Part shown: one piece after another, positions 1 to 51,973 of the stretch | Layout of the letters: the number at the start of each line of letters is the position of its first letter | How positions within the stretch are numbered: the first letter of the stretch is position 1 | DNA from: an uncultured Planctomyces sp. | GTDB taxonomy: Bacteria; Planctomycetota; Planctomycetia; Planctomycetales; Planctomycetaceae | DNA: 51,973 nt | NCBI GenBank assembly: GCA_937904325.1 | Contig: CALGTK010000198.1 | Coordinates: 1 to 51,973, forward strand | Direction of reading: 5' to 3' | The notes under the pieces: generated by a model | What the model was told of the DNA's origin: nothing | Seen by the model: only the letters and a program-made list of their open reading frames with translations | Databases searched by the model: none | Position numbers and translations under genes: made by a program

Positions 1-36
1 TCGTCCGGGGGATCGTCCGGGGGATCGTCCGGGGGA
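1..36 (+). repeat. Three tandem copies of a 12-bp repeat inside the coding frame
   Basis: The unit TCGTCCGGGGGA occurs three times without a mismatch at 1-12, 13-24 and 25-36, and may continue upstream of the window. It is in frame and encodes Ser-Ser-Gly-Gly each time, so copy-number change would lengthen or shorten the protein without shifting the frame. Confidence 0.9.
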
Positions 37-1200
37 TTTGGTCATCGAACGCCTGCTGGATACTGGACTGCGTACGGCGCACCGGTTGCACCAGTACAGG
101 GCTTTGTTCCAGTTCCTGTACGACCTGTTGCACTGTCCGCTCCGGCAGGACCGCCTGACCCGGTTCCAAAGTGGGCTCGTCCACCTGGTACAGTGCCGGT
201 GATCGCGATCGCCGCCCCGGCTCCGCGATGGGTTAATCCAAGTGCTCTTTCAGCAACGCACAATGCGGCGAACATGCGGGCTGCCCCGTATCAAGCCGTC
301 CCCGCTCAGCAGGCTATGCCGATGCCGGCTGCTCCCGGCCAGGTCGTTTACCCGCATGGGCTGCAAAACGGAATTCAGTTACAGCAGTATCAGGTTGCCC
401 AGGCGACCAGTCCGAATCAGCCCGCAGTACCTGCTGATCCTGGCATTTTTAATGGGCAGGCCGGGGCTGCTCCGCAGGCAAATGCACCCCAGCAGATCGT
501 CCCTCTGCAGCCTGCACAGCAGCCATTGGCTGCCCCGCCGGCCGGATTGCAACCGGGATTTGCTCCGCAAATGGTCGCCCCACAAGGAGTACCATTGCAG
601 CAGCAATACGCCGCTCCACAGTACGGACAGGCTCAACCGATGCGTGCTTACGCGGGTCCGGCATTGCCGATTCAGCAGGTTCCGCAAGGAGTCACTCCTT
701 ACGGCCAGGCACCGCCTCAACCGGTTCCTGCTGGCCCAATCAATCCGCCGTCTTCAGTTTCAACTGTCTACGGATACTCTGATACCGGGGCACGTCCGCC
801 CGGTACACTCGGCAAGACATACATGCGACCGACTCGCATGATTGATTGGGATAAGCATCCTCGCATCGGCATGCTCGACGTCGAAATCATTGACACTCTG
901 CGAGCTGGTCTCGCTGCGGATGTGAAAATAAAAGTCACCGCTCGGGATACTTACAACCACTTCAAGCCGTTGGAAGGTTTCCGAGGCGACGACGGTGTCT
1001 GGCATTTCGAATCAGACCCGCTTCTGCCGACCGTGCCGAATATTTACGACGTCAAGTTCACGCTAGTTCGAGAACAGACCGTCTTTGAAAAGCGATACGG
1101 TCGAGTCTTTGAGAAGACGATTGAACAGAATCTTGGCAGCCTCGGCACTCAGCGAGTTCGCTTGATCCCTGGCCGTATCGTCGACCTGGTCTACTACTAA
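1..1200 (+). CDS. Pro/Gln/Ala-rich hypothetical protein, 5' end cut off
   Basis: The frame is open from the first base to the TAA at 1198-1200, so the gene starts upstream of the window. A GTG at 193 could also serve as a start, but coding character continues without a stop before it. The visible protein starts with three Ser-Ser-Gly-Gly repeats. A roughly 240-residue linker rich in Pro, Gln, Ala and Val follows. A compact C-terminal domain of about 120 residues begins near the Met-Ile-Asp-Trp-Asp at 838 and ends in Leu-Val-Tyr-Tyr. The charged alternating pattern of that last part looks like a folded beta-rich domain, and I recognise no family. The long disordered linker suggests a surface or cell-envelope protein, but no signal peptide can be judged because the N terminus is missing. 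A hairpin follows the stop codon. Confidence 0.75.
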   Translation, partial: SSGGSSGGSSGGFGHRTPAGYWTAYGAPVAPVQGFVPVPVRPVALSAPAGPPDPVPKWARPPGTVPVIAIAAPAPRWVNPSALSATHNAANMRAAPYQAVPAQQAMPMPAAPGQVVYPHGLQNGIQLQQYQVAQATSPNQPAVPADPGIFNGQAGAAPQANAPQQIVPLQPAQQPLAAPPAGLQPGFAPQMVAPQGVPLQQQYAAPQYGQAQPMRAYAGPALPIQQVPQGVTPYGQAPPQPVPAGPINPPSSVSTVYGYSDTGARPPGTLGKTYMRPTRMIDWDKHPRIGMLDVEIIDTLRAGLAADVKIKVTARDTYNHFKPLEGFRGDDGVWHFESDPLLPTVPNIYDVKFTLVREQTVFEKRYGRVFEKTIEQNLGSLGTQRVRLIPGRIVDLVYY

Positions 1201-1241
1201 ACGCAGGCGGAATAGCTCCGCACATGGGACTAACTGGATTC

Positions 1242-1280
1242 AACAGGGCAACGTGCATTTCGTACGTCGCCCTGTTTCTT
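1242..1280 (+). terminator. Probable intrinsic terminator after the Pro/Gln-rich gene
   Basis: The 13-base arms at 1242-1254 and 1264-1276 pair with a single A-C mismatch around a 9-base loop. The plus-strand product ends in a short T-rich stretch (TTTCTT). It sits 41 bases after the stop at 1200 and before the convergent gene that ends at 1302. Confidence 0.55.
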
Positions 1281-1301
1281 TGCACTCGCATAGTTCGGTG
1301 A

Positions 1302-2132
1302 TCAGAATGGTACACGAAGCCCGTCGTAGGCAAGCTGCACGTTCGCCGGCAGTCGGGCGTTTGTCGCTTCGTGCTCAAGCGAGTGCGAGATGTGCGTCAG
1401 CCATGTTTGTTTTGGCTTGAGCCGATCGACGACTTCCAGTGCCTGGTCAATTGAGAAATGTGTCGGATGTGGCTTGTCCCGAAGGGTGTCGAGAATCAGC
1501 ACGTCTAGCCCTTCCAGTTTCGACCAGCTTTCGTCTGGAATTGTACTGACGTCCGTGCAGAACGCGACATCAGTAAATCGATACCCAAGAACCGGCATCC
1601 GTCCGTGCAACAACCGCACTGGTTGGACGGTCAGGCCAAGCAACTCGAATGGTTTTTCGTCGATTCGCCGTACGTCGAACTGCGGAATCGACCAGCCTTG
1701 CGCTTCGGGGGGGCGTTCTCGAAACGCGTAACTGAAAGCGGCTCGCATCGTGGCTTCGGTTGATTCTTCCAGATAAATCGGCAGCGGATAACCCAACCGA
1801 TACGGAAACAGCCGTGTATCGTCGAGGCCGTAGAGATGGTCGACATGCCCATGTGTAAAGATCACCGCATGGGCGATCTGAATCTGCTCTCGCAGCAACT
1901 GAAGCCTCAGTTCAGGAGACGTATCGATTAAAAATGTGCCACCGGGCGCGTGAACGGCAACGCCAGTTCGCATTCTTTTGTTACGAGGATTGGGGGACCG
2001 GCAAACGTCGCAGTCGCACCCGATCATTGGTACGCCGGTGCTGGTTCCCGTCCCCAGGAGTACGAGTTCCTGGCGTCGCGAAGCAGCCGCTTCGTCTGTC
2101 GGAAATTCTTCGGAACCGGTTTCGGTCGTCAT
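1302..2132 (-). CDS. MBL-fold metallohydrolase, PhnP/RNase Z-like
   Basis: This 276-residue protein has the metallo-beta-lactamase signature THGHVDH, with metal ligands His94, His96, Asp98 and His99. A further His lies in the Leu-Leu-His-Gly segment, an Asp in Phe-Cys-Thr-Asp, and a late His in Thr-His-Ile-Ser-His. The N-terminal Gly-Thr-Gly-Thr-Ser-Thr-Gly-Val-Pro and the cysteines C39, C41 and C44 are typical of the PhnP-like subfamily. PhnP itself hydrolyses cyclic ribose phosphodiesters, and relatives act on RNA or small phosphodiesters. The substrate here is unknown, and no phn genes are near. The start lies 7 bases after the stop of the upstream YhaN-like gene, so the two are almost certainly cotranscribed. 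The first 20 residues are Glu/Thr/Ala-rich and look like an extension. The family is secure; the exact reaction is not. Confidence 0.87.
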   Translation of the reverse strand: MTTETGSEEFPTDEAAASRRQELVLLGTGTSTGVPMIGCDCDVCRSPNPRNKRMRTGVAVHAPGGTFLIDTSPELRLQLLREQIQIAHAVIFTHGHVDHLYGLDDTRLFPYRLGYPLPIYLEESTEATMRAAFSYAFRERPPEAQGWSIPQFDVRRIDEKPFELLGLTVQPVRLLHGRMPVLGYRFTDVAFCTDVSTIPDESWSKLEGLDVLILDTLRDKPHPTHFSIDQALEVVDRLKPKQTWLTHISHSLEHEATNARLPANVQLAYDGLRVPF

Positions 2133-2139
2133 GGTGGGT

Positions 2140-5100
2140 TTACCCGGCCTTCAGCTCATCATTGATCGCTCGACGCTCGGGAAGCATCACGGTGCTGACA
2201 CCTTGCTGCCGGAACATTTCTGCCAGATGCTGGTGACACGTGAAGAACAGAACCTGCTGGTTGTCGCCAGTTTGTCGCGTCAGTTCTTCGATCGCCGCTC
2301 GAGTTCGCTGCTCGTCGAAGTTGACCAGGATATCGTCCAGCACGATTGGCAATTCGACTCCCAGGTTCGAGAAGTGTTCGATCATGGCAAGGCGAATTGC
2401 GAGGAAGAGCTGCTCTCGAGTGCCGCCGCTCAGGTGTTCGATCCGAAGGGTATTGCCGTCCGCATCGTCGACGCACAAAGTCCGTTCTCCCATTGGGGTC
2501 CAGATGTTGTCGTACCGCTCGCCGCTGAGTCGACTCAGGTACTCCCTGGCCCGAGCCAGGATCGGCGGCTGATGGCTCTGCTCAAACTCGATCCGCAACC
2601 CTTCCAGAGAATTCACAGACCACGCCAGCGCGAACCATTCTTCGGCCAGAGACGTGAGTTCCGACAGTTGTTGCTCACGTTCAAATCTCAGTTCAGCTCC
2701 GCTTCGATCATTTTCAAGCAATTCGATTTCCCGCTTGAATCGCCCCAGGTTTTCGAACGCGTCTTCAATGTCGATGGCAAGATCGTCGAGTTCGCTTCGG
2801 ATCGTTGCAATGCAACATGCGTTATGTTCGGGATCGTATTTTTCGAGATCGCTCTCCACGATTGCCATCGTTGACTGACCGGACGCTGCTGTTACCAGTT
2901 CCTGATTCGCTCGGTCAAGTAATTCTTCAAGCTTGAAGCGTCGCTCAAGCAATGAAGCTCGATCCTGAAATTCCTCGCGTGACACAGCTCCGCCGCGGAC
3001 AAGAATTGCGTCGCGTTGAGATTCCAATCGGCGAATGCGGTCACGGAATTTCGAAGCTTCCAGTCGACGTTGACGAGCTTCACGTTTGCTCCGCCGCCGT
3101 TGTTGATTTAATTCCGAAATACGCGTCAGTACCTGAGCCCAATGGTCAAGCACCGGAACGGGATCCGCGTAATCGACTTTCCACTGCTGTAGTCGATGTC
3201 CGAACTCTTCGACACGTTTACGGAATCGTTCCAGCATGCGACGGGACATCTGTGTGTCCTCGTCCAACGCGTCGATCCGCTGAAGGACCATCGCTGCTCG
3301 CCCAACCTGATCGCGGTGCCAGATTGCTTCGTCGATGTCGACATTTTCTTCCAGCCCCTGCTCATTCAAGTGGCTGCACCAGTCTTGCCGTGCCGCTCCG
3401 AAATCACGTTGAATATCCCGCAACCGATGCCGCATTTCGACAAGTTCAGGGCGAGTCTTGGCAACCCATGCTTCGATCTGCTCAAGCAGTTCCAGTTCGC
3501 GCAGCCGTTCCAGCGACTGTCGCAGAAGGTCAGCTTCGGAAAGCCACGACGGCCGAACTCCATGATCGCCGGCTTCGCCATTTCCTGCGACACGAGTCGG
3601 ATTTTCCAGATTCGTCACACGATTCACCGGCTTCGGCGAAACCGTCACGGAGGATTCTTTGTTGTTTGCCAGGTTGACGGCAGAAACACGAGCCATCATG
3701 TCGGCAATGCTTTCGGTTTCTCCCGGCACTGTGACGACCTTGTCGTCGTCTTCCTGCCACTCAGTTCTGACCGAAGATGTTTCCCTGGCCGACGTTTGTG
3801 ATTCAACGAGCCCTGCTGCTTGCGTCTGTGAAAGGGGATGTTGCTCGGCGGTTTTTTTGTTCGCGGTTTCATTAAAAGGTACCTCGTGTCTCAACTCGGT
3901 CACGGCCGGAGTGATGCACGAAATAGCCTCGCGTGTTTCCTTGAAACGCAACTCCTGTTCGCGAATTTCGTCTTCGAGTAACAGTTTCTTCCGTTCGAAA
4001 TCGCCTTCGGAATGACACTTCAGTGCAAACGGAATCCCGGTGCAGAACGCTCCCAGAAGAGCGTAGGTCAGTCCGACAAAACCGTTAGTAGTCACGCCTG
4101 TCATGAACCCGATCAGACCCAGCGACAGCCCGGCAATTGCCAAAGCAATAAAGACAGCGTTCACCCACTGTGGCAATGCTGAGTGAAGTTGCAGACGATT
4201 GAGTTGATTCGCCAGACCAATTCGGCGTTGTGTCAACTCGGTCTCGCGAATCCGCAGACGACTGAGGTCTTCGAGCCGGGTCAGTTTAACTTTGGTCTGT
4301 TCGATCACCTGGGCAATCGTCACGTCCGGGAAAATTTCACGAGCTGCGGTTAGCTTTTCCTGTCGCCGATGAAACTTCTTCGACAGTTTGCGGTAGCGGT
4401 CTCGCAGCTTCTGACTGCGATTACTCAGCTCGCGAAACGTTTTTGCTCGATTCGTCAAACAGTCACCAGCGAGATGCGAAGTGTCGACGGATCGTACCCT
4501 CTCCTCAGTCCACGCAGGTCCGAGTTTTTGCAGACGTTTGGTCAGTTGATCCCGAAGTTCGTCACTCTTCTGGTCAGTCTCGTCGACGAATTGCTGCACT
4601 TCTGCAATCCAGTCTCGCTGATCGATAAATGCCTGCAGAGCGGGTCCGTAACGATGAAACAGCGGATCGATCGCGATCTGTTTTCGCTGTTCAACAAGCT
4701 GTCGCGCTTCTGCAAGTAATTCATTGCGGCGTCCGCGAATCGCGGCTAGTTCCTGCTCGATGTTGTGCAAATCAGAAAGGCCATTCGCCGGAAAGTCCGG
4801 CAGGTATGGTAGCTGGTCGAGTTTCTTCTGCAGCACTCGGACCTTCTGCCACGGTTCGTGAACCTGCTCCATGTATTCATGGCCGTGTAGTTGGTGTTCA
4901 AGGCCCTGTTGCCGCTGCTTGAACTCAACGATCGACTCTTCCCAACGCTCCTGCTCATCACAAAGCTGAGCATGTTTTCGTCGGATGCCAGTCACTTGCT
5001 CCAACTGAACGTCGATCTTTGCAACTTCATCGTATAGATCGGCAAGCTTACCTTCTCCAGTTTCGACGTCCAGAATCTCACTGCATTCCTGTCGAACGTC

Positions 5101-5622
5101 CTCGATCAGCTGCAACAGTTGCTGACCGTCGAGCCCTAACGACAATGAGTAAATGTGCTCGGCGACTTCCTTCGACTCCAGCGTCGCGAGTTCCTGCAAT
5201 TCGTACAGCCCGATGGCGAAAATGTTTTCGTAGATCGACTCGCTGACATCCGACACCAGATTCGAAACAAGTTCCGAGCCATCGTGCGACGGTTGCTCCG
5301 ACTGCAGACCATCGTCGGTCTCGACCGGCCAGGAAGTGACCAGCCCTGTCGAGTCGCCCTGCCCGGATCGACGGATCATCCACGATTCATGGTCGTGGCG
5401 GATCTGAATTGACCCACCCCAGGGTTGAGTGCCGTCGTCATTGGCCGGGCGGCCGGATTCGCCTCGTCGGAATCCGTAAAGCACGCCCCGCACGAACCGC
5501 ATGAGCGTTGACTTACCGGCTTCATTCAGGCCGTAGTAAACGCTGATGCCTTCGGAGTCGACTGGCAAGTCAAGGTTCTGCCATGCACCGAATCGCTCAA
5601 TATGAATTCGTTCAAGTTTCAT
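2140..5622 (-). CDS. YhaN/SbcC-like AAA ATPase with coiled coil and membrane hairpin
   Basis: The 1160-residue protein has an SMC/Rad50-type layout. The N terminus carries a Walker A (GLNEAGKST, residues 31-39). Long heptad-rich coiled-coil segments fill the middle. The C terminus has the ABC signature Leu-Ser-Gly-Gly near residue 1064, followed by a Walker B/D-loop (Val-Leu-Asp-Asp-Ile, then Asn-Phe-Asp). Residues about 485-535 form two hydrophobic segments flanked by charged residues, a likely membrane hairpin. This recalls Bacillus YhaN, a membrane-linked SbcC relative, more than Rad50 itself. A Ser/Thr/Glu-rich linker (about residues 590-690) interrupts the second half. The start is supported by a strong AGGAGG seven bases upstream of the ATG. 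Upstream lies its YhaO-like partner, downstream the MBL hydrolase. A role in DNA end processing or repair is inferred from the family; partner activity is in doubt (see findings). Confidence 0.87.
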   Translation of the reverse strand: MKLERIHIERFGAWQNLDLPVDSEGISVYYGLNEAGKSTLMRFVRGVLYGFRRGESGRPANDDGTQPWGGSIQIRHDHESWMIRRSGQGDSTGLVTSWPVETDDGLQSEQPSHDGSELVSNLVSDVSESIYENIFAIGLYELQELATLESKEVAEHIYSLSLGLDGQQLLQLIEDVRQECSEILDVETGEGKLADLYDEVAKIDVQLEQVTGIRRKHAQLCDEQERWEESIVEFKQRQQGLEHQLHGHEYMEQVHEPWQKVRVLQKKLDQLPYLPDFPANGLSDLHNIEQELAAIRGRRNELLAEARQLVEQRKQIAIDPLFHRYGPALQAFIDQRDWIAEVQQFVDETDQKSDELRDQLTKRLQKLGPAWTEERVRSVDTSHLAGDCLTNRAKTFRELSNRSQKLRDRYRKLSKKFHRRQEKLTAAREIFPDVTIAQVIEQTKVKLTRLEDLSRLRIRETELTQRRIGLANQLNRLQLHSALPQWVNAVFIALAIAGLSLGLIGFMTGVTTNGFVGLTYALLGAFCTGIPFALKCHSEGDFERKKLLLEDEIREQELRFKETREAISCITPAVTELRHEVPFNETANKKTAEQHPLSQTQAAGLVESQTSARETSSVRTEWQEDDDKVVTVPGETESIADMMARVSAVNLANNKESSVTVSPKPVNRVTNLENPTRVAGNGEAGDHGVRPSWLSEADLLRQSLERLRELELLEQIEAWVAKTRPELVEMRHRLRDIQRDFGAARQDWCSHLNEQGLEENVDIDEAIWHRDQVGRAAMVLQRIDALDEDTQMSRRMLERFRKRVEEFGHRLQQWKVDYADPVPVLDHWAQVLTRISELNQQRRRSKREARQRRLEASKFRDRIRRLESQRDAILVRGGAVSREEFQDRASLLERRFKLEELLDRANQELVTAASGQSTMAIVESDLEKYDPEHNACCIATIRSELDDLAIDIEDAFENLGRFKREIELLENDRSGAELRFEREQQLSELTSLAEEWFALAWSVNSLEGLRIEFEQSHQPPILARAREYLSRLSGERYDNIWTPMGERTLCVDDADGNTLRIEHLSGGTREQLFLAIRLAMIEHFSNLGVELPIVLDDILVNFDEQRTRAAIEELTRQTGDNQQVLFFTCHQHLAEMFRQQGVSTVMLPERRAINDELKAG

Positions 5623-5644
5623 CCGGTTTCCTCCTGAAACCCGG
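5623..5644 (-). promoter_or_regulatory. Hairpin presenting the ribosome binding site of the YhaN-like gene
   Basis: Read on the minus strand, an 8-bp stem with one bulged G (arms 5636-5644 and 5623-5630) closes a five-base AGGAG loop immediately before the ATG at 5622. The Shine-Dalgarno core therefore lies in the loop, with its last G in the stem. Such a structure could tune initiation. Whether it forms is inferred from base pairing only. Confidence 0.4.
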
Positions 5645-5782
5645 AACCGCCGTTGTCTGATTAGCCTCAGGAATTCTTCGTTCGAGAGTCAGGGGTCGGC
5701 GTCTTCCAATCCGACCGGGCAATCCCGGCACAAATACAAATATCTGATGACCGTTGAGGTCGATTGCTTTATTTATGGTAGA

Positions 5783-7117
5783 TCAAAATCTGGTAGCGTC
5801 GTCTTTAGCGGAGTCTAACCATGCTGTTCCCAGGGAACGAATTCGCTCAGCGACCGCCGTCTGCGAAACTCGCCCGGCAAGTGCGTCCAGTCGATTTGGC
5901 CAAGGCCCTGATGAGTCTTCGTCGTTTGATTCCAGTCTTCGAACAACTTTGCCAGAGATAGAATGTTCGCGGTCGATCTGGCAGAGAAAACTCGTCAGCA
6001 GAGGATGGCGGTCTTCGCTTGCCGGAGAGTCGTCGTTCCACCCTGTCTCGTCGGAAATATCGGATCGCTCAGTTGTTGCAGACGATGGTTCTGGCCGAAG
6101 TGTCAGGCTGTGAATCATGTGCTGACCGTCGGCCAGCGATGAATCGGTCTCCAGTAGTTCGAACAGTTCGTCTTCGGCATCGTTGTTCTGCAATGATTCA
6201 TACAATGATCCGCTACCGGTCAACACCCAGTTAAGGATCAGCACGGAGGTACGTTCGAGACTGGGGAGAGATTCGACATACTCTCGCATTGTCGACATGA
6301 GTTGATCCCACGTCGCCGTTTCGCCAATCGTGATGTTGATCGTTTCTCGCCGCACCGGCGAGGTAACGATTGTCTCTGTCGCAATGCTGGATCGAGCTTC
6401 GACGGTCACCAGCGAGCATCCCGCTGGTCCACAATCAGAACGGGTCATTGAAGTTGCCGGGCCGGGACCGTGTGCAATCTGCTCCATTCGAGTGATTGTC
6501 GTCCGAGCAAACGGTAATGGCACGGCGAGATAGTCGACGCGGTGCGCGGAAAGCCAGGTTTCGACGACCGATTCGTCAGGCGTTGTCCCCGAAGATGCGA
6601 ACGGCGGAATGATGCCAATGCGGAATGGACCGATCCGCGACTGCCCCATCGAAGATGTATCATCCTGCTGAACGGCGTTGTCAGTGGACCGTCCGAGGCA
6701 CGCCTGCAAAGTCGCCAGCACATTGCCATTCCGCATGATCGCGGTGGGCTCGTCGACTTCCGGAACAAACAGGCTGATATTGTCGGGAAGGTCTTTAAAT
6801 GATGCCCAGGCATCTTGAGAATCTCGCGGACCGGACACGACAAACACGTCGATGCCCACCTCTTCAAGACACGTAAATCCTTCGCGAAGTGCGACTCGAG
6901 CCCGCAGGCTGCGGTCAGTCTCATCGAAGGTATCGCCCGTTAGCAGAAGGAAGTCGACCTCGTTGTCGACACAGGCTTCGACGATCCGCTCAAAAGAAAG
7001 CAGTGTCGCGTCGACGAGTTTCGAGCGGACTTTGTCGTCGCACGGACCAGTGTCTCGAACCTGGTGATCTGCCAACACGCCGGATGCGTGAATGAACTTC
7101 AAAGCCTCAAAGGCCAT
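5783..7117 (-). CDS. YhaO/SbcD-like metallophosphoesterase, metal site degenerate
   Basis: This 444-residue protein has the fold landmarks of the SbcD/YhaO/Mre11 calcineurin-like family. These are an N-terminal Phe-Ile-His-Ala strand, a Leu-Leu-Leu-Thr-Gly-Asp-Thr-Phe-Asp block (GDxxD, Asp62 and Asp65), and a following strand ending in Gly-Pro-Arg-Asp (96-99). In active enzymes the first motif is DxH, but here the aligned residues are Gly-Val-Leu (13-15). The third motif GNHD is GPRD, and the later GHxH equivalent reads Val-Pro-Leu-Pro-Phe after Val-Asp-Tyr-Leu-Ala. Most metal ligands are therefore missing. The second half is a divergent Ser/Glu-rich region. The start has a good AAAGGA seven bases upstream. 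A 160-base spacer separates it from the YhaN-like gene downstream, its expected partner. It may be a structural, non-catalytic subunit. Confidence 0.72.
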   Translation of the reverse strand: MAFEALKFIHASGVLADHQVRDTGPCDDKVRSKLVDATLLSFERIVEACVDNEVDFLLLTGDTFDETDRSLRARVALREGFTCLEEVGIDVFVVSGPRDSQDAWASFKDLPDNISLFVPEVDEPTAIMRNGNVLATLQACLGRSTDNAVQQDDTSSMGQSRIGPFRIGIIPPFASSGTTPDESVVETWLSAHRVDYLAVPLPFARTTITRMEQIAHGPGPATSMTRSDCGPAGCSLVTVEARSSIATETIVTSPVRRETINITIGETATWDQLMSTMREYVESLPSLERTSVLILNWVLTGSGSLYESLQNNDAEDELFELLETDSSLADGQHMIHSLTLRPEPSSATTERSDISDETGWNDDSPASEDRHPLLTSFLCQIDREHSISGKVVRRLESNDEDSSGPWPNRLDALAGRVSQTAVAERIRSLGTAWLDSAKDDATRF

Positions 7118-7138
7118 GTTCGAATCCTTTCGATGCTC

Positions 7139-7153
7139 ACGGGCTATGCCCGT
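7139..7153 (-). other. Short perfect hairpin in the leader of the YhaO-like gene
   Basis: ACGGGC and GCCCGT flank a three-base loop about 22 bases upstream of the ATG at 7117. It lies in the 157-base gap after mazG and just before the Shine-Dalgarno region. It could be a weak terminator for mazG or part of the leader; no T tract follows on the minus strand. I see no convincing promoter in the gap. Confidence 0.3.
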
Positions 7154-7274
7154 TTCTGACCGCTCCAGTCCCTGGGCGGGCTGCTCGTCCGAGTCGGTGC
7201 GCGCAGCACCTCCCGGTGAAGTGCGGCGAGTCTAACTCCAGTCCGCATCTAGAGAAAGAGCGATTCGGGAGTCG

Positions 7275-8195
7275 TCACGCAGGCGGATCGACTGATTCGC
7301 GTTCGAGCCGTTTACCTTCCTGGTAAAGCTCTTCCATCTGCTGGATCGTGACGTCCCGGATGTCCAGTTCCTGTTCGCGTAAGCGATTCTCGATGTACCG
7401 AAACCGCCGCTCAAATTTCGCATTGCTTTTTCGCAAAGCCTCTTCCGGATTGACCTGCCACCGGCGTGCGATATTCGCAATTACGAATAAAACGTCCCCG
7501 AGTTCGCCTTCGATCCGTTCCTGTCGAGCGGCATCTTCAACGGGCAAGTCCCTGGTTCGGGGACCGTCAACGCTTGCCGGAATGTCCGGAACCTGACCGT
7601 CTTCGAACAATTCATCAGCCAGCTCCGCGACTTCTTCATTCAGCTTGTCGAACAGCATCGCTCGATGAGGAAAATCGTAGCCAACGCGCGCCGCCTGTTT
7701 TGTGATACGTGCGGCTTTGGCAAGACCTGGAAGTTCGACCGGGATCCCGTCGAGGACAGATTCACGTTCGCTTTTCTCTTTGCGTTTCGCCTTGTCCCAG
7801 TGTTGCGAGACGTCCTCAGCGTTCTCCGCGACCGCATCTCCGAAAACATGCGGATGTCGATCGACCATCTTCTTCGTGATGCCATCCATTACGGATAGAA
7901 TGTCAAACCGCTGCTCATCTTTGGCGATCTGAGCATCCAGCACGACCTGCAACAGGACATCGCCGAGTTCTTCACAGATTGCGGCGTTGTCGTCTGTGTC
8001 GATCGCCTCAAGCAGTTCGTACGTTTCTTCCAGCGTGTACGGCTTGATCGTGGGCAGAGTCTGCTGTCGATCCCACGGACAACCATCTGGTGACCGCAAC
8101 TTCGCGATGACCTCCAGAAGTCTGACAAATGCATCCGCCGCCGGACCGGCTTCCGGGGCGATTCCAAATGTCGCCGGGTCGTGTTTCTCGGTCAT
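7275..8195 (-). CDS. mazG: Nucleoside triphosphate pyrophosphohydrolase MazG
   Basis: MazG hydrolyses (d)NTPs to NMPs and pyrophosphate in the cytoplasm and clears non-canonical or excess nucleotides. The protein has two MazG domains. The first holds Arg-Ser-Pro-Asp-Gly-Cys-Pro-Trp-Asp, then the metal-binding Glu-Glu-x-x-Glu and Glu-Glu-Leu-Gly-Asp. The second repeats the pattern (Asn-Glu-Glu-Val-Ala-Glu, then Gly-Glu-Leu-Gly-Asp) and ends in the family-typical Asn-x-Lys-Phe-x-Arg-Arg-Phe. An insert of about 20 residues (Glu-Asp-Gly-Gln to Gln-Glu-Arg) lies within the second domain. I chose the ATG at 8195 (306 residues). The frame stays open to 8267, but the extra residues do not resemble the family, and no start has a clear Shine-Dalgarno. 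The upstream sulfatase gene ends at 8292; the YhaO-like gene follows after 157 bases. Confidence 0.93.
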   Translation of the reverse strand: MTEKHDPATFGIAPEAGPAADAFVRLLEVIAKLRSPDGCPWDRQQTLPTIKPYTLEETYELLEAIDTDDNAAICEELGDVLLQVVLDAQIAKDEQRFDILSVMDGITKKMVDRHPHVFGDAVAENAEDVSQHWDKAKRKEKSERESVLDGIPVELPGLAKAARITKQAARVGYDFPHRAMLFDKLNEEVAELADELFEDGQVPDIPASVDGPRTRDLPVEDAARQERIEGELGDVLFVIANIARRWQVNPEEALRKSNAKFERRFRYIENRLREQELDIRDVTIQQMEELYQEGKRLERESVDPPA

Positions 8196-8291
8196 CATAC
8201 GAACCGTTTTCAAGTCGAAACCTGGAAGACTTAACAAAGTGCATTTGAACTCTGCGTTCCGTTTCACAGTGATGGCAGTGGAGACTGAGGA

Positions 8292-10190
8292 TCAGGGAAC
8301 AACATTGTTTGTGCCGAGCAATTCATTCAACGCTCGGTTCAGGACTCGCACCGTGTACTTGCCGTCAGCGACGAAGCCTTTGCGATAAACGTTGTTTTGC
8401 TTCATTCCATCCAGGACTGGTCGAGCTTGCTCGTCAATTTCATCCAGCACGTTTGCCGCGTGGACTCTCGCCCATTGGGTACCGCTATCGAGCACCGCAA
8501 CCAGCACTGGCAATGCTTCATTCGGTTCATTCATTCGGCACAGGGCTCGTGCGGCTGCGACTCGAACGTTCTCTGAATCGTCTGCCAGGGCAAGGGTGAG
8601 ATCATTCTTCGCTGCCGAACCTGCTGTTCCAAGATTCCCAATCCCGACCGCCGCCCAGTACCGCACAGCAGCGTCGTCATCTTTCAGCGTCTGGCGCATT
8701 TTCGGCAGACTGTTTGCCCCTTCGAGCGACAATGAGGCCGCGTCTCGCAAGCGGTTGATCAACGTGCCCGCCTGATCGCCACCAAGAATCGCCCAGGCAC
8801 TACCAAGCTTTCCTTGTCGAGCGTTGATCTCCGCCTCTGGAACAAGACCGAGGTCACGAGTTTCCAGCACCCAGGCAAGGTGCGTTTTCCGCATCCGCCC
8901 GAGAATATTTTTGTACTGCGGATCACTCGCGAGATTGTTCATCTCATGCGGGTCGATCTGCGTGTCGTACAACTCTTCGATGGGCTTGCTCGGCGTCAGG
9001 AACTTTGCGACGCCTTCGTTCGCGGTTCCTTCAGATTGAACCCGCCGAATTTCCTGCATCAACGCTCCTCTTTCGGGCGTGTTCATGTACTGGTAGAAGG
9101 TCTTGAACGATTCGTAGTTGCGGATGTACTTGTAACGTTTGTCGCGAGTTGCCCGAATGATGTCGTACCGCTCGTCCATCCGGTCACGGGCTCCGTAAAC
9201 GTAATCTCGTGGAGCAGGCGTGTTCGCGCCGAGAAATGCCTGACCGTGAACGCGCTCAGGCATTTTGGAGCCGGCCAGATTCAAGGTTGTCGGGCCAAGG
9301 TCAATCAGACTGACAAGTTGATCGCTGACCGTCCCCGGCGTTCCCTGTCCGTCGACTCGGTACTTCTCTGGAATTCGCACGATCAACGGAACGTGCATGC
9401 CCGAGTCGTACAGCCACCGCTTAGCACGAGGTAGCCCGACTCCGTGATCGGACCAGTAGACAACGATCGTGTTGTCAGCCTCGCCAGCATCTTCGAGAGC
9501 TTGCAGATGCTCGCCGACCCAGCGATCCATCGCGGTGATCACATCGTAGTATCGGCCCCAGTCTTCACGGACGATCGGCGTGTCCGGGTAGTACGGCGGC
9601 AAACTCTCGACCGCGACACTTCGGTCAATTTTTTCGAGCCCCTCGGTCACCGAATCGTATTTGCCTTTACTGGCGATTCCGGATTCATGACACCCGGTGT
9701 AGTTAAACACGGCAAAGAAGGGCTGATTCTTGTCGGGACGCTTCTTCCAGTGAGCTTTCCCGCTGGATTCATCCCAGACCCCCTTGGGAGTCTTGAACTG
9801 ATAGTCCTGTTTCGAGCTGTTAGTGCAGTAGTAACCGGCTTCTCGAACGTAAGTCGGAAACGGTTTTACGTGCGGCGGCAATTCGGCTTTACACCGCATG
9901 TGATGAGTGCCTAGCGACGTCTGATACATACCAGTAATGATTGCCGATCGGCACGGAGCACAGACTCCAGCCGTTACAAACGCGTTCGTGTAGCGAGTTC
10001 CCTGTGCCGCCAGCCGATCAAGATTTGGAGTTCTGGCATTGGGATACCCATAGCAGTGCAGATGAGCACTGATGTCTTCGCATGACAGCCAAAGTATGTT
10101 TGGCCGGTCCGAGGCCTCATTGGCTTTCCCGGTTGCCAGGAAGCAAGTCAGAACAGTAATCAACAGACAAATCACTTTGCAGGGCTTCAT
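8292..10190 (-). CDS. Secreted sulfatase with C-terminal HEAT repeats
   Basis: This is a type I (formylglycine) sulfatase of 632 residues. A signal peptide spans about residues 1-22 (hydrophobic Val-Ile-Cys-Leu-Leu-Ile). The catalytic core begins at Arg-Pro-Asn-Ile-Leu-Trp. The C-x-P-x-R motif CAPCR is at 77-81, with Cys77 the residue expected to become formylglycine. A Trp-Ser-Asp-His-Gly block gives further metal ligands. The last roughly 130 residues are Ala/Leu-rich helical repeats of HEAT type, seen in some planctomycete sulfatases and likely used for protein contacts. I chose the ATG at 10190 because it starts the signal peptide and has an AAAGAG sequence upstream; an upstream Met at 10244 lacks both. 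The substrate cannot be read from the sequence; sulfated algal polysaccharides are the usual suspects. An esterase and an enolase-superfamily gene lie just upstream on the same strand. Confidence 0.92.
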   Translation of the reverse strand: MKPCKVICLLITVLTCFLATGKANEASDRPNILWLSCEDISAHLHCYGYPNARTPNLDRLAAQGTRYTNAFVTAGVCAPCRSAIITGMYQTSLGTHHMRCKAELPPHVKPFPTYVREAGYYCTNSSKQDYQFKTPKGVWDESSGKAHWKKRPDKNQPFFAVFNYTGCHESGIASKGKYDSVTEGLEKIDRSVAVESLPPYYPDTPIVREDWGRYYDVITAMDRWVGEHLQALEDAGEADNTIVVYWSDHGVGLPRAKRWLYDSGMHVPLIVRIPEKYRVDGQGTPGTVSDQLVSLIDLGPTTLNLAGSKMPERVHGQAFLGANTPAPRDYVYGARDRMDERYDIIRATRDKRYKYIRNYESFKTFYQYMNTPERGALMQEIRRVQSEGTANEGVAKFLTPSKPIEELYDTQIDPHEMNNLASDPQYKNILGRMRKTHLAWVLETRDLGLVPEAEINARQGKLGSAWAILGGDQAGTLINRLRDAASLSLEGANSLPKMRQTLKDDDAAVRYWAAVGIGNLGTAGSAAKNDLTLALADDSENVRVAAARALCRMNEPNEALPVLVAVLDSGTQWARVHAANVLDEIDEQARPVLDGMKQNNVYRKGFVADGKYTVRVLNRALNELLGTNNVVP

Positions 10191-10310
10191 CGATTTACTC
10201 TTTGGCGGATTAGTAGAACGTTGCCTGATGCAAGACTGACGCAAAGTCGCTGAGACGCGAAGGTTGCTCCTGGCAGAAACTCTGCGACCTGGCGTCAGAG
10301 ATGGTAGCGT

Positions 10311-11246
10311 CTATCGCTGCGACTTTGACGTCAGTCCAAAGTTCGCCGCGTGAAATTTCATCAGCTCAAGCCCACGTTTGTCGTAAATCAGTTTTGCACT
10401 GTGAGGGACGCCTTCGACGATCAAACGCTCATACGGAATCTTGAGCGACGTCAGAAAATCCATGTACTCAAGATTGTTCTTGTAGTTGAAGCCTTTGGTT
10501 CCAACGTGGACGAGAATCTTCAACGATGACTCCGGATTCTTCGCATATTCCCGAGCAAGATCCCACGTGTTGCAGCCCTCGGCAAAAACGAGGTTGTCGT
10601 TCTCGCGACCGTGGTTCTCTGAGATCGACTTTTCAGTCGCCTGTCCTGCGCCGCCAGGGGCGCACGAGCGGAACAGGTCCGGATGTTTGAACATAATTCG
10701 AGTCGTGCCTCGCCCACCCTGTGAGAAACCTTCCAGACCGCGGCTTGCGCGATTCGCGATCGTCCGATAAGTCGCGTCGACATGTGGAATCAGCTCTTTG
10801 ACAAAAACATCTTCACCTAACGAGCCGAACTGAGGCGTATTGTAGTGGCTGACTTTTCCACCGTTCACGAAGACGTAAATCATGTCCGGCACGTCGCCCT
10901 GCTGCATCGCCTTGTCGATATGTACTGTCAACTTGATCGACTTCGTTTCGCTGCCGGGCCGACCACCGTGCAGGTAGTAAACGACAGGGAAACGCTTCTT
11001 CGAGTTCTTCTTCGTTTCATAGCCTGGTGGTAGATAAATACAGTACCCGACGTCGACGTTCATCGACGGACTCTTGAAAGTCTGGTGTTTGAGACCGTCT
11101 ACCCAGTTACCTTCCGGAATTGGATTTACCCACCGAAACGGCTTCGGGGTCTTCTTCGCCGGTTGCTTGTCGTGCTTCGATTTCTGCGCGAAGACTGACG
11201 ACGAAATGACAACGACCGCGAGTGTCAAACAGAGTGTGCGAATCAT
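10311..11246 (-). CDS. Secreted alpha/beta-hydrolase esterase
   Basis: The 311-residue protein starts with a signal peptide (residues 1-20, ending Ser-Val-Phe-Ala). A basic linker and an esterase-D-like alpha/beta hydrolase domain follow. Visible landmarks are Val-Val-Tyr-Tyr-Leu-His-Gly-Gly (oxyanion loop) at about 88-95 and the nucleophile elbow GFSQGG with Ser175. A late His near Val-Pro-His-Ser probably completes the triad. Such enzymes remove acyl or feruloyl esters from carbohydrates, or resemble enterochelin esterases; the substrate here is unknown. It lies 66 bases upstream of the sulfatase and 71 bases downstream of the enolase-superfamily gene, which suggests one catabolic unit for decorated polysaccharides. 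Confidence 0.85.
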   Translation of the reverse strand: MIRTLCLTLAVVVISSSVFAQKSKHDKQPAKKTPKPFRWVNPIPEGNWVDGLKHQTFKSPSMNVDVGYCIYLPPGYETKKNSKKRFPVVYYLHGGRPGSETKSIKLTVHIDKAMQQGDVPDMIYVFVNGGKVSHYNTPQFGSLGEDVFVKELIPHVDATYRTIANRASRGLEGFSQGGRGTTRIMFKHPDLFRSCAPGGAGQATEKSISENHGRENDNLVFAEGCNTWDLAREYAKNPESSLKILVHVGTKGFNYKNNLEYMDFLTSLKIPYERLIVEGVPHSAKLIYDKRGLELMKFHAANFGLTSKSQR

Positions 11247-11317
11247 GATGCGGGCTGCTTTCGAGTTTTTTATGAGCTGACTATGAGCATAGTGGTTACT
11301 GGAAGTTACAACGGGCT

Positions 11318-12730
11318 TCAGGCAGGAATCAGGACCGGGCCTTTTCGAGCAGACGCATACAGTTCCTTCCAGCGTGTTGAGCCATCATCTGGCAGCAACT
11401 TCGTGTCGACTCCTCGTTCGAAGTAAGGCATCCGTCCCTCTTGCCCGATCTTCAACATGAAATTTACTTTGCCATTGTTGGCAATGTACATCTTCCGGCC
11501 ATCGAGCCACGTCGTCTCAATCAGCCGCGGAGGCTCAGGGCGACGGGCCGGCTTGCGGACCTTGTACTTCTCCACCGCATCCCAATCGATTTCACAACCA
11601 AGTCCCGACCCGGTCGGAATTTCCGACATTCCCACTTCGACATTGATCGGCTCGGTCAAGAGCTGATGTTGATAAAGCTGGTGGCAATTGACGGCCGGCC
11701 ATTTGGCGTGACTTAACACGGCTCCGAAGTGCTTCGACCAGGTGGCCGTAATTCCTGTACCGACAATCTGCAGCCAGAACGGCTTGTCAGCCATCGCGGA
11801 GACGGTTCCTCGATTCCGCACTCGGCTGGCCCCGCCGCCAATCACGAAGCCGTCACAGACCTCATTCTTTAGAGCAACGATTGGATCCGGATTTCCATAG
11901 TGCATGGCAACGGGCACTCGCGTCGCTTTGCGGATTGCCTGGTTGCCCGCGATGTCGTCCTGAAAAATCGGTGTCTCCCAGAAGGTCATCTGTTGAAATT
12001 CGGCCAACTCTTTGAGAATCGGAATTCCTCGTTCAGCGGTTAGCAGCGTGTCATTAAAATCGAGAGCGATGTGAAAGTCGTCCGGCACCGCCTTTGCCGT
12101 TTCTTCACACATGGCCCACACGTCGAACCACGGCCGGCCTTTCGTTTTATACGCTCGATACCCCTGCCGGTACGCCTCGGCACATTCCGCGGCCATATCT
12201 CTGGGCGACGTGTCAATATTCCACCAGGCGAGTGGAGTTTCATTCGTCAGCTGAGTTCCCAGCAACGCGTGTACCGGTACATCGCAAGCTTCGCCGACGG
12301 CGTCGAACAGAGCCATCTGTAGCCCGGCCCCAAGTTCGTCGTCCCACATGATTTCGACGGCGTTTTTGCCAATAGCGCGGGCGACGTGTGTATCTTCAGT
12401 CGCTCCGTACGTGTAGTAGAGCATCGTTTCACCGTGGCCGACGTGCCCGGATTTCAGTTTGACTGAGCAAATTTCCGAGTACATCCAGTGAGGGATTTCG
12501 CGAGACATTGCGCGGTGAGGAATCTCACGAAACGGAACCTTCACGGTCACACGGTCGATTGATGTGATTTCAAACGCGCGGTTCGGTTTAGGAGCAGCAG
12601 CGGCCTTTGGCAATCCATCGAGAAGCCCGATGCCAGCATATGCCGCTGTGGCGCCAGTCCGACTGAGGAACTGACGCCTGTCGATTCGTGGATTTGACGA
12701 ATGTTGAGAGGTTGTCTGGTGGCTAAACAT
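11318..12730 (-). CDS. Enolase-superfamily (mandelate racemase/muconate lactonizing type) protein with Tat-like leader
   Basis: The 470-residue protein begins with a twin-arginine-like leader (Asp-Arg-Arg-Gln-Phe-Leu-Ser-Arg) and an Ala/Gly-rich hydrophobic stretch, so it is probably exported folded. Enolase-superfamily features follow in order: the Tyr-Lys-Thr-Lys-Gly (KxK) catalytic lysines, an Asp-Phe-Asn metal-binding block, Trp-Glu-Thr-Pro-Ile and then Met-His-Tyr-Gly. Members abstract an alpha proton from carboxylates, as in sugar-acid dehydratases and racemases. The Lys-x-Lys arrangement suits that chemistry, but the substrate is unknown. The ATG at 12730 has an AAGGG eight bases upstream and replaces a longer frame from 12814. 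It is divergent from tsaE, with a 137-base shared promoter region, and heads the sulfatase/esterase block. Confidence 0.88.
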   Translation of the reverse strand: MFSHQTTSQHSSNPRIDRRQFLSRTGATAAYAGIGLLDGLPKAAAAPKPNRAFEITSIDRVTVKVPFREIPHRAMSREIPHWMYSEICSVKLKSGHVGHGETMLYYTYGATEDTHVARAIGKNAVEIMWDDELGAGLQMALFDAVGEACDVPVHALLGTQLTNETPLAWWNIDTSPRDMAAECAEAYRQGYRAYKTKGRPWFDVWAMCEETAKAVPDDFHIALDFNDTLLTAERGIPILKELAEFQQMTFWETPIFQDDIAGNQAIRKATRVPVAMHYGNPDPIVALKNEVCDGFVIGGGASRVRNRGTVSAMADKPFWLQIVGTGITATWSKHFGAVLSHAKWPAVNCHQLYQHQLLTEPINVEVGMSEIPTGSGLGCEIDWDAVEKYKVRKPARRPEPPRLIETTWLDGRKMYIANNGKVNFMLKIGQEGRMPYFERGVDTKLLPDDGSTRWKELYASARKGPVLIPA

Positions 12731-12867
12731 AAACGGTTCCCTTAGTGCTAAACGGTTCAGGTTATCCTGGGAGATCGTACGAGGTTCCGCCACCGAAACG
12801 ACGAGCGTGATCATCGCTGCAGGGTCAATGTGGCAGGAAGTCAGTCGTACGATATCCTTTGCGAATC

Positions 12868-13368
12868 ATGACCACCGAAACTCCTTCCGAAATTACCATA
12901 GAGCTGAACAACGAAATCAGGACTCAGCAACTTGGTAGAGCCTTGGGCGCGGTTGCGCAGCCGGGGCTTGTGGTCGCGCTTGTGGGGAACCTGGGTGCCG
13001 GGAAGACGCGATTTGTCCAGGCAGCGGCCGAAGGACTGGACATCCCTCGTGAAGCCGTCAACAGCCCGACGTTCGTTCTCATTCACGAATACGAAGGTCG
13101 CCTGCCGGTTTACCACTTCGATACCTACCGCCTTGGCGACATCGACGAATTTCTGGAACTCGGAGCGGACGAGTACATGTCCGGCGACGGTGTCTGCTTC
13201 ATTGAGTGGGCAGACCGGATGGAAGAAGTGCTTCCGAGAGACCGCCTGAGCATCGCATTCGAAATTACGGGCGAGCTCACCCGCCGTGTAACCCTTGCAT
13301 CCGGTGGCCGCGTCTCACAATCAGTGCTGAACGCGTTAGATCAGCACCGTTCAGAATCGCAGTCCTGA
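12868..13368 (+). CDS. tsaE: tRNA threonylcarbamoyladenosine biosynthesis ATPase TsaE
   Basis: TsaE is the small ATPase that works with TsaB and TsaD to make the t6A modification at position 37 of ANN-decoding tRNAs. The 166-residue protein has a Walker A (GNLGAGKT, residues 40-47) and the family motif Ser-Pro-Thr-Phe followed by Tyr-His-Phe-Asp-Thr-Tyr-Arg. The later Phe-Ile-Glu-Trp-Ala-Asp is also typical. Length fits the family. The ATG at 12868 (Met-Thr-Thr-Glu) is preferred over a TTG nine bases earlier. No tsaB or tsaD is nearby. The gene ends 28 bases from the convergent GIY-YIG gene. Confidence 0.93.
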   Translation: MTTETPSEITIELNNEIRTQQLGRALGAVAQPGLVVALVGNLGAGKTRFVQAAAEGLDIPREAVNSPTFVLIHEYEGRLPVYHFDTYRLGDIDEFLELGADEYMSGDGVCFIEWADRMEEVLPRDRLSIAFEITGELTRRVTLASGGRVSQSVLNALDQHRSESQS

Positions 13369-13396
13369 CAGCGACAGCCAATGTCTTGATGAGGCG

Positions 13397-13687
13397 TTAA
13401 AAGTCCTCATTCGCTTTTCGAACGGTGAGCTCTTCCTTCTTCCTGTGACTCCACTTACGGACTTCGGCTTCGCGTTTCAGTGCCGATGATTGATCGGGCA
13501 GCGTTTCGGAATAGACCATCTCGACGGGCAACCGGCTGCGCGTGTATCTCGCGCCTTTACCGGCGTTGTGGACATCCATCCTCTTGACCGGGTCAACCGC
13601 GATGCCGGAGTACAAAGAGCCGTCGGAACATCTTGCGAGGTAAAAGTGCCACTGTTTCTGTTCGGTCTCGGACATGGCACGGACCAT
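13397..13687 (-). CDS. Stand-alone GIY-YIG domain protein
   Basis: This 96-residue protein is a single GIY-YIG nuclease domain. The Phe-Tyr-Leu-Ala-Arg-Cys and Leu-Tyr-Ser-Gly-Ile strands stand for the two signature triplets. A conserved Arg in Lys-Arg-Met-Asp-Val-His-Asn, the Gly-Ala-Arg-Tyr-Thr-Arg loop, and a Glu in the final Lys-Arg-Glu-Ala-Glu-Val-Arg-Lys-Trp helix follow. It resembles the YhbQ/UvrC-like small proteins, whose roles are poorly known (DNA processing is assumed). The ATG at 13687 has GGAA upstream; Met5 at 13675 is the alternative. It is convergent with tsaE. Confidence 0.85.
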   Translation of the reverse strand: MVRAMSETEQKQWHFYLARCSDGSLYSGIAVDPVKRMDVHNAGKGARYTRSRLPVEMVYSETLPDQSSALKREAEVRKWSHRKKEELTVRKANEDF

Positions 13688-13820
13688 AATGTTTCCGGTG
13701 GAGAGCGGTAGCGGAATAACGGTTAGACGTTGCTGCGACGAGCGATTCCGGTCAAAGTGATCAATCTGAGTATTTCTCGAATCCTCGAAGGTTTCCCTCC
13801 TGCGTACGCTGAGTTGCCCA

Positions 13821-16283
13821 ATGCGTCCTTGTCGAACTCAAAATTACTTTCCGATGTTGCTTCGTCCACCATTGCTGATGGTTTGTTGCGCTTTGGCTGT
13901 TTTCTCAGTTGGCACGCCGGACGGGGTTAAGGCCGAACTGATTGTTCGTCCGACAAAGATCGTGCTGGACAGTCCCGAGGCCTCGCAGCAGATCATCGTT
14001 TCGGTCTTGACGGAGAACGGCCGTCGCGATGTTACGCATGAGATCAATCTGGCTGTGGCAAATGATTCCGTTGCAACTGTGCAGGGAAGCTCGATCGTGC
14101 GACCTCGTGCCGAAGGCCGAACGGAGATCGCGGTGACACTTGACGGTGAAACCGTGCGAGTTCCAGTCGAAGTCGTGAAACAGCTCAGACCAGATCCGGT
14201 TTCATTTCGAAATGAGATTATCCCGATTCTGACCAAGGCTCATTGCAACTCAGGAGGCTGCCACGGAAAGGCGGAAGGTCAGAACGGCTTCAAACTGAGT
14301 ATCTTTGGCTTCGATGTTGAAAGCGACTACGCCGCGCTGATGAAGAATGGAAAAGGCCGACGGATCTCGCTGACGCAACCTGAGACAAGCCTGTTTCTTC
14401 TAAAAGCCACGTCTGAAATGCCGCACGGTGGCGGCCGAAAGATCGAGGAAGGCAGCTACCGATACCACCGTGTGTTGAGATGGATTCGCGAAGGAGCCGG
14501 GATTGATTCTGAAGACTCCGCCGCCGGCCAGATCGTCAAGATCGACGTTGAACCTCGCGAGCAGATTCTTCTCGGTGGAAGAACTCAGCAGCTTCGAGTA
14601 ACGGCTATCGACAGTTCTGGCGTCAGACGTTGCGTGACGGTCGAAGCGGAATACGAATCGAACGCGACGCCGATTGCCAATGTCGACCACCAGGGATTGA
14701 TCCAGGCCAGTGATATCCCCGGTGAAGCTGCGATTCTTGTCCGCTATCTCGGACACGTAACTTCATGCCGAGTGACGCTGCCCCGTCCCGACGTCACGTT
14801 TGAGCGTCCAGATGAAGCTAACTTTGTCGATACGCATGTCTGGGATCAGTTAGCTCGTCTGGGGATCGAAGCCGGAGCCGCAGCCAGCGAGTCGGAGTTT
14901 CTGCGACGGGTTTACCTCGACACGATCGGCACACTGCCAACATCAGAGGAAGCTCGGAAATATCTAGCTGATCTCTCATCTGGCAAACGCGACCGTCTCA
15001 TTGACGAGCTTCTTGTCCGCAACGAATACGTCGACTACTGGACCATGAAGTGGCTGGACGTTTTGCGAGCCGACCAGCTCAAAGTGACCCCGCAGGGGAC
15101 TGTCGCAATGCAGCGTTGGCTGCGTCGCAGCTTTCAGCAGAATGTGTCGTTCGACCAGATGGCTCGCGAACTACTCACGGTGCAGGGCAGTACGACTGCG
15201 GAAGGCCCCGGGGCGTTTTATAAAATTTTGAAAAAGCCAGACGAAATGAGTCGAGCGGTCAGTCAGCTCCTGCTGGGTGTTCGGATTGAGTGCGCACAGT
15301 GCCATCATCACCCGTCGGAACGTTGGAGCCAGGAAGACTACACGGCACTGGCCGGATTTTTCACGGGAGTCAAGCTGAAGAAACTTCCCAACGGAACGGA
15401 AGCAGTCGTTTCTTTGGGCGGCAAAGATCTGCCGCACCCACGGACGAGCGAACTCGTTGCTCCGCGAGCACTCGGAGCGTCGGACGCAGACCTGGATGGT
15501 TTGATTGATCGCCGTGTGGCGTTCGCGAACTGGCTGACTCAACCGGACAACGAGTTCTTTGCGAAAGCCATCGCCAACCGAATCTGGGCGCACTACCTGG
15601 GACGAGGACTTGTCGAACCGGTCGACGACATTCGTGAAACAAATCCGGCGACGAATGAGCCCTTGATGAACGCTTTGTCCCGGCACATGATCGATGTGGA
15701 ATTCGACATGCAAGCGTTCACTCGCACGCTGCTGAAGTCGCGTGTCTACCAACTTAGTTCTAAGTCGAACGATTCTAATCGTGACGACCAGCAAAATTTT
15801 TCGCACGCCGCGTACAAAGCGATTCCTGCCGAAGCTCTGCTGGATGCGATTTCCCAAACGACCGGGGTTGCTGAAAAATTCAACGGCTGGCCGGAGGGCT
15901 ATAGGGCTATCCAGATTTGGGATAACCGGATGCCTTCTTACTTCTTTCGTATTTTCGGCCGGCCGGTTCGAGCCACCGTCTGCGAATGCGAACGCAGCGG
16001 CGAGCCCAGCATTTCTCAGGCGCTGCACCTGTTGAACTCACCCGAGATCATGGCAAAGATTCAGCATCGGGACGGGACGGCGCGCCGTCTGGCAAATTCT
16101 GAGTTGACTGACGACGAACTAATTGACGAACTGTACTTAACGACGCTGTCGCGTTTCCCGAACGAAGAAGAACGGAACCTGATGCGGGAAGCGTTTTCAG
16201 ATTCAGGTTCGGAAAGAAATGAGGCGGTTGAAGATGTCCTCTGGGCACTACTGAATACGAAAGAGTTCATCTTTAATCACTGA
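13821..16283 (+). CDS. Secreted DUF1549/DUF1553 protein with Ig-like domains and haem-type motifs
   Basis: This is one of the large surface proteins typical of planctomycetes (820 residues). A signal peptide (about residues 1-36) is followed by a Big2-type immunoglobulin-like domain (about 40-120). A cysteine motif of the form C-x4-C-H (C142, C147, H148) lies in Cys-Asn-Ser-Gly-Gly-Cys-His, and a second Ig-like domain spans about 235-330. DUF1549 then carries CAQCHHH (C491, C494, H495), a true CxxCH. DUF1553 carries Asn-Arg-Ile-Trp-Ala-His-Tyr-Leu-Gly-Arg-Gly and Ser-Arg-Val-Tyr-Gln. The function of these domains is unknown; haem binding is inferred. It leads an operon with a DUF1501 gene (45 bases downstream) and a PPC-like gene. 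The start at 13821 is the first in-frame ATG and has only a weak ribosome site; 13854 is an alternative. Confidence 0.9.
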   Translation: MRPCRTQNYFPMLLRPPLLMVCCALAVFSVGTPDGVKAELIVRPTKIVLDSPEASQQIIVSVLTENGRRDVTHEINLAVANDSVATVQGSSIVRPRAEGRTEIAVTLDGETVRVPVEVVKQLRPDPVSFRNEIIPILTKAHCNSGGCHGKAEGQNGFKLSIFGFDVESDYAALMKNGKGRRISLTQPETSLFLLKATSEMPHGGGRKIEEGSYRYHRVLRWIREGAGIDSEDSAAGQIVKIDVEPREQILLGGRTQQLRVTAIDSSGVRRCVTVEAEYESNATPIANVDHQGLIQASDIPGEAAILVRYLGHVTSCRVTLPRPDVTFERPDEANFVDTHVWDQLARLGIEAGAAASESEFLRRVYLDTIGTLPTSEEARKYLADLSSGKRDRLIDELLVRNEYVDYWTMKWLDVLRADQLKVTPQGTVAMQRWLRRSFQQNVSFDQMARELLTVQGSTTAEGPGAFYKILKKPDEMSRAVSQLLLGVRIECAQCHHHPSERWSQEDYTALAGFFTGVKLKKLPNGTEAVVSLGGKDLPHPRTSELVAPRALGASDADLDGLIDRRVAFANWLTQPDNEFFAKAIANRIWAHYLGRGLVEPVDDIRETNPATNEPLMNALSRHMIDVEFDMQAFTRTLLKSRVYQLSSKSNDSNRDDQQNFSHAAYKAIPAEALLDAISQTTGVAEKFNGWPEGYRAIQIWDNRMPSYFFRIFGRPVRATVCECERSGEPSISQALHLLNSPEIMAKIQHRDGTARRLANSELTDDELIDELYLTTLSRFPNEEERNLMREAFSDSGSERNEAVEDVLWALLNTKEFIFNH

Positions 16284-16328
16284 TTTGATTGCGGACTCAT
16301 CGAATTTACCGGCGGAACGAGGCAGATT

Positions 16329-17672
16329 ATGTTGCGACTGGAACTCGGAAATCGACCGTTACAAAATTGCGATGGCATCGATCGCCGGCATGCGTTGCGC
16401 CTGGGTGCGACGAGTCTACTGGGAGGGTTAAGCCTGCCCACCCTCCTGGAGCTTCAGGCCAAGGCGGGGAACGGTCGCGAAGTCAAAGCAAAGTCATGCG
16501 TGTTCCTGTTCCTTGAAGGCGGGCCGCCTCATCAGGATATGTGGGATCCAAAGCCGGAGGCCCCTGAAGAGATCCGCGGTCCCTTCACGCCGATCGCGAC
16601 CAATGTGCCTGGCACCTTTATCACCGATCAGCTTCCGCACTGCGCGAAGATTGCCGACAAGTACACGATCCTTCGCAGCCATAGTCATCGCATTAACGGA
16701 CACTCGACCGGTTATCACTACGTCATGACCGGACGGAAGCCGAACTTTGCCGACGGCGACAATCCGATTCCGAACAACGACTACTTTCCGTCGGTCGGTT
16801 CAGTGGTCGCTCGCGAACTAGGGCAGGGCGGGGCACTTCCGCCGTATATCAACCTGCCGCATCCGATGCAGGGTGGCGGCCCGGGATTCTACGGTGCCGA
16901 GTACGCGCCGTTCGTCATCGAGTCGGATCCGACTCAGCCGGACTTTGAAGTCCGCGACCTGCAACCAATTTCCGGATTGTCAGATAAGCGTGTTTCAACA
17001 CGACGAAAGCTGCTGGCCGGAATTGAGCGTCTGGAACGCGGCCGGGCTGAGGGGCGAGCCGGCGTTATGTCGACTTACTACGAGAAAGCTCAAAGCCTCA
17101 TTACGTCTTCAGATGCGAAGCGGGCGTTCGATATTCACTCAGAGCCGGACGACGTCCGAGATCGATATGGCCGCACACAGATCGGCCAGTGCGCGTTGCT
17201 GGCCCGCCGGCTTGTTGAAGGCGGATGTCGATTTGTAGGAGTTGACGCTCCGGGTTGGGACGTCCACTTTAATTGCTTCCCGAGTCTGCAGACCGATCTG
17301 ATTCCGTATGCAGATCGAGCCTTCAGCGCCCTCGTGCTGGATCTCGAAGAACGCGGGCTGCTGGACGAAACGCTGGTCGTCATGATGGGCGAGATGGGCC
17401 GCACGCCTCGCATCAATAAGCAGGCCGGCCGGGATCACTGGTCGATGGCTCAGACGGTGATCTTCGCTGGTGGCGGCGTGAAACCTGGACAGGTGATCGG
17501 CGCGACGGATAAGCAAGCAGCGGCTCCGACGACTGATCCGGTCGGAGTCAACGATCTACTCCGAACGATTCATACATTGATGGGCATCGATTCGAGCCGA
17601 ACTTACCTTGGTCCTCTCGGCCGGCCCGTCCCGCTTGTCGACGGCGGCAAGTTCATCGACGCACTCGTTTAG
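16329..17672 (+). CDS. DUF1501 protein with twin-arginine-like leader
   Basis: The 447-residue protein belongs to DUF1501, a branch of the alkaline-phosphatase/sulfatase-like superfamily. It opens with Gly-Ile-Asp-Arg-Arg-His-Ala-Leu-Arg-Leu-Gly followed by a Gly/Leu-rich stretch, a Tat-like export signal. Family landmarks are Glu-Gly-Gly-Pro-Pro-His-Gln-Asp-Met-Trp-Asp-Pro-Lys near residues 63-75, Asp-Ala-Pro-Gly-Trp-Asp-Val-His, and the C-terminal Gly-Glu-Met-Gly-Arg-Thr-Pro then Arg-Asp-His-Trp. The activity is not known. The ATG has GAGG six bases upstream. It lies between the DUF1549/1553 gene and a PPC-like gene in one operon, the usual planctomycete arrangement. Confidence 0.92.
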   Translation: MLRLELGNRPLQNCDGIDRRHALRLGATSLLGGLSLPTLLELQAKAGNGREVKAKSCVFLFLEGGPPHQDMWDPKPEAPEEIRGPFTPIATNVPGTFITDQLPHCAKIADKYTILRSHSHRINGHSTGYHYVMTGRKPNFADGDNPIPNNDYFPSVGSVVARELGQGGALPPYINLPHPMQGGGPGFYGAEYAPFVIESDPTQPDFEVRDLQPISGLSDKRVSTRRKLLAGIERLERGRAEGRAGVMSTYYEKAQSLITSSDAKRAFDIHSEPDDVRDRYGRTQIGQCALLARRLVEGGCRFVGVDAPGWDVHFNCFPSLQTDLIPYADRAFSALVLDLEERGLLDETLVVMMGEMGRTPRINKQAGRDHWSMAQTVIFAGGGVKPGQVIGATDKQAAAPTTDPVGVNDLLRTIHTLMGIDSSRTYLGPLGRPVPLVDGGKFIDALV

Positions 17673-17697
17673 GCGTTTGACTTTATCTGGTGAGACT

Positions 17698-20070
17698 ATG
17701 CCTTTGATGATTCGTCCCTGTGTTGGCTTATTGTTGTTGCTGTTTTTCTTTTCGAGCGATGCGTCCGCGCAGCAGGCACCGTCCATTGGTTACATGTTTC
17801 CGCCCGGCGGCCAGACTGGCTCCACCGTCGATGTTGTGCTTGGCGGCTATGACTGGACGCCCGATATGGAGTTGTTTGTCCGGGACGCGCACATCCAACT
17901 TGAAGTAACCGGCACGCCCGGTCCGGTCATTGTGCCCGAGCCCCCGTACTGGTTCGGCAAGAAAGCCCGCCGCGGACCGTTCATGCTGCCGCGCGAGACT
18001 CCGGCAAATTTGAAGCTGCCGGCCAACCTGAAACCGGGCATCTATCGCTGGCAGGCTGCCAACGCGAACGGGGTTACGTCGTCCGGAAAGTTTGTGGTGT
18101 CAAACGGGCTGGAATTTATCGAGAACCGGGATCGCCAAGTTCCGCAGCAGTTGCCATCTTTGCCCGTCACAGTTTCCGGGCAGATTCTGAAAATCGAAGA
18201 AGTCGACGAGTTTTGCTTCACGGGCCCGGCAACAGGGCCGATGACCTGCGAAATCATCGCGGCGGCTATTGGCTCTCCGCTGACCGCTGTCGTCGAAATT
18301 CGCGATAGTTCTGGGCGATTGATCGCTGACGCAGCCGACACCGCCGCGCGAGATGTGAAATTCACCTTCGCTGTGGAAGCCGGACAGAAATACACAGCAC
18401 GAGTCTACGACGTCGACTTTCGCGGTAATCGTTCGTTCGTATACCGACTTTCGCTGACGCCTGGACCATCTCTTGTGGCAACGATGCCAGCCTTCGTTCA
18501 GCGAGATTCGACGCAGGATGTCGAGTTCATTGGCTACGGACTTAAGACGGGAGCGGTAAAACTGGAATCCATCCGCCAGAAAATTCAGGTTCCTGCCGAT
18601 GTACAGGCCGTGTTGGTCGGAGAAGTAGAAGTCGTTGATGGAAAGAAACTGCGTTACGAAATTACAACCAGCGACATCCCGGAAGTTGTAGAACAACAAT
18701 CCGTCACTGATTTAAAAAAAATAATTCAGGAACTGAGCGGGCCAGTCGCTGTCACAGGAGTCCTCAGTCAGCGATACGGCACCGATTGCTATCGCGCGTC
18801 AGGTTCCAGGGGTGACGTTTGGACGATCGATGTTCTGGCCGAGGCGATCGGGTCGCCGCTTGACGTTTCGCTGGCGATCGTGAACGAAGCCGGGGTCGAG
18901 CTGAAACGTGTTGACGATGTTGCTGGTACGACCGACGTCCGAGTCGAATTCAAACTGCCAGCCGACGGAGCGTACGACCTGATTGTCGGCGACACATCCG
19001 GAACGAGCGGTCGGCCAGCGTCGGTTTATCGCCTGGTTGTTCACAAGGCGACGCCTGGATTTCGACTTTCGACTCCAGAACGTCTGGCTGTACCGATCAA
19101 CGGTTCGACCGTGCTTGCGGTCAAAGCGGAGCGATTCGGAGGCTTTACTGGCCCCATTGCCATCTCCATAGACGGCTTGGCGGCGGAAGTTTCAATTCCC
19201 GACGGATCAGAAATCTCTGAGAAGAAGAACGATCTCAAACTGAAGATTTCTGCCACTGCAGACGCTGGTACCGTTGCCCGCATGGTGACGTTGACCGGTT
19301 CAGCGGTGATCGCCGAGAAATCAGTCACTCACTCACCCGAGCCGACATTACTGGCCGTCACGATGAAGCCGCCTTTCACGATCGATGCGGAAGGCAAAAA
19401 CGACGTTACTAAATGGCCGCGGGGAACGACATACCCTGCACCTGTGCTTGTCGAACGCGACGAAACATTCAAAGGCGACATCATTCTTGAGATGGCGGCA
19501 AAGCAAGGGCGACATCGACAGGGCATCCGCGGTCCTGAGATGAAGATCACCCCCGATCAGAACCGCATTCTGTATCCGGTCTTCCTCCCAGAGTGGCTGG
19601 AAACAACCCGTACATCCCGCATGGTTGTCAACGGCGTAACGAAGATCGCTGACCCTGTAGGACGGATTCGCTACTCATCGAGCAAACTTGTGACGCGACT
19701 CGGTTTTCTCCCAACGGGAGCCATGTTGAAAATTGAGAGCATGCTAAAAGAACGTGAGTTGACATCGGAATCCGACTTCGAGTTTCCGGTCAACATCCTT
19801 CGGGCACCTGGCATGTCTGGCCCAGTTCGACTTGAGGTTGTTCAGGAACCAGAATCGACAGGACCGTTCATCGCCGATGCGGTTATGGTTGCTGAAGCAG
19901 CATCGACTGCTACTCTTGTTGTTATGCAGCTTCCCACTGTTGCCGTCGATTACGTCTTGCCGTTGAGAATCCGAGCGACAGGCAAATGGAAGGGCCATTC
20001 AGTGGTTGCTGAGACAACTCTGACCGTTGTTCGATCATCAAAGGAGTTGCGCAAAGTGGCGATGCCGTAG
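17698..20070 (+). CDS. Secreted PPC-like multidomain protein, third gene of the DUF1549-DUF1501 operon
   Basis: The 790-residue protein starts with a signal peptide ending Ala-Ser-Ala-Gln-Gln (about residues 1-25). A conserved opening follows (Tyr-Met-Phe-Pro-Pro-Gly-Gly-Gln), common to proteins encoded after DUF1501 genes. The rest is beta-rich and looks like several pre-peptidase-C-terminal or bacterial-Ig modules. Two of them contain the pattern Gly-Ser-Pro-Leu ... Val ... Ile ... Asp-x-x-Gly (about residues 190-260 and 370-460). No enzyme motif is visible. It probably acts outside the cytoplasmic membrane with its two operon partners. I chose the ATG at 17698 because it begins the signal peptide and follows the DUF1501 stop by 25 bases. 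A frame reading back to 17608 overlaps that gene and is rejected as N terminus. Confidence 0.82.
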   Translation: MPLMIRPCVGLLLLLFFFSSDASAQQAPSIGYMFPPGGQTGSTVDVVLGGYDWTPDMELFVRDAHIQLEVTGTPGPVIVPEPPYWFGKKARRGPFMLPRETPANLKLPANLKPGIYRWQAANANGVTSSGKFVVSNGLEFIENRDRQVPQQLPSLPVTVSGQILKIEEVDEFCFTGPATGPMTCEIIAAAIGSPLTAVVEIRDSSGRLIADAADTAARDVKFTFAVEAGQKYTARVYDVDFRGNRSFVYRLSLTPGPSLVATMPAFVQRDSTQDVEFIGYGLKTGAVKLESIRQKIQVPADVQAVLVGEVEVVDGKKLRYEITTSDIPEVVEQQSVTDLKKIIQELSGPVAVTGVLSQRYGTDCYRASGSRGDVWTIDVLAEAIGSPLDVSLAIVNEAGVELKRVDDVAGTTDVRVEFKLPADGAYDLIVGDTSGTSGRPASVYRLVVHKATPGFRLSTPERLAVPINGSTVLAVKAERFGGFTGPIAISIDGLAAEVSIPDGSEISEKKNDLKLKISATADAGTVARMVTLTGSAVIAEKSVTHSPEPTLLAVTMKPPFTIDAEGKNDVTKWPRGTTYPAPVLVERDETFKGDIILEMAAKQGRHRQGIRGPEMKITPDQNRILYPVFLPEWLETTRTSRMVVNGVTKIADPVGRIRYSSSKLVTRLGFLPTGAMLKIESMLKERELTSESDFEFPVNILRAPGMSGPVRLEVVQEPESTGPFIADAVMVAEAASTATLVVMQLPTVAVDYVLPLRIRATGKWKGHSVVAETTLTVVRSSKELRKVAMP

Positions 20071-20277
20071 TCGCTGCGCAAACTTCGAGATTTGTACGTC
20101 GGTTTCTTTGGCGAGGACATCCCACAAATTGGAATTGTGATGTCTGAATATCCGACCCTGCTCCCGGTCGACGACAATTCGCTCGTTGTGTCCGACTGAT
20201 ATTCGTTGCCCCGAAGTTCCTGTGATGACGATCTCTCTGCCGTTGCTGCTGACAGTGATGAAACGCATTTGTTCCAT
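20038..20277 (-). CDS. Small hypothetical protein, doubtful
   Basis: A 79-residue frame (Met-Glu-Gln-Met-Arg-Phe) converges on the PPC-like gene and overlaps its 3' end by 33 bases. Its sequence alternates hydrophobic and polar residues in a beta-like way (Arg-Glu-Ile-Val-Ile-Thr-Gly), which supports a real product. It has no Shine-Dalgarno and no recognised family. The frame extends to a TTG at 20305-20307. Confidence 0.33.
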   Translation of the reverse strand: MEQMRFITVSSNGREIVITGTSGQRISVGHNERIVVDREQGRIFRHHNSNLWDVLAKETDVQISKFAQRLRHRHFAQLL

Positions 20278-20439
20278 AAGGTGACGCGACAATGCGTTTA
20301 TACCCAAGACTGCCGGTACTTACTCCCTAACCTCGACGGATGAGTTTTGAAGAGTCGCTTGGAATCTTTCTTTGGTCGTCGTGCTTAATAAGACAGGCTT
20401 GCGTTATATCGGCATTAGCTCGCAGCCGGGAAATGCTTC
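20278..20439. other. Short stretch with no recognised feature
   Basis: Between the two doubtful small minus-strand genes I see no convincing gene, hairpin or repeat. With those two candidates included, the whole 20071-20707 gap is covered only by weak evidence. Confidence 0.5.
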
Positions 20440-20673
20440 TTACTCATCATGCCACCGGCTCTCAATGATGGCAGTTTTATCGTCAATTGATTTGGACACT
20501 TCGTTAAGCTCGCTACGAATTGCATTCGCGTCGATTGCCACATACAGCCACAAAACAGTAATCGGGGCGAGGCAGATCAGAAGTGCCGGGCCATCCAGAA
20601 ACTGCTTTACCAGTCTGGATCCGGTGGTGATCGTGGAGAGGAAATACGGTTTCGATTCGTTCAAGGATTTCAT
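20440..20673 (-). CDS. Small single-span membrane protein after scpB, tentative
   Basis: The 77-residue frame from the Met at 20673 encodes a basic N terminus, one clear hydrophobic segment (Pro-Ala-Leu-Leu-Ile-Cys-Leu to Val-Ala-Ile, about residues 30-48) and a charged helical tail. It begins 35 bases after the scpB stop on the same strand, so it could be the last gene of that run. No family is recognised and no clear ribosome site is seen. A longer frame from 20757 overlaps scpB and looks unlike protein at its N terminus. Confidence 0.42.
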   Translation of the reverse strand: MKSLNESKPYFLSTITTGSRLVKQFLDGPALLICLAPITVLWLYVAIDANAIRSELNEVSKSIDDKTAIIESRWHDE

Positions 20674-20707
20674 TCGAAATTGGATGCTGGGGTGGGGTCG
20701 ATCCTCT

Positions 20708-21553
20708 TTACTTGAAGGCCAGTTCGTCGGCCTGGGGGAGCTCGTCGAGGCTGCCAATGCCGAAGAGTGAGAGGAATCGCTTTGATGTCGAGTAGGTGAC
20801 GCGTTTGCGGTTTTCGGTGTCGCGTTCCAGTGAGATTAACTCGCGGCGGAGGAGCTGGCGTAGAAGGGGGGTGGGTTTTTCTTTGCCCAGTTCTTCGATT
20901 TCTTCCGACGTGATCGGCTGTCGATAGGCGACAAGAGCAAGGACTTCCAGCACGTCCTGGGAAAGTTTCACTTCACGCGGGCCAATGCCGAAGACTCGAT
21001 TACGGATTCGCTCGAACTCTTCGCGAAGCACCATGCGGTAGCCGCCTTCGCCGAGTCGGAACTCGTACGGTCGAGCTTCGTCGATGTACTGCAGGTTGAG
21101 GTCTTCGATGGCTCGTTCGACAGCGTCCAGGTCGTAATCACCCTTCAGCATGTAGCAGAGTTTCTTGGACGTCAGTGGTTCGCCGCCAACAAAAATTGCC
21201 GCTTCGATTACCTGCCGAGCGGTGACTCGCTGGGGAATTGGATTTGGGTTGCTGTTGGGCTGGGATGCTGGTTCGGAATCTTCGTCGGTTGCTGCTGCAA
21301 CGTCATCAGCGACGGCGTCGTTGGGTGATTCTTCGGGTGAGTCGTCATATTCCGTGGATTCTTCAGCGGGATCGAGGTGGTTGAACTCCCACTCGACGTT
21401 GTCGTTGGCTTCGAGAGCTTTTCGATAAGCAGCTTCCAGATCGTTGCTGCCCCATTCGTCGGTCTCGCCGTACGCAACGGTTTCGTCTTCGGTCTCTTCT
21501 GAAGCTGAGTCTTTGTCAGCATCGGGGTCGAGTTCGGAATCTTCGAGCGACAT
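20708..21553 (-). CDS. scpB: Segregation and condensation protein B with acidic N-terminal extension
   Basis: ScpB is a winged-helix subunit that joins SMC and the kleisin ScpA in the bacterial condensin. The C-terminal 180 residues carry the family pattern. The first winged helix includes Ile-Glu-Ala-Ala-Ile-Phe-Val-Gly-Gly-Glu-Pro-Leu. The second contains Leu-Ala-Leu-Val-Ala-Tyr-Arg-Gln-Pro-Ile-Thr, followed by Glu-Glu-Leu-Gly and Tyr-Ser-Thr-Ser-Lys-Arg-Phe-Leu. The first roughly 105 residues are a very acidic Glu/Asp/Ser/Asn-rich tail not found in typical ScpB (about 170-200 residues). The start is three bases after the mlaD-like stop, implying translational coupling. No scpA or smc is in the window. 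Confidence 0.92.
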   Translation of the reverse strand: MSLEDSELDPDADKDSASEETEDETVAYGETDEWGSNDLEAAYRKALEANDNVEWEFNHLDPAEESTEYDDSPEESPNDAVADDVAAATDEDSEPASQPNSNPNPIPQRVTARQVIEAAIFVGGEPLTSKKLCYMLKGDYDLDAVERAIEDLNLQYIDEARPYEFRLGEGGYRMVLREEFERIRNRVFGIGPREVKLSQDVLEVLALVAYRQPITSEEIEELGKEKPTPLLRQLLRRELISLERDTENRKRVTYSTSKRFLSLFGIGSLDELPQADELAFK

Positions 21554-21556
21554 TGA

Positions 21557-22678
21557 TTATTTGGGTTTCTGAAATCCAGCCTGGCGAATTTCGTCGTCCT
21601 TCAAACCGGAGCTTGGACGTAACGCACCACCGACTCCCAGGACTTCCGGACGGCGAGCGATCTTGTCGGTGAATACACGCATGTCCTGGACGATCGGTTC
21701 GAGGTTTCTCAGCAGGATTGCGAGAGACGACGCAGAACGTTCAAGGTCGTCATACAGGTTTGGGTCGGAGAGGAATCTTTTCAGTGACCCGTCAGATTTT
21801 GAAGCGATTTCGGTGACGTTTCGAAGCTCACCGGTCATGGCCTCAAGGTTTGACAGGCTGTTGTCGAGTCGGACGACGATTGAGGTTGTGTGTTTGGCTA
21901 ATGGTTCGGTGACGTTTTCGATGTTCTTTAGATTTCCATTGATTGTTCCGACGGTCTGACACATCGCTGTGATTGTCTGGCGGGTTTCGGAGACGATGAC
22001 AGGCAGCCCCGCCAGTGCTTTCTGCAGGTTAGCGACTGTTTGCGGATCGGCGATGACTCGGTTGGTATTCTCAAAGGCGGTGCCTGCCTGCTTCATCGTG
22101 CGTGTGAATTCGTCGAGCGAAGTCGCCGTTCGCTGCACAACATCGTGCAGGCTGCCCTTGTTTGTCGTGACCAGCGAATTCATGTTGCGAGCCAGCAGTT
22201 GCCATTCACGGCTGGTGGCTTCGAAAGATGTCATGGTCGTGGCCAGTTGCTTCTCCATGTCCAGCACGATTTCCATTGCGTCCGGTGGCGTTTCACCTTC
22301 GAGAATGGACTGGCGGTCGAAGTCAGTCGGACTGACACCGGGCGTGAACTCGATGGCCGCGTCACCGAGTAGTGATTGCTGGAGTCGAGGAATGGAATCG
22401 CTGCGCAGCGCGTATTTTTCATCGATTGACAGGGTGAGCAGGACTCCGCCACGCTGGCGGTCGAGTGTGATTGTTTCGACGTCACCGATTGGAATTCCGT
22501 TCAGTCTGACTGGTGAGCCTTCGAGGACACCCGGCGCGGAATCAAAGTGGATTAACACCTGATACTGCTTCTCAAGCAGCGACCGGACTTCGCCAAACTG
22601 AAATACCAGTGTCGCCATGACGCCCATCGCGGCGATCGCAAAGAGGCCGACTCGAAATTGAAGCTGTCGTTCATTCAT
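21557..22678 (-). CDS. MCE/MlaD-type lipid-transport protein
   Basis: MlaD-type proteins form membrane-anchored hexamers that hold phospholipid in the Mla pathway between outer and inner membranes. This 373-residue protein has an N-terminal membrane anchor (about residues 7-26) and one MCE domain. The domain contains Pro-Val-Arg-Leu-Asn-Gly-Ile-Pro-Ile-Gly and later Gly-Asp-Ala-Ala-Ile-Glu-Phe. A long helical/coiled region of about 230 residues resembles the PqiB/YebT or mycobacterial Mce tail more than short E. coli MlaD. I chose the Met at 22678 (Met-Asn-Glu-Arg-Gln-Leu) so that the anchor is N-terminal; upstream in-frame Mets at 22702 and 22738 also lack ribosome sites. The mlaF-like gene ends 150 bases upstream; scpB follows after three bases. 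Confidence 0.87.
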   Translation of the reverse strand: MNERQLQFRVGLFAIAAMGVMATLVFQFGEVRSLLEKQYQVLIHFDSAPGVLEGSPVRLNGIPIGDVETITLDRQRGGVLLTLSIDEKYALRSDSIPRLQQSLLGDAAIEFTPGVSPTDFDRQSILEGETPPDAMEIVLDMEKQLATTMTSFEATSREWQLLARNMNSLVTTNKGSLHDVVQRTATSLDEFTRTMKQAGTAFENTNRVIADPQTVANLQKALAGLPVIVSETRQTITAMCQTVGTINGNLKNIENVTEPLAKHTTSIVVRLDNSLSNLEAMTGELRNVTEIASKSDGSLKRFLSDPNLYDDLERSASSLAILLRNLEPIVQDMRVFTDKIARRPEVLGVGGALRPSSGLKDDEIRQAGFQKPK

Positions 22679-22828
22679 GAGTTTTACATTCGTTTGAATC
22701 ATGAAAGACACAAAATACGCGAGAAATGAATCAGCCAACGCGAAAATTGATGTTTGATTGTGAGGTCGTTACTGGTTTCGTGTCTTTCGAGGTTGAATTC
22801 TTCAGAATGAGATTCTGCGGGTTAGTGG

Positions 22829-23668
22829 TCATAAAAGAGACAGTTCCTGCATTCGTTCACCGGCCTCTCCGTAAACGAATTGAGATACCTGTGGGTCCTC
22901 AGACGCGAATGCTTCTTCAGGCGTGCCTTCAAAAACGATTTGAGGCTGCCCAGGTTCAAGTCGGCTGAGTGGGTAGAACATGATGACTCGGTCGGCGACC
23001 TTACGGACGGTTGACATTTCGTGAGTGACGATGACGCTGGTGACCGGCCGGCGTTTGCGAGTCTTTAGAATGAGCGTGTTGATCACGTCGATCATTATGG
23101 GGTCGAGTCCGGTCGTTGGCTCGTCGTACAGAATGATGTCCGGCATGAGTGCCAGAGTTCTGGCCAGTCCGACTCGTTTTCGCATGCCGCCTGAAAGTTC
23201 GGATGGCATTTTATGAGCGCTTGCGGGTGACATGCCGACATCTTTGAGACGTTCAGTGACAAGTTCTGCGAGGAATTTGTCAGACATCGTTGTGTTCTGA
23301 CGCAGCCCAAAGGCGATGTTTTCAAAGACGCTGAGGCTGTCGAAGAGTGCGGCTCCCTGAAACAGGTATCCGAACCGTAGCCTGTCGCGAACGAGTTCTT
23401 CGTCTGTACGATCTTTGATCGGCACATCATTCCAAAGAACGTTGCCAGCCGTTGGCTGCATCAGGCTCGCCATGATTTTCATCGTGACGCTTTTTCCACA
23501 GCCGCTTTCCCCGATCAGGCAGACAGTTTCGCCGGCCCGAATGTCCAGGGAGACGTTGCGTAGAACCTCCTGCGAGCCGAAACTTCGTGAGATCCCGCGC
23601 AGCTCGATGATCGATCGGCCGGACTCTTCTCCGGTGAAGGGATCGCTGAATGGGTCACCAGGCTGCAT
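22829..23668 (-). CDS. Mla-type ABC transporter ATPase
   Basis: The 279-residue ATPase powers the Mla lipid transporter together with the MlaE-like permease encoded upstream. Walker A is GESGCGKS (residues 53-60). The ABC signature Leu-Ser-Gly-Gly-Met-Arg-Lys-Arg-Val and Walker B Ile-Ile-Leu-Tyr-Asp-Glu-Pro follow. The Met-Arg-Lys-Arg form of the signature is typical of MlaF rather than of amino acid importers. The C terminus has Phe-Glu-Gly-Thr-Pro-Glu-Glu-Ala-Phe as in MlaF. It starts 56 bases after the mlaE-like stop. Confidence 0.92.
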   Translation of the reverse strand: MQPGDPFSDPFTGEESGRSIIELRGISRSFGSQEVLRNVSLDIRAGETVCLIGESGCGKSVTMKIMASLMQPTAGNVLWNDVPIKDRTDEELVRDRLRFGYLFQGAALFDSLSVFENIAFGLRQNTTMSDKFLAELVTERLKDVGMSPASAHKMPSELSGGMRKRVGLARTLALMPDIILYDEPTTGLDPIMIDVINTLILKTRKRRPVTSVIVTHEMSTVRKVADRVIMFYPLSRLEPGQPQIVFEGTPEEAFASEDPQVSQFVYGEAGERMQELSLL

Positions 23669-23724
23669 ATTTGGATCTTTGTATCGGGTTGCTGTTGGTG
23701 TGCTGATTCGTGTCGAGTGTGATT

Positions 23725-24561
23725 TCAGACGAAGGACGACGGGCCAGGCCAGAGAGTCCAGTAGATGTCGTTCAAGAACATCCCGAGGAAGAAGTCCAGG
23801 ACGAGGATGACTACGAAGGAAAGAACGAAAGAGCTGGTTGCAGCCTGGCCGACACCTTCAGCTCCGGCGCCGCACTTGAAGCCTCGATGGCAGGCGATCA
23901 GGGCGATGGCCGCTCCGAAGAACATGCTTTTCAGGATGCCTGCTCCGACGTCCCAGGCGGCGACGTATTCGGTCGAGTAGTGCCAGTAGTAGGTGGCATC
24001 GACCCCCAGAACCTGCGTGCTGAAGACCCAGCCGCCAGCGACTCCGATGGCATCGGCCATGACAGTCAGTAGAGGGATCAACAGAAAGCACGAAAGAAAT
24101 CGAGGGACGACTAGATATTGGATCGGGTTGGCGCCGAGGGCTCGGAGGGCGTCGATCTGCTCGGTAACTCGCATGGTTCCGAGTTGCGCGGCCATCGCAC
24201 TGCCGACTCGACCAGCAAGCATTGTTGCGGCGAGGACCGGGCCGAGTTCGGCAACCAGAGCCATATTAATGACGGCTCCCATCCGCGTTTCCATTCGCAT
24301 CAGATGGAACTGCTGATACCCCTGCACGGCGAGAACCATACCGATAAACATGCCCGTGATCAGGACGACGGGGATGCTGCGTACGCCGACTTCGTACATG
24401 CACTCCACAACGACCGAGCGGCGAGGGAGTCCTCGGCACAGCCAGCGGAGTATCGATGTGGCGAACAGCGCAAGGTCGCCGGTTGCCTGGACAAACTCGA
24501 TTACGAGTTGTCCAAATGCGTTAACTACTGATTGTTTACGTGGAGTGGGGACTGACGACAT
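23725..24561 (-). CDS. MlaE-type ABC transporter permease
   Basis: This 278-residue integral membrane protein has the MlaE family pattern. Val-Val-Glu-Cys-Met-Tyr-Glu-Val-Gly is followed by [10 protein letters not shown], and then by Glu-Leu-Gly-Pro-Val-Leu-Ala-Ala. [12 protein letters not shown], the coupling segment to the ATPase, is also present. About five hydrophobic segments are visible. I place the start at the ATG at 24561. The frame stays open to 24687, but the extra 42 residues are basic and unlike the family. The tadC-like gene ends 147 bases upstream. Confidence 0.92.
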
Positions 24562-24708
24562 GACATCCGTGTCAGGTGTTATTGGGTCTGAATATGTCGG
24601 AGCGCATTGCTTGTTGGGCGACGGTCGGAAGGTTAGCCAATTTCTGCAAATCGAGGGGAGACCAGATTTGCGACCTCGCCGGAGCAAACGTTCCTGCTGA
24701 GCGGCTTG

Positions 24709-25638
24709 TTAATCTGTCAAGAGATTGTTGATCATCATGACGGCTGCCGGTCCGACGATGACAACAAACACACCGGGAAAAATGAAGATCACGAGTGGGA
24801 AGATCATCTTGACCGATGTCTGCTGGGCCTTTTCTTCGGCCATCTGGCGTCGCTTAACACGCATCGAATCAGACTGAACTCGCAACGCCTGAGCGATCGA
24901 TGAGCCGAACTTTTCGGCTTGGATCAGGATCGCGGCCAGGGCCCTCATGTCGTCAACGCCAGACCGAACACCCAGGTCATGCAGCGCTTGCTTCTTGGGG
25001 ATGCCCATTTGCAACTGCATGTTACACAGAGCAAATTCGTAGCTGGCGTCGGGGGCTGCATCTTCTAAGTCATCTGCAACACGCCGCATGGCCGCGTCCA
25101 GGCCCAGACCGGCTTCGACGCAGACAACCAGAAGGTCGAGCAAGTCAGGTAGCGACAGAAAGATTCTTTCCATGCGACCTTTGCGGATCAGCCACAACCA
25201 GATGGCTGGTGCATAAAGACCGATGGCAGTCGTAATTGCCAGAGCCATCATACCCTGCATGTTTGCACCCCAGCGGAAGAATCCGAGTGCGGCGCCGGCA
25301 AGCGCGCAGAAGATACCCAGCCCGGCTCGCGCTCCGGCATACACCTGTGTTGCGTTGGGTGAGTTGAAACCGGCATTCGCCAGCTTGACTTTCAGCTCGT
25401 TCTGTTCGAGTTTCGATTTGGGTTCGAACGCTTTTGACAATGCTGGAGCCGCTTTCTCAAGCATGCTCATTGAATTTGGATTGTCGTTCATGCCAGCAGA
25501 TTTGCTGTTCGTATCCTTAAGCTGGTCGAGCCGCTCCGATGCTCTCGAAGAGTCACCGGCAAAGAGCATAAACATCGCCCACAGCATCACTGTGACGGTA
25601 CCGAAGACGGCAAATTGTCCGAGAAGTGTGTAGTCCAT
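24709..25638 (-). CDS. Type II secretion F-domain protein, TadC-like
   Basis: The 309-residue protein has an N-terminal membrane segment, a soluble part, and a T2SSF domain. The domain is marked by Leu-Pro-Asp-Leu-Leu-Asp-Leu-Leu-Val-Val-Cys-Val-Glu-Ala-Gly and ends in a hydrophobic pair near the C terminus (Ile-Phe-Pro-Leu-Val-Ile-Phe-Ile-Phe-Pro). In Tad/Flp systems TadB and TadC form the inner-membrane platform worked by the TadA ATPase. It is the third gene of the tadA-tadB-tadC run and is followed by the mla genes. Which paralogue is TadB or TadC is inferred from gene order and length. Confidence 0.87.
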   Translation of the reverse strand: MDYTLLGQFAVFGTVTVMLWAMFMLFAGDSSRASERLDQLKDTNSKSAGMNDNPNSMSMLEKAAPALSKAFEPKSKLEQNELKVKLANAGFNSPNATQVYAGARAGLGIFCALAGAALGFFRWGANMQGMMALAITTAIGLYAPAIWLWLIRKGRMERIFLSLPDLLDLLVVCVEAGLGLDAAMRRVADDLEDAAPDASYEFALCNMQLQMGIPKKQALHDLGVRSGVDDMRALAAILIQAEKFGSSIAQALRVQSDSMRVKRRQMAEEKAQQTSVKMIFPLVIFIFPGVFVVIVGPAAVMMINNLLTD

Positions 25639-25707
25639 GACGGGAATTCCGTGTCCGTAAAGACGATTGTTTAACTGCTTCCAGAAAGCAGTTCGTGCTA
25701 ATTAATG

Positions 25708-26673
25708 TCAGACTTTGATCGCGACAATTTTTTTAATGACGAACGCTCCGAAAACCTGCATCACGATTGCGTAAAACAGCATTTGTTTGCCGAGTTCGTC
25801 CTGAAAGAGGATCATGACATACTCGGGATTCATGTAGTAAAGCGTGAGGAACAAACCGATTGGTAACGCTTGAAGCACGATTCCACTGATTCGACCTTCA
25901 CCAGTCAGAGCCATGACCTGACCCATGATTTTGAAGCGTTCGCGGATGATGTACCCAATCTTGTCGAGGATTTCAGACAGGTCCCCACCGGCTTGTTTCT
26001 GAATGCCGACCGCCGTCGCGAAAAACTTAAGGTCCAGGTTTGGCATTCGCTTCATCATATTATTCAGAGCGATTTCGATCGGTATACCGAGATTCTGTTC
26101 TTCGTAGGCCAGCATGAATTCAGTGGCGATTGGAGTTGGCATTTCTTCGACAACCACGGCGATGCCCTGGTTAAGTGAGTGTCCTGATCGAAGTGCGCGA
26201 GCGATTAACTCCATTGCGTCTGGCAACTGTTTGGCGAAACGTTTGAAACGGCTGCGCCGACGCATCCATAGCCAGATAAACGGTAGCAGTGAGAAGACAA
26301 GCGCAAAGATCGGCCAGAGTGGTATCGGAGCACGGCTTGCCCAGCCGACTCCAGTCCCCAGGAACAGACTGATAAAGCTCAACAGGAAGAACATGTCCGG
26401 TCTGATCGGAGAATCAGCCTGCTCAAAGAACAGTCCGATGTTGCCAAATCCTGCGAACATTTTTCCGAATAACCGGGTGACACTGCCACCAGCAGCGACT
26501 ATGTCTTCCTTTATGATGCTCTGATCTTCAGCTCGTATCGCCTTTTTGCCAGTCAACACTTCGAGCCGATCTTCTGTTGTCGACGCGTTGGCATCGTACA
26601 ACAGAAAGAAGATTGCACCGACCAGAATGGTGACCGCTGCAAATATTCCAAACATGATCAGGTAGCTGGTCAT
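25708..26673 (-). CDS. Type II secretion F-domain protein, TadB-like
   Basis: The 321-residue protein starts with a hydrophobic segment (about residues 4-26). It has a hydrophobic pair near residues 95-135 (Phe-Leu-Leu-Ser-Phe-Ile-Ser-Leu and Trp-Pro-Ile-Phe-Ala-Leu-Val). A T2SSF domain follows, with Leu-Pro-Asp-Ala-Met-Glu-Leu-Ile-Ala-Arg-Ala-Leu-Arg-Ser-Gly and Gly-Gly-Asp-Leu-Ser-Glu-Ile-Leu. It ends in membrane helices. This matches TadB of tight-adherence secretion. It lies 160 bases after tadA and 69 before the tadC-like gene. Confidence 0.87.
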   Translation of the reverse strand: MTSYLIMFGIFAAVTILVGAIFFLLYDANASTTEDRLEVLTGKKAIRAEDQSIIKEDIVAAGGSVTRLFGKMFAGFGNIGLFFEQADSPIRPDMFFLLSFISLFLGTGVGWASRAPIPLWPIFALVFSLLPFIWLWMRRRSRFKRFAKQLPDAMELIARALRSGHSLNQGIAVVVEEMPTPIATEFMLAYEEQNLGIPIEIALNNMMKRMPNLDLKFFATAVGIQKQAGGDLSEILDKIGYIIRERFKIMGQVMALTGEGRISGIVLQALPIGLFLTLYYMNPEYVMILFQDELGKQMLFYAIVMQVFGAFVIKKIVAIKV

Positions 26674-26833
26674 TTCATCTCACCTTGTCCGACGCGGATC
26701 AAGCTCCGCGAAGAAAAGAGACGCTCACAACGTGATTTGTACTGATGCACAAGGTTTTTCATGAGGATTAGCTGTGTTGAGTAATGTTGTGTTTCGCAAA
26801 GTTTTGTTCTGTGACGGCGTAGTTACTGTCGAT

Positions 26834-28150
26834 TCAGCTCAACTGCCGGGCGTTGAAGAGGTTTGCGGGCAATCGTACGCCTGACGCTTCAAGCTTTGTC
26901 ATAAATCCTGGCCGTACACCAGATGCTGAAAAGTGGCCGGTAGCACGGCCTTTGTCGTCAACTTCCTCGACGTTGAAGTTGAAGATGTCCTGCATGATGA
27001 CTGTGTCGCCTTCCATGCCGAGCACCTCTGTGATGTGTGTGATTTTTCGAGGTCCACCTTGCAGACGGTTCACCTGGATGATCAGGTCGACAGCTGAGGC
27101 GAACTGAGTTCGAAGAGCACGAAGAGGCAGTTCCACGCCACCCATCGTGATCATTGTTTCCAGTCGAGAAACTGCATCACGAGGCGTGTTCGCATGGATG
27201 GTGGTCAGCGAACCTTCGTGGCCGGTGTTCATCGCCTGAAGCATGTCGAGTGCTTCGCTGCCGCGACATTCCCCGATGATGATTCGGTCAGGTCGCATTC
27301 GGAGAGCGTTCTTCACGAGATCAGTCGGCGAAATTTGCCCCTTGCCTTCGATATTCGGCGGTCGAGTTTCCAAACGTAAAACGTGTTCCTGCTGAAGTTG
27401 AAGTTCGGCCGCATCTTCGATCGTGATGACTCGCTGATCGTTTGGGATGAAGCTCGACAGAGTGTTGAGCAAAGTCGTCTTGCCGGAACCAGTACCGCCA
27501 CTGATGACGCAGTTCAGCCGAGCCTTAATGGTCCCTTCAAGGACCATGACCATTTCTGGCGTGAATGCTCCGAATCGCAGCAGGTCTTCCAGCGTCAGCG
27601 GGTTGGCACCAAACTTTCGAATCGTCAGCGATGGACCATCGAGCGCCAGTGGAGGGATAATCGCGTTCAGTCGCGAACCGTCCGGCAGTCGAGCATCGAC
27701 CATCGGCGATGTTTCGTCGACGCGTCGACCGACTTTCGAAACGATACGGTCAAGGATCTGTAACAGGTGCTCGTTGTCTCGAAACTGAACTTTATGTCGT
27801 TGGATTCGACCGTCTTTTTCGACGAAAATGTGCTTCGGACCATTGATCATGATGTCAGCCACGCCGGGCTCCTTGAGGAGCATTTCCAGTGGACCGAAGC
27901 CGAACGTTTCGTCGAGAATTTCCTCAATTAGCCGTTCGCGTTCTGACCGGTTGAGCAAAGGATTTTCAGTGTCGCAAAGATGCTCGATGACCAAACGGAT
28001 CTCGCGGCGTAAAGTGTCGCCTTCAAGATCTCCAAGACGGGAAAGGTCCAGTTTCTCGACGAGCTTTCCGTGGATTGTTAGTTTGAGCGATTCCAGATCG
28101 TTGGCTGCGTTTTCGGAGCGGCTTCGCTGGGTAACAGATGGTGCGGGCAT
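26834..28150 (-). CDS. Tad/Flp secretion ATPase, TadA/CpaF-like
   Basis: This 438-residue CpaF-type hexameric ATPase drives pilus assembly or secretion. Visible motifs are the N-terminal Leu-Leu-Asn-Arg-Ser-Glu-Arg and Phe-Gly-Phe-Gly-Pro-Leu-Glu. The Walker A is Gly-Gly-Thr-Gly-Ser-Gly-Lys-Thr near residue 220. The Asp box is Ile-Thr-Ile-Glu-Asp-Ala-Ala-Glu-Leu. [11 protein letters not shown] is Walker B-like, and the His box is Thr-Gly-His-Glu-Gly-Ser. It is first in a minus-strand run through scpB. No pilin, prepilin peptidase, secretin or CpaE gene is seen nearby; they may lie elsewhere. Confidence 0.93.
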
Positions 28151-28588
28151 GTTCCGTTGACCTCAGGATGGTCTTGCTGGTTTCAGGGGGGGAAGAGCAG
28201 ACCTTCTGCTCCGAATGAAACCTGTCACTCGAACATAGCTCACGAAATCGAGTCATTGCCGCAGAGATGGGAAATGTTTCCTGAACGCTCCGGAGTCCGA
28301 TTCCTCTTTGACTTTCATAATCGGATGTCCTGTTATAATCGCGACACGTGTCAGATTCCGCGAAATTCGACGAAATGGGAGCGGTGAGTATTTCGTCAGC
28401 CTCGGTAGCGTGAGGTTCGTCGCATCGAGAGAGCTTGTTCATTTTTCCAAATGGAGAGAGAAACCGCTTTTCGGTTGACGGAGAAAGTGCTTTTCGGCGA
28501 GGCTGCCAGCTCCCCCGCGTTGGGCTTTCCGAATTCAGTTACTGAAAGCTTGCCCTGACCCTACTTCCTGCCTCGGGAAGCCCCCGCC
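28151..28588. other. 438-base divergent intergenic region between tadA and a DUF1549 gene
   Basis: No gene is supported here. On the plus strand a TATAAT hexamer is at 28334-28339, with TTGACT at 28308-28313, but the 20-base spacing is too long for a standard sigma70 promoter. A 17-base direct repeat lies at 28458-28497. A frame reading through 28443-28023 on the minus strand overlaps tadA and is rejected. Confidence 0.4.
28458..28497. repeat. Two direct repeats of a 17-base unit, 23-base period
   Basis: GAGAAACCGCTTTTCGG at 28458-28474 and GAGAAAGTGCTTTTCGG at 28481-28497 match at 15 of 17 bases. The equal spacing of about two helical turns would suit a dimeric regulator. It lies 92 bases upstream of the DUF1549 start at 28589. 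Confidence 0.45.
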
Positions 28589-31324
28589 ATGAGACTTCGC
28601 TCTGTTATCTGCATCACGACGCCCCTGGTGCTGATGCTTTTCGTTTGGAGTGGCCCTTCGCCGCGGGCAGCCGACTCCGCTAACGAATCGGTCGCTTCGA
28701 ATGCGCCGCTGACTTTCGAACGTGACGTGCGGCCGATCCTGAAGACGCACTGCTTCCATTGCCACGGCGAGGAAGAGGAGCTTGCAGGCGGCCTCGACGT
28801 TCGACTTCGTCGGTTACTGGCGAAGGGCGGAGACAGCGGCCCGGTCATTGTTGCTGGCAAGCCGAGCTTAAGCATTCTGATCGAACGGTTGCGTCGTGGA
28901 GAGATGCCGCCGGGGGATGACCCGTCGAAGAAAGTTTCCTCGTCGGAGATTGACATTATCGCCCGTTGGATTGCTGCCGGAGCTGTGACCACTCGGACGG
29001 AACCAGACGTCTTGACTGATGCGGATCTGATTACCGAAGAAGAGCGAGCGTGGTGGTCGTTCCAGCCGGTCGTGCGTGCAGTGCCGCCGACCGTGAAGCA
29101 TCAGGACTCGGTCAGAACCCCGATCGACGCCTTCGTCGTCAGTCGCCTCGAGAAGGATCGCTTTGGGCTTTCGCCCGGGGCTGACCGTACCACACTGATT
29201 CGTCGAGCGTATTTTGACCTGATCGGGATGCCGCCTTCTCCAGAAGCCGTTCGAGCATTCGTCGAAGATGGAGCACCCGAGGCTTACGACCGTTTAATCG
29301 ATCAGCTACTCGCCTCGCATGATTACGGAGACCGTTGGGGCCGGCACTGGCTGGACGTTGCGGGGTACGCCGACTCAGAAGGCTACACGATTGACGATAA
29401 GGAACGTCTCTGGGCATGGAAGTATCGTGACTGGGTGATTCAGTCGTTGAACGATGACAAACCTTTCGATGAGTTTATCCGCGAACAGCTTGCGGGTGAC
29501 GAAATGGTCCGCCCGCCGTACGCCGAGTTACCGCCCGAAGGCATCGCTCAGCTGATCGCGACGGGGTTTCTGAGAAACGGTCCGGATGGAACTGGCGGCG
29601 GAGCGGCCGATGCCGAACTCGCAAAGAACGACGTCATCGCCGAAACGGTAAAGATTGTCTCGACATCATTGTTCGGCATGACGGTCGGCTGTGCTCAGTG
29701 CCACGATCATCGCTACGACCCGATTCCGCAATCGGATTACTACCGCATGCGAGCGATCTTTGAGCCAGTATACGATCCAAAGAACTGGCGGACGCCGAAC
29801 TCGCGGCGCATCTCGTTGTACACAGCCGCCGATAGGAAAGTTGCAGCGGAAATCGAAGCGGAAGCAAAGAAGATTCTCGACGAACGAACGGTGAAGCAGA
29901 ACGAATTCATCGCCGTGACCTTTGCAAAAGAACTCGCAAAACTGCCGGAAAAGATTCGCGAACAAGCCCAAAAGGCTCGTGATACAGTTGCCAAGGATCG
30001 GACGACCGAACAAAAACGGCTGTTGAAGAAGCATCCAAGTCTCAATGTCTCGGCAGGTTCACTTTACCTTTACGATAAGAAATCAGCCGACGCGCTCACG
30101 AAGATGTCGGACAAAGCGACGGCTCTTCGTGCGAAAAAACCCAAAGAAGAATTCGTTCGTGCAACGACTGAGACGCCGGGCAAGGTGCCGCAAACATTTT
30201 TGTTTGCACGAGGTGATCATGAGCAACCGAAGCAGGCTCTTGAGCCGGCGAGTCTGACCGTTCTGTCACAAAATTCTGTGGATGTGAAGCTGCCGGTCAA
30301 CGATGACACATTGCCAACAACCGGTCGCCGCCTTCAGTGGGCTCAGCGGTTGACTGACGGAAGTCATCCGTTGGTCGCACGCGTTCTTGTGAACCGAATC
30401 TGGATGCACCACTTTGGGCGAGGCATCGTTAATACGCCGGGAGATTTCGGTTCGCTCGGCGATCGACCAACCCACCCGGAACTGCTCGACTGGCTGGCGT
30501 CGGAGTTTGTCTTCAGCGGTTGGAGCCAGAAGCATCTTCACCGACTGATTATGACGTCGAACGTCTATCGCCAGCAGGGAGTTGCCAGTTCGATCGCACT
30601 TGCCGGCGTTTCGGAGTTAAACGACGAATCGCCTGGTCCTCAGATCGTCGACCCGGACAATACTTTGTACTGGCAGTTCCCAATTCGACGGCTCGACGCA
30701 GAAACACTGCGGGATTCGATGCTGGCTGTTGGCGGGCTGTTGAACGACCGTCGCACTGGCTCGCCGGTACCTGTCATGGCAGACATTGTGGGGCAATGGG
30801 TCATCGGAAAAGAGAATTTGAATGCCGGGCGACCGGGGCCGGTTCTGGCCATGAATACTGAAGAGTTTCGCAAAACAATTTTTGTCCAGTGGCGACGTTC
30901 GCGACCACTTACGGTGCTCGACACTTTCGATCTGCCGAAGATGGAACCGAATTGCGAACGTCGAAACTCGTCGACCGTCGCGCCTCAGTCGCTCTTTCTG
31001 ATGAACAGCGATTTCATCGTGCAGGTGGCCGAGCATTTTGCCGCTCGAGTTCGTCGCGAAGCCGGAACAAACACCGGCGAACAGGTGCGGCATGCCTGGC
31101 GAATCGCCTTTGTGCGGAATCCTGCTGACAACGAGATCAACGAAGCACTCGAGTTTCTTGCCGCCCAGATTGAGCAGTTCAAGATGAAGGCAGTCGAGAC
31201 AAAGCCAGTAACCAACCGATTTGATTCAAAGGCGAAAAACGTGAAACGGGATGCGGCAGAACTGGCGTTGGCAAACCTGTGCCAGTTGCTGTTGAGTTCG
31301 AACGAGTTTCTTTACGTCGATTAA
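28589..31324 (+). CDS. Secreted PSCyt1-DUF1549-DUF1553 protein
   Basis: The 911-residue protein has a signal peptide (about residues 1-28). A PSCyt1-type segment carries His-Cys-Phe-His-Cys-His (C55, C58, H59), a CxxCH haem motif, followed by Gly-Gly-Leu-Asp-Val-Arg. DUF1549 with Val-Gly-Cys-Ala-Gln-Cys-His-Asp-His comes next. A Lys/Glu-rich helical insert follows (about residues 410-525). DUF1553 carries Asn-Arg-Ile-Trp-Met-His-His-Phe-Gly-Arg-Gly and Thr-Ser-Asn-Val-Tyr-Arg. Haem binding and periplasmic location are inferred from motif and signal. Only a weak ribosome site precedes the start. It is the first gene of a pair with the DUF1501 gene 15 bases downstream. Confidence 0.92.
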   Translation: MRLRSVICITTPLVLMLFVWSGPSPRAADSANESVASNAPLTFERDVRPILKTHCFHCHGEEEELAGGLDVRLRRLLAKGGDSGPVIVAGKPSLSILIERLRRGEMPPGDDPSKKVSSSEIDIIARWIAAGAVTTRTEPDVLTDADLITEEERAWWSFQPVVRAVPPTVKHQDSVRTPIDAFVVSRLEKDRFGLSPGADRTTLIRRAYFDLIGMPPSPEAVRAFVEDGAPEAYDRLIDQLLASHDYGDRWGRHWLDVAGYADSEGYTIDDKERLWAWKYRDWVIQSLNDDKPFDEFIREQLAGDEMVRPPYAELPPEGIAQLIATGFLRNGPDGTGGGAADAELAKNDVIAETVKIVSTSLFGMTVGCAQCHDHRYDPIPQSDYYRMRAIFEPVYDPKNWRTPNSRRISLYTAADRKVAAEIEAEAKKILDERTVKQNEFIAVTFAKELAKLPEKIREQAQKARDTVAKDRTTEQKRLLKKHPSLNVSAGSLYLYDKKSADALTKMSDKATALRAKKPKEEFVRATTETPGKVPQTFLFARGDHEQPKQALEPASLTVLSQNSVDVKLPVNDDTLPTTGRRLQWAQRLTDGSHPLVARVLVNRIWMHHFGRGIVNTPGDFGSLGDRPTHPELLDWLASEFVFSGWSQKHLHRLIMTSNVYRQQGVASSIALAGVSELNDESPGPQIVDPDNTLYWQFPIRRLDAETLRDSMLAVGGLLNDRRTGSPVPVMADIVGQWVIGKENLNAGRPGPVLAMNTEEFRKTIFVQWRRSRPLTVLDTFDLPKMEPNCERRNSSTVAPQSLFLMNSDFIVQVAEHFAARVRREAGTNTGEQVRHAWRIAFVRNPADNEINEALEFLAAQIEQFKMKAVETKPVTNRFDSKAKNVKRDAAELALANLCQLLLSSNEFLYVD

Positions 31325-31339
31325 GTTTGCACCCGCAGA

Positions 31340-32797
31340 ATGAGTTATGACATGACAGGAAATGGAATCAGCCGTCGAGAGTTTTTAGGGACCAGTTCGT
31401 TCAGTGCCAGCAGTCTGGCGTTGGCGTGGTTGCTTCAGCAGGACGACGCATTGGCCAAACCTGCGAAGCCTGAACTGGAGCCACGATCGTTTGACCAGAA
31501 GCCAAAGCAGCCACACTTTGAGCCTGTCGCAAAGGCGATGATTTCACTCTGGATGCAGGGAGGACCTTCGCATCACGACCTGTTCGATCCAAAGCCCGAG
31601 ATGGAGAAATGGGACGGCAAAGCTTTTCCTGGCGAGATCAAATACGACAATGCGGCGCAGGCCAGTTCGAAAGTTTTTGCGAGTCCCTGGAAGTTTGAGA
31701 AACGTGGCGAGTGTGGAACGGAACTCTCCGAGTTGATCCCGAATATCGCGGGCATCGCTGACGACATCTGCCTGATCCGATCCATGAAGACCGGTGTGAA
31801 TAATCATGGGCAGTCGATTCGAGCGCTGACGAACGGGCGAGTTCTTGCCGGGCGACCGTCGATTGGGAGTTGGCTGACTTACGGGCTCGGCAGCGAGACT
31901 CAAAATCTGCCGGCGTACATGTCGTTGATTGATCCCGGTCAGCTTCCAGTGACGGGAGTCGAAAACTGGTCGAATGGATTCCTGCCGGCGGTTTATCAGG
32001 GAACGGTGATCCGCGCTCAACAACCAAGAATTCTGAATCTTCAGCCGCCGAGTTACCTTGCAGGAAAAGTGCAGGAACAATCGCTGGCGTTTCTGGAGAA
32101 GATGAATGGTCGGCACTTGAAGCAGCGGGCTGGTCAGCTTGACCTGGAAGCTCGGATTCAAAGTTATGAACTGGCCGCACGTATGCAGACGGCGGCCGCC
32201 GAAGCGATGGACCTGAGCAAAGAATCGAAGTCAGTTCAGCAGATGTATGGGATGCTCGATGGCGGAACAACGGCCGAGTACGGAAGCCGCTGCCTGATTG
32301 CACGGCGGCTGGTTGAACGCGGCGTCCGCTTTGTGCAGGTCTTCACGCAGAATCAACTGTGGGACAGTCACGGTTCGATCCGCAGCGCACTTCCGAATGC
32401 GTGTAAGAAAGTGGACAAGGGATCGGCAGCGTTGGTCGCTGATCTGAAGCAACTCGGAATGCTCGACTCAACCATCGTCCAATGGGGCGGTGAAATGGGG
32501 CGTCTGCCAGTGATTCAAAACGATGCTGGTGCGGCGAAGATCGGACGAGACCATAACACGTACGGGTTTTCACACTGGTACGCAGGTGGAGGATTCAAAG
32601 CCGGACATATTCACGGTACGACTGACGAATGGGGGCACAAGGCCGTCGACGACGTCGTCAATCATTACGACATTCATGCCACCCTGCTTCACCAGTTCGG
32701 AATCGATGCCGCAGACTTGACGTACAAGCGGAACGGGCGGGAGCAGACTCTGCTTGACGGTCAGCCGGGAACCGTTGTCGATAAGCTGCTTGCTTAG
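31340..32797 (+). CDS. DUF1501 protein with Tat signal, partner of the DUF1549 gene
   Basis: This 485-residue protein has a twin-arginine leader (Ser-Arg-Arg-Glu-Phe-Leu-Gly) followed by a Ser/Ala/Leu-rich segment. The DUF1501 fold shows as Trp-Met-Gln-Gly-Gly-Pro-Ser-His-His-Asp-Leu-Phe-Asp-Pro-Lys near residue 75. The metal-site-like Trp-Asp-Ser-His-Gly and Trp-Gly-Gly-Glu-Met-Gly-Arg then Gly-Arg-Asp-His-Asn lie in the C-terminal half. It starts 15 bases after the upstream stop. A hairpin follows at 32813-32838. Confidence 0.92.
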   Translation: MSYDMTGNGISRREFLGTSSFSASSLALAWLLQQDDALAKPAKPELEPRSFDQKPKQPHFEPVAKAMISLWMQGGPSHHDLFDPKPEMEKWDGKAFPGEIKYDNAAQASSKVFASPWKFEKRGECGTELSELIPNIAGIADDICLIRSMKTGVNNHGQSIRALTNGRVLAGRPSIGSWLTYGLGSETQNLPAYMSLIDPGQLPVTGVENWSNGFLPAVYQGTVIRAQQPRILNLQPPSYLAGKVQEQSLAFLEKMNGRHLKQRAGQLDLEARIQSYELAARMQTAAAEAMDLSKESKSVQQMYGMLDGGTTAEYGSRCLIARRLVERGVRFVQVFTQNQLWDSHGSIRSALPNACKKVDKGSAALVADLKQLGMLDSTIVQWGGEMGRLPVIQNDAGAAKIGRDHNTYGFSHWYAGGGFKAGHIHGTTDEWGHKAVDDVVNHYDIHATLLHQFGIDAADLTYKRNGREQTLLDGQPGTVVDKLLA

Positions 32798-32812
32798 AGC
32801 CGCTGTTCGATT

Positions 32813-32838
32813 ACGACTTCAGTAGTCTGAAGAGTCGT
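32813..32838. terminator. Bidirectional hairpin between convergent genes
   Basis: A stem of 10 bp with a two-base bulge and a TAGT loop lies between the DUF1501 stop (32797) and the BON-gene stop (32840). There is no T tract, so termination is inferred from the convergent layout. Confidence 0.4.
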
Positions 32839-32839
32839 C

Positions 32840-33100
32840 TCAGTTGCGGACGATTTCGATTCCGTGGTCGAGAGTCATCACGCCTTCGGTCTTCATGACC
32901 GCCTGCTGAGCAAGCTGCAGAAGATAAAACTGCGGCAAACGTCCGCTCAGTCGAACCTGACCATCTTCAACGGCAACATCCAATTGACAAAGCTGGTGAT
33001 AGCTGGTCTTTTGCAGACTGCTCCGGACCGAATTTTCCAGCTCGCAGTCCTGAGAAGATGGCTTGCGAGTAAAGTGGGGGCGAGGTACTGATTGTGACAT
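32840..33100 (-). CDS. BON-domain protein
   Basis: The 86-residue protein is a single BON domain. Ser-Val-Arg-Ser-Ser-Leu-Gln begins the helix, Gly-Gln-Val-Arg-Leu-Ser-Gly-Arg-Leu-Pro is the turn and strand, and Ala-Val-Met-Lys-Thr-Glu-Gly-Val follows. BON domains bind lipids or other membrane ligands in many envelope and stress proteins. I chose the ATG at 33100. The frame extends to a GTG at 33220, but the extra 40 residues are Pro/Cys/Arg-rich and unlike the family. No signal peptide is visible. Confidence 0.72.
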   Translation of the reverse strand: MSQSVPRPHFTRKPSSQDCELENSVRSSLQKTSYHQLCQLDVAVEDGQVRLSGRLPQFYLLQLAQQAVMKTEGVMTLDHGIEIVRN

Positions 33101-33456
33101 GAAGACGGGCCCGTGCTTAATTCGCAGAACGAAAGAAGGGGTGCTGGATCCGGGAACCCGGGCATCCTCACCATCGATCCTTAGCACGGCACAACTGGGA
33201 CGACATTGTTTTTGATTCACTGTTCAGCAGGAAACGCAGTGACCCGTGAGACGTTTGCGGGATCTGCGTCCTGCAGATACACAGACAACGTGTTGTGAGA
33301 GCGTAGAATCGGAACAGTTCGTACAGGGGGTGCCAAAGGCGATACCGCAACAGCTGCCCGAGTCTGAAGCCCTCGTCAGGCAGAACGAGTTCAAAGAGAT
33401 GGTCGGGTAGTTAGAGCACGGCGGTCAGTTTATTGAAGATCACTCAGAGCAGACTC
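33101..33456. other. 356-base divergent gap with nothing recognised
   Basis: This stretch separates the BON gene from the exonuclease gene. If the longer BON start at 33220 were used, part of it would be coding. I find no hairpin, repeat or clear promoter in it. Confidence 0.4.
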
Positions 33457-34020
33457 ATGGAAAAGACATTCGCAGAATTACCTGATCACTGGCTGGTGAT
33501 TGATCTCGAAGCGACCTGCTGCAACGACGGTCAGTTTCCTCGCGAGGAAATGGAAATCATCGAAATCGGTGCAGTGATCGTGAATGGGAAAACGTTTCGA
33601 TCGGTTGACGAGTTTCAGATTTTCGTCCGCCCGCATCGCCACACCACGCTGACAGACTTTTGCAGAAAGCTGACAGGGATTGAACAGGCAGTCGTCGATT
33701 CTGCTGTTGGTTTTCCGGAAGCGATGTGCAGGCTGACTGACTGGAAGGCGGGTTTCCCTGATGCTGTTTTCTGCTCGTGGGGAGAGTACGACCATCGGCA
33801 ATTCGAGCGGGACTGCGAATTACACGATGTCGCCTGGCCGTTTGGAGATCGCCACGTCAATCTGAAAAAGTGTTACACCGACCGATTTAGCCTGAAGCGG
33901 GGCGAAGGCTTCGGGCACGCCCTTGGCAAACATAATCTGACCTTTGAAGGACGCCCGCATCGAGGAATCGATGACGCACGAAACATCGTTCGAATGTTGC
34001 CGATTATTTTCGAACAATAA
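33457..34020 (+). CDS. DEDDh 3'-5' exonuclease family protein
   Basis: This 187-residue protein belongs to the RNase T/DEDDh exonuclease family, close to the ERI1/KapD-like group. Catalytic residues appear in the usual order. Val-Ile-Asp-Leu-Glu-Ala-Thr-Cys supplies D and E, Ser-Trp-Gly-Glu-Tyr-Asp-His supplies D, and His-Arg-Gly-Ile-Asp-Asp-Ala supplies H and D. Members trim RNA or DNA 3' ends; the substrate here is unknown. The ATG at 33457 is preferred to a TTG 24 bases earlier. It is divergent from the BON gene, with a 356-base upstream gap in which I see no promoter. tRNA-Leu lies downstream on the same strand. Confidence 0.88.
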   Translation: MEKTFAELPDHWLVIDLEATCCNDGQFPREEMEIIEIGAVIVNGKTFRSVDEFQIFVRPHRHTTLTDFCRKLTGIEQAVVDSAVGFPEAMCRLTDWKAGFPDAVFCSWGEYDHRQFERDCELHDVAWPFGDRHVNLKKCYTDRFSLKRGEGFGHALGKHNLTFEGRPHRGIDDARNIVRMLPIIFEQ

Positions 34021-34136
34021 CGGTGGGCAGAACCGGAAGGTTTTCAGCAAATCGTGGACTCTGCGTGGTGTTTCAAGTCAATCTGCGTACAGATGGCTGA
34101 ACAAAGATCAGACTCACAATACTGCTGGCGAAGTGG

Positions 34137-34164
34137 TTGTCGTCGAGGCGGGAGACAATGTAAC
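34137..34164 (+). promoter_or_regulatory. Possible promoter of tRNA-Leu
   Basis: TTGTCG (34137-34142) and TGTAAC (34159-34164) are separated by 16 bases and would start transcription near 34171, about 14 bases before the tRNA. The match to the sigma70 consensus is modest. Confidence 0.25.
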
Positions 34165-34184
34165 CTACGCGCGAAGTAACAAAT

Positions 34185-34267
34185 GCGGGAGTGGCGGAAT
34201 TGGCAGACGCGCTAGATTTAGGATCTAGTGTCCTTAGGACGTGGGGGTTCAAGTCCCCCCTCCCGTA
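34185..34267 (+). tRNA. tRNA-Leu, anticodon UAG
   Basis: The 83-base gene folds as a class II tRNA. The 5' GCGGGAG pairs with CTCCCGT at the 3' end, with a terminal G-U. The anticodon stem CTAGA/TCTAG encloses TTTAGGA, giving anticodon TAG. The long variable arm TGTCCTTAGGACGT marks a leucine or serine tRNA. The T arm is GGGGG-TTCAAGT-CCCCC. The discriminator base is A, as for leucine, and CCA is not encoded. Confidence 0.97.
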
Positions 34268-34411
34268 CTTTGAATCGTTCGGCTCAGCACGTATCAGTAG
34301 TCGAATTCTGAAGTTCAACTCTGATCGCCCGGCATCGTCTTAGATGCGATCATCGGCGTCGCGCAATTGCCGCTCGCGCGGGGATCGAAGATTTGTCGAG
34401 AAGTCCGATTA

Positions 34412-35455
34412 ATGAACCGTGCGACGGATACTGCTGCATCGAGAAGCGTTCTTAGCCGCAAGTATCGACTGATTGCTGATTGGAACGCCGTTGAGATCGA
34501 AGCTGTTTCCGGCGGTTTCAGTGGTGCGGGTGTTTTTAAGGCCGAAAGTACCGCCGGCACGTACTGTTTGAGACGCTGGCCGGTATCGCAGACGTCTTCG
34601 ACGCGGGTGCTGGCCATTCATCAGTTGCTTGAACTCGCGAATCATCGAAGCATCGCTGCCGTCCCCGTTCCGGTGCGAGCGGATTCAGGAACGACTCTTT
34701 CGGAAGTCGCTGGAGGGTTCTGGCAGCTTGAACCGTGGATGCCCGGTGTTGCTGACTTTTCGACTCGACCCAACGACGAGCGGTTGAAGTCGGCAATGAC
34801 TCAACTGGCTCGATTTCACAAGGCAATTCGAGACTGGGGGCCGACGGCCCAGGTCAGTCAATGGTTTCGGCCGGAGAGTCTGAGTCCGTGTCCAACAGTC
34901 AGACACCGAATCCAACTGCTCGATGGCTACGCTGCGTCAGTTGCTGATTTTAAGGCGGCACTTGCGAAGGAGCACGACGCTCGTTTTCGAGCCGTCAGCA
35001 GCCAGATTGTCATGCTGTTTCAGACCGCGCATCCGGGAGTGAAACAGGAATTGGCTGCTGTCGCCGAATTATCGGTCCCTCTGCAACCATGTATCCGAGA
35101 CGTGTGGCACGATCACGTTTTGTTTGACGGTGACGAGTTGTCCGGCATCGTGGACTTTGGAGCGATGGCGACGGATTCTGTTTCGTGCGATTTGTCTCGC
35201 CTGTTGGGAAGCCTGTTCAGCGACGATCCGGCCTCGTGGCAGCAAGGGCTCAGCTATTACGAATCAGCTCGACCGATGACGGAGGCGGAGCATCGTCTGC
35301 TTCGGCCACTTGATCGCTCCAGCGTTCTGCTGAGCGGCATGACCTGGCTGAAACGCCGCTACGTTCTCATGAATACTCCGGCCGATTTGTCGCCAGTTTG
35401 CGATCGCCTCGACGCAATCCTGGCTAGGTTGACCACGCTGGCTCGCAGTTTCTGA
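34412..35455 (+). CDS. APH-fold phosphotransferase family protein
   Basis: The 347-residue protein belongs to the aminoglycoside-phosphotransferase/choline-kinase-like fold. A Gly-rich loop Ser-Gly-Gly-Phe-Ser-Gly-Ala-Gly-Val-Phe and a following Leu-Arg-Arg-Trp lie near the N terminus. The catalytic loop is Asp-Val-Trp-His-Asp-His-Val-Leu-Phe, where the usual His-Gly-Asp is His-Asp-His. Ile-Val-Asp-Phe-Gly-Ala matches the metal-binding IDF/W motif. The altered catalytic loop makes the substrate and even activity uncertain; homoserine-kinase-like or small-molecule kinase roles are possible. The ATG at 34412 is preferred to a frame beginning at 34367. Confidence 0.78.
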   Translation: MNRATDTAASRSVLSRKYRLIADWNAVEIEAVSGGFSGAGVFKAESTAGTYCLRRWPVSQTSSTRVLAIHQLLELANHRSIAAVPVPVRADSGTTLSEVAGGFWQLEPWMPGVADFSTRPNDERLKSAMTQLARFHKAIRDWGPTAQVSQWFRPESLSPCPTVRHRIQLLDGYAASVADFKAALAKEHDARFRAVSSQIVMLFQTAHPGVKQELAAVAELSVPLQPCIRDVWHDHVLFDGDELSGIVDFGAMATDSVSCDLSRLLGSLFSDDPASWQQGLSYYESARPMTEAEHRLLRPLDRSSVLLSGMTWLKRRYVLMNTPADLSPVCDRLDAILARLTTLARSF

Positions 35456-35559
35456 CACTCGATTCTGACCTGTCCTCCCGTTTCGTCGATTCTTTTCACA
35501 GGCGGCGGTAAGATCGTGATTCCACCTGCGAATACCAAACTATTTGAGAGGATAGTCCG

Positions 35560-35883
35560 TTGAGTGATACTGAATTCACATGCCCGCAGAACCGTGAAGA
35601 GGTCATCAATACCTACTTCATGGAGCATCGGGCCAAGCTGATTGACGTCGCTGCTTATCTTGATCGGCTCGACCGGGCTCGGCCGGTTGGCGAAAAAACC
35701 GACTTCCGCGATGCCGCGTTTCGGGATGCGATAGCGATTTTGACGGACGGTGAATCACAGCGTGCTCGTCGAATTCTCGACTTGCTGAGTGATCATACGA
35801 CGGAAATTCCACAATCCGCAGAGGGGATGAAGGGAGCACTTGGAGCTCCAGTGGTTGCCACGACGGAAGGCGGTGCAGCATGA
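35560..35883 (+). CDS. Small protein coupled to a TatD-like gene; possible EboA relative
   Basis: The 107-residue protein begins at a TTG at 35560, supported by a GAGAGGA about seven bases before it; there is no nearby in-frame ATG giving the same protein. It is helical and charged, with Arg-Asp-Ala-Ala-Phe-Arg-Asp-Ala-Ile and Arg-Ala-Arg-Arg-Ile-Leu-Asp-Leu. Its TGA overlaps the next start as ATGA, so translation is coupled to the TatD-like hydrolase. The pairing with a TatD-like gene recalls eboA in ebo clusters, but it is much shorter than EboA and the resemblance is weak. I do not assign a function. Confidence 0.68.
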   Translation: MSDTEFTCPQNREEVINTYFMEHRAKLIDVAAYLDRLDRARPVGEKTDFRDAAFRDAIAILTDGESQRARRILDLLSDHTTEIPQSAEGMKGALGAPVVATTEGGAA

Positions 35884-36680
35884 GGTACATTGACCCGCAC
35901 ATTCACATGGTCTCGCGGACGACCGACGACTACCAGCGGATGGCTCAGGCTGGTTGCATCGCCGTAACCGAGCCCGCATTCTGGGCCGGGTTCGACCGCT
36001 CGTCGGCGCAGGGATTTTTTGATTACTTCCGACAACTCACTGAGTACGAACCAAAGCGAGCTGCTCAGTTTGGCATCAAACATTTCACGTGGCTCTGTAT
36101 CAATCCGAAGGAAGCCGACGATCCGGGCTTCGCTCGCGAAGTAATCGCGTTGATTCCCGACTTCCTGGAAAAGGAAACGGTTCTCGGTATCGGAGAAATT
36201 GGCCTGAACAAGAACACGAAGAACGAGTTGATCATTCTCGAAGAGCAAATCGCCCTCGCCGAGAAGTACAACCAGATGGTGCTTGTCCATACGCCGCATC
36301 TGGAAGATAAGCAGAAAGGCACCCGCATCATCATGGACGCGATCAGTGCCAGCTCGATCGAACCTGGCCGAGTGCTGATCGATCATGTCGAAGAACACAC
36401 GGTTTCGGAGGTTCTCGATCGAGGATTCTGGGCGGGGATGACGCTTTACCCGGATACAAAAGTTACTCCGCAACGAGCTGCTGACATCATTGAAATGTTT
36501 GGTACCGAGCGACTGTGGATGAACTCGGCCGGCGACTGGGGCTGCAGCGATCCTCTGGCTGTTCCCAAAGCGAGGCTAGAAATGGCAAAACGTGGCCACT
36601 CAGCAGAGACGATCGACCAGGTCACGTTTGGAAATCCGCAGACGTTTCTGGGTCAGTGCGAGAATTTCAAACTCGGCTAG
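35880..36680 (+). CDS. TatD-family metal-dependent hydrolase
   Basis: The 266-residue TIM-barrel hydrolase has metal ligands in His-x-His (Asp-Pro-His-Ile-His, H7 and H9). A Glu lies in Ile-Gly-Glu-Ile-Gly-Leu-Asn, and the His residues fall in Val-His-Thr-Pro-His and Ile-Asp-His-Val. An Asp follows in Ala-Gly-Asp-Trp-Gly. TatD proteins are often 3'-5' nucleases, but this branch, coupled to a small upstream gene, may act on another substrate. The start overlaps the upstream stop by four bases (ATGA). At the 3' end its TAG stop overlaps the convergent gene's stop within CTAG. Confidence 0.85.
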   Translation: MRYIDPHIHMVSRTTDDYQRMAQAGCIAVTEPAFWAGFDRSSAQGFFDYFRQLTEYEPKRAAQFGIKHFTWLCINPKEADDPGFAREVIALIPDFLEKETVLGIGEIGLNKNTKNELIILEEQIALAEKYNQMVLVHTPHLEDKQKGTRIIMDAISASSIEPGRVLIDHVEEHTVSEVLDRGFWAGMTLYPDTKVTPQRAADIIEMFGTERLWMNSAGDWGCSDPLAVPKARLEMAKRGHSAETIDQVTFGNPQTFLGQCENFKLG

Positions 36681-37357
36681 ACGTCGAGCAGGTCGAGCGT
36701 CTGCCAGAGGCTGGGGTCGCTGGCGAATGGAAATGCTGCGTCGACGGTCAGGCAGTGATCGCCGAGTTCTGAGTCTCGCAGCATTGCGTAGAAGGCGAGT
36801 TGCGAGGACTCGGCCGAGTCAAAACCGTTGAGGCACTCAGACGGCAGCCATGCTTCGAGTTTGTAACCATGCTTTGTTCGCTCCGACCGGCTTCTGAATG
36901 CGTCAGGTTGGAAGATCGGGGCGTCTTCTGCTGCGCGAGCGATTGGAATTTGTCGGACGACTGGTTCGAGGCCATCGTCGCCTCCGCCGTTGGGGAGCAG
37001 GCAGAAGTGATGGCACAGCCGGTTTGCTCGGTGAATCGTTGTCGTGTTGCGTGTGTTGATCCAAATCTGCACCGCGTCGGTCTCGTCAGGTCGTTCGATG
37101 TTGGACACCGCCGGGTGTTGTTTGCCGGTGACTTCGGCGGCGATTGCAAGCCCTTTTAGATTCCACGCGGCGGACAACTTTAGAGGCGACGGTCCTTCGT
37201 TGAGATCGCTGCCCGGCCAGAATAACCGACAGTCATCGGTTAATTTCAGAAGTTGCTTACCTTTTCGCGGAAGCGCGTCGATTCTCTGAAGGGGTAAGGA
37301 AAAACGAAAACTGAACGTGGCAGGGATGACAGAATTCATCAGCGAGTTCGCCTTCAT
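36677..37357 (-). CDS. CBM9-like carbohydrate-binding domain protein
   Basis: The 226-residue protein shows the pattern of CBM9-like or DOMON-type domains: Phe-Ser-Phe-Arg-Phe-Ser-Leu, Trp-Asn-Leu-Lys-Gly-Leu-Ala-Ile-Ala, and Asp-Ala-Val-Gln-Ile-Trp-Ile-Asn-Thr-Arg-Asn-Thr. His-Arg-Ala-Asn-Arg-Leu-Cys-His-His-Phe, Tyr-Lys-Leu-Glu-Ala-Trp-Leu-Pro and Phe-Tyr-Ala-Met-Leu-Arg-Asp follow. No signal peptide is evident, which is unusual for a sugar-binding module. It begins directly after the hisH stop and is probably cotranscribed with it. Its stop overlaps the TatD-like stop at CTAG. Confidence 0.68.
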   Translation of the reverse strand: MKANSLMNSVIPATFSFRFSLPLQRIDALPRKGKQLLKLTDDCRLFWPGSDLNEGPSPLKLSAAWNLKGLAIAAEVTGKQHPAVSNIERPDETDAVQIWINTRNTTTIHRANRLCHHFCLLPNGGGDDGLEPVVRQIPIARAAEDAPIFQPDAFRSRSERTKHGYKLEAWLPSECLNGFDSAESSQLAFYAMLRDSELGDHCLTVDAAFPFASDPSLWQTLDLLDV

Positions 37358-37963
37358 CTACAGAGTTGCAAAGTTCTTCAGCAGACGAAGGCCGACACTC
37401 TGGCTCTTTTCCGGGTGGAACTGTGTCGCAAACAGATTGCCTCGCGCGATGGACGAACAGAAGTCCGTTCCGTGATTCGTCGACGTCGCGACGACCGAAT
37501 TGTCGTCCGGCACGACGTAGTAACCATGTACGAAGTAGACGTGTGAGTCTTCAGGAATTCCTTTGAGCAATGGCGAGCCGCTGGTGGTCTGCAGCGAATT
37601 CCAACCCATGTGCGGTATCTTCAGGTCGGGTTGCTCGTCAAAGCGGATCACTTTGCCAGGGATGACTCCCAGGCCTTCGAATTCGCCGTCTTCGTAACTG
37701 ACGTCTAAAAGAAGCTGCAGTCCGAGACAGATTCCCAGGAATGGTCGGTCAGCGGCGATGTGATCCTGAATCGGGCCGACCATGTCCTGATCTTTCAGGT
37801 GGCTGATGGCGTCTCGAAACGCTCCAACACCCGGCAGTACAAGCTTTTGCGCGTCAGCAATTTCGCTGGCTCTCGTGCAGACGGTGGCTTTGACGCCGAG
37901 TTTCTCGAAAGCCTTCTGTACACTGCGAAGGTTGCCCATTCCGTAATCAATGATGTGAATCAT
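37358..37963 (-). CDS. hisH: Imidazole glycerol phosphate synthase glutaminase subunit HisH
   Basis: HisH releases ammonia from glutamine for HisF in histidine synthesis. The 201-residue class I glutamine amidotransferase has the nucleophile Cys79 in Gly-Ile-Cys-Leu-Gly-Leu and the His-Glu pair in Gln-Phe-His-Pro-Glu-Lys-Ser (H183, E185). The oxyanion strand Gly-Val-Gly-Ala-Phe is present. I chose the ATG at 37963 (Met-Ile-His-Ile-Ile-Asp-Tyr-Gly), the canonical HisH start; the frame stays open for 46 codons upstream without homology. The partner hisF and other his genes are absent here. A 328-base gap to the divergent gene at 38292 may hold promoters, but none is clear. Confidence 0.95.
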
Positions 37964-38291
37964 CAGCCGTTTTCGTCGCAAAATCTGGGTGAGGAGCGGT
38001 CCCCAGGGATGACACCGGTTTCCATCGGGAGTTCGCCGTCTGATAGAACTTGAGAAGTTGCGACGAGTATCGTGAGGCATTCCGGCCAACGCAAGGACCA
38101 CTGGATGGGTCAGGTCTGGCCTCGCTGGGAATCACGAATGCTGCTGTCTAAGATGAAAATCCAGTCCTGCCTCTAATAGTCCCGCCAGGGATTCTGACGC
38201 GACGGTTCTGCTGTTCCGGCTTTTTCGTCGAAAATGGTGGCAACCGACTCCGCTGTCCACCAACTCACAGATTTTTCGGAGCCTTTTCCCT
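37964..38291. other. 328-base divergent gap, no feature recognised
   Basis: This lies between hisH (minus) and the secreted gene at 38292 (plus). I find no clear promoter hexamers, hairpin or repeat; GGAG about ten bases before 38292 is the likely ribosome site of that gene. Confidence 0.4.
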
Positions 38292-38975
38292 ATGACAATT
38301 CGAATTCTGCTGACCGTTGCGCTGTTGATGCCCGTGTTTGCGTTGCGGGGAACAGCCGCTGCTGATGACCACCAGTTGAAGACTGTTAAGGAAGTTCCCG
38401 GGGGGCTCTCACCAGAAATCGAAAAGCTGATCGATGCGGCCGGCCATCAGATTCATGGCGAAGATGGAGCCGTCGTCGAACTGTGGCTGCTCAAGAGTCT
38501 GCCGATCAAAGCGAAGTTCAAGTCGAGTGCCTCGCAATTGTACCCATTCACGCCGGGCCAGCTTCTGGGAGCGATGCGAGTTCCCAAGGGTGCTGAGTAC
38601 ACCGATTTTCGAGATCAGGACATCGCCCCAGGAACCTACACGTTGCGATACGGCCTGCAGCCTGAGGATGGAAACCACCTTGGCACCAGCGATACCGCTG
38701 ACTTCATTCTTGCGCTGCCCGCGAAGTACGACACGAAGCCGGCCACGATCGAAGACTTCTACGAGCTTTCCGAACGAAGCGGCAAAGCCGCTGGCTCGAC
38801 TCATCCAGCGATCTTTTCATTGCTCGATCCCAAAGAGGCTGGCAAGGGATTGAAGCTTGATGAGGATGAGTCCGCCGAAGACTGGATCCTGACTTTTACC
38901 GCAAAAGGTGACGTCAAAGGCAAGGCGAAGGAAGTCAGAATCCGACTGGTCGTCATCGGTGAATCTGAGGCTTAA
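38292..38975 (+). CDS. Secreted protein of unknown function, first gene of a three-gene operon
   Basis: The 227-residue protein has a signal peptide ending near Thr-Ala-Ala-Ala-Asp (about residues 1-24). The mature part is mixed beta/alpha, with Gly-Thr-Tyr-Thr-Leu-Arg-Tyr-Gly-Leu-Gln-Pro-Glu-Asp-Gly-Asn-His (about 116-131) as the most distinctive block. A Lys/Glu-rich C terminus ends in Arg-Leu-Val-Val-Ile-Gly. The Gln-Pro-Glu-Asp-Gly-Asn-His block recalls other secreted unknowns of planctomycetes, but I cannot name the family. A gap of two bases separates it from the next gene. Confidence 0.72.
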   Translation: MTIRILLTVALLMPVFALRGTAAADDHQLKTVKEVPGGLSPEIEKLIDAAGHQIHGEDGAVVELWLLKSLPIKAKFKSSASQLYPFTPGQLLGAMRVPKGAEYTDFRDQDIAPGTYTLRYGLQPEDGNHLGTSDTADFILALPAKYDTKPATIEDFYELSERSGKAAGSTHPAIFSLLDPKEAGKGLKLDEDESAEDWILTFTAKGDVKGKAKEVRIRLVVIGESEA

Positions 38976-38977
38976 AC

Positions 38978-39628
38978 ATGGCACTCCGCTCTGCATCGCA
39001 AATCATGATTAGACTGTTTGTGGTCGTGGTCTGCGCTGTGGCGACGTGGTTGTGTTCATTCGGATTTGCTGACGAAGCGGCTCCTGAGTCGAAGCCCGTT
39101 GCGGTGAAGAAGCCCGTTGCCGTGAAATCGTCGAAGAAAATTGAGCTTCGTAAAGAATTGTTTGCCGGCACGGTCATGCTTCTGCAGGACGCTCTCAAAA
39201 AGCGAGACATCAAAGTTGCGGATGAGATGAAACTTCAGGCTGTCCTCGAAACGAAGTCCGGTGAGCTGATTCCGATCGCCGCGGACTGGCGTGGTCGAGC
39301 GTTCTTTCAGGATCAGAAACTGCGGGATCGGCCAGTTGAAATCGTTGGTTATCGGCGGCCGGGCGTTCCGTACCTGCAGGCCTTGGTTGTTTACTTCTTC
39401 AACAGGAAGGGCGAACGCGAAGAGTTTGACTACTGGTGCGACATCTGCGCGATTCCGATGTACGAGATCAAAGACTGCGAATGCTGCCAGGGTCCGAGCC
39501 GTCATCGTTACCGTCCTGCGAAGCTCCCGGATTATCTCTTCCGACAGAAAGCGGCAAAGAAGCCGTCTCCGAAGGTCCAGGCAATATCGACAGAAAAACC
39601 TTTGAGCCCGAAGAAGCTGGCTCCATGA
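38978..39628 (+). CDS. Secreted protein with a five-cysteine cluster, second gene of the operon
   Basis: This 216-residue protein has a signal peptide (about residues 1-31). A Lys/Val-rich linker includes a duplicated Pro-Val-Ala-Val-Lys. A beta-rich domain follows, and then a cysteine cluster in a 17-residue span: C154, C157, C167, C169 and C170 (Cys-x2-Cys, then Cys-x-Cys-Cys). The spacing suggests a metal site or disulfides; this is inference. The tail is Lys/Pro-rich. The stop at 39626-39628 overlaps the next start as ATGA. I recognise no family. Confidence 0.68.
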   Translation: MALRSASQIMIRLFVVVVCAVATWLCSFGFADEAAPESKPVAVKKPVAVKSSKKIELRKELFAGTVMLLQDALKKRDIKVADEMKLQAVLETKSGELIPIAADWRGRAFFQDQKLRDRPVEIVGYRRPGVPYLQALVVYFFNRKGEREEFDYWCDICAIPMYEIKDCECCQGPSRHRYRPAKLPDYLFRQKAAKKPSPKVQAISTEKPLSPKKLAP

Positions 39629-40575
39629 GTGCTTCTTCGGAACCGTATCTTGTTCGTCTGGCTGAGCGGCTGGCGAATGGCCTGTCGCAAATGGAAGAGC
39701 CGCGTCGCGAGCAGCATCGATCATTCATTCTGTCGTGCCAGCAGAGCGACGGTGGGTTTGGCGGCCGCGAGGGCGACTCCGACCTCTACTATACCAGCTT
39801 TGCGGTGCGGGCTCTCGGCATGCTCGGCGGTATGACCGCGGACGAGGCAAAGTCGATCGGGGCGTACCTTGCCACGTACGACTGGCGGGACCTGGGCGTT
39901 ATCGATCTGATGAACTGGCTTTACACCGCGCTGGCTGTGCAGGTTTTCGGCGGCGGTGATCTGCTGGAAAACGAAGGTGCCGACTGGCCGGAACAGATTG
40001 CTCAGAAACTTGAGAAGGTGCGCACCGCTGACGGCGGCTATGCCAAGTCAGAAGAAGGCGCTGCCGGCAGTACGTATCACTCGTTTCTCGTAACGCTGAC
40101 TTATGAACTACTCGGCAAGGCTCCGCCGCGACCGAACAAATTGATTCAGTTTATTTATGACCGGCAGCGTGACGATGGAGGCTTCGTCGAGATCGCTCCG
40201 ATGAAAAACAGCGGTACGAATCCCACGGCAGCGGCGGTCGGTTTGATGTCGATTGTTGGCGGCCTCGACAAGGAACTCTGCGAGGACATCCGAGACTTTC
40301 TGAAGGAAACATGGAGCTCAGAAGGCGCATTTCAGGCCAACAAACGAATCGCTTTTGCGGATGGTCTGTCGACATTCACGGGCCTGCTGACAGTTCAGGA
40401 TTTGAACATCACGAATCTGGCCAGCCAGGCGATGATCGAACAGTTCATCGCTCACGAACTGGAGTTTCCGACCGGCGGATTCCGTGGAGCCGCCTGGGAC
40501 GACCAGGCCGACGTCGAGTACTCATTTTACGGGCTGGGATGTCTGGCATTGATCTGGTCGCAGGCGGATGCCTGA
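39625..40575 (+). CDS. Prenyltransferase/squalene-cyclase repeat protein, protein-prenyltransferase beta-like
   Basis: The 316-residue protein is an alpha/alpha-barrel repeat protein with five or more units, each opening with Gly-Gly-Phe or Gly-Gly-Tyr. Examples are Asp-Gly-Gly-Phe-Gly-Gly-Arg, Asp-Gly-Gly-Tyr-Ala-Lys and Thr-Gly-Gly-Phe-Arg-Gly. Each ends in an aromatic/hydrophobic helix such as Tyr-Tyr-Thr-Ser-Phe-Ala-Val-Arg-Ala-Leu. Overall it resembles the beta subunit of protein geranylgeranyltransferases. The zinc ligands of those enzymes (Asp, Cys, His) do not look preserved. Where Cys is expected I read Leu, and where His is expected Tyr. The cyclase motif DxDD is absent. No signal peptide is visible, so it may act inside the cell, unlike its operon partners. 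The ATG at 39625 overlaps the upstream stop and is preferred over a frame from 39436. Confidence 0.78.
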   Translation: MSASSEPYLVRLAERLANGLSQMEEPRREQHRSFILSCQQSDGGFGGREGDSDLYYTSFAVRALGMLGGMTADEAKSIGAYLATYDWRDLGVIDLMNWLYTALAVQVFGGGDLLENEGADWPEQIAQKLEKVRTADGGYAKSEEGAAGSTYHSFLVTLTYELLGKAPPRPNKLIQFIYDRQRDDGGFVEIAPMKNSGTNPTAAAVGLMSIVGGLDKELCEDIRDFLKETWSSEGAFQANKRIAFADGLSTFTGLLTVQDLNITNLASQAMIEQFIAHELEFPTGGFRGAAWDDQADVEYSFYGLGCLALIWSQADA

Positions 40576-40651
40576 GGCGCGTTCTGCTCGTTGATTTATG
40601 CGTGAGTGAGAATTATGGTGGACGGGCATTTCCGCTTGATCGACTGATAAT

Positions 40652-40670
40652 CGAGGCTCAAAACGCCTCG
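40652..40670 (+). other. Hairpin in the 150-base gap before the ABC importer operon
   Basis: CGAGGC and GCCTCG pair around a 7-base loop between the prenyltransferase-like gene and the binding-protein gene. There is no T tract. It could end the upstream operon or lie in the leader of the downstream one. Confidence 0.28.
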
Positions 40671-40725
40671 TCGCACGATTCAACCCGGCCGCACCTCGTG
40701 CTGCCATTTTCGGAGTCACTGTCTG

Positions 40726-41895
40726 ATGAAGAATCTTTCTCTCTTTGCAGTTCTGGCGGCGGTGTCGCTGACATTCTACGGTTGCACGAATTCGTCTGAT
40801 CCCGGCTCAACGGGAGGAGCAGGCGGGGAATCAACGGTCAGTGCGGATGCTCCCAAAGTTGCCTACGTCACAAACGGGATCGCTTCGTTCTGGGATATCG
40901 CCGAAAAAGGAGCGATGGACGGCGGCAAAGAATTTGACGCCAACGTCATCGTCAAGATGCCGGCGAATGGTGTGGAAGATCAGAAGCGAATGTGTCAGGA
41001 CCTGCTGGCTCAGGGCATCAAAGGTATCGCGATCAGTCCGATCGATCCGGACAATCAGGGAGACCTGCTGGATGAAATCGCCTCGCACACAAATCTGATT
41101 ACGCAGGATTCGGACGCCCCTGACAGCAAACGGCTTTGCTACATCGGCATGGATAATTACACCGCCGGTCGGATGTGTGGAAAGCTCGTAAAAGAAGCCA
41201 TGCCCGAAGGCGGATCGGTCATCATCCTCGTTGGTCGACTTGCTCAGGAGAACGCAAAACTGCGCCGCCAGGGAACGATCGATGAAATTCTTGATCGTAG
41301 CGAAGACCGCACCCGCTACGATGATCCGAACGACGGCGAAATCAAAGGCGAGAAGTACACCATCCTTGATACTCGAACCGATGGCTTCGACTTCGGAAAA
41401 TGTAAAGACAACGCTCAGGACGCTATTGCCAAGTACGAAGACCTCGGCTGCATGGTTGGCCTGTTCGCTTACAATCCCCCGCTCATTCTGGAAGCTGTAC
41501 GAGAAGCTGGCAAAGTCGGAAAGATCAAGATCGTTTCCTTCGATGAAGATGAGCGTTCACTGCAGGCTATCCAGGACGGTGAGATGTACGGCACCACGGT
41601 TCAGGATCCTTACAACTACGGTCACAAGTCGGTCGAGATTCTCGCTGCACTTGCTCGTGGCGACAGGTCGATCATACCGGAAGGCGGAGTGATCAATATA
41701 CCAGCCAGAAATATTCGCAAAGACAACGTCGGCGAATTCTGGGCCGAACTGAAACGCCTGACCGCGAAGGAAGCTCCGGTTGAAGAAGAAACTGCTGAAG
41801 AACCCGCTGCCTCGGATGAAGAAGCCGAGACCGCTGAAGGAGAACCAGCGGCCGAAGAAGCACCTGCAGAGGCGGGCGAAGCGGCGACTGAATAA
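40726..41895 (+). CDS. Sugar-type ABC transporter substrate-binding lipoprotein
   Basis: This 389-residue protein is a periplasmic binding protein of the ribose/galactose (RbsB-like) family. The leader ends at a lipobox-like Phe-Tyr-Gly-Cys (Cys20). The first lobe has Ala-Tyr-Val-Thr-Asn-Gly-Ile-Ala and Asp-Gly-Gly-Lys-Glu. The hinge region has Ile-Ala-Ile-Ser-Pro-Ile-Asp-Pro-Asp-Asn, and the second lobe has Val-Gly-Leu-Phe-Ala-Tyr-Asn and Val-Ser-Phe-Asp-Glu-Asp. The last roughly 45 residues form an acidic Glu/Ala/Pro tail that is not part of the family fold. The ligand cannot be read from sequence. The ATPase and permease genes follow. A 41-bp palindrome lies just after the stop. Confidence 0.9.
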   Translation: MKNLSLFAVLAAVSLTFYGCTNSSDPGSTGGAGGESTVSADAPKVAYVTNGIASFWDIAEKGAMDGGKEFDANVIVKMPANGVEDQKRMCQDLLAQGIKGIAISPIDPDNQGDLLDEIASHTNLITQDSDAPDSKRLCYIGMDNYTAGRMCGKLVKEAMPEGGSVIILVGRLAQENAKLRRQGTIDEILDRSEDRTRYDDPNDGEIKGEKYTILDTRTDGFDFGKCKDNAQDAIAKYEDLGCMVGLFAYNPPLILEAVREAGKVGKIKIVSFDEDERSLQAIQDGEMYGTTVQDPYNYGHKSVEILAALARGDRSIIPEGGVINIPARNIRKDNVGEFWAELKRLTAKEAPVEEETAEEPAASDEEAETAEGEPAAEEAPAEAGEAATE

Positions 41896-41908
41896 GCAGC
41901 GAATCGGC

Positions 41909-41949
41909 ACGGCGGTAGTTTGTAAAGTAACTTTACAAACTGCCGCCGT
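41909..41949. repeat. Near-perfect 41-bp palindrome between binding protein and ATPase genes
   Basis: The 20-base arms at 41909-41928 and 41930-41949 are complementary with one G/T exception. The centre GTAAAGTAACTTTAC is itself palindromic. It starts 14 bases after the stop at 41895 and 159 bases before the ATPase start. It could be a transcription terminator or processing site that lets more binding protein than transporter be made, or an operator. No T tract follows. Confidence 0.8.
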
Positions 41950-42107
41950 CACCTTATCTTCAATTACTCATCGCTACAGACGGAGCCGCTCGCTGCGATT
42001 CGGACATTCAATCTGAACTTCGTTGACGCAGAGCGACATGGATGCCGGACCGACCGCAGAACACTTTTTGTATTCTGCATCAGCTTCGAAACAGATTACG
42101 ACCATCC

Positions 42108-43631
42108 ATGACCGACTCTCCACAACATCCGCTGCTTGAAGTCCGTGACGTCACGAAGGGCTTCCCTGGAGTCATTGCACTTAGCCGCGTCAATCTGACG
42201 CTTGGCCACAGCGAAGTTCTGGCGTTGATCGGTGAAAACGGGGCCGGTAAGAGCACGCTGATGAAAATTCTGGCGGGTGTGCAGGAGCCGGATTCAGGAC
42301 AGTTGCTGATTGATGGCAACCCCGTTCGCATCGACTCCGTCCAGTCTGCTTTTGATCACGGCGTTGCACTTATTCATCAGGAACTGAACCTGTCCGACAA
42401 TCTCGACGTCGGAGCCAATATCTTTCTCGGACGGGAACCAAAGAAAAACGGTCTGATCGACAAAGCAAAAATTCGCGAAGACTCGCGAGACTTACTGGCA
42501 AGAGTTGGTCTGAACGTGTCTCCTGATACGATCGTTGAGCGATTGCCCATTGGCCAGCAACAGCTTGTCGAGATTGCTCGGGCGCTGTCTGTAAACGCTC
42601 GCGTGCTGATCATGGACGAGCCGACGTCCAGCCTGTCGGCTCATGAAGCCGAGACACTATTCAAGGTTGTCAATGATCTGCGCAGCAAAGGTGTCAGCAT
42701 TATCTACATTTCGCATCGCCTTAGTGAAGTCAGAGAACTGGCTGATCGCGTCACAGTTTTCCGAGATGGAGAAAATGCTGGTGATCTAGGCCGAGACGAA
42801 ATCAGTCACGATCGCATGGTCCAACTGATGGTTGGTCGTGACGTTTCGCAGTTCTACGTCAGAAAGCCACACTCGCCAGGCGAGGTCGTACTTGAGGTCA
42901 AGGATCTGGTTACACCAGCAAATCCTGGCCACAAGCTGAATTTCGCGATCCGGGCAGGAGAGATTGTCGGCGTGGCTGGACTGGTCGGTGCCGGTCGGAC
43001 CGAAACACTTCAGGTATTATTCGGCGTTGAGCCGGCAGTCGCCGGCACGATTGAGGTCAGTGGAAAAACCATTCAGATTAAAAGTCCAATCGACGCGATC
43101 CAGGCGGGACTGGCACTGGTCCCTGAAGACCGAAAGTTGCAAGGGCTGGTTCTTGAAATGGCTGTCCGTACAAACGTTGGCCTGGCCGGATTAAAGCGAA
43201 ATCAGAAGAAGCTCGGATTTCTGAACTCACCGCAGGAAGGCGCCTGCACGACTGAGATGATCAGCAAGCTGCGGATCAAGACTCCGAACGAACAACAGGT
43301 CGTGCAGTACCTGTCCGGCGGCAACCAGCAGAAGGTCGTTCTTGGAAAGTGGTTATCTTTGAATCCGAAGGTGTTGCTGCTGGACGAGCCGACTCGTGGC
43401 ATCGACGTCGGCGCGAAGCAGGAAATCTATCGCCTCATGGAAGAGTTGGCCGAGCAAGGCATGGCCATCCTGTTTGTCAGCAGCGAAATGGAAGAAATCC
43501 TCGGCATGTCGGATCACACGCTGGTCATGCACGAAGGCAGAATCACAGGCAAGCTGTCTCGTGAAGAAATCAGCGAAGAAGCAGTCATGCAACTGGCGAC
43601 AGGCAACGTCCGAGAGGAATCGGTTGCTTAG
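42108..43631 (+). CDS. Sugar-type ABC transporter double ATPase, RbsA/MglA-like
   Basis: The 507-residue protein has two fused nucleotide-binding domains, as in RbsA. The first has Walker [10 protein letters not shown] (residues 42-50) and a Walker B [10 protein letters not shown]. The second has a divergent Walker A-like Gly-Leu-Val-Gly-Ala-Gly-Arg-Thr, the signature Leu-Ser-Gly-Gly-Asn-Gln-Gln-Lys, and [13 protein letters not shown]. The second Walker A is poor, as usual in this family. I chose the ATG at 42108 because the frame upstream to 42042 has no homology. It is the second gene of the importer operon. Confidence 0.94.
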
Positions 43632-43690
43632 GCCGAGCAGCCTCTACGAATCACTGATCCGGCAATTCACTTAGCATTATTGATATTACG

Positions 43691-44695
43691 ATGAAAAAGA
43701 ACCTTGGCATTCTTGGCTTGTTCCTGGTTGTGTTTATCGCGACCGCGTTCGCTAATCCCGACTTTGTGAACGCGTACAACCTCGAAAACCTGATCCGGCG
43801 AGCCTCGCTTTACGGCATTATTGGAATTGGCGTTTCGCTGGTGATCATTACCAGCGGGATCGACCTTTCTATAGGCTCAATGATTGGCCTTGTCGGTACG
43901 ATGCTGCCGTACCTCCTGATAGAGCACGGAGCCTCGTTGTTTACTGGATTGCTGGCTGTTGTTGTGCTGTCGGCTTGCATCGGTTTAATCCACGGCCTTC
44001 TGATTACGAGGCTCAAGCTGCAACCATTTGTTGTGACGTTATGCGGGTTGTTGATCTATCGAGGGAGCGCGCGGTGGATGACCGGCGACAGCGTTCAAGG
44101 TTTCAAAGGGAGCTACGACAGTTTGCGATACCTCGCCATCGGAAAGATTCCTCTGGGAAACATTCCGGGCATTGGCGAATTCAATTTGCCAGTTCCATTT
44201 CTACTGATGATCGGCTTGGCGATCGTCGCAGCTATCTTCCTGAACAAGACGATCTATGGGCGATACTTGTTGGCTCTGGGACGAAACGAACAGGCTGCTC
44301 GCTACAGCGGTATCAACACGGACCGCATGGTCGTGCTGGCGTACATGCTGTGCTCTTTGGTGGCTGGGTTTGGTGGAATCCTTTTTGCGCTGGATTCAAA
44401 CTCGATCCAGCCAGACAACTTCGGCAGCTTCTACGAACTCTACGCGATCGCGGCGGCAGTTCTGGGAGGATGCAGTCTGCGAGGCGGTCAGGGCTCAATC
44501 TTCGGAGTAGTGATCGGGGCGGCGATCCTGCCACTGTTGAGAAACTCGATCAACCTTCTCGGCATGCCAACGACGCTTGAATTCGCCATTATCGGCGTTG
44601 TGATTCTGGCGGGCGTCATTGTCGACGAGGTCGTCAAACGTATGGCCGCAAAAAGGCGAGCGGCACTTGCGGCAAGACAGGCATTGGGAGGTTAA
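43691..44695 (+). CDS. Sugar-type ABC transporter permease, RbsC-like
   Basis: This 334-residue membrane protein has about nine hydrophobic segments. Landmarks of RbsC-like permeases are Gly-Val-Ser-Leu-Val-Ile-Ile-Thr-Ser-Gly-Ile-Asp-Leu-Ser-Ile-Gly-Ser (about residues 52-68) and Ala-Leu-Gly-Arg-Asn-Glu-Gln-Ala-Ala-Arg-Tyr-Ser-Gly-Ile, with Gly-Gly-Cys-Ser-Leu-Arg-Gly-Gly-Gln-Gly-Ser later on. It works with the ATPase encoded 59 bases upstream and the binding lipoprotein. No clear Shine-Dalgarno is seen before the ATG. Confidence 0.93.
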   Translation: MKKNLGILGLFLVVFIATAFANPDFVNAYNLENLIRRASLYGIIGIGVSLVIITSGIDLSIGSMIGLVGTMLPYLLIEHGASLFTGLLAVVVLSACIGLIHGLLITRLKLQPFVVTLCGLLIYRGSARWMTGDSVQGFKGSYDSLRYLAIGKIPLGNIPGIGEFNLPVPFLLMIGLAIVAAIFLNKTIYGRYLLALGRNEQAARYSGINTDRMVVLAYMLCSLVAGFGGILFALDSNSIQPDNFGSFYELYAIAAAVLGGCSLRGGQGSIFGVVIGAAILPLLRNSINLLGMPTTLEFAIIGVVILAGVIVDEVVKRMAAKRRAALAARQALGG

Positions 44696-44764
44696 CGTGA
44701 GCCTGACGTCGATTTTGCTATCATGTTCGACGGTTTCCCGTCGTCACTCTTAGCGAGTCGGCTT

Positions 44765-46054
44765 ATGTCTGAATCACCACTCTGCACACCTCATGAACAT
44801 CGTTTTTCACGGCGGCAACTGCTTGGTAGTGCTGCCGTGGGAGCGGCAGGCACCACGGCATTAGGTGGACTGTTTGGACCGGCTGTTGCCCAGGAAGTTG
44901 CCAAGAATGATAAGCAGGTTCTGTTCGTCTGGCTTGACGGGGGAATGAGTCAGCTCGAAAGCTGGGATCCAAAACCGAACACGCAGTTTGGCGGACCGTT
45001 TCGATCGATTGAGACGTCAGTGCCGGGGATTCAGTTCTCGGAGTTAATGCCAAAGTCCGCTCGGGTTGCGCATCACCTGGCCGTGCTTCGTAGCGTCCAC
45101 ACTCAGGACAACAGCCATTCCGCGGGAGTTGCCCGGATTAATCGAGGCGATCCTAAGAACCGTGGTGTTGTGTACCCGTACTTCGGATCGGCAGTCTCGA
45201 AGCTCCTGGGACCGACTTCTTCAGGGTTGCCACCGTACGTCTGGATTAAGCCGTACAGTGGCGGTTTCAAAACGACGGACGCCGGATTCCTGGGAGCGAA
45301 GTACGGAGCACTCGCCTTCGGTGACGGACAACCTCCCGAGAACATGCTCCGACATGCCGACGTTACGGCTGAACGAGACAAAGTTCGCAATGAACTTCGC
45401 GAAAAGTTGAATCAAAAGTATCGATCGGTCAGACGTACCGAGGCTGCAGATGCCAGCTCGTATGTATTTGATGTCGCGCAGAAGCTGATGGATCGTACGC
45501 ACCTGTTCGACGAATCGAAAATCGATCCGCGCGACGTCGAGCGATACGGCACTCACGACCTGGGACGACACATGCTGCTCGGCCGGCGGATGCTCGAAGA
45601 AGGGGCCCGCTTCGTCAAAGTGAACTCGTACCACTGGGACAGTCACGGCGACAACTTCAACGCCAGTTACAGCCTCGTCCGAAAGTTCGATCAGTCGTTT
45701 GCAGCCTTGATCGAAGACCTCGACGATCGAGGGATGCTTGACAACGTTCTTGTTATTGCGATGAGCGAGTTTGGCCGCACGCCAAAGATCAACTCGCACG
45801 TCGGCCGTGATCATTGGCCGGAAGCCTGGTCAGTCGGCATGGCGGGAGCCGGTCTGAAGCGTGGCCTGACGGTTGGCAGTACGAATGACAAAGGAACGTT
45901 CGTCGCCGACGAGGAGTACGACATCGGACACCTGTTCCACACCTGGTTTAAGGCGCTGGACGTGCCGGAAGAAATGATGGAGTACGACAACGGCGGCCAG
46001 CCCTTGCCTGTCGCTCACGACGACTGCTTCCCGATCGAAAGTCTGCTCGCGTAG
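44765..46054 (+). CDS. DUF1501 protein with Tat signal, downstream of an ABC importer
   Basis: The 429-residue protein has a twin-arginine leader (Ser-Arg-Arg-Gln-Leu-Leu-Gly) and a Gly/Ala-rich segment. It also carries Trp-Leu-Asp-Gly-Gly-Met-Ser-Gln-Leu-Glu-Ser-Trp-Asp-Pro-Lys, Tyr-His-Trp-Asp-Ser-His-Gly, and Met-Ser-Glu-Phe-Gly-Arg-Thr-Pro then Gly-Arg-Asp-His-Trp. These mark DUF1501. Unlike the two other DUF1501 genes here it has no DUF1549 partner. It follows the permease by 69 bases and ends 18 bases before a convergent gene. I chose the ATG at 44765; an upstream in-frame Met at 44723 adds a short unconserved stretch. Confidence 0.9.
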   Translation: MSESPLCTPHEHRFSRRQLLGSAAVGAAGTTALGGLFGPAVAQEVAKNDKQVLFVWLDGGMSQLESWDPKPNTQFGGPFRSIETSVPGIQFSELMPKSARVAHHLAVLRSVHTQDNSHSAGVARINRGDPKNRGVVYPYFGSAVSKLLGPTSSGLPPYVWIKPYSGGFKTTDAGFLGAKYGALAFGDGQPPENMLRHADVTAERDKVRNELREKLNQKYRSVRRTEAADASSYVFDVAQKLMDRTHLFDESKIDPRDVERYGTHDLGRHMLLGRRMLEEGARFVKVNSYHWDSHGDNFNASYSLVRKFDQSFAALIEDLDDRGMLDNVLVIAMSEFGRTPKINSHVGRDHWPEAWSVGMAGAGLKRGLTVGSTNDKGTFVADEEYDIGHLFHTWFKALDVPEEMMEYDNGGQPLPVAHDDCFPIESLLA

Positions 46055-46072
46055 ATCACTTACGGGTGTGTC

Positions 46073-48112
46073 TTAGAATTTTCCGAAGAGCTTTGTCGGG
46101 TCCAGCGTCCGGCCCGCGACTTTGGGAATCATATCCTGGATGACGGATTGACGCAGATTGAGTTGTTCGAAGATGTTTCCGTACTTACTGCGGAACATGC
46201 CAACCAGACCGTTTTGCTTTTCGTTGACCTGCGCGTCCAGTTTCGCGATCAGCGCGTCCTTCTGATCAGAGATTTCCTGTCCGAAGCCTTGCTTGACGCC
46301 GCTCGAGATCGTCTCGCCGAGATTTGTTTTAAGTTTGAGTCCTGGTTTCTTAATCGTACCCGACAGTTCGACTGTAGCGTCGATTCGATTGATGTTCTGC
46401 ATTGACGCTGCAATCAGGCGGCCAAGTGTTTCGTCGTCGGATTTGGTTTTCGGAATCATCAAAACCGGCTCCTGGACCAGCACCACCGTACCAGTTAGTT
46501 CATCACCGACGGTTTCGAGATGAACGTTCCAGCGTGTATTGCCAGCTCGAACTTCCACAATCAGTGAATCTTCATCGCCGAGTCTGGTGGTCGTTACTTC
46601 GTCGAGAATATAGGCAACGTCCAGAATGTTCGCAGGGATGTTCTGGGTTCGGTCAAGTTCGGCTTTCATCTGCACGTCAGCTTTACTTTTGCCGTTCATG
46701 CGAACGATGGTTGGTTTTCCATAGAGTTGCGGGTCAGAGCTGACGTCGACGATCGTTCCCTGGACGGCCACCTGATCGCCGCCGATTTCGCCCTGGCCGG
46801 TGACATTGATCAGCCGAGCGAGGTAGCCGGGCAGCGGCGTTCTAAGGGGGAAGAAAATGTCGTCACCGCGTTGGCGTACCGGCTTTGGTGTATCGGAAAA
46901 ATTGCTGACTTGCCTGTTGCCCCAATCAAGCCAGGACAGTGTTTTACGGATTTGGTGATGAATTGTTGGGCCGAGCAGGAACTCGGACAGTTTGTCACCA
47001 TCGAGAACCAGCTCTTCGACTTTGCGTTTGATCTCGGCCTGATCCCGTTTACGAGCCTCGTCGAGGTTGCCCAGATCGCCTTCTGCTTTCCTGGGAAGGA
47101 CTTTCAGATCGTCGCGAATTGTGCTGACATCTCTCAGCAGTCGCGACCCATCGTTGGCAATCCTGCGGTACGCTGCGACGCGCTGGAGTGGATCCATCCG
47201 TTTGGACTGGTCGACCAGTTGTTTGAGTTGTCGTCCTGCGACGTCAACGTTTTTAACACGAGCTTCCAGGCCGTCGAAGTCAGTTTTCCATTCGACTTCC
47301 AGTTGCTGAGCCAGTCGTACTGACTCCAGATTTCGTGGGTCGTATTCCAGTGTCGCTCGGTCGAAGATGTCGTTGGCCCATCCCTTGCCATACTTTTCGA
47401 GTTGATCTCCGAAGCCCTGGCCTTCTGATTCTTCGGATGGCGGCGAATCCGGGAGCAGCCCATCGTCATCTCGCGGCGTGTTCCAGGTCAGGCCGTTGAC
47501 GACCGCTTTGTCCAGGACGTATGAGCCGTGCAGCAAAGCGAGGCCGTCGATGTCTCCGTTTATCGATTCGAATTGGACGATGTTCGTGCCTGGTTTGTTG
47601 CGGCTGGCAGCGGCGACGTTGGTGATGGAGATTTTCGGCGGAAAGAATGATGTTTCCAGCGTGGCGATTTCGACTTTGGCCCGGACAGTCTGCTGTCCCG
47701 CGGTGATTGCTGAGTAACGCAGCATCGGATCGAAGGCAAACGTGAAGAACGCCCAGACGGAAGCGACGACGGTTCCTCGCGTCAGGATGTAACTCCACCG
47801 AGGGCCCAGACCGGGTTGCTTCTTCTTTTTTATCCTGTCGTCTTCGGACGATTCCGGCTCATCAGCTTCGGCCCGATCAACTTGCTCATCGTTAACAACG
47901 GATTCAGTGGCCGGCTCATCAAGTACGACGGCACTGGCTTCTTCTACGACGGCACTTGTAGCGGCAGTTGCAAGTACACCGCCAGGGATCGCCATCAGGT
48001 CAGCGACGCTCGGAGTTTCCGCATCACTCCCGACGAGAGAATCTGCGATCTCAGAGACACCATTGATCAGGATGTCTTCAGACAGACCGGTTTGTTTCTG
48101 TCGTTCATCCAT
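46073..48112 (-). CDS. TIGR03545-family envelope protein
   Basis: The 679-residue protein opens with about 95 acidic/Ala/Val-rich residues. One membrane segment follows (Thr-Val-Val-Ala-Ser-Val-Trp-Ala-Phe-Phe-Thr-Phe, about residues 112-130). A long periplasmic part then contains Phe-Phe-Pro-Pro-Lys-Ile-Ser-Ile-Thr-Asn-Val, Trp-Asn-Thr-Pro-Arg-Asp, a coiled-coil region (about 270-390), and a beta-rich C-terminal half. This pattern fits TIGR03545, whose members are encoded beside TIGR03546 proteins. The function is unknown; an AsmA-like envelope role is conceivable. The TIGR03546 gene lies upstream in transcription, across a 23-bp inverted repeat. Confidence 0.8.
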   Translation of the reverse strand: MDERQKQTGLSEDILINGVSEIADSLVGSDAETPSVADLMAIPGGVLATAATSAVVEEASAVVLDEPATESVVNDEQVDRAEADEPESSEDDRIKKKKQPGLGPRWSYILTRGTVVASVWAFFTFAFDPMLRYSAITAGQQTVRAKVEIATLETSFFPPKISITNVAAASRNKPGTNIVQFESINGDIDGLALLHGSYVLDKAVVNGLTWNTPRDDDGLLPDSPPSEESEGQGFGDQLEKYGKGWANDIFDRATLEYDPRNLESVRLAQQLEVEWKTDFDGLEARVKNVDVAGRQLKQLVDQSKRMDPLQRVAAYRRIANDGSRLLRDVSTIRDDLKVLPRKAEGDLGNLDEARKRDQAEIKRKVEELVLDGDKLSEFLLGPTIHHQIRKTLSWLDWGNRQVSNFSDTPKPVRQRGDDIFFPLRTPLPGYLARLINVTGQGEIGGDQVAVQGTIVDVSSDPQLYGKPTIVRMNGKSKADVQMKAELDRTQNIPANILDVAYILDEVTTTRLGDEDSLIVEVRAGNTRWNVHLETVGDELTGTVVLVQEPVLMIPKTKSDDETLGRLIAASMQNINRIDATVELSGTIKKPGLKLKTNLGETISSGVKQGFGQEISDQKDALIAKLDAQVNEKQNGLVGMFRSKYGNIFEQLNLRQSVIQDMIPKVAGRTLDPTKLFGKF

Positions 48113-48162
48113 GCCGGAGTCCTTTTCGCAATTGTCTGCCGACTTGAATTATTCGGCAATCT

Positions 48163-48221
48163 GCAGGGTGGACAACGCCCACCAGCTAACTTTGTTTTCT
48201 GGTGGGCGTTGTCCACCCTGC
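48163..48221. repeat. 23-bp perfect inverted repeat, candidate dispersed palindromic element
   Basis: The arms 48163-48185 and 48199-48221 are perfectly complementary (23 bp) with a 13-base loop. The motif GGTGGACAACGCCCACC is prominent in each arm. It starts 8 bases after the minus-strand TIGR03546 stop at 48229 and ends 50 bases before the TIGR03545 start. Energetically it is a strong hairpin on either strand. I see only one copy in this window. It may be a REP/BIME- or MITE-like element or an internal terminator. Confidence 0.85.
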
Positions 48222-48228
48222 GGATCGG

Positions 48229-48729
48229 TCAGTTTATTCGTGTTGAGAGTTCGGTTCCGTGCAGCAGTTGAACCAGCTTGAATTTCCGCAGACGCTCGGA
48301 CCAGTCTGGGGTGTACTTCCGGAAGATTGGTTTGGCGATCAGAAAAATCGGGACGAGCAACGTCATGCCGAGCACGAAGCTGCCCAGTACGATTGTGTTG
48401 TTGAACTTTGTCCACGGAGCCATCGGCTGGTTGTAGAGTTCGGTCCAGAACGGAACGAGCTGGTCAGTTGTCAGCAGAGCATTTCCGATGCGATGTGTGA
48501 ATGGATCGAGTACGGCTCCCACCCACGAGAAGGCAAACGCCGTCAGCATGCCCATGCCGAGGTTCACTCGGATCGCGCTCAGAACGATCATCAAACTGAT
48601 CGCGATCATGTTGCCTTTCGGCACCAGGCCGATGACGACTCCGAGTGCAAATCCCAAAGCCATCTGGCTGGGAGTGTTGTCCGTGACGAGTGCTTTGAAA
48701 AAGAAGCGAATCGGGCGAAGAAAGAACAT
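48229..48729 (-). CDS. TIGR03546-family membrane protein (DUF2062-like)
   Basis: This 166-residue protein is largely membrane-embedded with three to four hydrophobic segments. It carries Gln-Met-Ala-Leu-Gly-Phe-Ala-Leu-Gly-Val-Val-Ile-Gly-Leu-Val-Pro-Lys-Gly-Asn (about residues 22-40), and Trp-Val-Gly-Ala-Val-Leu-Asp-Pro-Phe (about 69-77). The Gly-Leu-Val-Pro-Lys-Gly-Asn loop matches the TIGR03546/DUF2062 pattern. It is the partner of the TIGR03545 protein encoded downstream. The molecular role is unknown. The M48 protease gene ends 39 bases upstream on the same strand. Confidence 0.85.
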   Translation of the reverse strand: MFFLRPIRFFFKALVTDNTPSQMALGFALGVVIGLVPKGNMIAISLMIVLSAIRVNLGMGMLTAFAFSWVGAVLDPFTHRIGNALLTTDQLVPFWTELYNQPMAPWTKFNNTIVLGSFVLGMTLLVPIFLIAKPIFRKYTPDWSERLRKFKLVQLLHGTELSTRIN

Positions 48730-48768
48730 GTCGGCGCCTCAAAGTTCAGGCAGATGGATCAGCAAGCC

Positions 48769-49680
48769 TCAGCGAATGACGGTGTTCGAAACCAGCGGCA
48801 GCTCGACGTTGGTCGATTCGACAACCATCAGGCGATCGCCAAGGCCGTATTGCTGCGGAGCTTTCTTATAGATTTGCAACGCGTCTGGGAGACTGCCTCG
48901 AAGATCGGCCGCTCGACGAGCATCGGATGGGTGAGTCGAAAGAAACTCCATCGGAGAATCGCCGCTCTTTGCTGCCGAGAAACGTTCCCAGAACAGTGGA
49001 GCTTCGCTGGGGTCGTAGCCGGCTTCGGCCATCAGCTTGATTCCAATCAGGTCGGCTTCCGTTTCGTGCTTACGACTGTAAGGAAGAACGCCTCCGTATT
49101 TTGAAACGACTCCGTAAGCAGCAAGCACCGTTTCCTGATGCTGGTCGTAGCCGTCTTCGAGGAACCATTTGCCCGCGAAGTCGACGGCCTTCCCACCAAG
49201 GTTCTGGATCGTCTGGTTCTGCATTCGCTCTCCGCCGTGACGGGCGAGTGCGTGGGCGATCTCATGAGACATCACGACTGCCAGTCCGGCTTCTGACTGG
49301 CAGACTGGAATGATCCCTTCGTGAACGGCGACTTTTCCGCCCGGTAGGCAGAACGCGTTCTGCTGATCCGAAGCGATGACTCGGAATTCCCAGTTGAAAT
49401 CGTCTCGGCCCGAGACGGCGGCGATGCGCTTGCCAACTCGATTAACGACTTCGATGTACTGCTGACTCTTCGAAGGTTGTTCCTTGCTCAAAATCTGCTC
49501 GTAAGCCTCTTCACCAAGTTGGATTTCCTTCGGCTCAGGCGTGAGCAACGCGAGCTTTCGACGACCGCTAACCGGCGTCGTCTGGCAGCCCCAGGCGATG
49601 AAGCAGGCGCAGAGCAGCGAGAAGATTATGGCGAATTTGTAGCGGCGCGCTGACACGCCGGACTGGTGGCGCAGAGCCAT
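48769..49680 (-). CDS. M48-family metalloprotease, putative lipoprotein
   Basis: The 303-residue protein has a leader with a lipobox-like Ala-Trp-Gly-Cys at Cys32, so it is probably membrane-anchored in the periplasm. The zinc site is His-Glu-Ile-Ala-His (H139, E140, H143), followed by Ala-Arg-His-Gly-Gly-Glu. The third ligand is a Glu in Lys-His-Glu-Thr-Glu-Ala-Asp. These fit the M48 family (BepA/Oma1-like), which degrades or helps fold misassembled envelope proteins. The start at 49680 has a strong GAGGT seven bases before the ATG; a longer frame to 49899 is rejected. It is upstream of the TIGR03546 gene. Confidence 0.9.
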   Translation of the reverse strand: MALRHQSGVSARRYKFAIIFSLLCACFIAWGCQTTPVSGRRKLALLTPEPKEIQLGEEAYEQILSKEQPSKSQQYIEVVNRVGKRIAAVSGRDDFNWEFRVIASDQQNAFCLPGGKVAVHEGIIPVCQSEAGLAVVMSHEIAHALARHGGERMQNQTIQNLGGKAVDFAGKWFLEDGYDQHQETVLAAYGVVSKYGGVLPYSRKHETEADLIGIKLMAEAGYDPSEAPLFWERFSAAKSGDSPMEFLSTHPSDARRAADLRGSLPDALQIYKKAPQQYGLGDRLMVVESTNVELPLVSNTVIR

Positions 49681-49877
49681 TGCTGAGACCTCGGTGGTGA
49701 GTTGTGGATGGGCGTTTTGACGAGACGACTCCTGCAGGACGCGGAGTCTGAGGTGGAATTCGAATTGGCAGGATGGCCGCCGCAAGGGATGCGGTGAGTG
49801 TGGGAAGTGTCTTTGAATTGTCGAAAAAGCGGCAAGATCAGTTCGAACAGGCGATCCGGATGGCGAATCTGCGGAGA

Positions 49878-50792
49878 CTAGCGAATTCGGGTTCGCCACA
49901 CGCTGGCTGCGGATGGAGCTGGAACGAACATACCCGACGCGGCCGCAGTGCGAGAAGCGGTTGGCCTGGTTTGTCGGACAGGTTCAGGAGTTGCGGCCAG
50001 AACTGGCGTCCATTCACCGGAATTGGATGCTTGCGGAATCTCCAGGAACGATGGGTCAGGAACTGGTCCGGTCTCAGAAGAAGTCGAGCTGGATGAACTG
50101 GTTGAGTTCAGTGGCTGAAGTTCGCGTCCCAGTTGAACCGGGCCGGACTGAGTCGTCATCGGGATAGCAGTAGAACCGCCAAACGTCATCGGATTTGACG
50201 CAAAGGGCGCTCCGATAATCGGGCCCAGCACGACTGGTGATGAACCGACGATTGCCGGCGAACCGGCGATTCCAGCATGATTGTGAGATGTCCAGGTGTT
50301 GCCCGTTCCGCAAGCGTTGCAGCTTGACCTGACGTGCCCGGTGACTCGTGGGACCATCGTCGTTCTTTGTTGATAGGTCACGTGCGGAATTTGTCGAGAA
50401 ACCTGGTACGGCACCTGGTTGTAGACGGTCTGCTGCTGATAAGTCGTGGTCGGAATCTGCTTCTGAACAATTCTGGGCACCCAGACCTTCTGCCAGCCGC
50501 CTTCGTCGACCGTGACGGTTTGCTGAGTCGTCACCGGAACAGTCACGGTCTGAGCCTGCACCCGGTATTCGGTCCGCGTGACGTTTTTATAAGTCAAGAC
50601 GGGTGTCGCCTGAAGCTGTGGTTGCATCGTGAATTGCGGCTGAGACGGCATAGCCTGACAGCGACAAGGATTGCGCCGGCAGCCCAAAAGACCGTGATTG
50701 CAGAAGACTCCTGCGGAAAGTGAAACGGGAACAACTTGCGAAAGAGCCAGTAATACTGCCGACACGGCTCCGGATTGCAGAAGACGTCGCAT
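49878..50792 (-). CDS. Secreted Thr/Gln/Val-rich protein of unknown function
   Basis: The 304-residue protein has a signal peptide (about residues 1-27, ending Ser-Leu-Ser-Ala). A short cysteine-rich segment follows (Cys-Asn-His, then Cys-Arg-Arg-Asn-Pro-Cys-Arg-Cys). The middle has repeating Val/Thr/Gln/Tyr strings such as Val-Thr-Val-Pro-Val-Thr-Thr-Gln-Gln-Thr-Val and Tyr-Gln-Gln-Gln-Thr-Val-Tyr. A Gly/Ser/Pro-rich tail ends the protein. The repetitive beta pattern suggests an extracellular or cell-wall role; such secreted proteins are common in planctomycetes. The start is strongly supported by AAGGAG seven bases before the ATG. I assign no function. Confidence 0.78.
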   Translation of the reverse strand: MRRLLQSGAVSAVLLALSQVVPVSLSAGVFCNHGLLGCRRNPCRCQAMPSQPQFTMQPQLQATPVLTYKNVTRTEYRVQAQTVTVPVTTQQTVTVDEGGWQKVWVPRIVQKQIPTTTYQQQTVYNQVPYQVSRQIPHVTYQQRTTMVPRVTGHVRSSCNACGTGNTWTSHNHAGIAGSPAIVGSSPVVLGPIIGAPFASNPMTFGGSTAIPMTTQSGPVQLGRELQPLNSTSSSSSTSSETGPVPDPSFLEIPQASNSGEWTPVLAATPEPVRQTRPTASRTAAASGMFVPAPSAASVWRTRIR

Positions 50793-51128
50793 TTCAGAAC
50801 TCCTTATTCCCAATCTGTTTACCGAGAAATTTCTTCGCCCGGTCCGGGACCACAATTGGGGTGGGACGCGTAGAACGCCCCGCGCACCAGCGGTCTAGTG
50901 GAATAATCGGCACAACCGGCAGACTCGCTTGAGTCAACCTGTCTTAACATTCAGGTTGTGCAGCAGAACCTGGCTATTGATTCGTGGTGACCGCCTGGCA
51001 CATCGGTCGCCGGCTTGAGAGCGGAAGTGGTTACCGCGTACGTTCCGCGGTGAATCACCGAAGTCCTGCAACTCCGGCGATGACTCCCCTTGTGACCAAT
51101 GAAGAATTGACCGTCGGAAAGAACTCAT
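50793..51128. other. 336-base divergent region with three hairpins
   Basis: Between the secreted-protein gene (minus) and the aldo/keto reductase gene (plus) lie three stem-loops. CAACCTG/CAGGTTG is at 50935-50941/50952-50958. An 8-bp stem is at 50986-50993/51004-51011. ACCGCG/CGCGGT is at 51033-51038/51046-51051. They could form a structured leader for the plus gene. I see no gene, and no clear promoter hexamers. Confidence 0.35.
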
Positions 51129-51973
51129 ATGTCAGACGCCTCAGAACGAAATTTCGCCGGCATCCCAATTCGGTCTCTTGGGCGAAGCGACATTAAGGTA
51201 TCGATTCTCGGCTTTGGTGGCGGACATTTCTGCCGTAAACATCTCGCCGAGGCGGATTCCGTTCGGCTGGTTCACGAAGCAGTCGACTCCGGGATTTCGT
51301 TCTTCGATAATGCCTGGGAATACCACGGTGGCGAATCAGAACGTCGAATGGGCATTGCGATGGAGGGCGGTCGTCGCGAAAAAGTGACGCTGATGACCAA
51401 GGTCTGTGCCCGCGACCGGAAAACCGCCGAAGAGCAACTTGAGACCAGCCTGAAACGATTGAAGACCGACGTGATCGACGTCTGGCAGTTTCACGAAGTG
51501 ATCTACGACAACGATCCCGACTGGATTTGTGCAGTCGATGGAGCCCTCGCTGCGGCCGAAGCAGCTCGCAAGGCGGGCAAGGTTCGGCTGATCGGTTTTA
51601 CGGGACACAAACATCCGGACATCTTCAAGAAGATGCTCAGCCAGGACTTCGAATGGGACACCGTTCAGATGCCGACCAACGTTGTCGACGCGCACTACCG
51701 CAGTTTTCAGAAAGAGATCCTGCCGATTCTTAACGAGAGAGGCATCGGGTGTATCGGCATGAAGAGTCTCGGTGGAGAAGGACAGCTCATCACCGACATC
51801 GGGCTGACGCCGTATCAATGCCGCGCGTACGCGATGTCACTTCCTATCAGCACGCTGGTTTCCGGAATTCAATCGCCGGAAAACTTGCAGCAGGATCTGG
51901 ACATCGCTCGCAACTTTCAGCAGATGACTGGTGAGGAAATGACCGAGCTTCAGGACGAGGTCCGCGACAAGTC
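51129..51973 (+). CDS. Aldo/keto reductase, 3' end cut off
   Basis: The frame runs from the ATG at 51129 to the window end, giving 281 residues so far. The aldo/keto reductase tetrad is complete: Asp60 and Tyr65 in Phe-Asp-Asn-Ala-Trp-Glu-Tyr, Lys91 in Met-Thr-Lys-Val, and His122 in Trp-Gln-Phe-His. Such enzymes reduce aldehydes or ketones with NADPH in a TIM barrel; the substrate is unknown. Gly-Phe-Thr-Gly-His-Lys and the C-terminal Leu-Val-Ser-Gly-Ile-Gln also fit bacterial members. GGAAAG lies about eight bases before the start. A normal length of 300-330 residues means little is missing. Confidence 0.93.
   Translation, partial: MSDASERNFAGIPIRSLGRSDIKVSILGFGGGHFCRKHLAEADSVRLVHEAVDSGISFFDNAWEYHGGESERRMGIAMEGGRREKVTLMTKVCARDRKTAEEQLETSLKRLKTDVIDVWQFHEVIYDNDPDWICAVDGALAAAEAARKAGKVRLIGFTGHKHPDIFKKMLSQDFEWDTVQMPTNVVDAHYRSFQKEILPILNERGIGCIGMKSLGGEGQLITDIGLTPYQCRAYAMSLPISTLVSGIQSPENLQQDLDIARNFQQMTGEEMTELQDEVRDK

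Follow-up and report, generated by a model that had tools for sequence, protein, structure and literature searches.

What purpose does a Mre11-like protein serve in a cell once its active site has gone? Mre11-Rad50 is among the most conserved DNA-break machines, and its nuclease-independent tethering and signalling functions are usually probed with point mutants. The window (the whole stretch of DNA analysed here, 51,973 nucleotides from an uncultured Planctomyces sp.) carries on its (-) strand, at 5783..7117, a gene with an ATG start that encodes a protein of 444 aa, which we call pseudo-YhaO. Its identification draws on the open reading frame, an AlphaFold2 model, VIA Z scores and dN/dS. The protein consists of a phosphoesterase and capping domain followed by a C-terminal helical region, in a Mre11/SbcD fold, and its profile matches are sub-threshold both for calcineurin-like phosphoesterases (Pfam; 14.4 bits vs 21.5) and for sbcd (NCBIfam; 27.4 bits vs a cut-off of 77.65).

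To describe the state of the old active site, we scored eight catalytic positions, those of P. furiosus Mre11 D8, H10, D49, N84, H85, H173, H206 and H208. The window protein has one of the eight: the motif II aspartate, Asp62, equivalent to D49, within an intact GDTFD (6923..6937; all motif coordinates are on the (-) strand). It is also the only one present of the seven metal ligands, which are the same positions without H85. At the motif I position (DxH, D8/H10; 7073..7081) the protein has Gly13-Val14-Leu15, read within HASGVLADH, and the ligands are lost. The motif III position (GNHD; 6821..6832) reads Gly96-Pro97-Arg98-Asp99 in the context SGPRD, so that the N84 ligand is lost and the catalytic histidine (H85; H84 in E. 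coli SbcD) is Arg98. The motif IV position (GxLH, H173; 6605..6607) is Pro171, reading GIIPP, with loss of the His ligand, and the motif V position (ALGHxH, H206/H208; 6509..6526) reads Ala-Val-Pro-Leu-Pro-Phe at residues 198-203, with loss of both ligands. The preliminary description of this gene had stated that most catalytic metal ligands are gone; the four motifs that it listed (Gly-Val-Leu, an intact GDxxD, GPRD and Val-Pro-Leu-Pro-Phe) match the ORF sequence, but it left out the loss in motif IV. The register comes from a profile-profile alignment of pseudo-YhaO with intact YhaO (421 columns, hhalign probability 100, E 1e-108), which pairs HASGVLADH with HCADLHLDS, GDTFD with GDVYD, SGPRD with HGNHD, GIIPPF with GVLHCN and AVPLPF with ALGHVH, and from a structural alignment to 1II7 (P. 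furiosus Mre11) that starts at 6..1 and thus puts Gly13 on Asp8. Against intact YhaO, Mre11 and SbcD the losses stand: neither profile alignment nor superposition of the AlphaFold model found motifs intact at shifted positions. Within the window clade the old ligand positions vary freely. D49 gives way to N, G, S, E or A, with Asn at the motif II Asp in many sister genera; the other ligand positions hold nearly any residue, and the H85 position is non-His in nearly all members.

The fold landmarks of SbcD/Mre11, which the first reading of the gene had noted, are present in the predicted structure. The AlphaFold2 model, built from an alignment of 41 homologues, has a pLDDT of 82.9, with values mostly >90 in the nuclease and capping domains and about 50-78 in the C-terminal helices. 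Residues 2-344 of the model superpose on Mre11/SbcD structures at Z 18.7-22.6 (VIA), with rmsd 3.6-9.3 over 259-318 residues. Every one of the nearest solved structures is a Mre11 or SbcD, with general phosphoesterases following at Z ≤17.

The partner of this protein is encoded directly downstream on the same strand, an arrangement shared by all family loci uncut by contig ends. It is a YhaN/SbcC/Rad50-like ATPase of 1160 aa (2140..5622, (-); AAA_27, 2.2e-11) in which the whole motif set is present: Walker A (YGLNEAGKST, 5506..5535), the signature (LSGGTREQL, with LSGG at 2422..2433), Walker B (LPIVLDDILVNFD; LPIVLDD at 2332..2352) and the H-loop (FTCH), the coordinates again being on the (-) strand. 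Walker A, an LS-x-G signature, Walker B and the H-loop occur in every ATPase copy that we read, a few of them with FTSH for FTCH, and an ATPase of the window type was detected in 36 of the 37 family genomes sampled. An all-against-all comparison of 34 loci found that only the pseudo-YhaO and ATPase genes recur generally, and no other conserved neighbour hinting at a pathway appeared in more than 5 of the 34. The proposed pairing of a dead phosphoesterase with a complete YhaN/Rad50-like ATPase is therefore borne out, by intact nucleotide motifs and by a conserved two-gene module. Upstream of pseudo-YhaO lies mazG (7275-8267), which stands beside the module in the window's genus only, plus one further locus (L079) where it is located beyond the ATPase gene on the other strand.

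Across 129 ATPase proteins, the middle 40% of the sequence contained no CxxC zinc hook. In the window ATPase, a hydrophobic hairpin of two TM-like segments, predicted from hydropathy, stands where Rad50 has its hook (4021..4158, (-)). All ATPases of the window's clade have a hydrophobic segment at this place; in some members fewer than two segments exceed the hydropathy threshold. Pro484, Gly505 and Gly517 of the hairpin region are invariant. The hairpin suggests that this SMC-like ATPase may insert into a membrane.

Whether the losses are peculiar to one gene was answered by their spread. We searched 59 genomes, counting that of the window, and found pseudo-YhaO in 6/6 genomes from the genus and across most of the family; the homologues of the five congeners share 69-89% identity with the window protein. 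All six congeneric genomes carry pseudo-YhaO as an intact ORF, as do about 30 other genera. The preliminary description had called for a survey of planctomycete homologues, and the same losses proved to be clade-wide: all 43 family-type homologues found (30 from the genome search and 13 from a named collection, one being cut by a contig end) have 0-2 of the eight catalytic positions. All eight are present in 50/50 canonical YhaO proteins, whose sources include planctomycetes, Chloroflexota, Bacillota and archaea, and there are almost no intermediates, a Pirellulales-type group excepted. Comparison within the genus gives pseudo-YhaO a dN/dS of 0.09-0.20, against 0.03-0.12 for neighbour genes and for intact YhaO. 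On this dN/dS the gene is not decaying; the loss of catalytic positions is an old, clade-wide trait. Loss of catalytic residues is what a decaying pseudogene or sequencing errors would produce, but the intact ORFs across the genus and about 30 genera refute this explanation together with the dN/dS values, and we give it practically no credence. Sequencing error or chance was likewise rejected as the cause of the losses, both on their recurrence in the five congeners and on the purifying selection acting on the gene. The dead pair is selectively kept in nearly all relatives examined and therefore has a useful role that does not involve cutting.

The exceptional group comprises Rhodopirellula, Stieleria, Adhaeretor, Pirellula and Thermoguttaceae within the Pirellulales (termed mid, as distinct from A, the window family, and C, a third planctomycete group). 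D8, H10, D49 and H208 are kept in 25 of 27 mid proteins, and N84, H85, H173 and H206 are lost, except that L127 keeps N84. We take the four kept positions to be the complete Mn1 site of Mre11; N84, H173 and H206 presumably form Mn2 together with D49 as the bridging residue, and H85 is presumably the catalytic His. Since mid proteins keep the Mn1 ligands and lose those of Mn2, one metal site is kept and the other lost. One-metal-site proteins of this kind are those of L105-L132, L147, L152 and L165; in L118, most of the remaining metal site is lost too. A predicted mid structure matches Mre11/SbcD at Z 21-24. The partners in group C are eroded further, yet align to mid (hhalign probability 98.4). 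In the group C loci (L136, L140, L143, L144, L148, L155, L166, L167 and L170) the YhaO-like partner is almost unrecognisable, but its gene is still followed by an ATPase of the same subfamily, and a C-terminal REAGWLALEL(I/L)ES block is retained. The ATPase heads of A, mid and C form one clade, in which the three groups branch separately and which excludes the ATPases paired with intact YhaO (SH-aLRT 100, in an unrooted tree made by a quick method with SH-aLRT and without bootstrap). L163, labelled mid but without a partner gene, falls among the intact-type ATPases in this tree. The tree being unrooted, the order in which the metal sites were lost is what we infer from these states.

We consider pseudo-YhaO likely to be the pseudo-nuclease member of a dedicated complex, Mre11-Rad50-like but nuclease-free, that serves as a clamp, tether or sensor. 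A structural or sensing role had been suggested at the outset, and the conserved module of dead phosphoesterase and complete ATPase points to it. In such a complex, two pseudo-YhaO subunits would dimerise to serve as a platform and would bind the bases of the ATPase coiled coils as Mre11 does, keeping two ATPase heads together. ATP binding would close the heads around DNA and hydrolysis would open them, and the assembly may be anchored to the membrane by the hydrophobic hairpin at the tip of the coiled coil. The complex would thus act as an ATP-gated clamp, tether or sensor of DNA or DNA ends that is itself unable to cut. Nuclease-independent functions of such complexes are established by precedent: nuclease-deficient E. 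coli SbcCD H84Q retains about 85% of its ATPase activity, having lost about 15% (PMC6265447), and MRN, to activate ATM, has to bind ATP but can do without the nuclease function of Mre11 (PMC3642328). More tentatively, Planctomycetes might have replaced or supplemented the Mre11-Rad50 nuclease with a core, membrane-tethered, nuclease-free SMC-like clamp, lost site by site; one metal site would have gone first (the Pirellulales state) and then both (the window family), so that evolution would have split the structural and signalling role from cutting.

The main rival to the clamp is a repurposed pocket, in which His216, His336, Trp104 and Trp297 would hold a ligand such as a nucleotide, or attack another type of bond, and the complex would sense that ligand. 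His216 lies in HGPG (216-219; 6461..6472, (-)), whose PG is common with intact YhaO (PGN.QGR). In the window clade 91% of the proteins have this His, where intact YhaO has Val or another residue, and Trp104, Trp297, His336 and Trp433 are likewise clade-conserved; the one complete metal site of the Pirellulales relatives also makes ligand binding plausible there. The free variation of the old ligand positions within the window clade speaks against a repurposed pocket, which we regard as rather unlikely.

The remaining alternatives keep the cutting and assign it to another protein. The window's genome has an intact YhaO-YhaN pair elsewhere, with 8/8 catalytic positions in its YhaO (locus L031; genes at 8815-12027 and 12024-13307 of G000:C78, both (-), overlapping by 4 bases), and about 21 of the 37 family genomes have a full-length intact YhaO. 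The complex could process DNA through a nuclease encoded elsewhere, such as this C78 YhaO in mixed complexes, but intact YhaO has an adjacent ATPase of its own. Profile searches moreover detected no SbcD above the cut-off in the window's genome, nor in 11 of the 12 near-complete genomes that have the dead module without intact YhaO; the twelfth encodes an SbcD at G034:C133:32967-33749 (-) with 181 bits, above the family cut-off. In those 11 genomes, as far as profile searches of partly draft genomes indicate, the dead complex would be the only Mre11-Rad50-like system detected, and a recruited nuclease seems improbable to us. Less probable still is that the adjacent MBL-fold hydrolase (1302..2132, (-)) cuts for the complex. 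The preliminary description had offered this gene as the new seat of the nuclease role, and in the window it indeed follows the ATPase gene directly on the same strand, after a 7 bp gap. Its distribution leaves the proposal unsupported: the gene adjoins the module within the window's genus only and lies outside the conserved pair, and the dead module persists in the other genera examined with no MBL homologue next to it. The protein is of the PhnP/PRK02113 type.

Several known systems resemble the dead pair in part. The YhaO/YhaN (SbcF/SbcE) pair has the same gene order, phosphoesterase then ATPase, is homologous along its whole length and has an ATPase without a CxxC hook; it differs in that intact YhaO has all eight catalytic positions against one in the window protein, and in that the window ATPase falls in a planctomycete clade of its own. 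SbcCD/Mre11-Rad50 shares the phosphoesterase and capping fold and a Rad50-like ATPase with all nucleotide motifs, whereas the window pair lacks the di-metal site, the catalytic His and the zinc hook, and the window protein falls below the sbcd cut-off. Eukaryotic replicative DNA polymerase B subunits are inactive calcineurin-like phosphoesterases related to archaeal DP1/Mre11 (PMC4996933). They are alike in principle, as a dead Mre11-like phosphoesterase kept as a structural subunit, but their partner is a DNA polymerase and not an SMC-like ATPase, and the two losses were presumably independent. Lamassu and other SMC-like defence ATPases also combine a Rad50-like ATPase with a partner, and their head domains are distantly similar; in contrast to them, the window module is near-universal in its family rather than patchy, and no recurring effector gene lies beside it. 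PADLOC gave no match for the pseudo-nuclease, and its matches of the ATPase were weak and partial, to generic AAA/SMC heads only.

Evolution has here made the separation of tethering and signalling from the nuclease, in a near-core dead pair of a whole bacterial family that is sometimes the only such complex detected, with a sister order at the one-metal-site stage. Homology-based annotation as "exonuclease" is probably wrong for the planctomycete dead-module group. We found no paper on the planctomycete pseudo-nuclease in the literature searched, mostly without subscription journals, which does not prove novelty. Cultured planctomycetes carry the module in its one-site form (Rhodopirellula, Stieleria and Adhaeretor), and genomic modification tools are described for the phylum (PMC11958385), so the module is testable.

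Two observations concern canonical YhaO in the window's genome. In the YhaO tree, the L031 protein groups with that of L032, which comes from a congener, while the intact YhaO proteins of three further congeners fall elsewhere; this placement looks as if the gene had been replaced or transferred. The same genome holds a broken remnant of a canonical YhaO at G000:C222:10821-11388 (+), with its pieces in different frames and three TGA codons inside one of them.
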